Shown piece after piece: positions 1-64,000 of a stretch of 64,000 nucleotides of DNA. Below the pieces are notes generated by a model. The model made no database searches. It saw only the letters and a list, made by a program, of their open reading frames with translations, and was not told the DNA's origin. The translations under genes were made by a program, and so were the position numbers. The stretch comes from Basidiobolus meristosporus CBS 931.73 (Eukaryota > Basidiobolomycota > Basidiobolomycetes > Basidiobolales > Basidiobolaceae): assembly GCA_002104905.1 (NCBI GenBank), contig MCFE01000166.1:82378-146377 (forward strand), written 5' to 3'. The first letter of the stretch is position 1. Every line of letters starts with the position of its first letter.

Positions 1-2298
1 TGCAAAGAGTGCCTGGTCTATATACTCATCCCATCTACTGACAACTCCATTTGCATACATGGTCAGCATTTTTCCAAATAATCCATTAAACCGCTCAGTA
101 ACTCCATTAGTTCTGGGGTGATATGCCAAGGTTTTCAAGTGTCTGATCTGCTGCATTTCCAGGTAAGCCTCTAATGTCTTTGCCATAAAGTCTGCTCCTC
201 TATCAGATAAGATCTCCACAGGGCATCCAAACTTCATCAGGATCTCATGGTAAATGAAACTTGCAACTTCTTGTTCACTGGCTATTGGTACAGCTTTAGC
301 AACTGGCCATTTGGTGGCATGGTCAATTGCTACTAGGATCCAACGGTTGCATTTCCTGGTGGTTGGCAGTCTTCCAATAAAGTTAATTCCCCATCTCTCA
401 AATGGTCTTACAGGCTCCAAAGGGAAGAGTTTGGCAATTCTTTGTGGCTGGCCTTGATTGATTTGGCAGTTTGGGCATGTTTTCACTAGCTTCTCAATAT
501 CTTGTTTCATTCTGGGCCACCATGCTCTGGCTTTCACAAGGCTATAGGTGCCTTCAATCCCAAGATGTCCATATCCATTGTGTAGCTTATGTATTAAATC
601 CAGGCAAGAAACATAAGGGCAATAGGCAATAGGGCTTCCATCAACAATTTGGTAGAGTGTTTCATCCTGTACTACAAATTTGCTGGCTTCATCACAGATT
701 ATCTTCTTGATATCTTCATCCACCTCATTAGGAATGGCTTGGTCCTCCAAGTACCTTGGTAATAGGCTAGGCCATTGTGATTCATGCACCAAGTTGAGTT
801 GTGCAACTTGATCTAATCTTGATAAGGCATCAGCAACTGTGTTGTTTTTTCCAGGGCTGTAGACAATCTCCAAGTCAAATTGCGGAATGTTTTCACTCAA
901 TCTTGTCATTCTTCTAGAGAGCACCTTCTGAGTAAATACATACTTGAGGGAGGCATGATCAGTCTTTGCAGTGCACTTGACTCCTTCAATATAGCATCTC
1001 CATGTCTTCAAACAGTGTATTATAGCAAGCATCTCCTTCTCATGGACTGGATAGTTTTGTTCTGCTGAGTTCAGTTTCTTCAATTCTAAGGCAACAGGGT
1101 AGTCCTTTCCCTGGTGTTCTTGGCTCAGCACTCCATTAATTGCATAATCTGAAGCATCTGTGCACAGAGTGAACTCTTTTCTGAAGTCTGGTATTCTTAA
1201 GCTTGGCAGCTTAGCAAGTTCATTCTTGAGCGTCTGGAAGGCAGTTTCACAAGCTATGTCCCACTTGTAGGTATTGTCTTTTTTGAGGATATCAGTTAAA
1301 GGGGCTGCAATACTTGCAAACGACTTGACAAATCTCCGATAATAGGAAACCATTCCAAGGAATGATCTGAGTTCTGATATGCTATGGGGCTGCTTCAGAT
1401 TCTTGATAACTTCAACCTTCTTAGGGTCTAAGGTCACTCCTGTGCTAGTCACTATGTGTCCCAAATACTCAACCTGTTCCTTGAAGAATTCACACTTGGC
1501 TAGCTTGCCATATAGCTTGTTCTCTCTTAGCTTCTCCAATACCTTTTCAATGTGCACTATGTGATCCTCTTCTGTCTTGCTGTATATCAATATGTCATCC
1601 AGGTAGATTATCACAAACTTGTCTAAGTACTCCTGAAAGACAGTCTGCATCATTGTCATGAATGTTGCAGGGGCATTAGTGAGGCCAAAACTCATGACTA
1701 AGTACTTGTAATGTCCATATCTGGTCCTGAATGCTGTCTTAGGGATATCTTCTGGTTTCACCCTAGTCTGGTTGTATCCTGACATGAGGTCAATCTTGCT
1801 GAAAATAGTGGCTCCATTAAGTTGGTCCAAAAGCTCATCAATCTAAGGTATGGAGTACTTATTCTTGACGGTAACTGAGTTCAGGGCTCTGTGGTCAATT
1901 CACATCCTAAGTGTTCCATCCTTCTTTTTCACAAAAAGCACCGGTGCTCCCCAGGGTGACTTGCTGGGCCTGATGTATCCTTTCTCCAATAGCTGATCAA
2001 TTTGTCTCTTCATTTCCTCCAATTTCAATGGACTCATTCTGTAAGGTGTCTTGCTCACTGAAGGGCTATCACCTGTGTCAATGGCACGATCCACGTCTCT
2101 GACTAGTGGTAGGCTTACAAGCTCATCAGGAAACACGTCTGAATATTTCTTCAAGAGAGTCTGGACCTGCTGGGGTGCTGGAGTAGCAGAATCCTCCTGT
2201 AATACTGCCATGAGGAACATCTGGGTACCTTTTCTAAGCGCTCTACAGAACTTGGTCTTGCTAAGTTCACTTGTCTCACACATACTGGAATTGACCAA
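1..2298 (-). pseudogene. Ty3/gypsy retrotransposon pol (RT, RNase H, integrase), decayed
   Basis: Read on the minus strand this is the pol part of a Ty3/gypsy LTR retrotransposon, entering the window at its integrase. From right to left: RT entry motif LFVKKKDGTLRM (about 1900-1940), the YLDD catalytic box near 1590, an RNase H region with SPGKNNTVADALSR near 840, an HHCC zinc-binding segment around 480-600, and the integrase core running off the left edge. The RT reading frame is cut by stops right after LRM (about 1897) and before IDELLD (about 1840), both in places where the family has sense codons, so the copy cannot make a full polyprotein. Both changes fit C-to-T decay. The gag-protease part lies directly to the right in the same orientation. 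Confidence 0.9.
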
Positions 2299-2370
2299 GT
2301 TGAAATCCAGCCTGGCAGGTAATAGCTCATAGGTCTTGTTGTCTTTTTGGATCTGAGCAGCATGGGTTCT

Positions 2371-3385
2371 CTAGTTGATTGATGGATTACAACAAAATAG
2401 CCAGGTTTTTCCAAGTACAAGGTCAAACTTGCAGTTCCCAAATATATAAGCCTGTAGGTCTTCTTCATAGTCCTTGATCTTCATTCTTACTGGCTGGGTA
2501 GTACGGTTGATTATGTGAAAGTTCCCATCAGCTGTGGAGACTGAAGTTGATTTGGTAGGTTCTGAGTTGATTCCAGCTTTCAAGGCAAATTGCTCTGACA
2601 TGTACTCATGTGATGCCCCAGAGTCAATCATGATTTTGGCAGGTACTCCATTGATTACTCCATTTGAGTACAATAACTTCCCTGAGTTTGAGGTCATTTG
2701 GGACAAGTACTCTTCTGTCATATGGAAGGTGAGTTCCAAGTCTTCTTCAAGCTCATCTTCCACATTACTGTATTCATGGGACTCGATATGGTTGAAGGTT
2801 CTTGTTGGCTGGTGTCCATTTCTTCTCTGAGGGCAGTACTTTGCAATATGTCCTTGCTGGTGGCAATTGAAGCAAAGTCCTTTCTTCTTACATTCTTCCA
2901 AGGTAGGATTCTTATGCATAGCACCTATTTCCATTGGCACTGCTTCTGACTGTCTTTTTTCATAGTGATTGTAGCCTTTCTGATTAGTCACTGTAGGCTT
3001 CCCAACTCCAAACATGGCTGAGTCATAGTCAATGGCAATCTTGATGGCTTCTTCTATAGTCTGAGGTCTTTGATAATTCACTTCCTTGCAAGTTCTTTCT
3101 TTCAACCAACAATAAAGTATTCAACTTGATCCAGGGTGTCCATTTGTTCAATTTGTCCATTTAGACATCTGTACTCATAGATGTACTCTTGAACCATGCC
3201 TTTCTGTCTGAGTGTCTTTAACTCCTTATTAGTAGTGTCTGCTGGTGTGGATATTCAAAAGCATCCTGAATTTCTGACACAAACTCATCCCAGGTAGAGA
3301 TTGTAGAGCATCCCATCATAGTGGCTGATCTGATCTTGTTGTTAATCCCCATTTTACTTAGTGTATGGATGTGAACCAAGGATTC
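2371..3385 (-). pseudogene. Ty3/gypsy gag and aspartic protease, decayed
   Basis: This is the gag-protease part of the same minus-strand gypsy element. The open stretch 2371-3105 holds a CCHC zinc knuckle (CFNCHQQGHIAKYC, about 2830-2880) and an aspartic protease active site (MIDSGASHEYMSEQFALKAG, about 2570-2640). It stops at 2371 after NPSIN, where related elements continue into the RT linker; a TGG to TAG change would explain the stop. Upstream (3106-3385) gag coding is still recognisable but broken by frameshifts and stops. The family makes particles (gag) and processes the polyprotein (protease); this copy should do neither. Confidence 0.85.
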
Positions 3386-3754
3386 TGTTGAAATATTGGA
3401 CTATTTGATATCATTCAGCAGCTAAAAATTTACTTAACAATTCTAGGCTAGTCTTAGTCACTGTAAGACTCATTTACTGCCTTAACTTTGCCACTTTCTC
3501 TAGATATATGATCTTATGATTATTCCCCTATAGTCATGATCAAATTAGCACTATTACCAAACATTATGTACTAACCCTGAAACTGTTACAGAATGCTCCT
3601 GAATATTGAGAAACCCTCCCTACTTAGTATTGCAGCTGTATTACTTCTACAAAGGTATAAATACTGAGCTTCTTTATGAATAAACAACAGTTCAACTATT
3701 ATCACTATTTCTTGATAAGTTCCTTATATCCAAATCACTTCTTAAATTGCAACA
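3386..3754 (+). repeat. Solo LTR-like insertion
   Basis: A 369-bp block begins TGTTG and ends CAACA, the TG..CA inverted ends typical of LTRs. On the + strand it has a TATAAATA-like box near 3655 and an AATAAA signal near 3680, in LTR order. The five bases on each side are GATTC and GATAC, a near-match that would suit a decayed 5-bp target duplication. Its orientation is opposite to the gypsy element whose leader it interrupts, so I read it as a solo LTR of another family. No internal region is attached. Confidence 0.55.
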
Positions 3755-3782
3755 GATACCAGTAGGACTATCATCTGATACA

Positions 3783-4197
3783 GGCTCTGATACTGTATGA
3801 TAGGCCGCAGATTCAGGTTGATGAGAATCAGTGACCAGCAGGATTTGCTGGTAAAGTACATGCTTAATGAGTATCCATTAAGTGCCAAGGCAAAGGCATG
3901 ATTGTGCATACCTTCAAAGTAGCCCTTGCTTCTTAGCTGTTTGCAATATCTGCCATCAGATATATCTGATATGTTTGCGCTTGATTGCTACTGAATGCAG
4001 TACTTTATGGCTCCACAATATTTGATGGACTGCATGAGCTTCTTTATACAGGTTACTACCAGATTATATCCACAATGTGAGCAATATTTTCTGCCAGTAG
4101 AGGTGGATTCCAGACAAGTTGGACGCCATGCAATGTTAGCACATGCAGGTATCAGTACAGTCTCTGGGTCATATGCTGCCATCCACATAATGGTTTT
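3783..4197 (-). repeat. Primer-binding-like site and remnant of the gypsy 5' LTR
   Basis: On the minus strand 3793-3783 reads GTATCAGAGCC, resembling the common tRNA-Met-type primer-binding site, and the sequence just upstream of it ends in ACA (3796-3794). This is the order LTR end, then primer site, then gag expected for the element at 1-3385. The right-hand limit of the LTR is not visible. The rest up to 4197 shows no gene. Confidence 0.35.
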
Positions 4198-6640
4198 CTA
4201 TTTGTACCATTTACATAGTAAGTTGCATCCCAGTATGATTTTGACAAAAAGTAGCAGTAAATCCTCAAAGACCCCATTATTGATATTAGTGGAAATGCAC
4301 CACCTCTCTAGCCACAACATTACATCATTCACCAGTAGATGAACTACTGGGCTCACTTGACTCCATAAAGTATCCTTGGCATTTTTTTCCCTGGGTGTTG
4401 TCTCTTTGCATACTGGGATCTTGCCAGGCTCATGCAGGGTACTGTTGTTAGTGAAGATAGACTCACAATCCATCAGGGAGCCTGCTTCATCAGAGCTAGT
4501 ACTTTGTGTGCCACATTCACAAGGCTGGGGTGAGCCTAAAGACAGCACAAACTCTCCTAACTCAGTTTGCACAAGCTGACAGGCACCACTAGATGCTGTT
4601 ATTGAAGTATCAAGTGGCTGGCAAGATATTATTGATATAGCAGTGACTGGTGAATGGTAAAATAGGGCTTGTGTGGCAAAACACTGGCCATGATCCTTCT
4701 AGTACTTCCTAGACAGTCTGTCTGCTTCATGGCTGAAAGGCTTGCTAAAGTAGCCACATAGTCTTTGTTCTCTTCTCTTATGTTGTTGAATCAAGATAGT
4801 CTTGTCCATGGGGCAACAGTTTACACTCAACAACTTAATGGTATTATGTCACTTTTTTGTCAATACTTGAGTGAACTTATGCCAGTCTTGTATTTGACAC
4901 ATTGCACCAAAATGAATGTAGGATTCAACAATGACCTGCTATAGTAAACATAACAAATTGAGTTATGGCATCACATACACACATGTATGTAACACCATTT
5001 CTCCTTTGGTTTAGCTCACTTCCATATATGTGCTACCAAAAAACAAAGCAAAGTTGCATGGTTCCCAACCAAACCTCACTGTTGATGGCAGCAGAAGAAT
5101 GTTTAGACAATAGCTTGCTTTGTGATTCTGTGCAGCAAGCAGGGCTACAACTAAAAAAGGTCCTGTGGACAGTGTGCCACTGAAGGTAAAAATGCAGACT
5201 CCTTAAGCTCTCAGCTGAGTAGGCAATTGGAATCTCTGACAAGCTGCAAACTGATCATATTGCTGAGGCAGATGAGAATGTGGCAAAAGTTGTACCTTCA
5301 GAGAAGGACCAGCAAGTGGCCATTGTAAGATTACCACCACTTGTATTAGCAAGTATGCTGTCAGCTCATACCAAAGTATTAATGAGGCAATTTGGTGTAG
5401 TGGCTGCAAGGATAGATGCAATGATCTAGAGAAATCAGGAAACAGTCCCGGTACTGGATGAGAGGATAAAAGGTGCTGAGCAATCATTAACCCAGGTAGA
5501 GAAAGCAGTACCTTTGCTGCAAAGAAAGAACTCAAGTAGCTCAATGTTGCTGCCAAGAATTGAGCCATTTTCTGATGTAACAGCCAAGGAACACCATGCA
5601 GTCTTTAATGCACAACAACAGTGCCCTAAGATAAAGCCCACAGAGAAATATATTACAGCATGGGAGGGAGAAGATATAGTGATTATATTGAAGCCTAAAA
5701 ACCAAAAGACATTCAACATCTGTGAAGCTGTCGGGCACAATGGTGAAGAGTGGGCTAAGATTCAGAGGCTGTTAGAAGTCTAGCACGTTAACATCATAAG
5801 GTTGGCATACCATGGGACCATGAGGAGCTCAATGATAAGCACAATGTACTTGCCCTGCTTAATAAGCATTATCCTGGATTCAAACAAGCAAATGGATTTT
5901 GGGTCAGCATTGGTGTGCTATTAAAGTATCTCAAGATTAGCTGAAATTATTGAATGCAGAAGAACAAGGGTGCAATAGCTAAAAGCCAATGGCTTCCTCA
6001 TGAGCCAATCACCAGCAGGGCCAAAAGCTCCAAACAGAATCAAAGAGGAATCAAGTAGCTGGAAGTGTGCCAATATGGAAAAAGCAGGCAAACACAGATG
6101 CACCAGCACAACATTTACCATGCAAAAAGCATAGCTCTACTCAAGAAGCACTCAGTTAAAGTAGTAGTGAAGGACCTGGCAGTGATAAGTACAAGCAGCT
6201 ACCTCAGGAGCCCATCATGGCAAGGGCTGAGAGCTCAAAACAAGCAGGAAAGAAGCATCAGGTTGCCTGCAGAATGCCAGCAAGGGACATGTGGGCCAAA
6301 ACAGCTGCATCAGAGCCGCATTTATGAAGGAGAAAGCACAGTGCATTACAAGAAGCACTCAGATAAAGTAGCAGTGAAAGACCTGGAAGTGACAAAAGAA
6401 GAGGTAAAGGGGGAAAAGTCAACCCAAGCTAGAGACAGGCAAGTGAGAGAAAAAAGCTGCAGTTCTTGCCAATTCATATCACAAGTCTGGAACAGACTAA
6501 ATCCCTTCAAAGCCAAGAAAAAGTACCAAGAAGAAACAGCTGTTTTCACAAGGGTTGGAAGTGTAGCCAGTTGAGCCAAACTCCAGCAAGGTAGATGAGT
6601 TTGCTGAAAAAGTACAGTAGACTCAGATACAGTATCTTTA
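4198..6640 (+). repeat. Repeat family Z, copy 1 (unrecognised protein-coding repeat)
   Basis: This stretch matches, segment by segment, the sequences at 8220-11310, 16040-17255, 30480-32250 and 60254-61092 (inverted). On the + strand broken reading frames encode a protein I do not recognise: an N-terminal part rich in Ala, Gln and Glu with a probable coiled coil, a Ser-rich patch (about 5525-5545), a segment with ITAWEGEDIVIILKPKNQ (about 5655-5710) and a Lys/Gln-rich tail (6065-6574). Stops and frameshifts separate the pieces. A shared block on the minus strand (4198-4572) is also repeated at 8221-8424. It is probably the body of an old transposon; no known transposase, RT or protease motif was found. 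Confidence 0.5.
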
Positions 6641-8219
6641 CATTGCAAGTTGTATAAAATGGGAGCTCTAATTCCTGAGCCCAGTATTTATGCATCTTAA
6701 TTACAGCATTTTAGGCTAATCATGACAATGATCCTTGCTTGAGTAGTTGCATTGTTTGATGTGGGCAGGTTCTTGTTTTCTCAGCACAATGAGTACATCA
6801 ATCCATTTTGCTATTTCAGTGACTGAGTTGCCACTAGTATTTGGATTTAAAGGCTCACCAATAGAGGCTTCAATTGCAGTGTCATCTCCTAAATAAGCCT
6901 TGCTCATATGAATAATTATCAAGTTGCCAAACCACTTTTGCATATTGCACACATGTAGCAATGATCCAGGGTTGGTATAAAACTAATAATTAAGGTCACT
7001 ACCACTCTTACAGACTGTTATAAGCAACCATTCTTCTGAAGGTACATAACTGGTATGATAAAGCTTCTGTTTTTTGCCTTCTTATATCTTAATGCATTCC
7101 CTTGCCAAGTAGTTGAGCAGTGGTTATGGCAACCAGGATTTCTTTGGTTGTTGTGCTTTCCCTTAGTTTCTGAAGAAAATGGCGTCTTCATTTCTCTTTG
7201 CTTAGCCATTACATCTGAGCCTTTAAAACAGGAGTCTGACATTGGGATTACTCATGGCCAGATTGATATTGCTTTTGGTCTAAAGATCATCTTCTAGGAT
7301 CATCAGGCAGCTTTGGTACTATTACAAGCATCAATATGACCAACAATGGAGTCTTGTATGCTGAAATATATGGTACTTAAGCCCTTCTTTCCTTTTGTTG
7401 AAGTTTCTCAACTCCTTCTGCAGTTCTTCTGGGATCAACCTCTTTTCCTATCACTATATTTCACAGCTTTATTGCTACAGTGTGGATCTGAGCTTTGATT
7501 ATTCAGATTCTATAGTTCTTCCTATCAAAATTCACCTCTACAGCAATGATGCCATTATAACTCTGCTTGCAAATAAAAGTCATCTCTAAAATGGCTTAAG
7601 GATATTTGGGCTTTAACCTGTTGCAAGCTGAAGAAGATATTCATATAAGGACCTAAGAACAAATCTATGGTAATAGAGGAGCTGCTGATTACTTCTAAAG
7701 AAGCTCAAAATCTGCACTTTTATAGATATACTCCAGTTGTATCACTAAGCTAAGGATGTTTCTCACTATCTAGGAGCACACTTCAGGAGTTTCTGGGTTA
7801 GTGTCCTATGCTTGGTGAGAGTGTAACCTTGATCTTGACTGGAATAGTATAGTTATTGGTTTATGCTTCTGAAAGAAGTGGCAGAGTTAGGGCTGTAAAT
7901 GAGTCCCACAGTGACTACTACTCCGGATTTGTAGAGTAAATCTTTAGCTGTTTGATGATGCCAACTAGGTCAGTATTTCAGCAGTCTCATTAAGCCAGCA
8001 TGATTTTTTGATACTTCTAGGCTTAAGGAATGCTCAAAAGCAGCATGCATAGAAAATCACTGTTCATGCTCTCAATTGAAACTAGCACAAGAGCAGTGTC
8101 CCCTAATGCAAACCTATAAGATAACAAAGTAATAAGATCATTATAATACTAACATCATAATGGAATTTCAGTGCTGGATAACAGAACTACAGCTGATGTG
8201 GCTATACTTATAGTTCCTG
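6641..8219. other. AT-rich repeat debris, no gene seen
   Basis: Between two copies of family Z. Only short, non-conserved open frames occur on either strand. I see no protein motif, LTR end or inverted repeat that I can defend. Confidence 0.5.
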
Positions 8220-9186
8220 ATCAAAAATGTTTCATGATAATTGCATGGAACCAGTTCTCTAGCCTCAACATTATATCCTTCACCAGAAGATAGATTACTG
8301 GGCTCACTTGGCTCCATAAAGTATCTTTAGCATTTGTTTTAAGGTGTGTTGTCTCATTGCATATTGGGATTTGACCAGGCTCATATGCAGTACTATTGTT
8401 AGGGGAGATAGGCTCACAATCCATCAGTGAACTTTCTTTGTCAGAGCTAACATTGTGTGTGCCATGTTCAGACAGCTGAGGTGAGCCTCAAGGCATCACA
8501 AGCTCACATGAATCAGTTTGCACAAGGTAACAAAGATGGCCAGGCGCCAATATAGAAGTATCGACTGGCTGGCAAGACAATGTTGGTACATTAGTAACTA
8601 AAAAATGGTCAAATATGACTTGTGTGGCAAAAACTGGCTGTGATCCTTGTTGTACTTCTTATGCAGTCTCCATGATTCATAGCTAAGAGGCCTGATACAA
8701 TAGCCACATGGTCTTTTCTCTCTTCTCTTATGGTGTTGAATCAAAGTAGTCATGTCCATGGGGCAAACAGTTTGACCTTCAACAACATAATGCTATTATA
8801 TCACTTTTTGGTCAATACTCATGTAAATTTAAGATAGTCTTGTATTTGAGACATGGCACCTATGTGTAAATAAGATTCCATGAAGACCTGCCAAAGCAAG
8901 CATTATAAATAAAGTTGTTGCACCACATACACATGAATATAACACTTTTTCCCCTTTGGTTTGGCCCACTTCCATATTTATGCAGCCAAAAAACAAAGCA
9001 AAGTTGTCTAGTTCCCAACTAAACCCAACTGTTGACAGCAACAAAAGAATGGTTGGACAACAGCTTGCTTTGACCTTCAGTATAACAATCAGGGCTACAT
9101 CCAAAAAAGGCCATGTTGACAGTGAGCCCACCAAAGGTAATAATGCAAACTCTTCAGGCTCTCAGTCAAGTAAGCAATTGAGTACC
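8220..9186 (+). repeat. Repeat family Z, copy 2, left part
   Basis: Homologous to 4200-5230, including the inverted block at 8221-8424 that matches 4350-4500, and a segment about 8990-9140 also found near 5040-5190, 16080-16200 and 30520-30660. It is separated from the right part of the same copy (9877-11310) by an inserted LTR: the Z sequence breaks off soon after 9180 and resumes at 9877. Confidence 0.55.
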
Positions 9187-9876
9187 TGTAATACATAGTA
9201 AAAGATACCTACTCTGAGTATTCCTAACAAGTAGTGCCTCCAAGGTCAGTTGGCTGTCAGCATGGTCACCTGGGAGTATCCTGTGGTCAGGGACTGGAAG
9301 TTCAGGTAGCAGCAGGTAGCAGTGATCACACTAATCAACAAGTTGGTATATTGATAAAAGGGATGAAGAATTATAGTTAAGGTATTGGCTCCCTTATAGA
9401 CTTTTCTCACTGGCAAAGTGATTACTAATCATGGCGTTCCAGAAGGTTCTGAAGATCAATAGAAATCTTAATGTCATCAGAATGAGCTAAGAGTATTCTA
9501 AGTAGGTACCACAGGGTTCTAAGAGGCCAGCATATCCAACCAATCAGGAATCAGTACTCTGAAACTGGTGTAACATAGGGATACCATATATGGAATAGAT
9601 ATAATAGGGATGGTGACACAGGTTGACCATGTGTCACAGGTACTGGCATGGTTACCTGCCTAATATAGAAGCACTTTTAGCTAGTAATCTTACATAAAGT
9701 GAGGGATAACTTGTGCCATAAGGTAAGCAAGTGTGTTAGTCAGCAGGCTTATGGGATAGTACTGATCAAGTAAGAAAAATGGGCTAAATCTAAAATAATT
9801 GTAGCAGAGAAATAGGGAAGTAGAAAATATGCAAATGAGCATATCTGTCAGTGGGTGTCACTGTGACCCCACTACA
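9187..9876. repeat. Solo LTR of a gypsy family, inserted in repeat Z
   Basis: About 690 bp, starting TGTAAT and ending CCCACTACA, so the ends are TG..CA with a short inverted match. It interrupts repeat Z copy 2: the uninterrupted arrangement is seen at 5220-5280. The same sequence occurs at 17656-18283 next to a gypsy integrase and polypurine tract, and truncated at 24226-24789, which identifies it as an LTR. It carries a TATA-like CTTATAGACTTTT segment near 9390. No internal region remains, so it is a solo LTR. Confidence 0.65.
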
Positions 9877-11310
9877 CCATTATGCTCAGGTAGATGAGAA
9901 TGTAGCAAATGCAGTACCCTCAGTTGAAGACCAGCAAGTAGCCCTCAAAGCATTACCACCACCTATATTAGCTAGTATGTTATCAGCTCATCCCAAGGCA
10001 TTAATGAAGCAATTATGTGCAGTGGCTCATAGAATAGATGCAATGGCTCAGAGAAATCAGGAAATATTCCAGAAAGAGGATGAGCAGATAATATGTGTAG
10101 AGCAATCAATATGCCAGGTAGAGAAAGCAGTATCTTTGCTGCAAAGAAGAAACTCAAGTAGCTCTAAGTCACAGCTAAAAATTGAGCCACTTCCTGATGT
10201 AACAGCAGAGGAACACCATACAGTCTTTGAAGCCCAATAACAGTGCCCAAAGATAAAGCCTACAGAAAAACCTATCACAGCATGGGAGGGAGACAATGTG
10301 GTGTTTATACCAAAGCCTAAAAATCAAAATACATTGAGTATCTGTGGAGCCATTGAGTGCAATAATGAAGAGTGGGCTAATATTCAAGAGGCTGTCAGAT
10401 GTCCAGCAGGCCATCACCCTAAGGCTGGAATTCCATGGGACCATTGGGAACTCCAGCAAGGTAGATGAGCTTGATGAAAAAGGCAATTTGTCTACCACAT
10501 CCTCCACAGCCTCCACAGCCTCCACAATCTCCATTGCTGACAGAGTGGAGATCCCACTGACAGACAAGGCTACAAGGTCAAGAGCTTGAAAGACTATTAT
10601 GATGCCTTCAGTGAATTTTGGAACATTAGTAGGCACACCAAGAGGTTGCAGCACTTCTTCAAGAGCAGTGTTCTAGAAAACACACCTGAATATTGCAAGG
10701 ATTACTGCAAAGACTGGCAGATGAGGTGCTAGACCTGGCAGTGCCAGCTGAACACTAGGACATGTTGGAACCAGTGAATGAACAGTGGCATAAAGTCATT
10801 GGCCTCCCATTAGAGTTGTTGAACCAGAGTGTTATAGCAGAGATACTTGCTGAGTTGTAGATTTTAATGGAGTTACTTGCTGAGTGTGGGGTTGAGCTTA
10901 ATGTCAGTGTAGGGTATAGAGACTTGTATAGGTCAATACAATTGACAATGGAGTTACAAATGAGGTTTCAGCAGAAATAAATAAATTTGTACGCATGAAA
11001 AGTAAGAGAAACTGTTGAGTAAGGGAGTAGGGAGTGTGAAAAGAGCCAATAGCCAATCAATGCACACAAATGTAGGAGGTGATAGAGTGTCTGGGATCAG
11101 AAGGCAAGCAAACTGGCAGGGAACCAATCAAGAGCCACTTAAACACTGTTGTGATTAAAAATTTTGACTAAGTTTTTGTGAAATATGAGGTGCAATTATC
11201 TTTCAACAGTCTCTGGATGGTGTCCTGATGGGATCAGTACCTCTTAGTCACAGGACTTTAACTTTGTAATGGCCTTCCGGTGGGATCATCACAATAATTT
11301 TTCATAGTGG
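9877..11310 (+). repeat. Repeat family Z, copy 2, right part, with broken ORFs
   Basis: The longest open stretch (about 9851-10240) gives an N-terminal segment with a predicted coiled coil (AQRNQEIFQKEDEQI) and a Ser/Lys patch. A TAA at about 10238 interrupts it, after which ITAWEGDNVVFIPKPKNQ continues in the same frame. Further right (about 10590-10860) is a domain with SVLENTPEYCKD and RLADEVLDLAVPAEH, repeated at 60806-60991. The tail around 11160-11310 (GATGG..CCTT..GGGATCATCAC) recurs inverted at 60265-60330. I do not recognise the protein; it may be a gag-like or accessory product of an undescribed element. Confidence 0.5.
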
Positions 11311-11460
11311 ACCTTATGAAAAATAATTTGGTCAAGCAGGTGGATCCAGTCAATATTAGCCATTAAGATCCTGCAATGAGGCTGTCATAATGACTGCAGC
11401 TTGTAATTATTGACCCACCTCACAATAATATGAGGGGATCACAATAGATTTGTAAATAGA

Positions 11461-11545
11461 CTTGTTCCATTGTATAGTGCCACATAGTGCCAGCCTGTTT
11501 ATGGTGCCGGATCAATCTGGCACTCTATGGCACTATCTGGCACTA
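11461..11545. repeat. Subterminal GTGCCA/TGGCAC motif cluster of the Harbinger element
   Basis: Just inside the left inverted repeat, GTGCCA occurs at 11477 and 11487 (a near copy at 11504) and its reverse complement TGGCAC at 11518, 11528 and 11538, spaced close to 10 bp. The same cluster is present in copy 2 (about 20410-20485). Ten-bp spacing on both strands suits transposase binding sites, one helical turn apart. Confidence 0.5.
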
Positions 11546-11640
11546 TAATTTCTACCATGATGCCAGTGGTATGATACAGTTACTGGTAATTTTATTCAAT
11601 CTTCCTTATGTTGCTCAGAATAGTGCTTTCCTTGCTTTAT

Positions 11641-12525
11641 TTACTCTTCATAATGCTCCAGACACATTTCTCTCAGTGGATGTCTTCTTGTATGAACATA
11701 CTGTGCATTAATAAGTATCTTAACTATTTTACCTATTCTGCTGTTTTCTCCTAAATATGATTTTCCTCTGTATTTACCTGTCAATATGCTGAATCTCTTC
11801 AGATATCCAAATGTGTGCTCTACCCTTACTCTGAAATGATTAAATATCTCATTGTAGAGCTTCTGCTTCCTGCTAAGCACACCATTCCTTGGCTTCCTAT
11901 AAACTGTAATACATCCTAATCTCTGACAATCCTCTCCTATACAGGCTACGTCTGCCATACATTTCTCCCCTCTACTAAATTCAGGATGATTCTCTACCCA
12001 GAGTGCTTTGTCATGCCTACTTCCAGCAAATGGCCCACTAAACCAGATGATGTTACCCTCAATGTCAGACAGTGCTTGAAACTTCACACAGTGTGCCTTG
12101 TACTTGCCAGAATAAAAGTGCCTCTGCCCTCTAGAAGGTCTGTTAATCCTCACTGGGAAGGTATCCAAAATACTCCTGATATGGAACCTGTTGCTGAACA
12201 CTCTGGGATATGGAAGTCTATTGGAGCTTCTGAACCTAGTATTCCAAGCATGCTCTAAGTCATTCATACCCTCCGCAAGGTGGTTCTCCATTGCTGTCAG
12301 CTGGGAATGAAAGCTTCTAGGACTTTTGTTGCCATTGATGGTGGGATGAAACCTTGTAGGGCAGTAGTTCTTGTAATAGCAGGGAAGCTTAACAAGGGAT
12401 CTCCTTGAGTAGATTGGGGTTGATGGTCCACAGTACTTGGAACAGATCTCCTCTAGTTTGTCAAAAGGAAATCCAGTGGTAGTGATGGGATTGATGAGAA
12501 AAGACCATTCAGATGAGTAAGTCAT
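11641..12525 (-). CDS. DDE transposase (PIF/Harbinger-like, DDE_4 type), 294 aa
   Basis: This protein would cut and join the ends of the element in the nucleus. The DDE-type core is visible: a first Asp in SILDTFPVRINRP (about residue 135), a second in GSRHDKALW (about residue 180) and the Glu in FRVRVEHTFGYLKRF near the C-terminus (about residues 250-265), the usual spacing and context for DDE_4 transposases. The N-terminal ~110 residues are rich in basic and aromatic residues but show no clear helix-turn-helix. The start MTYSSEW is shared with copy 2. The partner gene at 12885 is divergent. The two copies differ by roughly a dozen residues. At 294 aa it is short for the family, so an extra upstream exon cannot be excluded. 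Confidence 0.8.
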   Translation of the reverse strand: MTYSSEWSFLINPITTTGFPFDKLEEICSKYCGPSTPIYSRRSLVKLPCYYKNYCPTRFHPTINGNKSPRSFHSQLTAMENHLAEGMNDLEHAWNTRFRSSNRLPYPRVFSNRFHIRSILDTFPVRINRPSRGQRHFYSGKYKAHCVKFQALSDIEGNIIWFSGPFAGSRHDKALWVENHPEFSRGEKCMADVACIGEDCQRLGCITVYRKPRNGVLSRKQKLYNEIFNHFRVRVEHTFGYLKRFSILTGKYRGKSYLGENSRIGKIVKILINAQYVHTRRHPLREMCLEHYEE

Positions 12526-12884
12526 ATTAAAATTGATGGATGATTGTATGGAGGCGGTTTGAATTGATTCGGTGCAATCTGCGTTATTTATCTGATTTTT
12601 AATACATTATGGTTAAATCTCCATCAATTGCCATGTATCCCATCATTATGTCGCAAAAATCATCCGCAAACAATGCCTTGGTACTTTTACTGATGCTTAA
12701 CTCATAGGTCTATAATCAAATAGGAAATCTGCGATTGATGTGATCTGATCCATGTCAACATGATCCAAGATGCATCATGCATAATCTATGGAAAATTCAA
12801 CAATCACATTAGTTTTCATATATATTTCATATAAGACCAGGTTGATGCCAATATACTGCTGTATAAGTATCCAAATCCATTGCT
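12526..12884. promoter_or_regulatory. Shared divergent promoter region of the Harbinger element
   Basis: The 359 bp between the two divergent ORFs are conserved in both full copies (21464-21822 in copy 2). They contain TA-rich segments, including a TTTTCATATATATTTCATAT stretch near 12813, and the palindrome-like GATGCATCATGCATAAT near 12769. No start site can be placed without transcripts. Confidence 0.35.
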
Positions 12885-14117
12885 ATGGTTCCCATACCAA
12901 GCCTCAACTCATCTCTAGTACAACCCAGACAAAACCCATCCCCCAGCTCACAAACGTGGTCCGGACCGGAAAAGTCGATGTCAAGTCTGTTTGAGTTCTT
13001 GCCAAATGATTTTAGTATGGCCCAAGTGTCTATGATGAGCCTTCATACAGATATTTGGGCACTACTGATTAATCTAGCAGAACTAGATACCTCAGAGAGT
13101 CAACAAAGATGGAAGAATTTGAGTAGAAAGCTGTGGCATGAGTTCTACATCAAGATGCCAGCCAATGTATGTAAAAAGATATATAACAAGACAAGTATTG
13201 AAATCAAGAATGAGCTGAGAGTGAGGGGATTTGACAAAGAATCCGCGCGGGAACAATTTCATGTGCAATTTGCACAGTACGGGCCAGACATGTTTGTTTG
13301 TGCCTCAACTTTGGGAACCAAAGAGATTTTGAATGAGTTTTTGCCTCAAATGACTAATGTATTATGTGATATATTAGTAGAGCTAAGTGGCTTCCAAGAG
13401 CAATATACACAGGACTCATTCAGGCAACAGCTCCAAAGTATCAGACAGAGGGTAAGTGAATACCTTGAGGAATCAGATGGTGAGCTTCAGGAGGAAGAAT
13501 ACAGACCGCAAGCAACATCGTCCAGATCGCACCAGCATGCCTTGCTGGATTCCCTACCATCTCTTGCAACCACAGTGCGCCGGCTCATGTCAGTCCAGAC
13601 CACGCCAACACCCTTTACCAGAACGCCCCGCATCAAGTCAACGCGCACGCTTCAAAGCCAAACTACAAGTACTTGCCAAACTGCTCATTTAGACACAAGT
13701 CCATTGGAGTGGACCAAGTCACGTCAACATGCAGCATCACATCAAACTCAGCCAAGGGCCATCTCAATGCGTCAAGGCACGCCTGCGTATGTTGTTTTGC
13801 CTGACCATCAGCAAGTTACTTCTGGTGAACTGACTGATGATGACCAACATGAAGTGCCTCAACCACTGGAGCCCTTGGCAAGTAAAAGAACACGTCAGCG
13901 TGTGGCACTACAGGCCGGTTCAGTTGGTTTAGTTGGAGCAATCCAGCATGGCCAAGCTGCAGCATTGCACTCATCAACCAGGAGGCAAAATACTGACTAC
14001 AAATACACAAGTAGCCAAGATGATAGTCAGCCAGGAAGTAGTATAGGTGTGCAAAGTGAGTCACTACCAAATGCTTCAGTAGTAATCCCTGTGAGAAAAC
14101 AACCCAGGAGAAGATGA
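12885..14117 (+). CDS. Harbinger-element second protein, 410 aa, unrecognised
   Basis: This gene is divergent from the transposase and conserved in both full copies (410 and 420 aa). PIF/Harbinger elements usually pair the transposase with a Myb/SANT DNA-binding protein that aids nuclear import and end recognition; by position this is the counterpart, but I see no convincing Myb repeats. Residues about 55-190 look globular and helical (WALLINLAELD, WKNLSRKLWHEFYIKMP, QQLQSIRQRVSEYLEE). The following ~200 residues are Thr/Ser/Gln-rich and probably disordered, and the end is basic (VRKQPRRR), a likely nuclear signal. Copy 2 has ten extra residues from a short internal repeat near 22575. The start may be an internal Met instead of the first one. 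Confidence 0.65.
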   Translation: MVPIPSLNSSLVQPRQNPSPSSQTWSGPEKSMSSLFEFLPNDFSMAQVSMMSLHTDIWALLINLAELDTSESQQRWKNLSRKLWHEFYIKMPANVCKKIYNKTSIEIKNELRVRGFDKESAREQFHVQFAQYGPDMFVCASTLGTKEILNEFLPQMTNVLCDILVELSGFQEQYTQDSFRQQLQSIRQRVSEYLEESDGELQEEEYRPQATSSRSHQHALLDSLPSLATTVRRLMSVQTTPTPFTRTPRIKSTRTLQSQTTSTCQTAHLDTSPLEWTKSRQHAASHQTQPRAISMRQGTPAYVVLPDHQQVTSGELTDDDQHEVPQPLEPLASKRTRQRVALQAGSVGLVGAIQHGQAAALHSSTRRQNTDYKYTSSQDDSQPGSSIGVQSESLPNASVVIPVRKQPRRR

Positions 14118-14860
14118 TGTGATTGCCTTGAATTGCTCACATTTGTAATGATCCCAACAACCCTTTTTTTTTGCGATCCAAATTGAGCCATTGCAAATCA
14201 GTGATCATCAAATTTTTGATATAAGTAATATCAAGGTTGTCTCATATTTGAGACAGAACCTCTATAAATAAACACCCTGCATATACATATGTCATCTGTA
14301 ATACCAGTGCAGCTATTGGATCTGTTTTGCACCTACACAATTGCTTGCGTGCTGGCTATGACACCTTGTCCAATCACTAGGATCAGGGATTTACTTGCTC
14401 AATGGGCAAAATGGGATATTTGATGGTGAATCAGGTAGCTTTTTCAGTAGTCAATGAGCCAATTGGGGGCTGCCAGCTTCAGGATACTTTTGGACCAATT
14501 AACCACTGAGATATTGTCCAATTGGATTGAGGGTAACCAAAATGGTAAGTATCAGTGTAGTTTATAGTGTGATACACATTTATTTCCATTTACATTAAAG
14601 AAACATATCCAAATACCGGATTTTACCTGCCATAATAGCGGTATCCAATTGCGCACATGATGCAAACATTATGAGTTTGTGCAATCATCCATGCCAACCT
14701 CATTGTGTCAAATTGTGCCATAGTGTGCAAGATCGTCTTGCATAGTGCAAAATTGTCTCAGAACAATCCTGCCTTCTGGTAGCTATAATATTGCGCCCAA
14801 TTGTTCTTTACAACCGTGGATTGCGCCGCGCGCCCTGGCATGGTATGATGGAACAAGTCT

Positions 14861-16039
14861 AATATACTTAACAGAGTCCAAAAAGTCCTTTGACAGGAAT
14901 TGAATGGCATTTGTACAGTTCTCTAGCAACAACAGTTACTTGAATGGAGCCAACTGGCCTGTTCATTCAATTGCCATATATGGTGAAAAACCTGATGACA
15001 TTTTCTCAGCCTTGTTGCAGACATATTTTGGCATTATAGCAGCAGTATGGAAGCCTACTGCTAGTGCTGCAGAATGCCAGCCCACCAATTTACCAAACAG
15101 TGTTTCCTTTGCTACCTCCCCTTGCACCATTCAAATACACCAATGCAGGATAACCCCAATTTATCTGCTTACGCACAACTATCATGGGTATTCCATATTT
15201 AGTTGGAATCAAAAGAAATTATGGCCTGCTGCTTACTAACCTCTACAGATACACACACCTGCTGCTCTAGACACACTGGTATCACTTCAACTTTACAATG
15301 CTTCAATGTGTTACTTGCAAAGTTATCTTATACCTATGCTGGTAATATGCACATCTTGCATACATATACTTAGTTGCCATCACTTTTGCCCTGAATACCA
15401 CTTGCATATCTGCAAAATACTTCTTTTGTACTCAGCCAGTATACTCCTGCTCCCTGGATTCTAGTTGCCCTTGTAGGTACACTCTGGTTCAAGTTTGAGT
15501 GAATCCTGTATTAAGTAGTGTTGCAATTGGCTTGTGCTCAGTGGAAGCCCAGCATACTATGGTAAAGTTGTCCGTATGAGAGCTAGTTGCTTGTTGCATC
15601 CAACCCAACTTTGGATTACTTGACTGGTTATCCATGTATTGGGACTGCTTAGCTTCTTAATTGCCAAGGCTTAGGTGTCTCTATGTGCATATCTGTGCTT
15701 AGTATTTTCCAACTCTTCCTGGTTGTCCTCTATGTTCCTACTTATCATATTCATGATGGACCTGAATGTGATATTCTTGGTGAGATTTGGATATGGGGGT
15801 ACTTCCAACTTAATTTATCTTTCTATCTCCCAACACATCCACTCCATAGGAAACTCTTAAAAGTTGAGGCAAGGTCCAATGCTTTTCACACACCGAGCTA
15901 GATGAAACAGAGAATGGATGCAGTAGTGGCAGAGATCTGCCCATTCAGCTTTGTATCTTGTAGTATAGCCACTCATACCCTGTCACAAACTCTTTAGAAA
16001 AGCCAGCTATCTTGCAAATGGCTGGCATATCTCCTATTA
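14861..16039. other. Repeat-type AT-rich DNA, no gene seen
   Basis: Between Harbinger copy 1 and repeat Z copy 3. The open frames are short (up to about 110 codons) and show no motif. Probably further transposon debris. Confidence 0.45.
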
Positions 16040-17255
16040 TATGATAATGTGCACTTTGATATTCCCTACTGCAAATACCAGGAGAAAAATGGTTGGAAAA
16101 CAGCTTGCTCTGATATTCAGTGCAATAAGCATGGCTACATTCAAAAAGACCATGTTGACAATGTGCCTGTTGAGGGTAATAATGAAGACTCCTCAGGCTC
16201 TTAGTCAAGTATGCAATTAAGAATTAGAGCTGCAAGCTGGCCATAGTGCTTTGGCAAATAAGAATGTAGTAAATGCAGTATCTCCAGTAGAAGACCAGCA
16301 TACAACCATCATAGCATCACCAACACCAGTATTTGCAAGCATATTTTCAGCTCAAATCAATTGATCAATGAGGCAATCAGGTAGAATGGCTAAAAGTATG
16401 GATGCAATAGCCCAGAGAAATCAGAAAATAGTCAAGAGACAGGATGAGCAGATAATAAGTGTAGAGCAATCCATGTTCTAAGCAGAGAATGCAGTATATA
16501 GGCTGAAAAGAAGGAACTCAAGTAGCTCAATGTCTCAGCCAAGATTTGAGACATTTCCCAATGTAACAGCATAGGAACATTGTGCATTCTTTGGAGTACA
16601 ATAACATTGCCTGGAGATAAAGCCCACAGAAAAACCTATCACTGCATGGGAGGGAGACTGTGGAGTCAATACCTGAACCTAAAGATCAAAAGACATTGCA
16701 GAAGTGTGAATCCATTGAGTCCATTGATGCAGAGGGGTTGAATATTAAGGAGGCCCTTGGAAGTCTAGCTCAGCATCACCTTAAGGCTGGCATGCTATGG
16801 GATCATCAGCAAATGCAGGCCAAGCTGAATGCAATTGACTTAGTCCATAAGAGTATGCTGGATTCAGTCAAGCTAACAGGTCTTGGGCCAGCGGTGTTAT
16901 GCTAAGAAAGTATCTCAAGAATAACAGAAGCTATCAAAGTCAAAAGAACAATGGTGCCATGGGAAAAAACCAGCAACTTCTGCAAGAGCCCATCAAAAGC
17001 ACAGCCAAAAGCTTTAAACCGGCAGTAGAGTAGCATCAAGCAACAAGAAGAGTGCTGGTATGGGACTAGCTGGCAGAAATGGATGCAGCAGTGCAGAGTT
17101 TAGGAAGGAATAAGCATAGTTCCACTGAAGAGTCACTCAGTCAAAGTATCAGTGAAGGACCTTGCAGTGACAAGAACCAGTAGCTTCCTCAGGAGCCTGT
17201 CATAACCAAGGCTAAAAGCTCACAATGAGTGGCAAGGAAACAACTGGTTGACAAA
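16040..17255 (+). repeat. Repeat family Z, copy 3
   Basis: Aligns with 5040-6500 and 9877-10450: the motif run around 16080-16220, then segments corresponding to the N-terminal, Ser-patch and ITAWEG regions of the Z protein, all broken by stops and small indels. A 16660-16905 frame keeps the AEGLNIKEALGSLAQHHLKAG part. It ends near a copy of repeat X at 17262. Too decayed to encode a product. Confidence 0.5.
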
Positions 17256-17261
17256 AGAGTG

Positions 17262-17655
17262 ACAGTGTGGTGATATAAAAGCCCAAGGGAAATACATGTC
17301 CAACATTTCTCAAGTGTTTTTGGTGGGGTGCTCACTGGGTGCAAAACCTCTGGCAAAAGCTTGCCAGGAGTACTTGGGCTTTGTCCCTACTCTAATGTGA
17401 AGGGATATAAAGCCACAATCTTGTCAAGGGAGAACTATTAAGCTACAATCCTATACTTAGTTGGCATCTTGACAAAGTATATGCTGGGTTCAGTGTTCTT
17501 TGGGATAACAATGTACCAATGCTTCCAAAGTCCATGCAACTGTCAACTCCACCTGCAAGGACTTGATGATAATACAGCTGTAGTCAATACTTACACAGAC
17601 AGAAAAGTATCTTGGCCTGTACAAGAACAAACTTGGGAAAGAATCAAATATAACC
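17262..17655 (+). repeat. Repeat X, copy 1
   Basis: About 390 bp, running from GTGGTGATATAAAAGCCCAA to AAGAATCAAATATAACC. The same sequence occurs inverted at 23829-24225 and as a 157-bp piece at 20239-20395. It lies directly beside a gypsy LTR here and at 24226, in opposite orientations. No coding potential seen. It may be a non-autonomous element. Confidence 0.45.
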
Positions 17656-18283
17656 AAAGACACCTACTCTGAGTACTCCTTACAAGTAGTGCCTCAAATT
17701 TCAGTTGGCTATCAGTGTGGTTACCTGGGAGTGTCCTGTGATCTAGGATTGGAAGCTCAGGTAGAAGCAGGTGGCAGTGATCACACTAATCAACAAGTAG
17801 GTATATTGATAAAAGGGATGATGATTTATTGTTGAGGGATTGACTCCCTTATATACTTTTCTCACTGGCTAAGTGATTACTAATCATGGTGTTGCAGAAG
17901 CTTCCAGAGATCAATGAAAACTGTAACAACATCAGAATCACTCAAGAATGTTTGTAGCATATGCCAGAAGGTTCTAAGAGGCACAGCACATCCAACCAAT
18001 CAATGAAAATGGTAGTGATGGTGACACTGTTTGCTCATATGCCACAGGTTGTGCAGCAGGTACTTGCCCAAAATAGAAGCACTTATATCCAGTAATCTTA
18101 CATATGGTGCGGGATAAATTATGCAACAAATAGGCAGGTATCGTAGTTAGCCAGCTTTTGGGATAGTACGGATCAGATTAGACAAATGGGACAAAGCTAA
18201 AATAAGAGTAGTAGAGAAATAGGGAGGTAGAAACTATGGGAATGGGCACATCTGTCAGTGGGTGTTGCTGCAACCTCATTACA
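17656..18283 (-). repeat. 3' LTR of gypsy element 2
   Basis: Same family as 9187-9876. On the minus strand it begins TGTAATGAGG at 18283, directly after a purine-rich tract (GAGAGTGGGGTGGA, about 18297-18284) that fits a polypurine tract, with the integrase C-terminus just upstream. Its far end is cut or displaced by repeat X at 17655. A TATA-like CTTATATACTTTT lies near 17850. Confidence 0.65.
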
Positions 18284-19531
18284 TCCACCCCACTCTCAGC
18301 ATTGGGCTTAGGTCAATGCAAAATAATCTAGATGTGCAAAATTCCTATGCTTGAATAACATAAGCTGGTTACCTGTATCTGGTGCTCTTAGTTAGGTGTT
18401 GTCAAGTTCAGATATGTAGTAACTTCCATTTCCAATCACTTTGGAGATCAGGTAGGGGCCAGTCCATTTGTTGCCAGACTTTCAGCTTCATTGTTTGTCC
18501 AAGGTGGAATCATAGAGTAATACTGGGCCTCATAGTGAACATGGCTTTGGCCTTGTTGAGTGTAACTTGTCAAAGGGTGCCATGTTCTTCAGTTACATCT
18601 CTGTAAGTTGCTCCACAGCTCTGTTGATATTTAAATCATGGTGATCAAGTTGCTGCTTGAGAGTTCTCAGGAGGTCTTCAGTGTGCATATTAAATTTTCA
18701 TTCTGATGCATTCCACATGGTTGTGTCTAACTCAACTGTTAGAATGCAGTCTTGTCCATAGAGTAGCTTCAGTGGTAATAGTCCAGTTTTTCTCTCAGTA
18801 TTAATACTATCTGCCTAAAGTGCAAGATGCAACTGCTGTGGCCATTTTCAAGTGTTTTAGCACTTGGATGGGGTACTAACTAAAGGTCCATGTGCTCTTT
18901 CCACCATTCTATTGGCTTGAGGGTGGTAGACTGTAGTAAAATCAATCTGTATCTTATACCTTGAGCACAACTCTTGGATCATCTTGGATGCCATCTCTCC
19001 TCTGTCATCAATAAATTGCTGGGTGCAGCCAAATTTGCAGATAATGTCCTCAAGTATAAATATCCATATAGTACGACTCTTGTTATTGGGCAACACTGGG
19101 GCTTCTGCCCACTCATTAAGTTCACATGTAGCAAAAATTAGGTACTTCTTTGATCCAGCTGTTGGGATATGAATGAGATTGATGCCAACCTTTTGCCATA
19201 GGCAGACTGTGTCAGGAGGATGCAATGGCACTTCTTAATGCTTAGACAATCACTTCTGACAGGCTAAGCATGACTCAACAAAGTGTTGAATACCATAGGA
19301 CATGTTTTTCTGGTAGTACCTCTGGGCTGTGGTATTGTAGGTAGCTTCTTGACCTCTATGTCCTCCTGGCAGTCCTTGGTGGATACTTGTCATGATGCTT
19401 ACCTGTACTTGTGGAGTAGTAACAACTCCTCTTGGTATAAGTCCTAGCTTCAGTTTCTCAAAGAGGAATTTACCCTTGAGATAGTAGTGGTGTGCCTTCT
19501 TTCTGAGTTTTCTATATTCATGAGGTTCCAT
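18284..19531 (-). pseudogene. Gypsy element 2: integrase fragment
   Basis: Minus-strand fragment of a second gypsy family. 19531-19250 encodes the integrase zinc-binding module: HQGLPGGHRGQEATYNT followed by CLACQK gives the HHCC set. 19231-18857 encodes the catalytic core, with Asp in GINLIHIPTAGSKKY, Asp in FIDDRGEM and Glu in HPQANRMVERAHGPL. About 18340-18500 is the C-terminal part, with TGPYLISKVIGNGSYY readable in broken frame. RT and gag are missing to the right; stops separate the modules. The polypurine tract and LTR follow at 18283. Confidence 0.8.
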
Positions 19532-20010
19532 TCAGCTAGGCTTCTTAAGTGTCACCAGATGCTCTATGATCAGATTCCTGGTAGTTCTCTTTTGGTCTTT
19601 TATGGCAATCTGCCAGATCTCTGCATCAATCATGTTGTCAAAGTTGGTCTAAGTCAGCTAATTAATATGGTCCCTTCCTGGATAGTGCATTAGCCACAAC
19701 ATTTGTCTAGCCATGAAAATGACTAGACTTGTTCCAATGGATAGTGCCACATTGAGCCATGAGTGCCAAATGATGCCATAATATGCCAGGGAGGCCAAGT
19801 GGACTTATACTTGGCCACAGAGTGTGAAATACAGTTATTCATCCTTGCACAAAGCAGCCCCTGTGTTCCACCTATTGTGCAAGCAAAAATTTATTTTTTG
19901 ACCTTTTTTTTGGGATGGATATTGTGCATGATCTGTAAGTGGACAGAAGGACTGAAGACATGCATCTGGTACTGAATACCCATGGCACTCTGAACCTAGC
20001 TCTTATGGCT
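19532..20010. other. Transposon debris with an isolated Harbinger terminus
   Basis: At 19725 the sequence AGACTTGTTCCAATGGATAG followed by TGCCA repeats the left terminus of the Harbinger elements, but the copy is lost within about 80 bp. Otherwise I see no gene. Confidence 0.45.
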
Positions 20011-20171
20011 TGTAATATGACACAAAAATGCATGACACCATCTTGGTCTACTGGTCCTATCTAGCACTACAACTGGTTTGTATAGGCTTTACCTTAAGGC
20101 TAATATCTAAATACAGTGCCTGATAGAGCCAGTGGACCAAGATAGTGCCATGCATTTTTGTGACATGTTAC
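20011..20171. mobile_element. 161-bp MITE with long inverted repeats
   Basis: The ends are inverted copies of one another: the left begins TGTAATATGACACAAAAATG, and the right end read in reverse begins TGTAACATGTCACAAAAATG. The match continues through CATG and a CTTGGTC..CTGG segment, so about 45-50 bp of each arm pair and only a short loop is left. There is no coding capacity. The interior again has GTGCC-type motifs like the Harbinger ends, so mobilisation by a related transposase is possible. No target duplication is certain. Confidence 0.6.
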
Positions 20172-20238
20172 AATGAATACCTCTGATACACCACACTGCT
20201 CTACTTGTTGTATAAGCTTGTAATACTACCTAAATAGT

Positions 20239-20395
20239 CATCCAGTGTGATGGTGTATAAGTCCAAAGGGCAAAATGCGGCCAACACTTCTCAAGTGTGA
20301 ATGTGTGTGGGGTGTTCACTGGGTGCAATAACCTCTGGCAAAAGCTTGCTAGGAATTCTGGGTCTTTTGTCTAATCTAATGTGAAGGGGGATAAA
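20239..20395 (+). repeat. Repeat X, left arm flanking Harbinger copy 2
   Basis: Begins TGATGGTGTATAAGTCCAAA and runs to the Harbinger terminus at 20396. It is the inverted counterpart of the outer part of 23829-24225, so Harbinger copy 2 sits between two inverted X arms. It also aligns to 17262-17420 in the same orientation. Confidence 0.5.
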
Positions 20396-20578
20396 AGACT
20401 TGTTCCGTTGGATAGTGCCACATAGTGCCAGCCTGTTTATAGTGCCGGATCAATCTAGCACTCTAGGGCACTATCTGGCACTATAATTTCTACCATGATG
20501 CCAGTGGTATGATACAGTTACTGGTAATTTTACTCAATCTTACTTATGTTGCTCAGAATAGTGCTTTCCTTGCTTTAT

Positions 20579-21463
20579 TTACTCTTCATAATGCTCCAGA
20601 CACATTTCTCTCAGTGGATGTCTTCTTGTATGAACATACTGTGCATTAATAAGTATCTTAACTATTTTACCTATTCTGCTGTTTTCACCTATATATGACT
20701 TTCCTCTGTATTTACCTGCCAATATGCTGAATCTCTTCAGATATCCAAATGTGTGCTCTACCCTTACTCTGAAATGATTAAATATCTCATTGTAGAGCTT
20801 CTGCTTCCTGCTAAGCACACCATTCCTTGGCTTCCTATAAGCTGTAATACATCCTAATCTCTGACAATCCTCTCCTATATAGGCTAAGTATGCCATACAT
20901 TTCTCCCCTCTACTGAATTCAGGATGATTCTCTACCCAGAGTGCTTTGTCATGCCTACTTCCAGTAAATGGCCCACTAAACCAGATGATGTTACCCTCAA
21001 TGTCAGACAGTGCTTGAAACTTCACACAGTGTGCGTTGTACTTGCCAGAATAAAAGTGCCTCTGCCCTCTAGAAGGTCTGTTAATCCTCACTGGGAAGGT
21101 ATCCAAAATACTCCTGATATGGAACCTGTTGCTGAACACTCTGGGATATGGAAGTCTATTGGAGCTTCTGAACCTAGTATTCCAAGCTTGCTCTAAGTCA
21201 TTCATACCCTCTGCAAGGTGGTTCTCCATTGCTGTCAGCTGGGAATGAAAGCTTCTAGGACTTTTGTTGCCATGGATGGTGGGATGAAACCTTGTAGGGC
21301 AATAGTTCTTGTAATAGCAGAGAAGCTTAACAAGGGATCTCCTTGAGTAGATTGGGGTTGATGGACCACAGTACTTGGAATAGATCTCCTCCAGTGTGTC
21401 AAAAGGAAATCCAGTGGTAGTGATGGGATTGATGAGAAAAGACCATTCAGATGAGTAAGTCAT
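20579..21463 (-). CDS. DDE transposase (PIF/Harbinger-like), copy 2, 294 aa
   Basis: Near-identical twin of 11641-12525, with the same catalytic landmarks: ILDTFPVRINRP, GSRHDKALW and FRVRVEHTFGYLKRF. The ATG chosen gives MTYSSEWSFLINP as in copy 1. The frame is open a further 14 codons upstream, but without an ATG. Differences from copy 1 include T for A in GPFTGS and A for V in CITAYR. The frame is intact, so this copy could be functional. Confidence 0.8.
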   Translation of the reverse strand: MTYSSEWSFLINPITTTGFPFDTLEEIYSKYCGPSTPIYSRRSLVKLLCYYKNYCPTRFHPTIHGNKSPRSFHSQLTAMENHLAEGMNDLEQAWNTRFRSSNRLPYPRVFSNRFHIRSILDTFPVRINRPSRGQRHFYSGKYNAHCVKFQALSDIEGNIIWFSGPFTGSRHDKALWVENHPEFSRGEKCMAYLAYIGEDCQRLGCITAYRKPRNGVLSRKQKLYNEIFNHFRVRVEHTFGYLKRFSILAGKYRGKSYIGENSRIGKIVKILINAQYVHTRRHPLREMCLEHYEE

Positions 21464-21822
21464 ATTAAAATTGATGGATGATTGTATGGAGGCGGTTTGA
21501 ATCAATTCGGCGCGATCGGTCTTATTTATCTGATTTTTAACACATTATGGTTAAATCTCCATCAATTGCCATGTATCCCATCATTATGTCGCAAAAATCA
21601 TCCGCAAACAATGCCTTGGTACTTTTATTGATGCTTTAATCATAAGTCTATAATCAAATAGGAAATCTGCGATTGATGTGATCTGATCCGTGTCAACGCA
21701 ATCCGAGATGCATCATGCATAATATATGGAAAATTCAACAATCACATTAGTTTTCATATATATTTCATATAAGACCAGGTTGATGCCAATATACTGCTGT
21801 ATAAGTATCCAAATCCGTTGCT

Positions 21823-23085
21823 ATGGTCCCCATACCAAGCCTCAACTCATCTTTAGTACAACCCAGACAAAATCCATCCCCCAGCTCACAAGCGCGGTCC
21901 GGACCGGAAAAGTCGATGTCGGATCCGTTCAAGTTCTTGCCAAATGATTTTAGTATGGCCCAAGTGTCTATGATGAGCCTTCATACAGATATTTGGGCAC
22001 TACTGATTAATCTAGCAGAACTAGATACCTCAGAGAGTCAACAAAGATGGAAGAATTTGAGTAGAAAGCTGTGGCATGAGTTCTACATCAGGATGCCAGC
22101 CAATGTATGTAAAAAGATATATAACAAGACAAGTATTGAAATCAAGAATGAGCTGAGAGTGAGGGGATTTGATGAAGAAGCCGCGCGGGAACAATTTCGC
22201 GCGCAATTTGCACAGTACGGGCTGGACGCGTCCATTTGTGCCTCAACTTTGGGAACCAAAGAGATTTTGAATGAGTTTTTGCCTCAAATGACTGATGTAC
22301 TACGTGATATATTAGTAGAGCTAAGTGGCGTCCAAGAGCAATATACACAGGACTCATCCAGGCAACAGCTCCAAAGTATCAGACAGAGGGTAAGTGAATA
22401 CCTTGAGGAATCAGATGGTGAGCTTCAGGAGGAAGAATACAGACCGCAAGCAACATCGTCCAGATCGCGCCAGCACGCCTCGCTGGATTCCCTACCATCT
22501 CTTGCAACCACAGCGCGCCGGCGCACGTCAGTCCAGACCACGCCAACACCCTTTACCAGAACGCCCCGCGTTGAGTCAACGCGCATTGAGTCAACGCCCG
22601 TCGGGTCAACGCGCGCGCTTCAGAGCAAAACTACGAGAACTTGCCAAACTGCTCATTTAGACACAAGTCCATTGGAGCGGACCGAGTCGCGTCAACATGC
22701 GGCATCACATCGAACTCAGCCAAGGGCCATCTCAACGCGTCAAGGCGCGCCTGCGCGTGCCGTTTTGCCTGACCATCAGCAAGTTACTTCTGGTGAACTG
22801 ACTGATGATGACCAACATGAAGTGCCTCAACCACCGGAGCCCTTGGCAAGTAAAAGAACGCATCAGCACATGGCACTACAGGCCGGTTCAGTTGGTTCAG
22901 TTGGAGCAATTCAGCGCGGCCAAGCTGCAGCATCGCACTCATCAACTAGGAGGCAAAATACAGACTACAAATACACAAGTAGCCAAGATGATAGTCAGCC
23001 AGGAAGTAGTATAGGTGTGCAAAGTGAGTCACTACCAAATGCTTCAGTAGTAATCCCTGTGAGAAAAAAACCCAGGAGAAGATGA
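21823..23085 (+). CDS. Harbinger-element second protein, copy 2, 420 aa, unrecognised
   Basis: Counterpart of 12885-14117, divergent from the transposase and open throughout. It has the same helical N-terminal half, Thr/Ser/Gln-rich middle and basic end (VRKKPRRR). It is ten residues longer because of a short tandem motif of the form (V/I/V)(E/G)ST(R/P) near residues 250-265, encoded by CG-rich sequence around 22565-22620. Keeping two long ORFs in both copies, with changes largely at CG sites, argues that both proteins were needed for transposition until recently. Confidence 0.65.
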   Translation: MVPIPSLNSSLVQPRQNPSPSSQARSGPEKSMSDPFKFLPNDFSMAQVSMMSLHTDIWALLINLAELDTSESQQRWKNLSRKLWHEFYIRMPANVCKKIYNKTSIEIKNELRVRGFDEEAAREQFRAQFAQYGLDASICASTLGTKEILNEFLPQMTDVLRDILVELSGVQEQYTQDSSRQQLQSIRQRVSEYLEESDGELQEEEYRPQATSSRSRQHASLDSLPSLATTARRRTSVQTTPTPFTRTPRVESTRIESTPVGSTRALQSKTTRTCQTAHLDTSPLERTESRQHAASHRTQPRAISTRQGAPARAVLPDHQQVTSGELTDDDQHEVPQPPEPLASKRTHQHMALQAGSVGSVGAIQRGQAAASHSSTRRQNTDYKYTSSQDDSQPGSSIGVQSESLPNASVVIPVRKKPRRR

Positions 23086-23828
23086 TGCAATTGCTTTGAA
23101 TTGCTCACATTTGTAATGATCCCAACATCCCTTTTTTTTTGCGATCCAAATCGAGCCATTGCAAATCAGTGATCATCAAATTTTTGATATAAGTAATATC
23201 AAGGTCGTCTCACATTTGAGACAGAACCCCTATAAATAAACACCCTGCATATATATACCTCATCTGTAATACCAGTGCAGCTATTGGATCTGTTTTGCAC
23301 CTACACAATTGCTTGCGTGCTAGCTATGACACCTTGCCCAATCACTAGGATCAGGGATTTACTTGCTCAATGGGCAAAATGGGATATTTGATGGCAAATC
23401 AGGTAGCTTTTTCAGTAGTCAATGAGCCAATTGGGGGCTGCCAGCTTCAGGATACTTTTGGACCAATTAACCACTGAGATACCGTCCAATTGGAGTGAGG
23501 GTAACCAAAATGGTAAGTATCAGTGTAGTTTATAGTGTGATACACATTTATTTCCATTTACATTAAAGAAACATATCCAAATACCGGATTTTATCTGCCA
23601 TTATAGCGGTATCCAATTGCGCACGTGATGCAAACATTCCAAGTTGGCGCGATCATCCGCGCCAACCTCATTGTGTCAGATTGTGCCATAGTGTGCGAGA
23701 TTGTCCCGCATAGTGCGAAATTGTCGAAGAACAATCCTGCCTTCTGGTAGCTAGAATATTGCGCCCAATTGTTCTTTGCAACTGCGGATCACGCCGCGCG
23801 CCCTGGCACGGTACAATGGAACAAGTCT

Positions 23829-24225
23829 AATATATTTGATTGTTTTCCCAAGTTTGTTCTTGTACAGGCAAAGATACTTTTCTGTCTTTGTAACTATTGA
23901 CCACAGCTGCATTCTTATCAAGTCCCTGCTGGTGGAGTTTACAGTTGTTTTGACTTTGGAAGCTTTAGTACATTGTCATCTCAAAGGATGCTGAGCCCAG
24001 CACATACTTTTGTTAAGACGCCAACTAAGTTGGGGATTGTAGCTCAATAGTTTTCCCTTGACAAGCTTGTGGCTTTATTCCCCTTCACATTAGATTAGAG
24101 ACAGAACCCAAGTATTCCTAGCTAGCTTTTGCCAGAGGTTATTGCACCCAATGAACACCCCACACACAAAATACTTGAGAAGTGTTGGACGTATCTCTCC
24201 CTTGGACTTATACACCACCACAGCA
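23829..24225 (-). repeat. Repeat X, right arm (inverted) flanking Harbinger copy 2
   Basis: Reverse complement of 17262-17655 over nearly its full length, ending with CTTATACACCACCA. Together with 20239-20395 it makes an inverted pair about 3.4 kb apart. It abuts an LTR fragment at 24226. Confidence 0.5.
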
Positions 24226-24789
24226 GTGATCTCACTAATCAATAAGTTGGAATATTGGAAGAGGGATGATTTATTTTAAGGGATAGCCTCCCTTATATAC
24301 TTTTTTGCTGCTCAAATTCTTGCTAGAAAATACTTTCCGGAAGTTTGCAGAAGGTAGTAGACAGCCAAACATGTTATTGAGTACTAAAAATAGCTCAAAT
24401 TCTTGGTGGATTGTTCCATGAGACATAGTAGCACCTAGCCAATCAGATAGAGGTAATATGAAACCTCTGTGTCATGTAGTTACCTCATATGGTAGTAGAA
24501 TAGGAGGGTTAAGAAACCAGGATGGTCACATGACATAAGCACTGCTGGGGGTACTTGCCTTATATGGTAAATTTCTTATCTTTGCATCTTGGCAAGGAAT
24601 AGGAATAGCTTGTGCAATGGGTTAATAGTGACTAATAGTTTGCCGGGTTGCATAGTAATAATCACATTGACAGATAGAAAATATTGCAATTTGGGATGAT
24701 ACTAATATGGGGAGGGTAATCCTTTTTAGGGAAGTGAACATATGGGAATGAGCACATCTGCCTGTGGGTGTCACTGTGACCCCACTACA
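24226..24789. repeat. Truncated gypsy LTR
   Basis: Third copy of the LTR at 9187-9876. It lacks the first ~130 bp, starts near CAGTGATCTCAC and ends CCCCACTACA at 24789, followed immediately by a copia LTR fragment. The TATA-like CTTATATACTTTT is near 24293. No attached internal region. Confidence 0.55.
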
Positions 24790-25101
24790 TTGGCTTAGTT
24801 ACTTAGATAATGATCTAAAAATCTCAGGGAATACTCACCAAATTCCTTGTTGGGATTTACTTAAAATATTTCCACCAAAATATCTAGTACCCAGAACATG
24901 AAAATTCTCAAAGTTATCCAAGCAGCACCAAACTTTGCACACATGCTCTTGGGCCCTTCCTAGGCCTGTTCTATGTGCTTGTTAAGCAAAGACCATGTAA
25001 AGTACAAATGCTACTCTTACATTCAATTTATCCTTAAGTGAGAACCACTTAGTCTACTTGTTCACCCAATCACTTCCAATAACTCCAAGATTCTTACAAC
25101 A
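24790..25101 (+). repeat. Copia LTR, 5'-truncated
   Basis: Aligns to the copia LTR at 25762-26111 from about its position 45 to its end, finishing TCTTACAACA at 25101. It keeps the AAAGACCATGTAAAGTAC and TACATTCAATTTATC segments that correspond to the promoter and poly(A) part of the intact LTR. Confidence 0.6.
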
Positions 25102-25761
25102 CTTCTCACCACTGATGGTGAGTTCTGCTGCTTCAACAGCTCCTAATATAGCATCATTGTCCACAATGTGGTTGTAGACAAAGTTTCCTACTCCAGGCAT
25201 AACCACAGTGGTGTCCAGGAACTTTGGGCCTTTGATGGCTATGTCATCCACAAGGACAGTGCATTTTTCATGCATAAGCTGGTAGATCATATTCACTATG
25301 CTTCTCTGAGGTGGAGCCACAGAGTTTGTAGCCCCTTGGCTGAGTCTTGTCATCAATAACAGTCCAAATAGTGTCTGGAGTGCAAACATATCTATTGATG
25401 TCTCATCTAAGGTAATCTGGTCATATCCTGAGTGGAGATCATATATTGAGTAGATAGAGAGGCCACTAAGGCTTGCTGCAAATTCATCAATAGATGGAGG
25501 TATTGCAGCATCTTTGATAGTGACAGCATTTGCATGTTGCAAGTCTTGTATGAACGAAAGCTTTCCATTTATCTTTTTGGTCACAACCCATCTATTAGCA
25601 TGAGGTCTGTGACAAAACTATGGCACAGCAGCATCAGTCTTCTTCTAGGGTAGGTCATGCTCATTGACTTGGAGTGCTCTGGGCAGTGGATAAGGCTCAA
25701 ATGACCAGGGTGTGTGAGGCACTGTATGAATCTTGGTAGGTTTTTCAATCAACATCTTTAA
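25102..25761 (-). pseudogene. Gypsy reverse transcriptase fragment
   Basis: Minus-strand RT fragment of a gypsy type often seen in basidiomycete genomes. Readable motifs: KKINGKLSFIQDLQ and NAVTIKDAAIPPSIDEF (about 25480-25580), YDLHSGYDQITLDE (first catalytic Asp), MTRLSQGATNSV, and VLVDDIAIKGPK (the catalytic VDD) around 25240. Upstream (to 25761) the thumb-proximal and linker coding is interrupted by stops. Both ends are cut, the right one by the copia LTR that starts at 25762. Confidence 0.75.
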
Positions 25762-26111
25762 TGTTGTAAGAATTTGTAATTCCACCTAAATATTCACCTA
25801 ACTTAGTCACTTAGATAATAACCTTCAAATCCTAGTGAATACTGACCAAATTCCTTGTTGGGATTTACTTAGAATATGCTCATTAAAATACCAGGTACCC
25901 TAAACATGAAATATCTCAAAGTTGTCCAAACAGCCCCAATCTTTGCACTCATGCTCTTAGGGCCTTCCTTAATCTATTCTACATGTGAGCTATGCCAAGG
26001 CCATATAAAAGTAAAAATACTACTTTTACATTCAATAAATCATTAAGTGAAAGCCACATAATCTACTTGTTCTCCCAAATCACTTCCAATATCTCCAAGA
26101 CTCTTACAACA
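25762..26111 (+). repeat. Copia element 5' LTR, 350 bp
   Basis: Perfect 10-bp inverted ends, TGTTGTAAGA at the start and TCTTACAACA at the end. Inside are a CATATAAAAG promoter-like box near 26003 and TTCAATAAATC near 26031. It is followed by GGTTATGAGCCC, a plausible primer-binding site, and then gag. Related fragments occur at 24790, 29727, 58480-59586. Confidence 0.8.
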
Positions 26112-29100
26112 GGTTATGAGCCCCAAGCTGTCTCTCTCCGTAATGTCCACTGCTGCTATTACTGGAGTTTTTCCCTCTGCTGAAAAGCTTGATGGATCAA
26201 ACTACCAAGTGTGGAAGGTGAAGACAAAGATGCTGCTACAAGAAAGAGGCCTTTGGGATATCATTATTGGAGATGAATGCCCTCCTAAAAATGTGGGAGA
26301 TGAAGCCTTAAAGTACTAGAAGAAACAACAAAGTGCCTTTAACTGCAATATGCCTTAAAGTTAAAGACAAATTGCTAATTCAATGCTCAAGAGCAACACA
26401 GCAAAGAATGCCTGGAAGGCATTAGAAGGCACCTACTAGTCATGTTCAGCTGCTAAGAAAATGTATCTGAGACAAAAATTCTTTACTACAAAGATGCAGC
26501 CAGGAGAAGAAATGAAAAATCTAATTTACAGAATTACCCTGCTGGTAGATGAGATGGAATCTGTAGGCATACCAACTACCAATGAGGATGTGACAGTTAC
26601 CATCCAGAATAGCCTGACAGACAAGTCTTGGGGCCTTGTACTAGCCCTAGAGTCCAGAACTGAAGATTTGACATAGAGTACATTTATGCAAGGCTCCTGG
26701 ATGAAGAATTAAGAAAATCAAGCACCAATAAGAACAAAGAAGAAAATGCATTAATAAGCAATGATAACCAATAAAGGAGGTACCTAAGACCCTAAAAAGG
26801 CAACAGCAGCCTGTTTTGCAACTACTGCAAAAGGAAAGGACACACATCAGACCAGTGCCTCAAAAAGAGAGATAATTAGTAAAAGAATCCGGAATACGGA
26901 AATGCTGCAACAACTCAAGATAGACTATTCATATCTGCACTAAATATGATCACAAACAAGGATTCTAAGGTGTGGTATATTGACTCTGGAGCATCTCAAC
27001 ACTTCACATACCAAAAAGAACTTTTTACCCAATATCAAGAAATCCCAATTAACAAGGTTTTCATTGGTGATAATAGAGCACTTGATGCAGTGGGAGAAGG
27101 AACTAGCCAAGTAAACCTTAGAAGCAGTGAAGGAAGCCATACAATAACCTTTAAAGTAGTACTCTTTGTACCAGAAATAGCCTAGTACTAACTATCTATA
27201 TGCAAGACCACAGCAGAGGACTCAGTTTCAGCTTTGACAATTCTGGATGCAGGATCACTGATCAAATGGTGCCCATATTGCTCTGGGTATTCAAGATCAA
27301 AATCTATACAAGCTGACTTATATTTCATCATATCTGGAAGCCAATAAAAGTAACTTAAATGAAGAAACACCAATGATCAGCTAATTTCTGGAGTAAAAGT
27401 TGATCTCTCAGCTAGTTTGGAGCACTGTGAAGCCTGCATATATGGGAAACAAGCCAGACAACTGTTCAAGAGCTCTGGCTTAATCAAATCTAAGAAAAAA
27501 TTAGATCTAATTCATTCAGATCTGTGTGGACCTATGCAAAACTACCCCTAGGCAGGATGAGGTATTTAGTTACTTTTATTGATGATTATACAAGTTACAT
27601 TTGGGTATTCTTCATGGAGAGAAAGAAAGAAGCTCTGTCTAAGTTCAGGGAGCTCAAAGGTATAGTGGAGAGAGTAACTAGTGAAAAAATCAAGAAAATA
27701 TGCTCTGACAATGGTTGAGAATATACCTCAAAACTCTTCATCCACTTCTGCAAAATTCATGGGATAAAGCAAGATACTACTGTATCATACTCCCCACAGC
27801 AAAATGGAGTAGCAGAACAAGCTAACAGATTCATAATTGATATGGCAGGATCTGTGATTGATGATCAAAAATTATCCTATGATTTTAGGCAGAATCAGTG
27901 GCCACTGCTGTAAACCTTAAAAATAGTAGTTATAGCAGAATACTTGGTGATTTTACCCCATTTGAAGCATGGTATTGGTACAGACCAAGTGCAGAACATC
28001 TAAGAGTATTTGGGTGTACAGTATATGCCAAGAAACTGCCTAGAAATCAGTCAAAATTTGAGCCAAAAAATGTAAAATGCAATTTTTGGGCTACTGCAAT
28101 GAGAGTAAGGCCTACAGACTCTATAATACCAAAGCAAAGAAGCCGATCAAGTCCAGGCATGTTTTGTTTGATGAAAATTTGATCAAACAAAGATTTGGAG
28201 ATCTGCAATAACTGAGGAATATTTGCCATATTGAAAAATCAAATATGGGACTTGGTCAAGCTACTGATCAACCAAAAATCAATTGGATGCTGATGGGTCT
28301 TTGAGACAAAGCATAAGGCTGATGGTAGAATTGAAAGATACAAAGCAAGACTTGTGGCCAAAGAATACTCTCAAACAAAAGGACTTGACTATACTGAGAC
28401 CTTTGCATTGGTAGCCAAGTTTAATTCCATCAGATTAATATTGGCTATTGCAGCCAATATAAGTTTTTTAACTATAAATAGATGTAAAAACTACATTTTG
28501 AATGGAGAACTTGATGAGGATGTGTATATGGACAAGCCTGATGGGTTTACTGACCAAGATAACCCCCATTTATTCTGCAGGCTCAAAAAGTCTCTATATG
28601 GTCTTAAACAAATACCAAGATCCTGGAATTTCATGATGAATTCTTATTTGGAGTCTTTGAGTTTCAAAAGGAGTAAAGCTGACAATAGTATATACTATAA
28701 GCCAGATAGAGCTAATCCAGCTCTATTAGTTCCATATGAGGATGATCTTATTATAGCTGCCAATAGCCTAGCAACATTGGAAGTGACTAAATCCAGCCTA
28801 TCTAAGGAGTTCAAGATGTCCAATCTAGGAGAACTCAGTTACTACTTAGGGATTGAGCTATCCATAGACAGAAGTACCCACACTATTACCCTAAGCCAAT
28901 CCAAGTATATTGAAGATATATTAAAGAAGTACCAAATGGAAGACTCTAAACCAGCAGCTACCCCAATGGAGACAAACCTTAACTTGGTCAAAACTCAACC
29001 AAATCAAGAGAGCTTGGTGCCATGTGAAAGTCCTGAATTTCCTTATCAATCAACAGTTGGCAGTCTGATGTATATCATGCTTGGAACACATCCAGATATC

Positions 29101-29726
29101 TCATATTCAGTAGGAGTTGTCAGCCAACATAATCAGAACTATGGGTCTGATCATATTGCAGCAGTTAAGCAGATTTTTAGATACCTAAAAGGAACTGCTG
29201 ATATCTGCTTAAGATACACTTATAAGGATTCAGAACAGGATCTTGTGGGATACTCTGATGCTGATTAGGGACAAAACTTGGAAGACATAAGATCCTTCAC
29301 AGGATACACCTTTCTTTACTGTAAAGGAGCAATTTCATGGAACTCAAGAAAGCAACTAATTGTAGCACTTTCTACCACAGAGGCAGAGTATATGGCAGCC
29401 TGTGAAGCTACAAAAAAAGCAATGTGGTTAAGAAAACTTTTTACAGATTTAGGCCTATGTCAAAAAACGCCTATTACTTTATTTTAAGATAATCAAGGAT
29501 GTATACAATTAGGAAGAAATCCAGCTTTTCATGCTAGAGCTAAACACATAGAGATTAGACATCTTTGCATATATGAAGCTATAGAGAATAACTTAGTTAG
29601 CTTAGTTTACTGTCCTACAGATGAAATGATTGCAGACATATTTACCAAACCATTAGCTAGAGGCAAGTCTGAGTGTCTTAGGTCAAAATTAGGACTAGTC
29701 AGTATGAACATCTAGCTGAGTGGGAC
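26112..29726 (+). pseudogene. Ty1/copia retrotransposon internal region, inactivated
   Basis: The order is gag, protease, integrase, RT, RNase H, which defines the copia type. Gag shows LDGSNYQVWKVKTKMLL (about 26190) and a CCHC knuckle CNYCKRKGHTSDQC (about 26815-26858). Protease: YIDSGASQHF (about 26978). Integrase: HSDLCGP (about 27510), DDYTSYIWVFF and SPQQNGVAEQ. RT: LDYTETFALVAKFNSIR, then LNGELDEDVYMDKPDGF. RNase H: SWNSRKQLIVALSTTEAEYM and a tail with DEMIADIFTKPLARGKSE. In-frame stops fall at about 26317, 27717, 29266 and 29486. The RT has also lost catalytic residues: INRCKNYILNGEL where an Asp is expected, and PYEDDLII in place of YVDD. Confidence 0.9.
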
Positions 29727-29831
29727 TATTCTAAAAATTTGCAATTCCATCTAAATATTCAATTAACTTGGTCACTTGGATCATTATCTTCATATTCTAG
29801 AGAATACTGACCAAGTTCCTTGTTGGGACTT
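29727..29831 (+). repeat. Copia 3' LTR, truncated
   Basis: Begins TATTCTAAAAATTTGCAATT after a purine-rich GAGTGGGAC tract and matches the first ~105 bp of the 5' LTR. It is cut off at about 29831, where a Harbinger fragment takes over. Confidence 0.65.
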
Positions 29832-30451
29832 ACAAACACTGTCTGACATTGAGGGTAACACCATCTGGCTCAGTGGGCCATTTGCTGGGAGTAGGCATGG
29901 CAAAGCACTCTGGGTAGAGAATCATCCAGAATTCAGTATAGGGTACAAATATACAGCAAACTTAGCTTATATAAGAGAGTGTTGTCAGGGATTACAATGT
30001 ATTACAGCTTATAGGAGGCCAAGGAATGGGGTGCTTAGCAGAAAGCAGAAGCTATAGAGTGCAATTTTTAATCATTTCAGAGTGGGAGTAGAGTTTTTTG
30101 GATATTTAACAAGATTCAGCATATTGGCAGGCAAATACAGACAAAAGCCATGTATAGGAGAAAACAGCAGGGTGGGTAAAATAGTCAACCTACATATCAA
30201 GGCACAGTGTTATTCTTACAAGAAGGCATCCATTGAAATATATGTGTCTCAAGCATTTTGAAGAGTGAATAAAGCAGGAAAAGCACTACTCTGAGCAATC
30301 TAAGCAAGATTGAGTGAAATTACCAGTAACTGTATTCTACCACTGGCATTGTGGTAGAAAGTATGGTGCCAGATAGTGTCATAGGGTGCCAGATTAAGCT
30401 GGCACTATAAACAGTCTGACATTATATGGCGCTATCCAACAGAACTAGTCT
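29832..30451 (+). mobile_element. Harbinger transposon fragment, copy 3 (transposase C-terminal half and one terminus)
   Basis: Opposite orientation to copies 1 and 2. It encodes LSDIEGNTIWLSGPFAGS through to a frameshifted FNHFRVGVEFFGYLTRF, so the catalytic His-Asp context is damaged (GSRHGKALW, Asp replaced by Gly). It ends near 30451 with GGCGCTATCCAACAGAACTA, matching the outer terminus. The transposase N-terminal half and the second gene are absent. Confidence 0.7.
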
Positions 30452-30479
30452 ATTACATCCTGTTGCATATGACTCATTG

Positions 30480-32250
30480 ACACATATAAGCCACTAAGAA
30501 TATTGCAAAGCCATCCAGTGTCCAACCAAACCCCATTACAGATAGCTGCAGAAGAAGAATTGGACAAAAGCTTGCCATAACGTTCAGTGCAACAGGCAAG
30601 GCAACATCTCAAATAGGCCATGTTAGCAGTGTGCTCATTGATGGTTATAATGCAGACTCTGTAGGCTATTAGTTATATTGGTAAATGAGAATCACTGAAG
30701 GATTGCAGGCTTTTCATAATGCTCTGAAGATGAGAAAGTAGCAAGTGTAGTAACTCTAGTGGATGACTGGTAAGTGACTGTCATTACATTGCCACTACAT
30801 GAATATGCAAGTCTGCTGTCAGCTCACACCAATGCATTGGTGAGGCAATTATGTGCAGTGACTAATAGGATAGATGCAGTGACCCAGAGAGATCAGGGGA
30901 CAGTTCAAAGGCAGGATTAGTGGGCAACACCTGGATAGTACTTAATATCCCAGGTAGAGAATGGAGCATCTTTTGCTGCTAAGTAAGATCTCAAGTTGTA
31001 CAATGTCACAGGCCAGGATTGAGCCATATCCAATGTAACAGCAGAGGAACACTGTACAGTATTTGAAGCACAGTATCAGTACTCAATGCTAAAGCCCACA
31101 GAATAATTTATCACAGCATGGGAGGGAGAAACTGTGATATCTATATATCAAAGCCTACAGAAAACCCCATTGCAGCATGGGAAGGAGAAACTGTGATTCA
31201 TATATAGCAAAGTCCAAAAATTAAAATCAATTGAAGATCTATGAAGCTGTGAAATGCAATGAGGACAAGTGGGCTAATATTCAAGTGACTGTGAGAAGTC
31301 TAATGCACCATCACCCAAAGACCAGCACACCATGGTGCTATCAGGAACTAAAGGCCAAACAGAATGAGCTTGACCCATTACATGTGCATTTTCCTGGACT
31401 CAAGCACATAAGCCAACTTTGGGCTAGCATTGCTATGTTAAGTAGATATCCAAATAGCAGTAGAAACTACTGAGGACAGAAGAGCAAGGGTGCCATGGCT
31501 AAAAATTGGTGGCATTGTTAAGAGTCTGTCACAAGCAAGGCTCAAGGCACTGCACTAGCAGGGAAGAAACATCACATAGATGGTGGAGCACCTAGGAGGG
31601 ACATGTAGGCAGCAGCCAATGCACCTAGCATTTATCAAGGAAAAATGTAGTACAATTCAAGAAGCACTGAGTCAAAGTAGCAGTGAGGGACCTAGCAGTG
31701 ATCAATGCAAAGGGAAAGGGAAAAGCAAAGAATTCTACCAAAGCCGGAGATGGAGAAGTGTGAGAAAAATGCTGCAACTCTCACCATTCAATGCAGTTAA
31801 CCCAGAGCAGTCAAATCCCATAATAGTCAAGAAGAACAATTACCAGACAACAGCTACTCCCACTAATGCTTGAAGTGCAGCCAGCTGAGCTGCACTCTAG
31901 TGAGGTAGATGTGTTTGCAGAGAAAGGCAATTTGTCTACCACAGCATCCATGTCCCCACTGTAGACAGAGTGGAGATCCCACTGACAGGCATTGCAACAG
32001 TGTTAAGAAATCAGAGGACTATTGTAATTCCTACATTGGAGTATTGGAACAGTGATAGGTGTAGCAGGAGGTTGCAATGCTTCTTCAAAAGCAGCGCTCA
32101 ATAAAATGCACTTGAATATAGCAAGTGGTTATTGCAAAGACTGGCAGATGAGGTGCTAGATCTAGCAGTGCATGCTGATTTAACTCTTGTGATGGCCTTT
32201 TCACAGGATAATAACAATTATCTCCCATAGGGAATACATTCCTATATACT
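30480..32250 (+). repeat. Repeat family Z, copy 4
   Basis: Aligns with 5040-6640 and with 10445-10760. Pieces of the unrecognised Z protein persist at 31231-31473 (IYEAVKCNEDKWANIQVTV) and 31580-31873, and the RLADEVLDLAVHA segment near 32140. Many stops and small indels. A local duplication of the ITAWEG region is visible at about 31100-31210. Confidence 0.5.
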
Positions 32251-33297
32251 TAATCTCAAGATAAATCTGAGTCTAAGCCTGGCCAATATTGCAATGAGTT
32301 ATAGATATAGTAAGTGTAATTGAAAGAAGTGATTACACAGCTTCCTATTGATGAGTTGATAAGTTCATAAGCTTGGCATTGTGTCCAAATTCATTGACTG
32401 CATTTATTCTGAATATTTCCATCAAAACACAGGTACTAAAAAGATGATTGGTTTCATTCTTGGCCAGAAACCCTCAGGCTCTACATGTAGGTTTTATGGC
32501 CTCTCAAAGCATACTGCATCTATCCATCCTACAACACCCATGTAAAAGTTCAAAGCCACTTGTGCATTGAACAGATCACCAATTTGAGGTCACAGAACAT
32601 ACTTTTCCCATCAACTTACAGTATTCCAGAATCCAGTTATGCAAAAGGACATACACATTTTGGGGGTGTCCTCATATGAAAAAAGGCATTACCTATACTT
32701 GGAGTATAATGCCAGCTTTGCAAAGGGATTGAACCAATGAGAGCTGTGTGCCTGAGCAGTATATTACTGACATTAGAACAGATTAATTTAGATGATAGCT
32801 GAAGGTGAAGAAGCCAGGTAGCCATATACACTTATTGAGAGATGCTGAATACCTGATACAAAGCCAGACAGTTGTCCATACAATCTATTATTAGTCATGT
32901 GCATGTCAACATAAGTCCTATGGTATAGACAGGATATGAATATTGAAATGAAGGGAAAATTGGCTTGCTTTTACTCAGGCATGAGTCTGACAATAAATTC
33001 AAAGTGAGATAAGGAGTATGTACTATTGTAGACCAATGGAAGATATGTAGCTACCTACAGGAGGTGTTAATCAAAGGCTTTTGTCTTCCAAAAGCCAGCT
33101 TACTATACAACAGAATTGCTTTCTATTAGATACAGCTGATCACTTTGGAGAACCAGGTTCCCAGGAATAGCAGTCCGATATGAGATTACCTTCCTAGGTA
33201 TATATGTGATATATTACCCAGAAGAAAGTCCAGCCCAGATTTTGGAATGGCCAATATGCATTTCCATTATCTCTACTTCAGTACTGAATTGGCAGAT
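32251..33297. other. AT-rich DNA at the transposon/gene boundary, no gene seen
   Basis: No conserved frame, LTR end or inverted repeat that I can support. Base composition changes near 33400, where CG dinucleotides reappear, marking the edge of the gene island. Confidence 0.45.
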
Positions 33298-33567
33298 TCA
33301 GATTTGGCCCTTTTCTGGCCCACCACTAAAGCCTTTACGTGCAGTCTGTTTACTTTCCACATAAGCAGTGCCTTGGTGTAGATATCTCCCCTGCTCAACC
33401 ATTGAGTCCTCTACTGAATAGTATCTCGCAACTGCTCCGACAATTCTCTCGCGAATAGCTGGCCAAAATCCATCCGGGATTTCTTCACCGCGAAAAACAT
33501 GAGCGATCCTTAGCCCTAGAAATACCCTGCGTAGCCCTGCAAAACTACAGAATCTCTTGTGACACAA
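33298..33567 (-). other. Orphan open frame at the edge of the gene island
   Basis: An 89-codon open frame with ordinary-looking composition (for example RIAHVFRGEEIPDGFWPAI) lying where CG content rises. I do not recognise it and cannot show that it is a gene. It could be the remaining end of a host gene cut by the transposon block to its left. Confidence 0.2.
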
Positions 33568-33861
33568 GGCTTAAATTTCCCTATTGACATAGGCTTACGT
33601 TACCCAGTAGATCGGTTGATGTTATTTAACAACCGCGCCATTTACCTGACAAATAGCCATGAAATCGGGAGAAAGCAGCTGAAGCACCATGCAGACATGA
33701 AATCAAATGCATGCGCACTGGATTGGCCTGGTTTGACGGTGATTGGGTGAGGCAAGCAAGGTTTCAATGGGAATCGGATCAAGTTCAATCTAAGTGGCAC
33801 AACCGTAATGAACCTGAATTGTCATGGTGTGTCATGATGCCGCACAATCACTCATCCGACC

Positions 33862-33868
33862 TATATAA
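33862..33868 (+). promoter_or_regulatory. TATA box of the mitochondrial carrier gene
   Basis: TATATAA, 34 bp before the ATG at 33902, in CG-containing promoter sequence. The short distance implies a very short 5' leader. Confidence 0.5.
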
Positions 33869-33901
33869 GTGGACAGCCCTGCGAAGTGTTGCTAGAACAA
33901 C

Positions 33902-35091
33902 ATGAGTTCAACGATCTACCATTCGAATGAATATGCACCCCACGCGCAATATCGAGTTCTCCAGGGATCCTCGGTAACCAAGCGCGTCAGCGGTGAACCC
34001 ATACCACTGACTCGTCCACAGGCCTACCTAAGTAAGTGACCGGTCCCGAGCCCTGCCCCAATAGCAGTCCTGACTGATTTAACTTGATTAGACAATTTTC
34101 TGTCTGGAGCCCTAGCTCTGGCCACTTCTTTCGCAGTCATGCACCCGTTGGATACACTCAAAACCCGTATGCAGGCTTCTGGTAGCTCTGGATTCAAGCT
34201 GAATTCAATGCTGACTCGGGAAACCCTGCGAGCACTTAGCAAGGGATTTGTCGCCAGTGTGGCCGGCGCTGGACCCCAGGTATGGATGCACGTGAGCGGT
34301 CGGGAATCAGCAAACGACTAACCTATTTCTGTCGGAATTGCCAGGGAGGAGCACGACTCGCTACTTACGAGCTCACCAAATCTTTCCTTCTTCACACTCC
34401 GTCTTCTTCCACGAGATCCCACCCAACTCCCCTGTGGATTCCCACCCTTTCGCCGATACCCGCGTCAGCCATCTCCGCGATTATTGGGGACTTGGCCTCG
34501 TCGGTGATCAAGGTTCCCAGAGAGGTGATCACTGCGCGCCTTCAGACCGACCATTATGGGGGCCAAGGGGCGACGTTCGCCATCCGCCAGATCGTCGGCA
34601 CAGAAGGGATTTCGGGACTTTTCCGTGGGTTCTGGAGTACGACCGCTCGTGACGCCCCCTTTATGGTCATCCTCTTCACCACCTACGAGAAGTTCAAGGC
34701 GTATCATCACGAGACCACGATACGGGCGAACAAGGCGATTGACGAGATGTGGGTTCCGGTGGAGCCCAGGATCCCCACTTTCAAATCCACTCTCTACGGC
34801 GGGATCTCAGGGGCGCTGGCCGGCTACTTGACTACCCCGTTCGACGTGATCAAAACCAAGATCATGACCCAGAAACTGGTCCACGCTTCCTCTTCGATGG
34901 CTGATCACACAAAGTCGATATGCCGTCAAGCAGTTCATACCAACGAGTCGGCACTCCGCAATTCCATCCGGATTTATCAAGCGTTCTTCGTGGGCTCTGT
35001 TCCTCGAAGCTCGTGGTGGTTCTGCGTTTGCAGCATGTTCTTCCCTATATACGAAACGACGAAGGAGTACCTGTCGGTAGAACACCGCTAG
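33902..35091 (+). CDS. Mitochondrial carrier family protein (SLC25), 354 aa, 3 exons
   Basis: Exons 33902-34031, 34092-34279 and 34345-35091 (1065 nt, in frame) with GTAAGT..TTAG and GTATGG..CCAG introns. Mitochondrial carriers are six-helix inner-membrane transporters built from three repeats, each with a Px(D/E)xx(K/R) motif. Here these are HPLDTLKTRMQ (exon 2), KVPREVITARLQ and TTPFDVIKTKIM (exon 3), with GGAR..TYE and GLFRGFW matching the even-helix signatures. The second-repeat KVPREV form and the TTPFDV third repeat are reminiscent of S-adenosylmethionine carriers (Pet8/SAMC), but the substrate cannot be assigned. An approximately 44-residue extension precedes the first helix. The C-terminal end is less typical than the rest. 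Confidence 0.85.
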
Positions 35092-35501
35092 AATTCCCAT
35101 CCTCTCAGTATCCATGTAGAAATAGCCAACCAATTGTCACGATGTAAAAATAGACATTTCTTAATTCAATTAAAGTATTCTACGGAACCTCATCCTAGCT
35201 GGCAATGTAGCCGGAGTCTTTCTAAGGTTGGGGGCATGGGCTCTTGTAGTAAGAGACCATAAAGCACCCATTTGCACCTCTGGCGTGCTTGCGATGGGGA
35301 TACGATCAGAGATTTCGATCGCGCCATGCATGTGTACACGTAGTTAGGGCCCTTAAGATGCACAATTAGGTAAGCCACTTCATCCGAGTTTGATGGATGG
35401 TGACTAACTCTGGACATTTAATCATGTTTAACATAAATTGTTAATCAACCAGAAATCGGTTATATAACATACGAGACATCAGTCCACACTCTGACTTGAC
35501 T
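35092..35501. other. Intergenic, 410 bp
   Basis: 3' flank of the carrier gene and 5' flank of the inhibitor-2 gene, both on the + strand. TATATAAC at 35461 is a possible TATA element 41 bp before the ATG at 35502. Nothing else seen. Confidence 0.4.
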
Positions 35502-36135
35502 ATGACGATAATGACTTCTACCTCACGTATGGACACGGACAGTATATTACGGCCAAAGCTAAAAGGAATCTTGAAAAGGCCGAGCTTCAGCACGAAAGCG
35601 AACAAGTACGTTGGCTTGCTCTCTAACAAGGGAAAGTGTTTGGCCACTAACCAAGGTTGATTAGGGGTCGGCTAAAATGGGACGAGCGCAATCTGCAGTT
35701 GTTGGAGTCGCCCAAGAAGTCCAAGGATTTCAAGGAGGCGAAGACCCCTTACGTTTACTACGATTCCGTGAATGATGTCGTGTTGAAAGGTAAGCAACTC
35801 CTTGCATGAGGCGTGGATATCGCGTATCAGCTAGATATTTACAAGGCTTCGATAGAGGGTGTTTCAAAGTCCCCGCCTGTTAGATCCGGAGCCCGGTCTA
35901 AGGGCGTTACCTTCACCTCCTCAGCCGACTTCGAAATGAGCATAGAGAGTAAGTACCAGGGGTTTGTTTGGTGAGGTTGTGCTCTGCTAACAAGTGTCAA
36001 CTGTATTCTGATTCTGAAGAGACCAGCTCCTCCACTGAACTCGCTACCTCGCATATTCTATTAGGCGAGGAAGACTCCGAGATGCAAGACATATATCCAT
36101 TGAATGAGGACGAGATCAAACCCATGGATGTTTGA
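35502..36135 (+). CDS. GLC8: Protein phosphatase 1 inhibitor-2 / Glc8-like protein, 145 aa, 4 exons
   Basis: Exons 35502-35605, 35665-35789, 35856-35948 and 36020-36135 add to 438 nt in frame, and splicing rebuilds the family signatures. Inhibitor-2/Glc8 proteins are small disordered regulators that wrap around the PP1 catalytic subunit. The three PP1-contact motifs are visible in order: LKGILKRPSF near the N-terminus, RLKWDERNLQLLESPKKSK, and AKTPYVYYDSV. The PxTP-type phosphorylation site is represented by KTPY. The C-terminus is acidic (GEEDSEMQDIYPLNEDEI). The family is usually 140-230 aa, so this is a compact member. The third acceptor (GATAG at 35855) was chosen because the nearer AG at 35845 breaks the frame. 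Confidence 0.85.
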
Positions 36136-36906
36136 GCTCGGTTGTACCCGAAACCATTTCCTCTTTACCCAGCGTTGGTCCGCCCTTCTGAACGCGGGAT
36201 TTCTTTTCCAACGGCTCACCTTGGGCAACGGTTTTCATTTTATGTAAAAAGTAGGTATTTCAGCACATTTTGGGATTCACAGAGTTCTCAAGCGATCTCA
36301 GTCGCCTTTTATATCAAACATACTTGAAGTGTGGTCGGTTGGCAATCCACTGGAGAACAGAAGGCTGGGTGGATCAGTGTTCAATCCAGAATTTCAATGG
36401 CACCGTTTGGGACACTATTTAATCTAGACTGTCCTTTTTGCCTCTTTTAGCTATATGGGACAGCTTTTCCAGATGCCCACTAATACGCTTGATCACACTC
36501 GATCATGACGACGGGTGTTGGTGCCGAACATACATACACTCTGTACGCCACTGCCACTGCCCCTGTCACCACCACGGCCTCTACTCTTTTCTTACCCATC
36601 ATGTGGGTCTCAATAAACACTTCATCTCGCACTCGTGATGCAGCCGCACGCCAATCATCTCATCCATCAACCCCCTTGCATCTGATCCATGTTGAAGCGG
36701 ATTTATTAATTTATGAAGTGAGGTTATCAGTTTAATACCCATGTTCTACGTCTGGGGAATTAGATACGTTATTGACGAAGAGTGAGGAGGATTTGATTTA
36801 CAAGATACAAATGAAGATGGTAGCTCTAATGTGCCCGATTTATAAAATAGGATGCGGCGTGGTGTCTAAGTGTACCAAGGGGATCGCCCCTTCGGAATGG
36901 CCAAGC
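36136..36906. other. Intergenic, convergent 3' flanks
   Basis: Lies between the + strand inhibitor-2 gene and the minus-strand CCCH gene. Two short open frames around 36440-36740 (Thr-rich) have no recognisable content. Probably 3' untranslated sequence and spacer. Confidence 0.4.
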
Positions 36907-37506
36907 TTACCAAGGGAATGGCTTATTCTGGATGGTGCTGCTGATGGGGGCCGAAAAGATGGACTGATACTTCTCTCGTGGCTGCCTGGCTATGCTGTTG
37001 GGAAGGATGTTCTCATTGTGGACGAAGCAGCAGCGTTTGCCATATGGACAGGCCCCGCTCTCCCAAAAAGTGCGGCACATCTGCGTTTTGTACTTGGGAT
37101 GCTTCGGGACTTGACGCAACTCATGGGACCCATGGGCAAATTGGCACTTCAACCCGTACCGACACTCACCCTTCTCCTCGTACGATCTACAAAACTCCGT
37201 CTTGTACAGCAACAGGTTCTTGATGTTCACGTTTGCTCCTGGGCTGGGGCTAGACATGGTAGGGCTGTGTGTCGGCTCTTGGTACTCCAAGGGGAATGAC
37301 CCAACGCTGCTAAGGCTTGAGAGCGTGGAGCTGGAAGAGTTCGTTCTCGAATGGGTAAACATCGGACCCTCACCGGTGTACCGCCGCATGCTCCAGCTCG
37401 GCGGACTGACCTGCCCTGAGGGGAACGGGTCTACACCGAACAAGGAGTAGGTGTTGTCTTCTTTGGGGCGTCCGAACATGATTTCTGAATTAAACCCGGT
37501 GCGCAT
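36907..37506 (-). CDS. Tandem CCCH zinc-finger RNA-binding protein (TTP/Zfs1/Cth family), 199 aa
   Basis: A single-exon gene. Tandem CCCH proteins bind AU-rich elements in mRNA 3' ends and promote decay in the cytoplasm. Two fingers with the family spacing CX8CX5CX3H are seen: [20 protein letters not shown] (about residues 105-124) and [20 protein letters not shown] (about 143-162), each preceded by the conserved lead-in (YKTEF, YKTQM). The linker is 18 residues, as in TTP. The N-terminal region is Ser-rich ([16 protein letters not shown]), typical of phosphoregulated members. It is short compared with most fungal relatives but has both fingers complete. A TATA element lies 158 bp upstream. 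Confidence 0.9.
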
Positions 37507-39140
37507 AAAGTCAACTGTGTATGTACCGATCTGGCTGAGGGATTGGTTAAGATTAGTAGCAGATGTTGTCTTAATGCTGGGTAGGGTCGACTGGAATTCA
37601 CTCCCTTTCTAAAGACCGTTGAAGGACTGGTGAGAGGATGAATTCCCTGATCGCCCTCAAGGCATTTATATTCTCAGGGACAATGTATGTAGTGATAAGC
37701 GCATCAATCCTATTGACCTCGCTCAGGTCGGATATTTTTCCAGGTTTCCACCGACTTTACCGCAACCAGCATCCGTAGATAAAATGGGAATATTTGCGGA
37801 AATCAGCATCAAATGGCCGCGAGAGATCCCTTTCGAATATGGCTAAAGAGACTGACCCCTGTGGATCGTAGAAAGAGAGCATGCAGCGCTCATGGAATCG
37901 CGGCTTGCTGTCGAGTCCCAACAATCCTCTACTGCGTAGGAAGTTGCTTTCACATAGCGTATAGTATAGTATAGTACAGTACAGCACAGTATGGTATGGT
38001 ACTGATTTGGAGGTTTCTTACGAAGCAGTATTGTCTCATTCCATGCTCTTTTACCGGGCAGTGACGTCCAGTGTTCCACCAGTGACTAGCCAAATGGGAA
38101 TATTCGCTCTGTAATCAACATGCCTAATGCAGTCGATAAAAATGGATGGATCTGCCTTCAATCAACACTTGGTTCTTTACGATCCGAGGTGGCCCAGCAA
38201 GGCAGGATGTGTCGGAGGGGATAGGTTCTCTACCCCAGCAGAGATGTGCCGGAAGGAACAGGCTCTCTAGTTCAACGGAAATACGCCGGGACAAATAGGA
38301 CCTCTACTTGAACCGATGGCTGTGGCCAGTGACGGCCGAGTTAGGCCACCATAGATTCCCAGGCTTCTCACAGACTGGATATTGCTCTTCACCGATCTTA
38401 AATGGTGGCAGAATTGATCACGTTTGGGGCCGGACTTGCTGCTTGTAGAACCACTGCGATCAGGTGGATGATGAGATTGATTGGGGGCGGATCATACCCA
38501 TCAAACTCAGATTAAAACTTAGCCCCCTTGCGCAATGGGAGCAGATACCGGAGTTGGCACCGTCAATGTGAAGCATTCAGCGAAGTTATTCACTCAGCTA
38601 CGATCAAAATGATGAATTCCAATGGTGCAAGATCTCTACCCCTAACCCTACCTGCTCGCCAATCCATTTCCTACCTGCCTCTGAGCTTGGGATCCGATAC
38701 ATGATCCAATGTTTGTGAACCATGCTTAAGAAATATTCGGCGGTGGACCATTAATCATTTGAAATCCCAATTTGTGAAGCCTTCATCTTGTTGATTCACC
38801 CATCTACCAATTGCTACCGTGCATGACCCCGGCCAATCACGTCCATGAATCTGAACAACGCACTACCACGCTGAAACTATAAAAGCTAGATCATTCCCTC
38901 CATTCAACATTTGATAAGACACTACTACCTTTTCAACCCTTCTGTCACTACGCTGGTGTATTTTGTAGATTTTATTTCGATTATCCGAGTGTATTCCCTA
39001 TTAGACCAATATTGAGGGAATATTACTTCTTGTGCTACACCACTAGTTTTCCCTTTTGCTCAGCCATTTTCTTGAGGGGAAATCCATAGTTGCTACACAA
39101 CCATTAAGCAGCGACCCTTCTACGTGTATATCCTTGAGAC
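37507..39140. other. Intergenic, divergent promoters and a degenerate microsatellite
   Basis: Separates the minus-strand CCCH gene and the + strand PZP gene. At about 37958-38002 is a 5-bp repeat tract (TATAG changing to TACAG, CACAG and TATGG). The remainder has no convincing frame. The last ~250 bp, rich in pyrimidine runs (CTACTACCTTTTCAACCC), are the likely promoter of the PZP gene. Confidence 0.45.
37664..37670 (-). promoter_or_regulatory. TATA box of the CCCH zinc-finger gene
   Basis: On the minus strand TATAAAT, in the context GAGAATATAAATGCC, 158 bp before the ATG at 37506. This would give a 5' leader of roughly 120-130 nt. Confidence 0.45.
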
Positions 39141-41798
39141 ATGCCTCTAAGCCCTGAAAGCTCGGTGGATTCCACCAACGAGGAAGTCAATTCTTCCGAC
39201 GAATCTGATGAGGTACATGTTAATTTGACAATTGACTATGCCATAGGTTGAGCCAAAAGCTCAACACGGGGCTAGTCTGGTACTTTCTTAAACTTCGAGC
39301 GACCACGGCCACCGTCAAAAACGACCTGGCCGGTGCCCGGTTTTCACTGCTCCTTCCACGAATAACGTACCTGTGACAAAGCGCGGCTTCTAACGTAGTC
39401 ACTCTTCGGATAAAATTTCTAGTCCTCCTGTGTCATATGTGGCGGTGAAGACGGAAGCAAGAAGAACGCCATTGTATTTTGCGACGGTGAAGGTTTTTTT
39501 CATTTTTCATACAAGCCCTATGCAACGTCTATTCTCCGCAACCCAACTCTCGAACCCGTTGCAAATCCATTGCCTAATCGATTTTGTTTTTCCACTTTTC
39601 CATTTATGAATTGCCCTGTGTAACGTGAATAGGCTGCGATATTCCAGTCCATCAAAGTGAGTACGCATTTCATCGACGAATCGTCCTTGTGGACTAGTGA
39701 GTCGCGAGCGCATTTCTAATCGGTTCGATTTCCCTTGCATCAATCAATTCATGTGTAGAATGCTATGGGATTGATGTGGTGCCGCCCGGAAATCAAAAAT
39801 GGTTCTGCCAACGTTGCGCTGATAAAATACCCGTCGATCAAACGGTAAGTGAGTCCAAAGTCAGTATGATTGCAGCTATATATTTTGTGGTTACGACCCG
39901 TATTTATATCGACATCCGCTCCCAATCTGTAGATTCCGATCTGCTGCGACAAAACGGAAGGGGCATTCAAGAGAACCGACATCCCTGGGAGCTACATCCA
40001 TGTCCTCTGTGCCAAATGGAACCCATCGATTGATAAGTCGAAGGAGCCTTGGTCCGTGTCGTCGCTCTTGCAGGAATCCCAGGTAATTAGTGGATGTCGA
40101 TAGCTCGTAGGAGCCCAGCAAGCTAAGTCTTCGTTTCTGTAGGAATGCTACCTTTGTGAGAAATCATCCGGTATCTGTACTCAATGCAACTATTCCAAAA
40201 CACTGGAAAACGGATCTATACGCAAATGCAAGCGGTTGGTGCTTTATACTAAACAGTAGGTCGCAATATGACGTACTAATCACGGCACCGTTGACTGCCA
40301 GTTGGTTCCACGTAACCTGTGCTGTGGACGCCGAGATTCTGGTGCTTAATGGAAATCAAGGCAGTAGTAAGCTTGGTCTGATGTGTCGCGAGCACAAAGA
40401 GGAACATCAAAAGAATCGCCGCAACAACTTGAGGAAACGTAGCTCCATTTCAATTGTGACCCCCACCAAAAGAAGGCGGGTTGGTAATCAGACGGAGCAA
40501 GATAAGGAGGAAAGTGAATCGTCTGAGGAAGAGAATGTTGATGATGCCTGGCAAGATCAACAGGCGGCCAATGGAACAGTCAATCATGCATCCGGAGATG
40601 AATCCGAGAAATCAGACGCCGAGCTAGGCACCAATGGTAACAGCGATACAGAGGAAACCAAAGAAAAACCACGAAAGCCGTTTAGGAATACGCTACAGGA
40701 GATACTAAATGGAAAGCGCACCACTTCATCCAACTCCGCCTCCTCCTCCTCCCAGTCAGTAAACGGACACAAGCATAGACAACCCAAGACAACTCCGAAA
40801 GGTATTGCCCGAAATATGAAAGCCAACGATTCCGAAGAGGTATACATTTTGTACTTGAGGATCAGCCAGACCACGCCACTAACATCAATCACAAGCCGAG
40901 CGACAATCAGCCGAGCAGCACGCAAACGTCATCTGGGGCTGTATCCAAGCCATCGCAACAAACGAATCCCAAATCGAAGTCACCTACCAAAGAATCCGCA
41001 CTTCCACCACCAAGCGACTCGAATGGAACAGTAATTAAGAAAGAACCGTCAGAACCAGCACGAGTGAAACCAGCAAATCAAGAGGACCTGGAGCTATTGA
41101 CTTTCTGTGAAATGTATTTAGCCGATCAGCAGCCCCGACTAGCCACTCTAGAGAGCATATTGCACCGTACGTTGCTGCACCCACTTTCATACTCGTCAGA
41201 CCATGTATATCCTTACCCGCTCCTCTTGTTTCCAGGGATGAAGAATGGCAACACACCAAGCCGGCCAGAGCCCAAATCCTCCCCGGTCACAAAAAAAGAA
41301 CAGACGATGCAGCGTCCAAGATTCCCTGGGTTCACCCCCAGCGCGAACTCCTCCACCCAGACGCAGCCGGTCGAAAAGGCGGATCCCAAGCAGCCATCCC
41401 AAACGGAGCTGATGAAACAAGTGGAGGAGCTTCAACAGAAGCTGCAAGATACGGAGAACACGTTCGGCCGGTTCAAGTCCATTCAAACCAGCGAGACGCA
41501 TCGACTACGCACCGATTGCGAGCACCTATCGAAAGAGAATCATTTAATTAAGCAGCAATTGCAAGACATACGGAATGATTATCTGAAGTTGATGAACTCC
41601 TCTCGGAACCTGCGCAGCAATCTGGTCACGGTGTTCGAGTTCCTGAAGCTGCCCCACCAGAAAGGGCCGGTGGACTTGCAAACGGTCGACGACCGGGTTC
41701 GGGAGCTGGGGGACATCGTACGGAGAACGAACATCGATGAGAGAAAACGACGGGATGTGATCAGCAAAGTGCTGAAGGATGTAGATAATGCGAAATAA
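39141..41798 (+). CDS. PZP-domain (PHD, zinc knuckle, extended PHD) chromatin protein, 625 aa, 10 exons
   Basis: Exons 39141-39212, 39247-39279, 39423-39486, 39633-39656, 39759-39844, 39933-40082, 40143-40234, 40302-40839, 40911-41166 and 41236-41798 total 1878 nt in frame. PZP modules read histone H3 and DNA in scaffolds of the Jade/BRPF/Nto1 or AF10 type. PHD1 (about residues 38-90) has CVIC, FCDGCDIPVHQKCYGI and WFCQRC. The knuckle is in ICCDKTEGAFKRTD and HVLCAKW. The second PHD (about 143-190) has CYLC, ICTQC, KCKRWFHVTCA and the CREH end. A basic, Ser-rich linker follows, and the last ~150 residues contain a long coiled coil (QVEELQQKLQDTENTF onward), which favours an AF10-like arrangement. 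Introns are 34-146 nt, with clear CTAAC or TACTAAT branch points in two. Confidence 0.85.
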
Positions 41799-42985
41799 AT
41801 CATCAAGTCATCTAATAGCAAATAGCGTATTCTTTGGGAGGGGAGGTGCCGGACAACGCGCAAGACCTCCCAATTCCACACCATTGCACTGCTCTCCACC
41901 CACCCTCCAACGTACCGTACTGTACCGTACCGAACCTCGCCAATGAGCTACTTCCACTGTGGACACCCAGTGGTACCGGTAGTCGATTTAGAGCCGGTGG
42001 CCAGTAATCCGAATAGCTCCTCGACCCTCCCCCACCCCTTTCTCTCACCAGCCCTCTCCCCCCTCGGCCGCAAATATTTCAATAGAATCTACACGTACAC
42101 GCACACCCACACCCATACCAAAACGCCATCTCCGTACCGCATCTATTTATCGCGATCCAGCGAAACGTCATCGCATGAAATCCAATCTAATCCAACCCGA
42201 TGTGTATATAAAAGTGGTAGGGGCCGAGGTTTCCTCCTACATCACGTTCACCACCCTATGCCAAGCCATGCCATGCTATGCCATGCCATCACGGGGATCT
42301 CATTGGTGGTGGGTGGGACCAAGGGAAGCCGACTTGACGTGGCTCATCAATGGACATCGACACCGGTGCCAACACCAACAACGGCATCGAGTTAAAGGCA
42401 GTGCCAGAGCGGGGACGGTAGCCGGTGTTGGTGTTGGTGCCGGAACCAAAAAAACCCCCCCCCATCCCTGACCCAATCCACCACGTGGCAGGGGCCCGTA
42501 CGGAAGGTGGGCGGGCTAGATCTAAGGTCAAGGATTTATTTCTCGTACGGGAAGTACCGGGGTTTTCGGTTACTGGCAAACATGGTCAAACAAAATCGAT
42601 GCGATGTGATTACCAAACTTCCAACGATCACACGTGTCTAATTCCATTCCCCCTGGTTAGGTGAGGGGAGGGGAGGGGAGGGAAGGGAAGTGAAGGGGAG
42701 GTGATTGGGTGGTGAGCATTGGAAGGGGTGGTGGTGGTGGTGAGGGTGAGGGTGAGGATGAAAGGTTTTGTTGGGATTTTCAGTCAATTAGTTGATTGCG
42801 ATAGTACATGGTTTTGTAGGGCGGCCCGGTGAAGATTTCAAGGGTATTGCCTCGTATGGCTTGTTGGGGGGTGAAAAACAACTGGATGACAAGATATACA
42901 CGAAGGTGGTCAAGTAGGGTGCTCTCCTGGGTGGAGATGTTGAGTGGGGGGTGGGGAGGGGGGAGTGAGGGGTAGGCACGTCGCC
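41799..42985. other. Intergenic with low-complexity and G-rich tracts
   Basis: Contains a CCGTACTGTACCGTACC patch (about 41912), a CA/CACACC-rich tract (42091-42120), an A-run followed by C-run (42449-42465), a CCATGCCATG repeat (42260-42290) and, at about 42660-42770, G-rich repeats (GGGGAGGGGAGGGGAGG and GGTGGTGGTGG). Small frames here have biased composition and are not credible genes. Confidence 0.5.
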
Positions 42986-44246
42986 CTATTTGGGGAAATA
43001 GGATGCGGTGGTCACCAGCAGGTTCAGAGAGTCCTTGGGTGTTTTGAAGATGTCCTCGTCTTGGCAGGGACTCTGCACCGAATGGATCTCCAATGAGCTG
43101 GTCAGCGGTGGGCCAGGGGGTGGTGAGTTCTCCAATGGCGAGTAGCGTGGGGTGACGGGAGTGTTTGGCCTGGGGCTGCTCAGCATCATGATCGTCTCGG
43201 CCGCCTCGAATGCCGGGGAGGTTGACCGGGACCGAAGCGGGGATGGGTTGGCCAGGCTTTCCGACACCTTGTCGAAACCGGGCGCAACCGACGGGGAGAA
43301 ATCGGGCTTCAAGGGAATGTATTGCGCATCGAGCACGGCGGGATTGCGTGGAAGCAGGGGACGGGGCGGTGTGATGAATTCGAATGGGTTGGTGCCGAAG
43401 GCGTCCCCCGGGATCGACCTACCGAAAGGGTTGAAGTTCTCCTTCTCCACCTCCTCGCGAGTGGATTTGGGGGAGAACTTGACCAGGGATCCCTTTAGAG
43501 CCTTACGATTCAATTTGCAACCCAAATTGGACCCCACCTGACCCTTGGAATACTGAATGTTGGTGCTGGAGTTGAATGTGGGTCTTGGCGTCAGAGGTCT
43601 GCTGGGCTTCACTTCCCCAGAAGGTTTGCGTTTGTGTCCGGCAGAGACGGGCGTCTTGGGGACCACGAACTCGGTCACCTGCTTGGGGGCGGGAGGAAGG
43701 TCTCGCGAGGGCTCCGCCAGCGCGGGATTGGTGGTTCGTTGATAGAGTTGCTGTACCTCCTCGAAGGACCGATCCTCCCAGCCGTACTTTACTTTGAACG
43801 TAGCGTAGGTGAGACGTGTTTTGAGCATCCGAAGGTACTGGTTGACGTAATGTCCAAAGTACACCAACCGCGGCCGCCGCGAAAAGAAACCAGGTCAAGT
43901 CCGAATAAAAGGGGAGGAAAGACGATTAGAAGGGTTCATCTTGGCAAAAGGGGGAGGAAGAACCGGGACGGGTGACACGTGGGGCTACGTGGAACGCCGT
44001 ACCAAGCGATGTGGGTGGGGACTTGGTAAGGTCCCCGATGGTTTTCCCCGAACACCCCGGGCTCAACCCAATGCTATTGCTATTTACCTTCATAGTGTTG
44101 GCTCTTTCGAGCACCTTGTGTCTTGCCGCGGCCTGACCAGACTCCGGGCTGGGAGCGGCGGTGGAGGTGGAGGTGGAGGTGGCCAAAGGAATTCTAGTGG
44201 TGGTAGAGTGGGCTTCGGAGTCGAGAAGATTTTGAATGGAAAACAT
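42986..44246 (-). CDS. Whi5-like cell-cycle repressor, 336 aa, 2 exons
   Basis: Exon 1 is 44246-44088, the intron 44087-43838 (250 nt, GTAAAT..ACCAG, with an ACTTGAC branch-like site) and exon 2 43837-42986; the sum is 1011 nt. Whi5/Nrm1 proteins bind the SBF/MBF G1 transcription factors through a short GTB motif and are removed by CDK phosphorylation. After splicing, residues about 54-82 read MLKTRLTYATFKVKYGW then EDRSFEEVQQLY, which fits the Whi5 motif. The rest is disordered and rich in S/TP sites (TPVSAGH, SPLENSPPP, FKTPKDS), as expected for a CDK target. A frame open upstream of exon 2 lacks an ATG, and the first usable AG is the CCAG at 43838. Assignment rests on the short motif, so moderate certainty. 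Confidence 0.6.
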
Positions 44247-45375
44247 CGGGAGTTGTTGGAAGGTGAGGGAACGCAGGTTTATTTCTGGTCACTTCGGCAG
44301 AGAATTATGGTTACAACCGGAGGAAGATATGTGGCAGGGCGAAGGAGTAGAGGGAAGACAGGGGTGGGGTGGGACTAAAGAACCGTTTTATCACCTATCC
44401 TGGATACCATCACTCCAGTTGAATGGCTACTGGATGGTTCCAAAGGGCTTGAATAGGATCAGGATCTTTCTTTCAGCCAATATATGCGAGTCGAGATGGG
44501 CAAAAGAATTTTTTTAGTTGGACTTCTCTCTTTTGAGTTATTTCTTATAACCAATCCATTGAAGAAATCAATATCCAATCTCTTATCGTATTGGGCCTAT
44601 TTAGTTACACCAGTAGCCCCAAATAAGACGCGCGTGCCATGCGCGAGGCAAGGATCTCTTGTCATGCTCAGCCGGCGACGGTGCGTAGGTTGTAAGATAG
44701 GAGGGAGCGGGTTGTAAGCGAATGTGTACAAGACCAAGGGTCGCTTCAATGACTCCACTTGGCTACCGATTTGATCCAATGGAGGTCTGGAGGAGTAGGT
44801 ATTATGTAGATCGTTGATTTATAAACAAACCGAGTGATTAAGTCGACTTGGTGAGGATGCTGGCATATCTCGAATCAATCCCGCCGAAATCGTCTCCCCT
44901 AACCCTAGCCCTAGCTCCTCCCAGTCCCGTCGTGCACGCGACGTGAAATCCCCTCGGTGTTATTTCTGGTAAATATGCAACCACGGCACCCATGTAAACG
45001 AAGTCAACCATAACACTGCGTGGACCAATGGCCGATCACTTTCGTCAGATCGAAATCACCGCTGACATCGCAAATGACCTCACCGTCCCGGACCACCAGG
45101 TCCGGAACCAGTCCAGTCCCGTACTTAACGCTGATTGGAGTTGTTTAATGAATTATCTTATTGATGGTTAATATGAATCTTGGGCTATCTGATGGAGCAT
45201 GATGTAGCAGAGGAGGGAGGTTGGCTTGTGGCGTAGAAAGTGACCAGAAGCCGGGTCAATCAGGAGAATGTAGCTGGCTGGATAGTCGAGCGAGGTCGGA
45301 TGTGTGGTATCATCAAGATACCTTGGCTGGCGACTGGAGCTGCGTAACGACGTCACATTTAGAGTTCGGCTCCTG
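44247..45375. other. Intergenic, no confident gene
   Basis: 5' flank of the Whi5-like gene and 3' flank of the Ras gene. A 47-codon frame at 45026-45169 and others up to 145 codons were inspected and show no motif. A CCCCTAACCCTAGCCCTAGC tract at about 44896 looks telomere-like but is short. Confidence 0.45.
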
Positions 45376-46415
45376 TTACAAAATCTGGCATTTACTCTTC
45401 TTCTTTTCTTTACCGTTGACCGTGTTGGATCTGCGGTCCCCCTCCTTCGAAGCTCTGATCATCTTGACCACAGAATAGAACGCCTTCTCAACATTGACTG
45501 CTGTCTTGGCTGAGCTTTCGATGAACTCGCATCCCAAGCGCCTTGCCAGAGCAATGCCGTCCTCTTTGGGGACTTCTCGCTCGCTCGTCTTGTCACACTT
45601 GTTCCCTACAATCATCGTGGCGACTTTGTCGGTGTCTTTCACACGAACAATCTGGTCTCGAAACCGCTCGATCCTTTCAAACGTGGAGCGAGAGGTGATT
45701 GAATAGACCAAGAGGAATCCTTCGCCATCCCTAAACAATGCAGGCGGGGTTAGAAAGGACGGGAGTCGGGGGCGAAGGACCCGTGTTGAACATAGGCACC
45801 AACCGAATCCACTGGTCACGAAGCGCCGTATATTCCTCTTTGGGACGGGTGTTGCGATAACAAAGGGAGAAGCAGCGGTCAACTCGATGTACAGGTCTAT
45901 TCTTGTGATGGGGTGCGACTCACCTTGACCAGCTGTATCAAGCACTTCGAGCATGCAGGATTGGTCATCGATCACCGCCTGTTTACGGTAAGAGTCTTCG
46001 ATGGTGGGGTCATACGTCTTGGAGGTTTGGGTTACAATTGTATTCTGGTAAGGTCTATGAGTGTTGACTAACCTCTGCGTGGATTCAGGTAAAGAGCGCA
46101 TCAACAGAAGGCATGAAAGGTGAGCGAGGGAAGGGGCGAGATAAGTGAAATCAGCTCGATAGTTACCAACGAAATGATTCAAACAAAGCTTAGTAAGGTG
46201 GAGAAATAGGAGACAGGGTTAGCTAGTGGTACAGCTGGCCAGCGAGGCGTTAAACTTACCTGAATAGTAAGCGCAGTCTGGCACATTCAGGAGAAGTAAG
46301 GTAGTGTGGGTGGAAGTCAGGAAAAGTAAGTACGTTGTGGACCAACTGCCTTTGGGAGACGCTTTACCTTGCCAACTCCACCATCACCCAAGACCACAAT
46401 TTTGTAAAGAAGCAT
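45376..46415 (-). CDS. RAS: Ras-type small GTPase, 190 aa, 7 exons including a predicted 2-nt exon
   Basis: A membrane-anchored signalling switch. Exons: 46415-46368, 46277-46260 (18 nt), 46188-46167 (22 nt), 46074-46073 (2 nt), 46017-45924, 45837-45804, 45730-45376; 573 nt in frame. G boxes: P-loop GDGGVGK at the N-terminus, switch I YDPTIEDSYRKQ, DTAGQ at switch II, NKCD and ESSAK. The C-terminus is KEKKKSKCQIL, a polybasic stretch plus a CaaX box for prenylation. The 2-nt exon (AG between GCAG and GTTAGT) supplies the reading frame and the Val-Glu before TYDPTIED that nearly all Ras proteins have. The alternative, a GTTGGT donor 4 nt earlier joined straight to the exon at 46017, is in frame but loses those two residues. 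GTTGGT is also the apparent donor at 45803. Confidence 0.9.
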
Positions 46416-46849
46416 GTCCGCTGAATGGTTATCGCCTAACGACGGGGCTACACAGGACAAAGGGGTGGAAGCTGTGGGGGGGGGAAACAAGAAACTGTGT
46501 CGACACGCACGGATAATGGAAGCACTTTCAATACAAAGAACGAACAGTTTTGGAATAAGATGAGGTGTGGGGAGATGTGGAGCAGGTGAGGGGGGGGGCG
46601 AATAAGGTGAGGCTTAAGGTGATTGAGAGTCAATATAACCAGCACACAATGACCGGAAATTAGGAATTCAATGGTGATTCAACAATGCTTCAATCTAACC
46701 ATTTTTGCCACCGCAAAGTCTCAGTCTGAACAAAGACCAAATCCCATTGTTTCTGATGCCAGAAATCGACAAACATACATACCGGCACGAGGGTAGGTTT
46801 TAAGTGTTTATTACGAATGAATCCAATGGTCAACAAATCCGTGGAATGT
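46416..46849. other. Intergenic between Ras and RPS2
   Basis: 5' flank of Ras and 3' flank of RPS2, both on the minus strand. Contains G-runs at about 46476 and 46591. No gene seen. Confidence 0.4.
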
Positions 46850-47632
46850 CTAGTAATTGGTCTTCTTTTCTTGAGCCTTGCTCAAGTAGTCCGAGAACTC
46901 TTGGTAAGGAGCGACTGAGAACTCGGTTTCGGTCCACAAGTCGGGAGTCAAGAAAGTGTAGGTATGGCCAATGGCGGCAAAGGTGGCCTTGACGAAGTTA
47001 CCCAAAGTACGGGTGGAACCACGAGCGGTGGTGTAACAATCGGTGATACCAGCCAACTGCAAAACCTTCTTGGGGGTAGGGGCAGCAACGATGCCAGTAC
47101 CACGAGGAGCAGGAACAAGACGAGTGACGGTGGAGCCGCACTTGCCGGTGACCTTGGCGGGGACGGTATGGGGCATACCAAGGGAAGATCCCCAGTAACC
47201 TCTACGGACAGGGATGATGCTGAGCTTGGCAAGGACAATGGCACCACGGATGGCGGTGGCTACTTCCTTGGCGCACTTGACACCGAGACCAACATGGCCA
47301 TTGGAGTCACCAATGAGAACGAAAGCCTTGAATCTAGTTCTTTGACCGGCAGTGGTTTGCTTTTGGACAGGCATGATCTTGATGACTTCATCCTTCAAAG
47401 TGGGAAGGAAGTAGTCGATGATCTGATACTCCTTGACGGGAAGAGAGAAAAGATAGATTTGCTCGAGGGACTTGATCTTACCATCCTTCACGAGACGGCC
47501 AAGCTTGGTCACGGGAACCCATTCTTTTTCTTCGTCCTTGCGGCCACCGCGACGGCCACGTCCGCGACCACCACGTCCACCACGTCCAAAACCACCACGT
47601 CCACGACTATCGGCCGGTGCAGAGTCAGCCAT
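46850..47632 (-). CDS. RPS2: 40S ribosomal protein uS5 (RPS2), 260 aa
   Basis: A full-length coding exon. uS5 sits at the mRNA entry channel of the small ribosomal subunit and contributes to decoding accuracy. The N-terminal ~30 residues are an RGG tract ([20 protein letters not shown]) typical of eukaryotic uS5 and a target of arginine methylation. The S5 double-stranded-RNA-binding-like domain follows ([20 protein letters not shown], then [20 protein letters not shown]) and then the C-terminal domain ([39 protein letters not shown]). Length and ends match the family. The start is the only ATG before the RGG tract. The gene appears to have an intron in its 5' leader (47636-47704). Confidence 0.97.
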
Positions 47633-47635
47633 TTG

Positions 47636-47704
47636 CTAATATGAAGACATGAATACCCAATTCGATGGATGCAAAGAGAGAGAAAAATCGGATTCACCAC
47701 TTAC
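47636..47704 (-). other. Predicted 5'-UTR intron of RPS2
   Basis: On the minus strand GTAAGTGGTGAATCC at 47704 and CATATTAG ending at 47636 bound a 69-nt intron that ends 3 nt before the ATG (CAAATGG after splicing). Size and splice sites match the other introns in this island. Introns in leaders are common in fungal ribosomal protein genes. Confidence 0.6.
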
Positions 47705-48641
47705 ATAATCTATTGTCTTAGATATAACCCTGAGGGAAAAATTAGGGAGAAGAAGGAGACTCTTGGCATATAAACAGTATCCTTTAAACCGGATGGCGAA
47801 AATTTTGTGAAGGATGTACCAATCAGTGGATCCGATTTTTTTTTCTTGCCCGATCCATCTGCTGTTGAAATGACCTTACGCTAATCAACAACTAGGGGAG
47901 TTAGACTAGAAGTAAAGCACATCTACAACGGGAGTTAAACTAGAAGCAGAGCTCACCAGCCTCGAGCCACTCAGTGCCCTCCAAAATGCCTTTCTCTGCT
48001 ATTCTCCGCTTGGTTTGTTGTCAGCACATGCTGAGTGAAACTGTTGCGTATCGGGGGCTGATCTCATTTAGACGAATGTTCGATAAAGTAGTGGGTTGAG
48101 GATAACCAGCCTGCCTAAGGGATGGCTTAGACGACCTGAAGGGGTGCCATTTCTGAATCCTTGATTTAGCGATTCTTCCTATTTAAAGTAAATATAATTA
48201 ATAGTTGTGTGGCATTGGACGCCATCAATTGGTTGTTGTTTCAACCACAATATCCAATGGTAACTCAAATGGGGAAGGTTTCGAATGTAGCTTCTGATTA
48301 GACCCCAAGGAGAGGAGGGCGACGCAATATACCGAAGAAGCAACTGTGCATGAGCAGGTGTAGCTGGTGCCATTCGAATGGGTTGAAAGGGAGGATGTTT
48401 ATTCTTATCTCTCAAATCTTTAAAATAAATCGTTTAAATGGGAAGAAGGTAATTAGAAAAGGAAGCAGTGGCGAATATGATATTCCGCTGAAATGTCTTG
48501 CCAAAATATTAGTCATTATGCAAGAGTCTTTTTCAAGAAATCAATGGAATCGTCGTTTTATGTAAGATACAAGTAATCCCTGAGTGAGGCCCACGCTTAC
48601 CACCAATGGTGAGAGACAAGCAATCGGCCTGCCCAGACCGC
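47705..48641. other. Intergenic, RPS2 promoter and VMA3a 3' flank
   Basis: Promoter region of RPS2, with a T-run at about 47838 and a TTTAAACCGGATGG segment at 47783, and the downstream region of the V-ATPase gene. No supported frame. Confidence 0.4.
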
Positions 48642-49145
48642 TTATTGAAGATAGGCACAGAGTTCAGCATCCTTACCAGTGGCTCTGGTGTTCAGGATAA
48701 GTCCGACAATCAACCCGTAAAGACCCAGGACTTCGGCGAAAATGAGAATCAGAATCATACCGACGAAGAGACGAGGCTGCTGCGCAGTAGCACGCACACC
48801 TGCGTCACCAACAACCCCAATAGCAAAACCGGCCGCAAGTCCGGAAAGTCCTACTGAGAGTCCGGCCCCGAGATGGACAAACGCAGTGAAGAGCGACATC
48901 TTGGGTATGAGCGAGCCAGACACCAAGACGGCAACTACAAGCCCGTAAATGGCAATGATACCAGCCATGACAACTGGGACAATAGCCCTCATGACAAGGT
49001 CAGGACGGAGGACACCCATAGCGGAGAGACCGACACCAGACTTGGCGGTACCGTAGGCAGCACCGAAGCTGGCGAAGACGATGGCAGAAGCGCATCCCAT
49101 GGAACTGAAGAAGGGAGCATAGACTGGGCAGAATTGAGTGGCCAT
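48642..49145 (-). CDS. VMA3: V-type ATPase proteolipid subunit c, copy a, 167 aa
   Basis: Subunit c forms the proton-carrying ring of the vacuolar H+-ATPase. Four transmembrane segments are evident, in two repeats: [56 protein letters not shown] and [20 protein letters not shown]. The last contains the essential proton-binding Glu in FAEVLGLYG (about residue 137). [15 protein letters not shown] is the family signature. No intron. The protein is identical to that of copy b at 50107-50610 although the flanking DNA is unrelated. By length and sequence it is subunit c and not c' or c''. Confidence 0.95.
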
Positions 49146-50106
49146 TTTGTTAAAGGAGAAGAGACTTGAGTGAGTCGAAGGGAAGAGGATGAAAGAGCAG
49201 AGAAATACAAAATCGAAATATAAATCCCTTAGATGAAGGTATCAAGTAGCAGGGAAGTGACGGAATCCCTTCATTTAAAAATCAATATTCACCTAACCCT
49301 CCGCCTCCATTACTTCATCATCAAGGCTGGTTGGCCAATGATTGGCTAATAACAAGCTTCTGAAAATTGGTGTTATTCTCACCAACCTCCTACATAATCG
49401 TACGTTAATCCCACATGTTGAATGGATCTCGGAAACAATAGAAACAATTCATACCTGGACCCCATCTTTTCATATTTGCCTGTTGCTGAACGAAATCGAA
49501 TCTTCCAAAATATTTAATACAATACGGAGTTTTTCCACATTTTACTGGTCGCACACGTCTACTAGAGTGGGCTGGATGGATTGGGAGTCTCTATCTGCCC
49601 ATGGCCCACTGCCATGGTTACACGTTGGTCTGTTTAAACAAAGTTTGCTGCAAACAATGTCAAGAGCCTTCAAACCAATCACTCGCCCACCAAGATGTGC
49701 GAAACAGCGTTGGGAGGCTTAGTGCATCCAATTTGGCTACGGGAGGCAAAGTCAGTAAATTTCCATATGCGACCACGCTCCCTGAAATCCCGGAAACTTC
49801 TACTCTACAACACTTTCCTATTGGTGGTAAAATAGGACTAAAATATTACTTGAGGTAATCGTTTATTATTCAAAGTCTCCCCTCCCAATCTACCTCCATT
49901 CCAGGCTGACATTGATCAATTCGATCACTTGTTCGTAAGGGAACAATTAGTTTAGCGAATGGTCGACAAAATAAGTGGTGTTAAATGCTAGGTTCGTACA
50001 GTAATGTGAAAAAGGCAGTTGGTATTATGCTTCTAAGAAATCTGGGAGGAGGTCGAGATCTTAACCTGATGGACTCAGAACTCAGCATCCGTCCTGTCCA
50101 GTCTGC
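49146..50106. other. Spacer between the two V-ATPase c genes
   Basis: 5' flank of copy a and 3' flank of copy b. Frames at 49342-49858 show no family features. The spacer itself is not duplicated on the far side of either gene. Confidence 0.45.
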
Positions 50107-50610
50107 TTATTGAAGATAGGCACAGAGTTCAGCATCCTTACCAGTGGCTCTGGTGTTCAGGATAAGTCCGACAATCAACCCGTAAAGACCCAGGACTTCG
50201 GCGAAAATGAGAATCAGAATCATACCAACGAAGAGACGAGGCTGTTGGGCAGTAGCACGCACACCTGCGTCACCAACAACCCCAATAGCAAAACCGGCCG
50301 CAAGTCCGGAAAGTCCCACTGAGAGTCCGGCCCCGAGATGAACGAACGCAGTGAAGAGCGACATCTTGGGTATGAGCGAGCCAGACACCAAGACGGCAAC
50401 TACAAGCCCGTAAATGGCAATGATACCAGCCATGACAACTGGGACAATAGCCCTCATGACAAGGTCAGGACGGAGGACACCCATAGCGGAGAGACCGACA
50501 CCAGACTTGGCGGTACCGTAGGCAGCACCGAAGCTGGCGAAGACGATGGCAGAAGCGCATCCCATGGAACTGAAGAAGGGAGCATAGACTGGGCAGAATT
50601 GAGTAGCCAT
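50107..50610 (-). CDS. VMA3: V-type ATPase proteolipid subunit c, copy b, 167 aa
   Basis: Encodes exactly the same protein as 48642-49145, in the same orientation, 961 bp upstream. By direct comparison the two 504-bp coding sequences differ at seven positions, all synonymous, while identity stops within a few bases of the start codon and a short way past the stop. Four membrane segments and the proton-carrying Glu are as in copy a. The frame is open four codons upstream without an ATG, so the start is MATQF. A tandem gene pair kept alike by conversion, or a recent copy, would both explain it. Separate promoters suggest separate expression. Confidence 0.95.
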
Positions 50611-51740
50611 CTTATTTTGCAATGGGGAGAGAAAGGATGAAGGAAGGGATTGCTAAAGTGATCTATTTGAAGCAGCGAACGCAGCCCACAAATAACCAAA
50701 AGCCCACCCTACTTAGCAAGCAGGGTGAGAACGCATGATTGGTCAATAGCAACATGACGACCCGAGTTGAATAATTTTCGTTAGTGTAACTCGGATCAAA
50801 TAGAGCGGCTGGAAAGGAAAGCATCTAATGAAATACATAGAGCAGGCACCAACTTAGGAAATCCAGGTAATTTGACTAACAAGAGATCCATTTATTATGG
50901 GGATCACCAAGCTGGAAGACAGACCAAGCATGAGTAGCGATGCACTCGTGCTCGCATACACAGGTGGTTTTCTGTCTAGAATATGGAATCCCCCTAATTT
51001 TCGCTTACAGCGCCACATTCATGTACAGAAGTGGCGATGTGGAAAGAGTTGATCAGGGGTTTTACTTTGTTAGACTTTAGGTTGCCCAATCATCTAGTTT
51101 ACTCACACTACTGGTGCCAGGTGAGGTTCATTTCCACTTCTAGAATTGAAGTCGTATTCTTGACACCACAACAGCCGAACATTTGTACGACCCGGTTGCA
51201 GGTTTAATGTATACAGAGCAAGCTTGTGGAAAACTTTAAACGGAATAAAATTCTATTTTGTGGAATGCTCCAGGCATTGAACATTCTTTTCATGCCGAGT
51301 GCGTGGTCACCTTCCCCGAATAGGGGCTTGCTTGTTGTTGGTTGGTATGCTAACATCTACACCATACAGATATGAGTTTGCATCGCTGCCGAACGCATTT
51401 TCATACTCACCTTCACCAAGTGCTGTTGATGATACATGATTTATTCTCAATGATGCGATTTGTACTAGTGTGAACTGTGATTGAATTGAGCAGCAATCAA
51501 TCTCTGTTTACACGGTGACTACTTTGCGGTCACTAGTCAATCTTTAATCATATAATGTATCCAATCAATCCTTAATCATGTAATGCATCCACTAGTCAAT
51601 CTTTAATCACACAGTGCGCCCACTAATCAAGAAATAACCAGTCACTAACCACATACTGTATGAGTAGATTTATTGGAAATTAAGTGGCTAAAAATACAAC
51701 CTTCCTTTCTTATTTACAGGGAACAAGGGAAGGAGATAGA
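50611..51740. other. Intergenic with a short tandem repeat
   Basis: Promoter of V-ATPase copy b and 3' flank of the DUF229 gene. At about 51533-51632 a unit of roughly 30 bp (CACTAGTCAATCTTTAATCA and variants) is repeated about three and a third times. No supported gene. Confidence 0.5.
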
Positions 51741-53997
51741 TCACTGTGCTGGAAAGCACTTGCACATATCCCCGGGGATTCCAACCTCATCACATCGTCG
51801 ATCGGTTCGAACGGGAGTAAACAAAGAGCTGCCGCCCCACCAAACATCGCGGAACTTGCCTTTCTCAGCCCATCCATCGAGAACGTCCTTTGGTATGACC
51901 TCCTCCCCAACGTAGTGGCCGCCGTCCTGCTTCGTGTCCTCTTCCCAGTACATCAAGTGATTGAATGTGGCAAAGAGATCAAAGGGGGTCACCAACTTCT
52001 GACGATTCTCTTGAAGATGATTGGCCGCGGCCGGGTATTTGTTGATCCACCATTTGGGTAGGAGGGTGGTAAGCATGGGTGCAGCGTTTTCAATTTGTCC
52101 ATTCGAGGTGAAAGCGAAGTTCAACCCCATGTGGAGCCCATGATCAGCAACTAGGAAGATGGCGGTGGAGTTGCGCACCTCTGGGGACAGGTTGGTGATG
52201 AAGTCACTGAAAGAACCATCAAGGACCGGCAAGACATCCCCAGTTCCCTCATGTCCATCAATGAATGATCCCAAGAGGAAGAATTTGTCCCCTTTTTGTT
52301 GGGGAACCTTGTGGTGCATCGAGTCTTTGCCGTAGGTGGTAAGGAACTTATCCATCCACTCGAACATGTAGTCATGAACGGCTCGGCCCACGGTGCACCT
52401 CTTCACGATGGAGTAAGGGCCTTTGAAGTTGCCAAATGGATGGCCATACAGTGGATAATAATCGGGCAAGCAGAAGGGCGAAATCATCTCGTGATCAACA
52501 TCTCCGGTTGACAGATGGTTGTAATCTTGCTCCCAATCGACACAGAGGTCATCTGCACGACCGGTCAAATATCCATGTCGATGATAGGCATCCCAGATGG
52601 CGGTGCTTTGGAACACACTGTCATCGGTGATTCCCATATACATGGCGCGAGTGTTTCTGTTGGTGTTGAAGCCGACGGAGTGAGCGCGGAAGAATTCGTA
52701 GAGCACCAGATCATTGGCGTCATCCAACGCCTCAGGAGGGCTCGAGATGGCTTCGAAGGCCTTAGACGTGCGAGGAAGCTTACGATGGAACTGGCGACGT
52801 GATACAGCGTCCATGAAGATCACCATCACATTCAACTTGTTGTCGATCTTTGGGATTTCCGTTTTAGATTGGGCTTTACGAACGTATGTCAGCAGCTTTT
52901 GATCCTCGCCGCATCTGGCAATGAACGCCTCCCCATAGTCGGTGCGGTAGGGATGGCCGCGAGTATAGGTGACATTCACCATCTTGTTCAGCACGCTCCA
53001 GTGGAAAGTTTTTTCGTTCTTCTCATCGGTGTTGAAGCCGCGAGTGTCAGGCAAAATAGAGATGGATGTTTTGAGGGTAGGATCCGGGCAGTCGATGCTC
53101 ACCACCCCGTCTTCATCGATGGATGCTGTAAATCCTCGAGTCTTTGCGGGCTCAGTGCAGTCCATGGAGCCAGTCCAGAAGTTCTGCGTACGATCAGGAA
53201 GCAGATCCACCCATGGGATTGCTTTCCGCCACTCACAAACCCCGCTCAAATCGACCGGTGCGGTTACCTTCGAGCTCAGCACGCCCAACCCGAAGAACCC
53301 GTGACCCCAGATTCTGTTGTAATGGTAGAGCCTCAATGTGACGACCACGGAGAACAGGGCCAAGAAGCCGACGAGTGTCTGAAGGAAGCGTCTTCCACCC
53401 AGGAATCGGAAGCAGCCGAACAGAAACGCGATCAATAGGTTGGCCGGCACCGCAATCACCAGAAAGATCAAGAAATTGTAAGCACCGTGCTCGTCAAAGA
53501 GCTGTCCGGGTGCTATCCAATAATAAATCAAAAAGTTCATGCATAAGAAGCAACTGAGCAAGGCTCTGACCCGAGCCTTGAGCATCGGGATGCCTTGCAA
53601 GATCATCCAGAGCGCGCAGGTAAAGGCGATCACTGAGGCCACCAGAAAACCACCCAATTTGCCCAAGTGTGAGCGCACCCAATCGATGTCCCCGCCCTCG
53701 AGGGAGCCATTGTAGCACACATGGAACATAACAATGAACGCCAGCAAAAACATCCAGCGGGCAAATCTGGATTTGAGGTTAATCCTGTTGGCGTAGGAAT
53801 GCTCAGGAGCTCTAAAGGGCCCAGAGTTAGTGATTTGGGAAAATGGGCTACGTAGCGTTGGTTGGATGGTTACCTGTCAGTCGACTTACGACGGGGGCCT
53901 CATCATCCCAATTCGCCTGGTCTAATGGAATATATGGTTGTGCAGTCTCTTCAGAGTGGTAGAGGTGGCGAATCCACCCGCGGATACTTCTTTTCAT
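51741..53997 (-). CDS. Polytopic membrane protein with a DUF229 (alkaline-phosphatase-like) domain, about 730 aa
   Basis: Exon 1 53997-53874 (MKRSIRGWIRHLYHSEE) and exon 2 53809-51741 keep the frame (2193 nt); the acceptor is an unusual GAG, so the junction is less certain than the rest. The N-terminal ~230 residues hold about five hydrophobic segments (for example FLLAFIVMFHVCYNG and LVGFLALFSVVVTLRLY). The large C-terminal domain is of the DUF229/sulfatase-like superfamily: metal and nucleophile region NVMVIFMDAVSRRQF, then WEQDYNHL, FFLLGSFIDGHEGTGD and FLVADHGLHMGLNF with the DHG metal-ligand motif. Such proteins are probably metal-dependent hydrolases or transferases of the ER or cell surface, but the substrate is unknown. 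A long antisense frame is a shadow. Confidence 0.8.
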
Positions 53998-55052
53998 TAC
54001 TGAAAGCATTCTCCAGTTGATCCAGGTCTATTCTGAACTATATATAAGAGAAACTGAAGAAACAAATGAAAAGATGAGCCAAGAAAAATGAGTGAGAGCG
54101 TCAGGGAAATTTTCCCAGCTATCGGCCTTATAAACCAATAACGTGCCCTTCTAGATTTAGAAAATCTACGTAGCAAGCCCATGTATTGGTGGATATTGTT
54201 GGATTTTCGACTGAGAATTGAGTCGTAGTCTATTTTACTTAGGTCCAATCATCTTCACCATAGCTGGGACACAAACAGTGGAGAAATGGAAATGGTAGTG
54301 AAAACCAATTTCCACCAATGCCGGTGACTTCGGAATTCATCAACAACTATCGATCAACTGGCCCGCCAAGTAATAGAATCAAGAGTCAAGATCAGAAGGT
54401 GGGCCGCGAAATTGGCCAAACTGGCCAAATTGGTAATCGATTTGCCAAAACAAGATCGAGCCCGGACAAATTAGGAAGGAAAGCAATGTGAGGTTACATT
54501 AGTTCGAAACAGAACCTTTTGTTTGTGACAGGGCAGTGCTACTCACCAACGGCTTAAATACATCCTTATTTCCAGAACATCGCCGTGGAGGTCTTCCGTT
54601 TATCGTCAATAAGTGCCGTTATGTCGGCCAGGTCTGGTTTTCCTAATCAACTTACTTAGGAGTTGCCAAGAATTCCGAGGTAGCAGAGTCATCTACCACG
54701 TTAGGCTTTAATGGAACTGATACTGTTTCTCAGTAATTCAGCCAGACATATTACGGATATTATTTATGAGTTACCAGTAGCATCCGCTTGATGTGATAAG
54801 CCCCCATTGGTTCACTTCTCCACCAATATAGCCATCTACAACATGGAATCCAGTAATACGATCGTCTTAGGGAATAGCCAATGAAAGAGCCCGCTAATTT
54901 ATCTCAGGCTTATTCACGAAAGATGATCATGTTTATTACAAATTGTGAGCTAAATACGAAAGATAAGCATATCTCTTCCAAACTGGCTTTGGATTAACAG
55001 CATTCATTTAACCAACGGTATGGCATCTAGATCTTCTGTAAAGAACGGTATC
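53998..55052. other. Intergenic, no gene seen
   Basis: 5' flank of the DUF229 gene and 3' flank of the Yop1/REEP gene. An 83-codon frame just upstream of 53997 has no recognisable content. ACTATATATAAGAG at about 54037 is a possible TATA element about 45 bp before the DUF229 ATG. Confidence 0.4.
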
Positions 55053-56072
55053 TTAAGGAATCCCCGGATGTGCGGTGGGCGACGAGTCGGAATCGGTATC
55101 AAATCCTATTAGGTCGTCCATATCTCGATCTGAGTAGGACAGATTCGAATCCACAACCACTATGTCATTTTTTTTGGTCCTCTGGCGAAGATTGACATTG
55201 CCTGGAGGTCGGGTCTTGGTCTTTTGGCGCTTCTCTAGCTCTTCTGGCGGATCATTGGTTATCTCTTGTATATCGACAGGATTGGTTGAGCTTCCTGGTT
55301 GTGTTTGCTGTGTAAGGTGTTCCATGATCAAGAGTTGTCCCTGTTCAGGTTTCAATTGGTTAGCATGTTCTTGTCATCAAAGACCCGACCAACACGGATT
55401 TTGATACCTTAGTTAACGACTCCACCGCGGCCTTTTGTAAGGCCTCCACACTTTGCTTGCCCATCCTGACTCCCGTTGTCTTGATTTCTGTCTGAACCTT
55501 CTCTAGCATGGAGTCAATCTCAGACTCGTGCCGTATCAGCGTAGGGTGGATGAAGGTTTTATATAGGTAGGTGGAGCCCTGGAAACATACAAAAGGTTAT
55601 TCTTCCTGAACAGGATAGAGGACTCGTGGTTACCAAACGGGTCTACAGTACCTGTGTCTGAGGCAATATGAGCCACAGAATAAACGCCAGTTTGAGTTGG
55701 TAGTAAAATGGTACCCTTGTTGACAAAAGTGGTTCATTTAGTACCAGAAGCACATAACAAGTTTCTCTAGTCCTAGCCCGCACTTTGATCTCCCTTATTT
55801 AAACAAAAATGGGCTCATACCAGAAGATTATGATGTCGGCTACAAACTCTACTGCGGTGAATAATCCCATCACTATCCAAAACATCAACCAGGTAAGAAG
55901 TTCATCCGAGCGTCGCTCGTCAAGGGCTCTGTATGAAGCATAGGCAGGGTATAGCAACCCGCTAACCGTGCTGAAAACCAAGAACCGGGGTAAGGAGAAG
56001 AGTACAGTAAGGCGAGTACGTATGGAGGGATTATTACCATGCTCCCTTGGTCAAAAGGTAGAATAGGCCCAT
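55053..56072 (-). CDS. YOP1: Yop1/REEP (TB2/DP1/HVA22) ER-shaping protein, 235 aa, 5 exons
   Basis: Exons 56072-56038, 55970-55821, 55715-55652, 55578-55408 and 55340-55053 sum to 708 nt in frame. The family inserts hairpin membrane segments that curve ER tubules. Splicing rebuilds the signature: SGLLYPAYASYRALDERRSD, LLTWLMFWIVMGLFTAVEF, then IIFWVPFYYQLKLAFILWLI followed by LPQTQGSTYLYKTFIHP. After about residue 100 comes an amphipathic helical stretch (EIDSMLEKVQTEIK) and a charged, disordered tail (DTDSDSSPTAHPGIP). The very short N-terminus before the first membrane segment places it nearer REEP1-4 than yeast Yop1. All donors are GT and acceptors AG. Next gene on the same strand is MED21. 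Confidence 0.93.
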
Positions 56073-56620
56073 CGGTTGAGCCAGCGAGGTTGTGGCGAGG
56101 GCTTAGTATGTCTGCTGTGTGTTTAGGTTACGCGATAGTTTAGCAGTCACTACTTAGCGTGAATTATGGTTGTGGTTAGAAAATAGGCGCTGTGAAGCGA
56201 AGCAAGATTTAAAGGGTTTGTATGATGCGCAAAGAGTAAACAGGTTGCCAGCTGGTTGGGAGGTTAAGAAGTTTATACTGCGAAAGGCGAAAAAACTCGC
56301 TTAAACATAGGCTTTGTTTAGGGACAACATCTGACCTCACGTTCGCATATTACAATGAACTTATTCTCCTTGGTCATTCGTAAGGCAAGTGGAATTCCCA
56401 TCACAAACCAATCATATCCCATCTGGGCTGCAATGTGGGTCCAAGCCAAAGATTTGTTTAATCATGCACTTCAGGTGGTGGTGTGTGGAAAATCAAGACT
56501 TGCTATTCAATTACATAAGGCGCTGCACATGGGTGCATCAATCGTGATGAACAAAGCAAACGGACAAAGGGCTTTAACTCTGGGGATATCTTACAACTAC
56601 TGCTATACTTTGAGCATGGC
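56073..56620. other. Intergenic between YOP1 and MED21
   Basis: A 91-codon + strand frame (56355-56630) overlaps the MED21 3' end and shows no known features. TTTAAA at 56209 is a possible promoter element for YOP1. Nothing else seen. Confidence 0.4.
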
Positions 56621-57358
56621 TTATGATTGACTCTGATCATCGGTAATAACTCTTAGCGTGTCCGTCACCTCTTTCAGCAACGTTTCTGGACGAGACAAAG
56701 ATTAGCTTGGTGTTCCCAAGGCCTGGCTTTAGATCCACTTACTGGCTCTAACAAGCTGCTCCTCATATTGCGCACACACCACAGCATTCTCTTGATCTAA
56801 TGTCTCTAGAAGTCGGATCTGTAGTAATTGTTAGTTTGAATCATTGTTGGCACTAATCATGAAGGGAAAATAGATCGTCGCGCACCTGGTCTGCCTCAGT
56901 ATGTTTGATGCCTGGTAGTGCTTCGACTAAAGTATCGATCTGCTTGGCATGCTTACAAATGTCCGCGGCAAGCTCTCGTGTCGACTCTAGGTAGAAACCA
57001 ATTGTTTAAACCTTATAAGGTGTAAAACAAAGCACATTGAAAAGGTTACTTTTGAATACATCCGGGGGATCGGCGCGCTCTGAAATATACCATAGATGTG
57101 TCGAAATCTAGTTTAGCTTAAGCTGAGAGAAACAAGGATCCTGCGGTTGGAAATGCAAGATTCGCGTACCATTTGCTTTTGTCACCGGGAATTCCGGATT
57201 GGATGTCACCATGGCAGATTTCCCCTGTAGGTAATCTACGCTACTGACAAACATGAGCGCTAACTAAACCAAAAAGTAAGAACCAAGGAGAGAAAGCCTC
57301 CGACAGGTCAGCTCCTTACCTGATCTATGCTGTCTTGTAGCTGGGTCAACCTGTCCAT
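56621..57358 (-). CDS. MED21: Mediator subunit 21 (Med21/Srb7), 134 aa, 6 exons
   Basis: Exons 57358-57320, 57263-57170, 57079-57050, 56986-56886, 56818-56743 and 56685-56621 add to 405 nt in frame. Med21 pairs with Med7 in the Mediator middle module and is essential for RNA polymerase II transcription. Landmarks in order: N-terminal MDRLTQLQDSIDQLALMF, then VTSNPEFPVTKAN, the helix STRELAADICKHAKQIDTLV, the hinge EALPGIKHTEADQIRLLETL, and a C-terminal coiled coil (EEQLVRAKTLLKEV). Length is typical of the family (about 130-150 aa). None of the exons is long, so the gene is easily missed by simple frame scans. Confidence 0.92.
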
Positions 57359-57978
57359 GGTGCTCGTTTCTTCCTGTAACGGGTCCAGCGTTGCGAAACT
57401 TTTATAGTAAGAACTGAAGCTAGGAGGTTCGGTCCTGACCAACGTGTGAAGAAGGATTCCTTACAATGAAGATGAGTGACCAACAATATGGATGGAATCG
57501 GCCCACTTCAAATTATCAATTCCATCTCCAAAATGCCCCCTCAAATCGACTATTGCCCTCAAAATCTTGCCCATATGAATATTCTCAGTTAGTGATTTCT
57601 CGGAATAGTGATCGAAGCAAGGGTGTTTATTTACTATTCTTACTAGAAATCTACGTAGATATTCGCTTTTGGCTGATACACAATGCCAAGTGTGGAAACA
57701 ACCAAAAAGAAAAGCGTTGCAGTTATATTTAAATCCCACCCTAACCCCTACCAATTGCTACTTGCTTCCCAACATTTTCGCGAAGATAGTGTAGATTCTA
57801 TAGGAGTCTTTGCTAATGTATCGTTTTCCACACCTATAATGTACTGCTTTGGCCTACTGAGTTATTTTATGTCGCTATGCCTGGTGGCTTAGATATCTCG
57901 TATCGTTCTAAGCCTCATTTTCCTTAAAAAAGTTCTTGCGAGGGCAGTATTCCTCACTACCTTAACACTGAGCTCAAT
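57359..57978. other. Intergenic, end of the gene island
   Basis: 5' flank of MED21 and 5' flank of the repeat ORF at 57979. Frames on both strands are short and without motifs. TTATATTTAAATCCCACCC at 57721 is AT-rich. Right of this point the sequence is repeat-like. Confidence 0.4.
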
Positions 57979-58464
57979 ATGCCTTCCCACAGACAAAACC
58001 CTGATTTTGACCGTAATTACAAAAACGATTTGACTGACCGAAGCCAGCAAAGCTACCCACGTTCTCGCTTTGGGCGCCAGCACCGACAAGATGAGTATGA
58101 AACAGGTGCTACTCACAGAAATGATCAATTCAAACATCCTCGCTCTCGTTATGGTCACCACCATGAGCATGATGAATATGGCAACGAATATGAAAGAGGT
58201 ATTTTTCACAGAAATGACCAACAGAACTATCTTCGTTCTTGTTATGATCGTCAATATGAGCAAAATGGGTATGACAACGAGTATGAGAGAAGTATTCCCG
58301 GAAGAGACAGCCAGCATAAATACCCCCGCTCTTGTTGCGGTCGTCAATACAAGTAAGATGAATACAAGAGAGCCGTTTCTCGCAGAAATAGCCAACAGAA
58401 CTACCCTCCTTCTGGTTTTGGTAGCCAATACAATCAAGATGATCATATCACTGAATATGAGTGA
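57979..58464 (+). pseudogene. Tandem-repeat protein ORF (31-residue units), interrupted by one stop
   Basis: From ATG at 57979 the frame encodes about five units of roughly 31 residues. Units 2 and 3 are clearest: RNDQFKHPRSRYGHHHEHDE and RNDQQNYLRSCYDRQYEQNG, each followed by Y(G/D)NEYERG/S and about three more residues. A TAA at 58354-58356 falls where neighbouring units have a Gln or Glu, and the frame then continues through DEYKRAVSRRNSQQNY to a TGA at 58462-58464. Composition is rich in Arg, Gln, Tyr, Asn and His, with no signal peptide. I do not recognise the family. It may be a decayed low-complexity host gene, or the end of a transposon. Confidence 0.45.
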
Positions 58465-58479
58465 GTTTTCTTGCAGAAA

Positions 58480-59586
58480 TGGCCAACAGTTCTAATGTCC
58501 CCAAAACTCTTAAAACATATCTTGCCCAAGGTTTTAGCAAGATATCAGGTACCCAGTACATGTCACATTTTCAAAGTAAGCCAAAAGCCTCCTGACTTTT
58601 CATTTGGGCTCTCATGACATTTCCCAGCTTACTCTATGTACACATACCACACAGGCCATGTAAAAGTATTAATACAATCTTTACATTCAATAAATGTCCA
58701 ATTCAAAGCTATAAAATATACTTGCTCTCATAGTAACCTCTAGAATTGCCAAAGCACTGGCAACTCTAAGGACAGTCAAAAATAGTGATACACTGATTGC
58801 AGCACTTGAACTCATACTCAAACTGTTGAAATTTTGTACTTAAACCAAAATATCCACATAACAAGCCACCTAAATCATAGTCTTCAGATTCTAGACAATT
58901 CTGTCCAAATTCCTTGTCAGGATTTAGTCAGAGTACTATCACCCAAACATCAGGAATCCAGAACATGAAGCTTCTCAAACTTGCCCAAACAGACCCAAAC
59001 TTAACACACAAATTTTTGGAGCCTTTGTAGTTATACTGTACATATATATATTACTAAGATCATGAGAAAATAAATATTGCTATGTAAGAACTATTGATAA
59101 AATTTGTCCTTCTACCTAAATATTGACTCAACTTGTTTACTTAAATCATGATCCAGAAGTTTTTGAGAACTCTGACTAAATTTCTTATTTGGATGTACTT
59201 GGAATATTTTCACCAAAATATCAGGTATCCATAACATGAAATCTGAGTAAGGTGTTAAAACTGCTACAAGAGTTTTGGCAATATGTGAAAGTGATATGGT
59301 GATGGAGAACAAGTAGATTATGTGGTTTTCGCTTGTTGATTTATTGATTGGAAAGGTAGTAGTTACACTTGTGCATGGTCTTGGCCTAGCAAACACATAG
59401 TATAGATTAAGAAAGATTCAAAGAGCATGTGCATCAAGTTTGGGGCTGTTTGGGCAACCTATCTAATTTTCATGTTCTGGGTACCTAGTATTTGTTGTAA
59501 AAATTTGTAATTCCACCCTGATATTCACCTAACTTAGTCACTTAGATCATTACCTTCAAGTCCTAGAGAATACTGACCAAACTCTG
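58480..59586. repeat. Patchwork of copia LTR fragments
   Basis: At least four pieces of the LTR defined at 25762-26111 are recognisable: about 58480-58770 (divergent), 58826-59030 beginning TGTTGAAATTTTG, 59087-59260, an inverted piece about 59262-59470, and 59492-59586 beginning TGTTGTAAAAATTTG. The last is broken off after CTGACCAAACTC, exactly where a TTAGGG-tailed LINE begins. Confidence 0.65.
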
Positions 59587-60253
59587 AGGGTTAGGGGGAG
59601 ACAGTTGCCAACAGGTGAAATCTTTATTTCAGTAGAAACAAAGAAGCCAGCACTACTGTTGTAGCTTTGATACAACAGTGTGTAGCTGAGGGGAATTTGT
59701 AGGTAAGTTAATAAGAAGTGATGATAGTTCTTCAGTGCTCAAGACACTGTTCAGTGGGAAGGGGGGTAGCAAGAGAGGTAAGAATGACTTGTGAACAACA
59801 TTAATGAGGGGAATGTGATAAGGATTGATATTCATCATAAAGGGAGTGTGCTGCTTCAGATATTGCTGCCAAAGGTCTGTCAAGTACTTCAGGTAGGCCA
59901 GCTTAGGTTTTTCTGACTGCAGAATATATTGAGCAAACTTCTTGACTTCAGGATCTCCAAGCATAGTTCTCCAGTGGGAGCCAGGTGTAGTGTGGTGTGT
60001 TCTCTTCCAGGCCTTGATCAGTGGGTTGTTGCAGTGGTGAAGTCTGAGATATAATCTGGTTCTAAGGTAGAGAAGTCTGATCTTATAGAGCATAAACCCA
60101 AAAGCACCAAGAATAGCATGTCTGTAGGGGCATTCAGGCAGATGAGGCACCAAGGAGGTAATACACCAAACTGCAAACTTGTCAAGCTTAGTGCAGTCTT
60201 TAGAAGTAAGAGAGTGAAGTGGTAAGCCAAATTCCAGGACAGGGAAGACAAAC
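59587..60253 (-). mobile_element. Telomere-type LINE, copy 1 (3' fragment)
   Basis: A 5'-truncated copy of the LINE at 62151-63436. On the minus strand it encodes the RT-downstream C-terminal region (LPECPYRHAILGAFGF, EKPKLAYLKYLTDLWQQYL, LPPFPLNSVLSTEELSSLL) to a TGA-type end near 59653, then the shared 3' tail: TGAAATAAAGATTTCACC, a hairpin, and a C-run ending CCCTAACCC at 59587. It joins a broken copia LTR on the left and, without TTAGGG, an inverted repeat Z on the right. Confidence 0.8.
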
Positions 60254-61092
60254 CCTATGCAAAATTATTGTAATGATCCCGTCAAAAGGCCATCACAAAG
60301 TTAAAGTCTTATGACTAAGAGGTACTGATCCTGTCAGGACACTGCACAGAGACTGTTGAAAAGTAATTGCACCCCAGATCTCACAAAAAACTAGGTCAAA
60401 ATTTTTCATCACGATGATGCATAAGTGGCTTTTGATTGGTTCCCTGCCAATTTGCACTCTTTCTGATCCCAGACACTCTATCACCTCCTACATTTGTGTG
60501 TATTGATTGGCTATTGCCTCTTTTTCACACTCCTTACTTCCTGACTCAACCATTTCTCTTACTTTTCATGCGTACAAATTGATTAATTTCCTTTGAAACT
60601 TCAGTTGTACCTCAATTGCCAATTGTGTTGACCTATACAAGTCCCTATACCCTACACTAACATTAAGCCCAACCCAACACTCAACAAGTAACTCCACTAA
60701 AATCTACAACTCAATATGTATCTCTGCTGTAACACTCTGGTTCCACAACTTTGGTGGGAGCCCAATGACTCTATGCCACTGTTCATTCACTGGTTCCAAG
60801 ATGTCCTAGTGTTCAGCTGGCACTGCCAGGTCTAGCACCTCATCTGCCAGTCTTTGCAATAAATCCTTGCAATATTCAGGTGTGTTTTCTAGAACACTGC
60901 CCTTGAAGAGGTGCTGCAACCTCTTGGTGTGCCTATCAATGTTCCAAAATTCACTGAAGGCATCATGATAGTCTTTCAAGCTCTTGACCATGTAGCCTTG
61001 TCTGTCAGTGGGATCTCCACTCTGTCAACAATGGAGAATGTGGAGGCTGTGGTAGACATATTGCCTTTTTCAGCAAACTCATCTACCTTGCT
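60254..61092 (-). repeat. Repeat family Z, copy 5, inverted and broken
   Basis: Reverse complement of about 10455-11310. Encodes on the minus strand FSEFWNIDRHTKRLQHLF, SVLENTPEYCKDLLQRLADE and VLDLAVPAEH, the best-preserved version of this domain (60806-60991). At its right edge the repeat stops in mid-sequence (CTCATCTACCTTGCT) and is joined directly to GGGTTAGGGG at 61093, the start of a SINE. Confidence 0.55.
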
Positions 61093-61181
61093 GGGTTAGG
61101 GGGGAGGAAAGTCACCAAGTGGTGAAATCTTTATTTACTTATGACAAGTATCTAAAGAAGCCAAGTTAATCTGAAGTAATT

Positions 61182-61300
61182 CCTAGAAAGCTAGGTCTGA
61201 GAGATATCTTCCTGGTAAGCCAGGTCTGAGAGTTGAGAAGCTGAGTGGTACTATATTTCCTAGTTAGCTAGGTCTGAGAGAGGTTTCCTGGAAAGCCAGG
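61182..61300 (-). repeat. Quartet of covarying hairpins in SINE A
   Basis: Four 14-nt perfect stem-loops, each followed on the + strand by TCTGAGA or CCTGAGA: 61182-61195 (CCTAG-AAAG-CTAGG), 61211-61224 (CCTGG-TAAG-CCAGG), 61259-61272 (CCTAG-TTAG-CTAGG) and 61287-61300 (CCTGG-GAAA-type loop-CCAGG). The fourth stem position switches between A-T and G-C pairs with pairing kept. The same set occurs in SINE B from 61710 and in SINE C from 63843. Confidence 0.7.
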
Positions 61301-61558
61301 CCTGAGAAGTGAGAATCTGAATATATCTGAGCTAAGTTATCATGGTTTGCAGTAGCTGAATTGTGGCCGGAATGGCCAGTAGACTGGGGGAACTGAGATG
61401 AATTTCTGGGCAATCACTGGCCAAATTTACTAGGCAAATCTGGCCAATTTGCATTTCAAGGATTTCAGCCAATCAGAGCCTTTACTTTGCCCGATGGTTG
61501 ATCAAGCCATCTCCCAATGAGCACACATCAATTTATTAATCAAATTTTGCTGGATCCA

Positions 61559-61612
61559 GGATTTGAACCCACAACCATGGGTATGGAAGGGTTAGGGATA
61601 ACCACAAGGCTA
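61559..61612 (-). promoter_or_regulatory. Internal RNA polymerase III promoter (A and B boxes) of SINE A
   Basis: B box GGTTCAAATCC at 61569-61559, one base off the GGTTCGAATCC consensus. A box TAGCCTTGTGGTTA at 61612-61599. Measured from the element's 5' end, the boxes fall at positions 10 and 53, essentially the places they hold in a tRNA. Confidence 0.7.
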
Positions 61613-61621
61613 AGTGTTCTT

Positions 61622-62149
61622 GGTTAGGGGGGAGGAAAGTCACCAAGTGGTGAAATCTTTATTTACTTATGACAAGTATCTAAAGAAGCCATGTTAATCT
61701 GAAGTAATTCCTAGAAAGCTAGGTCTGAGAGATATCTTCCTGGTAAGCCAGGTCTGAGAGTTGAGAAGCTGAGTGGTACTATATTTCCTAGTTAGCTAGG
61801 TCTGAGAGAGGTTTCCTGGAAAGCCAGGCCTGAGAAGTGAGAATCTGAATATATCTGAGCTAAGTTATACTGGTTTGCGGTAGCTGAATTGTGGCCAGAA
61901 TAGCCAGTAGACTGGGGGAGCTGAGATGAATATCTGGGCGATCACTGGCCAAATTTACTAGGCAAATCTGGCCAATTAGCATTTCAAGGATTTCAGCCAA
62001 TCAGAGCCTTTACTTTGCCCAATGGTTGATCAAGCCATCTCCCAATGAGCACACATCAATTTATTAATCAAATTTTGTTGGATCCAGGATTTGAACCCAC
62101 AACCATGGGTATGGAAGGGTTAGGGATAACCACAAGGCTAAGTGTTCTT
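61622..62149 (-). mobile_element. Telomere-tailed tRNA-derived SINE, copy B (full length)
   Basis: Nearly identical to copy A, with the same 5' end (62149), hairpin quartet (from 61710) and 3' tail, which joins GGTTAGGGG at 61622 against the 5' end of copy A. The B box lies at 62097-62087 and the A box at about 62140-62127. Two full-length copies head to tail separated only by a TTAGG-type unit. Confidence 0.75.
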
Positions 62150-62150
62150 G

Positions 62151-63436
62151 GTTAGGGGGGGAGACAGTCACCAACAGGTGAAATCTTTATTTCAGTTGAA
62201 ACAAAGAAGCCAGCGCTACTGTTGTAGCTTTGATACAAGAGTGTGTAGCTGAGGGGAATTTGTAGGTAAGTTAATAAGAAGTGATGATAGCTCTTCAGTG
62301 CTCAAGACACTGTTCAGTGGGAAGGGGGGTAGCAAGAGAGGTAAGAATGACTTGTGAACAACATTAATGAGGGGAATGTGATAAGGATTGATATTCATCA
62401 TAAATGGAGTGTGCTGCTGCAGATATTGCTGCCAAAGGTCTGTCAAGTACTTCAGGTAGGCCAGCTTGGGTTTTTCTGACTGCAGAATAAAGTGAGCAAA
62501 CTTCTTGACTTCAGGATCTCCAATTATAGTTCTCCAGCAGGAGCCAGGTGTTGTGTGGTGTGTTCTCTTCCAGGCCTTAATCAGTGGGTTGTTGTAGTTG
62601 TGAAGTCTGAGGTATAATCTGGTTCTAAGGTAGAGAAGTCTGATCTTATAGGGCATAAACCCAAAAGCACCAAGAATAGCATGTCTGTAGGGGCATTCAG
62701 GCAAATGAGGCACCAAGGAGGTAATGCACCATACTGCAAACTTGTCAAGCTTAGTGCAGTCTCTAGAAGTAAGAGAGAGAAGTGGTAAGCCAAATTCCAG
62801 GACAGGGAAGACAAACTGCTTGAGTAGAAGGAGGCAGCTGGGAGCTGAAGTTGTAGGAGGAGTAACAGCCAACAGCTTGTGGAGTGCCTGTCTTGCAAGG
62901 ATAATTCTCTTCTTCAGGTGTGCTCCAGAGTCTAGTCCAGTAGGAAGGAAAGGAAAGCCAAGATATGTAGCAGAAACCTGAGCAGGTAGAGTGGAGTTCT
63001 CCAAGTTGATGGGAGAGCCCAAAGGTACTGTCTTTGCAATGGAAAGCTGCAGATTATTCTTCTGCAGATACTGGTGGATGGTCTGGGAGTCTTGTTGCAC
63101 ATTGGAGGAGGATATTCTGATGTCATCAGCAAAGAGAGTAACCAGGCAGTCAGCTGAGAGTCTTGGGAAGTCATTCAGGAAGATGGCAAACAGTATAGGA
63201 CCAAGCACAGAGCCTTGAACCACTCCATTAGGAACTGAGAACACAGCTGATTGCTCACTTGGGTGCAGAATTCTTGCTTGTGGATCCAGAAACAGAGACC
63301 TGACAAGGAGGGTGAGAGAGGTACTGGAGAAGCATTGCAACTTGGACCAAAGCAGATTTCTGTCAACTGAATCAAAGGCCTTAGTAATATCAAACAGAAC
63401 AGAGGGATACTTGCACTGGAGAGAGTGATCTTGGCT
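62151..63436 (-). mobile_element. Telomere-type LINE, copy 2 (5'-truncated, RT readable)
   Basis: The longest LINE copy. On the minus strand it enters inside the RT domain and runs through the C-terminal region to the shared 3' tail (AAATAAAGATTTCACC, hairpin CACCTGTTGGTG, C-run, CCCTAACC at 62151). The 3' tail abuts the intact 5' end of SINE B through TTAGGG, and its own truncated 5' end at 63436 is joined by CTTAGGGG to LINE copy 3. Any endonuclease domain would lie in the missing 5' part. Confidence 0.85.
62216..63436 (-). pseudogene. Non-LTR reverse transcriptase, N-terminally truncated, about 406 aa
   Basis: Open across the whole LINE copy. RT motif A is VLFDITKAFDSVDRNLLWSK (first catalytic Asp), the motif with PNGVVQGSVLGPILFAIFLN follows, and motif C is LFADDIRIS (FADD, 63133-63122), so the catalytic set is complete. 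This style is that of LINEs; telomere-associated Penelope-type RTs look different. After the RT come about 250 residues with LPECPYRHAIL and NPLIKAWKRTHHTTPGS, which I do not recognise as a known domain. The frame extends to 63460 only because it reads through into the tail of the next element. A 5' start is lacking, so not functional by itself. Confidence 0.85.
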
Positions 63437-63740
63437 TAGGGGGGGGGAGACAGTCACCAACAGGTGAAATCTTTATTTCAGTTGAAACAAAGAAGCCAGC
63501 GCTACTGTTGTAGCTTTGATACAAGAGTGTGTAGCTGAGGGGAATTTGTAGGTAAGTTAATAAGAAGTGATGATAGCTCTTCAGTGCTCAAGACACTGTT
63601 CAGTGGGAAGGGGGGTAGCAAGAGAGGTAAGAATGACTTGTGAACAACATTAATGAGGGGAATGTGATAAGGATTGATATTCATCATAAATGGAGTGTGC
63701 TGCTGCAGATATTGCTGCCAAAGGTCTGTCAAGTACTTCA
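63437..63740 (-). mobile_element. Telomere-type LINE, copy 3 (short 3' fragment)
   Basis: Matches the last ~300 bp of copy 2 almost exactly (C-terminus TDLWQQYLQQHTPFMM to the 3' tail). Its 3' tail joins CTTAGGGG at 63436 and its truncated 5' end meets GGGTTAGGGTTAGGG at 63741. Confidence 0.8.
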
Positions 63741-63763
63741 GGGTTAGGGTTAGGGTTAGGGGG
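63741..63763 (+). repeat. Interstitial telomeric repeat tract (TTAGGG)
   Basis: GGGTTAGGGTTAGGGTTAGG followed by extra Gs, about three and a half units, G-rich strand reading toward the right end of the window. It is the longest TTAGGG run in the window and joins LINE copy 3 to SINE C. Other junctions carry one to two units with a variable G run. Confidence 0.85.
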
Positions 63764-64000
63764 GGAGGAAAGTCACCAAGTGGTGAAATCTTTATTTACT
63801 TATGACAAGTATCTAAAGAAGCCAAGTTAATCTGAAGTAATTCCTAGAAAGCTAGGTCTGAGAGATATCTTCCTGGTAAGCCAGGTCTGAGAGTTGAGAA
63901 GCTGAGTGGTACTATATTTCCTAGTTAGCTAGGTCTGAGAGTGGTTTCCTGGAAAGCCAGGCCTGAGAAGTGAGAATCTGAATATATCTGAGCTAAGTTA
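63754..64000 (-). mobile_element. Telomere-tailed SINE, copy C (cut by window end)
   Basis: 3' part of the same SINE as copies A and B, including the CACC/GGTG hairpin and the quartet of stem-loops (first at 63843-63856). The tRNA-like head would lie beyond 64000. Confidence 0.75.

What the first reader, a model, noticed from the sequence alone, without database searches (positions are those of the whole stretch)
59587..64000. Head-to-tail LINE/SINE array joined by TTAGGG: a candidate telomere-building retroelement system
Six units (LINE 1, SINE A, SINE B, LINE 2, LINE 3, SINE C) all lie on the minus strand, and each 3' end is a C-run plus CCCTAA that meets TTAGGG on the + strand. The junctions are at 59587, 61093, 61622, 62151, 63436 and 63741. 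In four of the six, the partner is the 5' end (complete or truncated) of the previous unit. If the G-rich 3' overhang of a chromosome end paired with CCCUAA at the RNA's 3' end and primed cDNA synthesis, exactly this order and polarity would result, with the chromosome end to the right. Known parallels are MoTeR elements of Magnaporthe and the HeT-A/TART logic; a fungal LINE with a SINE partner doing this would be new to my knowledge.
Basis: partly seen in the sequence, partly recalled or inferred. Interest (0 to 1): 0.92.

Follow-up and report, generated by a model that had tools for sequence, protein, structure and literature searches.

The report
Telomere-targeted LINE and SINE arrays
In this early-diverging fungus, several kinds of copy-and-paste genetic elements, long and short, stack up in one direction at chromosome ends, each copy apparently started from the end's own repeat sequence, so they may help to rebuild chromosome ends alongside the normal telomere enzyme.

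Summary
Observation confirmed; interpretation supported, function unproven. Host: Basidiobolus meristosporus CBS 931.73. The six minus-strand units and TTAGGG junctions are real; the window ends at the contig's end. On contigs of 100 kb or more, 78 of 78 sampled copies have the 5' side towards the nearer end; one inverted array was found elsewhere.

The system is richer than reported: LINE-A (ORF1, in-frame UGA-CUA, ORF2 with APE-like endonuclease and RT), LINE-B, two ORF1-only families recalling HeT-A, and a SINE-like element, sharing one two-hairpin 3' end. A telomerase gene is indicated.

Best model: the G-strand 3' end pairs with CCCUAA at the RNA's 3' end and primes cDNA. Internal tracts are 0-5 repeats against about 34 at caps, so short or broken ends seem to be the substrate. 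Architecture resembles MoTeR and SART/TRAS, but it is neither: a new variant of a known kind.

The parts
58001..59590 (.). proximal flank: AT-rich degenerate repeat family, cut and joined to the array at 59591
   Evidence: similar stretches in loci of C872, C353, C590, C824, C370, C1109 and C2, and next to a LINE 3' end in C217
59591..59597 (+). junction 1: one TTAGGG plus extra G
59598..60253 (-). LINE-A unit 1, 3' end intact, 5' truncated (reference position 656)
   Evidence: BLAST 96% to reference copy
60254..61095 (.). fragment of another repeat, cut and joined to the next unit; not part of the LINE/SINE system (LTR-retroelement-like by eye)
   Evidence: 90% identical inverted copy at window 10513-11307
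61096..61103 (+). junction 2: TTAGGGGG
61104..61623 (-). SINE A, full length against the 520-nt reference
   Evidence: 98% to reference
61624..61631 (+). junction 3: TTAGGGGG between two complete SINEs
61632..62151 (-). SINE B, the 520-nt reference copy; box-B-like GGTTCAAATC near its 5' end, no TTTT in the sense strand, no stop-free frame longer than 49 codons
62152..62160 (+). junction 4: TTAGGGGGG
62161..63436 (-). LINE-A unit 2, 5' truncated (reference position 1276); holds the C-terminal part of ORF2 with part of the RT
   Evidence: protein P0001 (window 62216-63472 minus), RVT_1 E=1.2e-17
63437..63446 (+). junction 5: TTAGGG (shares its first T with the truncated LINE) plus a long G-run
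63447..63742 (-). LINE-A unit 3, 5' truncated (reference position 296)
63743..63764 (+). junction 6: G(TTAGGG)3 plus extra G
63765..64000 (-). SINE C, cut by the end of the contig
   Evidence: contig length 146377 = window end

Best explanation
These are telomere-targeted non-LTR retroelements of Basidiobolus. An element RNA carries a conserved two-hairpin 3' module, a C-run and CCCUAA; the CCCUAA comes with the transcript because parent copies are followed by a telomeric repeat. The LINE-encoded reverse transcriptase binds the module, the 3'-OH of the G-rich strand (...TTAGGG) of a chromosome end pairs with CCCUAA, and cDNA is made from the RNA's 3' end towards its 5' end, often stopping early. 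The new end, complete or truncated, gets a few TTAGGG repeats by telomerase through short overlaps, and either receives the next element or is lengthened to a full cap. LINE-B, the ORF1-only families and the SINE-like element carry the same tail; the ones without RT are presumably clients of a LINE reverse transcriptase. Preferred substrate: short, eroded or broken ends rather than full-length telomeres. Shown by sequence: structure, polarity, place, junctions, shared tail, a telomerase gene signature. Inferred: priming, RT sharing, read-through of the UGA, telomerase healing, preference for short ends, any benefit to the host.
For: 133 of 137 units begin at the element's exact 3' end while 5' ends vary: 89 truncation points, 82 distinct, the value 3271 (5 times) being a break in the reference. 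128 of 128 classified 3' junctions read (T)(T)A+G-run. One orientation per contig: 162 plus and 4 minus matches, the 4 all on C424. 78 of 78 sampled copies on 34 contigs of 100 kb or more have the 5' side to the nearer end. 57 of 84 truncated 5' ends (those joined in phase to a telomeric tract) overlap the repeat by 1.81 nt on average, null 0.74, 0 of 5000 resamples reach it. Two-hairpin module in all five families (z -2.7 to -4.5). APE-like endonuclease and RT in ORF2. Telomerase_RBD matches. A LINE-A joined by one TTAGGG to an interrupted ABC-transporter frame on C1.
Against: No RNA, protein or transposition data. The endonuclease region is conserved in relatives, odd if free ends were the only target. 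Interstitial tracts could have shrunk after insertion: distal-most junctions reach 4 in 3 of 14, inner ones at most 3. Longer interstitial tracts exist outside the annotated set: two SINE 3' junctions with 5 repeats (C595, C337), and one 5-repeat tract on C35 with no element beside it in the 131 bases read. Identical truncation points at two places (LINE-A 2764 on C1 and C555; 296 on C387 and C408; SINE 134 twice on C365) suggest that some units were copied by recombination. Overlap at 5' junctions is also expected from ordinary target-primed insertion, and the test kept only in-phase joins and let short gaps choose their phase. Not every telomeric contig has the exact tail motif: among C1-C90, 7 of 8 with a listed terminal tract have it, C81 does not. 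One array is inverted. Pairing in the 3' module rests on one compensatory pair; 2 of 15 pairs are broken in one sequence.
Confidence: 0.65

Rival explanations
1. Endonuclease-driven target-primed insertion into telomeric repeats, as proposed for SART/TRAS and MoTeR: the APE-like endonuclease nicks the TTAGGG strand within the first few repeats, cDNA synthesis starts there, and the distal telomere is kept beyond the new element.
For: ORF2 has an APE-like domain with GDLN and SDH, conserved in relatives; its predicted fold matches APE1 and, at rank 38, the TRAS1 endonuclease. Polarity and flanking repeats fit equally well, and a few junctions have 4-5 repeats.
Against: Insertion at random within about 34 repeats would leave long proximal tracts; none of the 108 short gaps has more than 4. 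18 of 128 junctions lack a whole TTAGGG right at the G-run, and 11 of these have none in the 45 bases before it. Some junctions sit on non-telomeric DNA with one repeat, such as the ABC-transporter frame on C1.
Confidence: 0.24
2. Recombination (break-induced replication, unequal exchange) between chromosome ends built the arrays; retrotransposition happened long ago.
For: An inverted array near a telomere, other repeats inside arrays and three truncation points found at two places each show that copying or rearrangement occurs; MoTeR arrays change this way (PMC7367193, passages).
Against: Most truncation points and unit orders differ among the 39 contigs. Among the 67 best-scoring of 1517 LINE candidates, 31 keep the same 922-residue frame and 65 have no stop inside, so recent source elements exist; these 67 are a best-scoring subset.
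Confidence: 0.08
3. Template jumping: the reverse transcriptase runs from the 5' end of one RNA to the 3' CCCUAA of the next, so that a head-to-tail run is made in one event and the TTAGGG linkers are copied from RNA.
For: Linkers are short, most often one repeat; some joins carry only G's.
Against: Full-length SINE ends are followed by extra bases and TTAGGG in varying phase, which a fixed RNA 3' end does not predict. May act in addition to the main model.
Confidence: 0.03

Closest known systems
MoTeR1/MoTeR2 of Magnaporthe oryzae
   Same: Fungal telomeric non-LTR elements; head-to-tail arrays, 5' end towards the chromosome end, separated by (TTAGGG)n; a non-autonomous partner sharing the ends (PMC7367193, passages)
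   Different: MoTeR1 has a putative restriction-like endonuclease; the CCHC/REL motifs searched were not found here and an APE-like domain is present instead. MoTeR2 is a defective derivative; here there are ORF1-only elements and a SINE-like element. MoTeR tracts range from half a repeat to more than 20; here 0-5 were seen.
FoTeRs of Fusarium oxysporum
   Same: Telomere-only fungal LINEs; 3' tracts of about 3-8 repeats (PMC12857005, abstract and sections 16 and 19)
   Different: REL endonuclease at the C-terminus; no SINE or ORF1-only partners mentioned in the parts read.
SART1 and TRAS1 of Bombyx mori
   Same: Two-ORF LINEs with APE-like endonuclease targeting telomeric repeats in a host with a TERT gene (PMC7265360, abstract and introduction; review PMC4700185 section 14)
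   Different: SART1 ends in poly(A), and only full-length copies are reported at telomeres; here the tail is a C-run before CCCTAA with no A-run, and truncation is the rule for LINE-A.
HeT-A, TART and TAHRE of Drosophila
   Same: Terminal arrays assumed to be primed from the chromosome 3'-OH, with an element coding only ORF1 that depends on RT-coding partners (PMC4700185 section 14)
   Different: Drosophila lacks telomerase and simple telomeric repeats; here a telomerase gene signature and TTAGGG caps are present. No homology was tested or claimed.
Tail-sharing LINE/SINE pairs such as UnaL2 of eel (recalled)
   Same: A SINE mobilised through a 3' stem-loop shared with a LINE
   Different: Recalled as not telomere-specific; here the shared module has two hairpins and precedes a telomere-complementary end.

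Membership tests
Telomere-targeted non-LTR retrotransposon (functional class) | Copies at chromosome ends, joined to telomeric repeats at the 3' end | tested here: met
   78 of 78 sampled copies on contigs of 100 kb or more; 128 of 128 classified 3' junctions; one inverted array as exception
Telomere-targeted non-LTR retrotransposon (functional class) | Encodes RT, with endonuclease or use of chromosome ends | tested here: met
   RVT_1 E=2.6e-25; PF14529 E=5e-4, below its cut-off; APE-like fold in a low-confidence model
MoTeR/FoTeR (CRE-like, REL endonuclease) | CCHC plus REL endonuclease after the RT | tested here: not met
   No match to the CCHC-type pattern nor to RHD/RHN, KPD/RPD or RAD in ORF2 of L062
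SART/TRAS (R1 clade) | APE-like endonuclease N-terminal to the RT | tested here: met
SART/TRAS (R1 clade) | Poly(A) 3' tail | tested here: not met
   The 56 distinct 3' modules listed end in a C-run and TA/TAA or similar, none in an A-run
SART/TRAS (R1 clade) | RT phylogeny within the R1 clade | not tested
   No labelled clade references at hand
HeT-A/TART/TAHRE | Replaces telomerase; no simple telomeric repeats | tested here: not met
   Telomerase_RBD matches and TTAGGG caps
HeT-A/TART/TAHRE | ORF1-only element next to RT-coding partners (works-like feature) | tested here: met
   F3 and F4 code only an ORF1-like protein, 36% and 27% identical over the aligned part to LINE-A ORF1
SINE | Short, non-coding, 3' end shared with a LINE | tested here: met
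   520 nt, longest stop-free frame 49 codons; shared module
SINE | Pol III promoter, RNA-gene ancestry | tested here: inconclusive
   Box B GGTTCAAATC at 55 and no TTTT (63 of 2000 dinucleotide shuffles also lack it), but the box-A pattern scanned had no match near the 5' end; a looser TAGCCTTGTGG is read by eye; no tRNA match in ARAGORN or Rfam; fold z -0.2

The most novel reading that the evidence does not exclude
A four-tier consortium (full LINEs, ORF1-only elements, SINE-like elements, telomerase) rebuilds chromosome ends: the elements act on ends that have fallen to a few repeats or have broken, adding from about 30 bp to about 4.4 kb at a time by telomere-primed reverse transcription, while telomerase supplies the cap. 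It would be a working intermediate between telomerase-only and Drosophila-type telomeres, with a SINE-like element dedicated to chromosome ends.
Probability: 0.38. Interest if true: 0.92.

Novelty: new variant of a known kind. Interest (0 to 1): 0.78.

Why it matters
Telomere-targeted retroelements are known from few lineages. This case adds an early-diverging fungal phylum, an APE-like LINE where the fungal examples read here (MoTeR, FoTeR) have REL enzymes, SINE-like and ORF1-only followers with the same tail, and a telomerase gene with ordinary caps in the same genome. The junctions (0-5 repeats seen, against caps of about 34) make a long-standing question directly testable: do such elements attach to short or broken ends, and so act as a back-up for telomerase? 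The conserved 3' module gives a small, assayable RNA signal. I found no report of it in the held open-access library (searches; listings only, except the papers named in this report). The one paper holding Basidiobolus, telomere and retrotransposon together (PMC11258239) was seen as a listing and not read; PMC7466969 on Basidiobolus genomes has no word beginning 'telomer' or 'retrotranspos' in its main text (find). Most subscription papers are not in that library.

Tried and rejected
Chance: rejected (control counts 0 for the tail motif). Internal dispersed repeats with other targets: rejected for the sampled contigs. Rfam families in the window at gathering scores: none. tRNA ancestry of the SINE-like element: not confirmed. 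REL endonuclease: not found. Whole-ORF2 structure: low overall confidence (mean pLDDT 51); only its match to APE folds is used. Clade of the LINE: not assigned. Close homologues outside Basidiobolus with named hosts: none among the 120 of 822 listed or the 12; P0004 and P0122-P0125 come from unnamed records. Paper search for stop read-through in LINEs: 3 listings, not read.

Rows dropped: one search used 48 of 85 rows, 85 of the 100 listed rows and 29 of 67 rows (rows on contigs whose length I had not fetched, and very short matches, were left out). One search scored 40 of 432 candidates and 67 of 1517, so copy counts from them are lower bounds. In one search, 2 of 130 tails were unclassified. 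One search used 57 of 84 truncated ends. treat 11 long gaps apart. The LINE-A reference used for BLAST lacks about 311 bp that other copies have, and its 5' end is not the true one.
Full report
What it is in. The best named hits of the LINE protein are K493DRAFT proteins of Basidiobolus meristosporus CBS 931.73, 63-97% identical over the aligned part. The assembly held has 89,006,234 bases in 1311 contigs; the window is C387:82378-146377, ending at the contig's last base. NCBI places Basidiobolus in its own phylum, Basidiobolomycota.

The observation. The six units and six junctions are there, with the stated polarity. Four junctions follow the 5' end of the preceding unit. The other two follow a degenerate repeat (59591) and an 850-bp fragment of another repeat (61096), most of which recurs inverted at 10513-11307.

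Genome-wide. The 16-base tail motif occurs 1555 times forward and 150 reverse (control 0); (TTAGGG)4 occurs 7428 forward and 81 reverse, so most contigs seem to be written with the telomere to the right. LINE-A's 26-base 3' end occurs 642 times. On 34 contigs of 100 kb or more whose length I had fetched (6.05 Mb), 78 of 78 copies have their 5' side towards the nearer end, median 3.7 kb and at most 24.7 kb away. In contigs of about 20 kb or less the nearest-end count says little: the 'wrong' cases are on C27, C32, C45, C343, C217 and C323, besides C726. C361 (156 kb) lies inside LINE-A at both ends, in mirrored orientation; C291 (161 kb) has LINE-A 3' ends at 2.1 kb (minus) and 156.6 kb (plus), its left end matching no reference. 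Exception: on C726 LINE-A and SINE units lie inverted about 10 kb from a telomeric right end, beside copia-like sequence (label by eye).

Array anatomy. I merged overlapping loci into 222,385 bases on 39 contigs with 130 tails and annotated them with single reference copies. 133 of 137 units not cut on that side begin at the element's 3' end. Of 119 unit-to-unit gaps 108 are 40 bp or less, median 10 bp, and 11 are longer, holding other sequence or the missing LINE-A 5' part. 15 last units lead to 18-41 TTAGGG, median 34 (on C1 after a short other stretch). Of SINE units with a readable 5' end, 46 of 63 are complete; of LINE-A units, 3 of 45 reach the reference's 5' end. In those three the sequence continues with the same TTAGGGTTAGGG and a common leader, so the true 5' UTR is longer.

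Junction sequences. 128 classified 3' junctions end in TTA (110), TA (11) or A (7) plus a G-run of varying length; of the 18 without a whole TTAGGG at the G-run, 11 have none in the 45 bases before it. The 108 short gaps hold 0 (31), 1 (50), 2 (17), 3 (5) or 4 (5) whole TTAGGG; BLAST ends can take a base or two of the repeat, so the zeros are partly an alignment effect. The 14 distal-most junctions have 0-4. Looking on purpose for longer tracts, I found two SINE 3' junctions with exactly 5 repeats (C595, C337) and a 5-repeat tract on C35 without an element beside it in the 131 bases read. At 57 of 84 truncated 5' ends, those joined in phase, the overlap between element and repeat averages 1.81 nt against 0.74 expected, 0 of 5000 resamples. 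On C1 a LINE-A is joined by one TTAGGG to an ABC-transporter frame open to the junction (ABC_tran E=6.6e-10), as if it had capped a broken chromosome; that the gene was broken is inferred.

The elements. LINE-A is 4.1 kb in the reference copy and about 311 bp longer in others. ORF1 has a Cys-rich start and a coiled-coil-like stretch (by eye; Pfam matches below cut-off). ORF2 is a 922-residue frame: among the 67 best-scoring copies 31 show exactly that frame and 65 have no stop inside. ORF1 ends in UGA and ORF2 follows in the same frame with CUA next; 13 of 13 matches (12 places) have TGACTA, and ORF2's first methionine is residue 142 in L062. UGA-CUA is recalled as a favourable read-through context, so ORF2 may be made as a fusion; not tested. 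ORF2 has RVT_1 (E=2.6e-25) and a weak PF14529 match. The model, of low overall confidence, matches APE1 structures and, at rank 38, TRAS1 endonuclease. YLPP, GDLN, DWI and SDH are present, and the usual catalytic Glu reads as Asp in this group (motif roles recalled). LINE-B is a second RT-coding family. F3 and F4 are about 1-kb elements coding only an ORF1-like protein: F3 36% and F4 27% identical to LINE-A ORF1 over the aligned part, 43% to each other. The SINE-like element is 520 nt.

The shared 3' module. The families end (sense) in TGGCTTCTTT-loop-AAATAAAGATTTCACC-loop-GGTGA-...-C-run-TAA. It folds into two hairpins in each of five representatives (z -2.7 to -4.5). Among 8 sequences and 15 pairs, one pair shows compensatory change, two show one-sided change, two are broken in one sequence, the rest do not vary. 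The module holds AATAAA, a possible poly(A) signal (my reading), but no listed module ends in an A-run.

How it works. Because parent copies are followed by CCCTAA, their transcripts can carry CCCUAA just past the C-run. A TTAGGG 3' end can pair with it and prime cDNA synthesis. This gives the strand, the polarity, the intact 3' ends, the truncated 5' ends and the junction sequence in one step. [quoted passage not shown] The short internal tracts and the joins to non-telomeric DNA lead me to prefer short or broken ends as the substrate over nicking within a full telomere, with moderate confidence. Two neighbouring stretches match Telomerase_RBD above its cut-off (40.5 and 34.7 bits; the second frame holds a TAG; 0 of 14 control genomes), so telomerase is probably encoded; its RT domain was not examined. 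The elements then supplement telomerase rather than replace it.

Known or new. Head-to-tail telomeric arrays with a non-autonomous partner are known in Magnaporthe and telomere-only LINEs in Fusarium; APE-like telomeric LINEs in Bombyx; ORF1-only partners in Drosophila. The combination seen here, and a SINE-like element specialised for telomeres, I did not find in the held library. I file it as a new variant of a known kind.

Limits. 

Noticed in passing
L061, L062, L065, L067, L069, L070, L073 and others, ORF1-ORF2 boundary of LINE-A: ORF1 and ORF2 lie in one frame separated only by TGA followed by CTA in 13 of 13 matches; ORF2 has no methionine before residue 142 in L062: candidate programmed stop read-through.
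   Followed up: partly
G000 contigs C361 (156,200 bp) and C291 (160,813 bp): Contigs of about 160 kb with LINE copies at both ends in mirrored orientation, hinting at very small chromosomes; (TTAGGG)4 counts suggest a few hundred telomeric ends in the assembly (rough inference).
   Followed up: partly
L075:6244-6480 (contig C1): LINE-A joined by a single TTAGGG to an open ABCA-like transporter frame: looks like a broken chromosome end capped by a retroelement.
   Followed up: yes
window 58001-59590; also loci of C872, C353, C590, C824, C370, C1109, C2 and C217, and window 24.8-26.1 kb: A degenerate AT-rich repeat family (copies spaced 401-405 bp) lies at or near the proximal border of several arrays and also further inside this contig.
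   Followed up: partly
window 60254-61095 and 10513-11307; long gaps in C2, C353 and C830: Fragments that look like LTR retroelements lie inside the arrays, including a Ty3-like polyprotein frame next to an F3 unit on C2 (labels by eye).
   Followed up: partly
C726:55400-60549 (L138, L139): An array inverted relative to the nearby telomere, beside copia-like RT sequence (by eye): a subtelomeric rearrangement.
   Followed up: yes
C595:4444-4474, C337:9643-9673, C35:17741-17771 (L155-L157): Interstitial tracts of exactly 5 TTAGGG: two directly before a SINE 3' end, one without an element beside it in the 131 bases read.
   Followed up: yes
window 11641-12606 minus and 20579-21544 minus, with plus-strand frames at 12867-14117 and 21805-23085: Two frames of equal length (321 aa) 8.9 kb apart, each beside a plus-strand frame (416 and 426 aa); the first matches DDE_Tnp_4: probably two copies of one DNA transposon, not compared.
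   Followed up: no
5' part of LINE-A in C1179, C353 and C518: Two telomere-like repeats lie inside the 5' leader of the three longest LINE-A copies seen.
   Followed up: no
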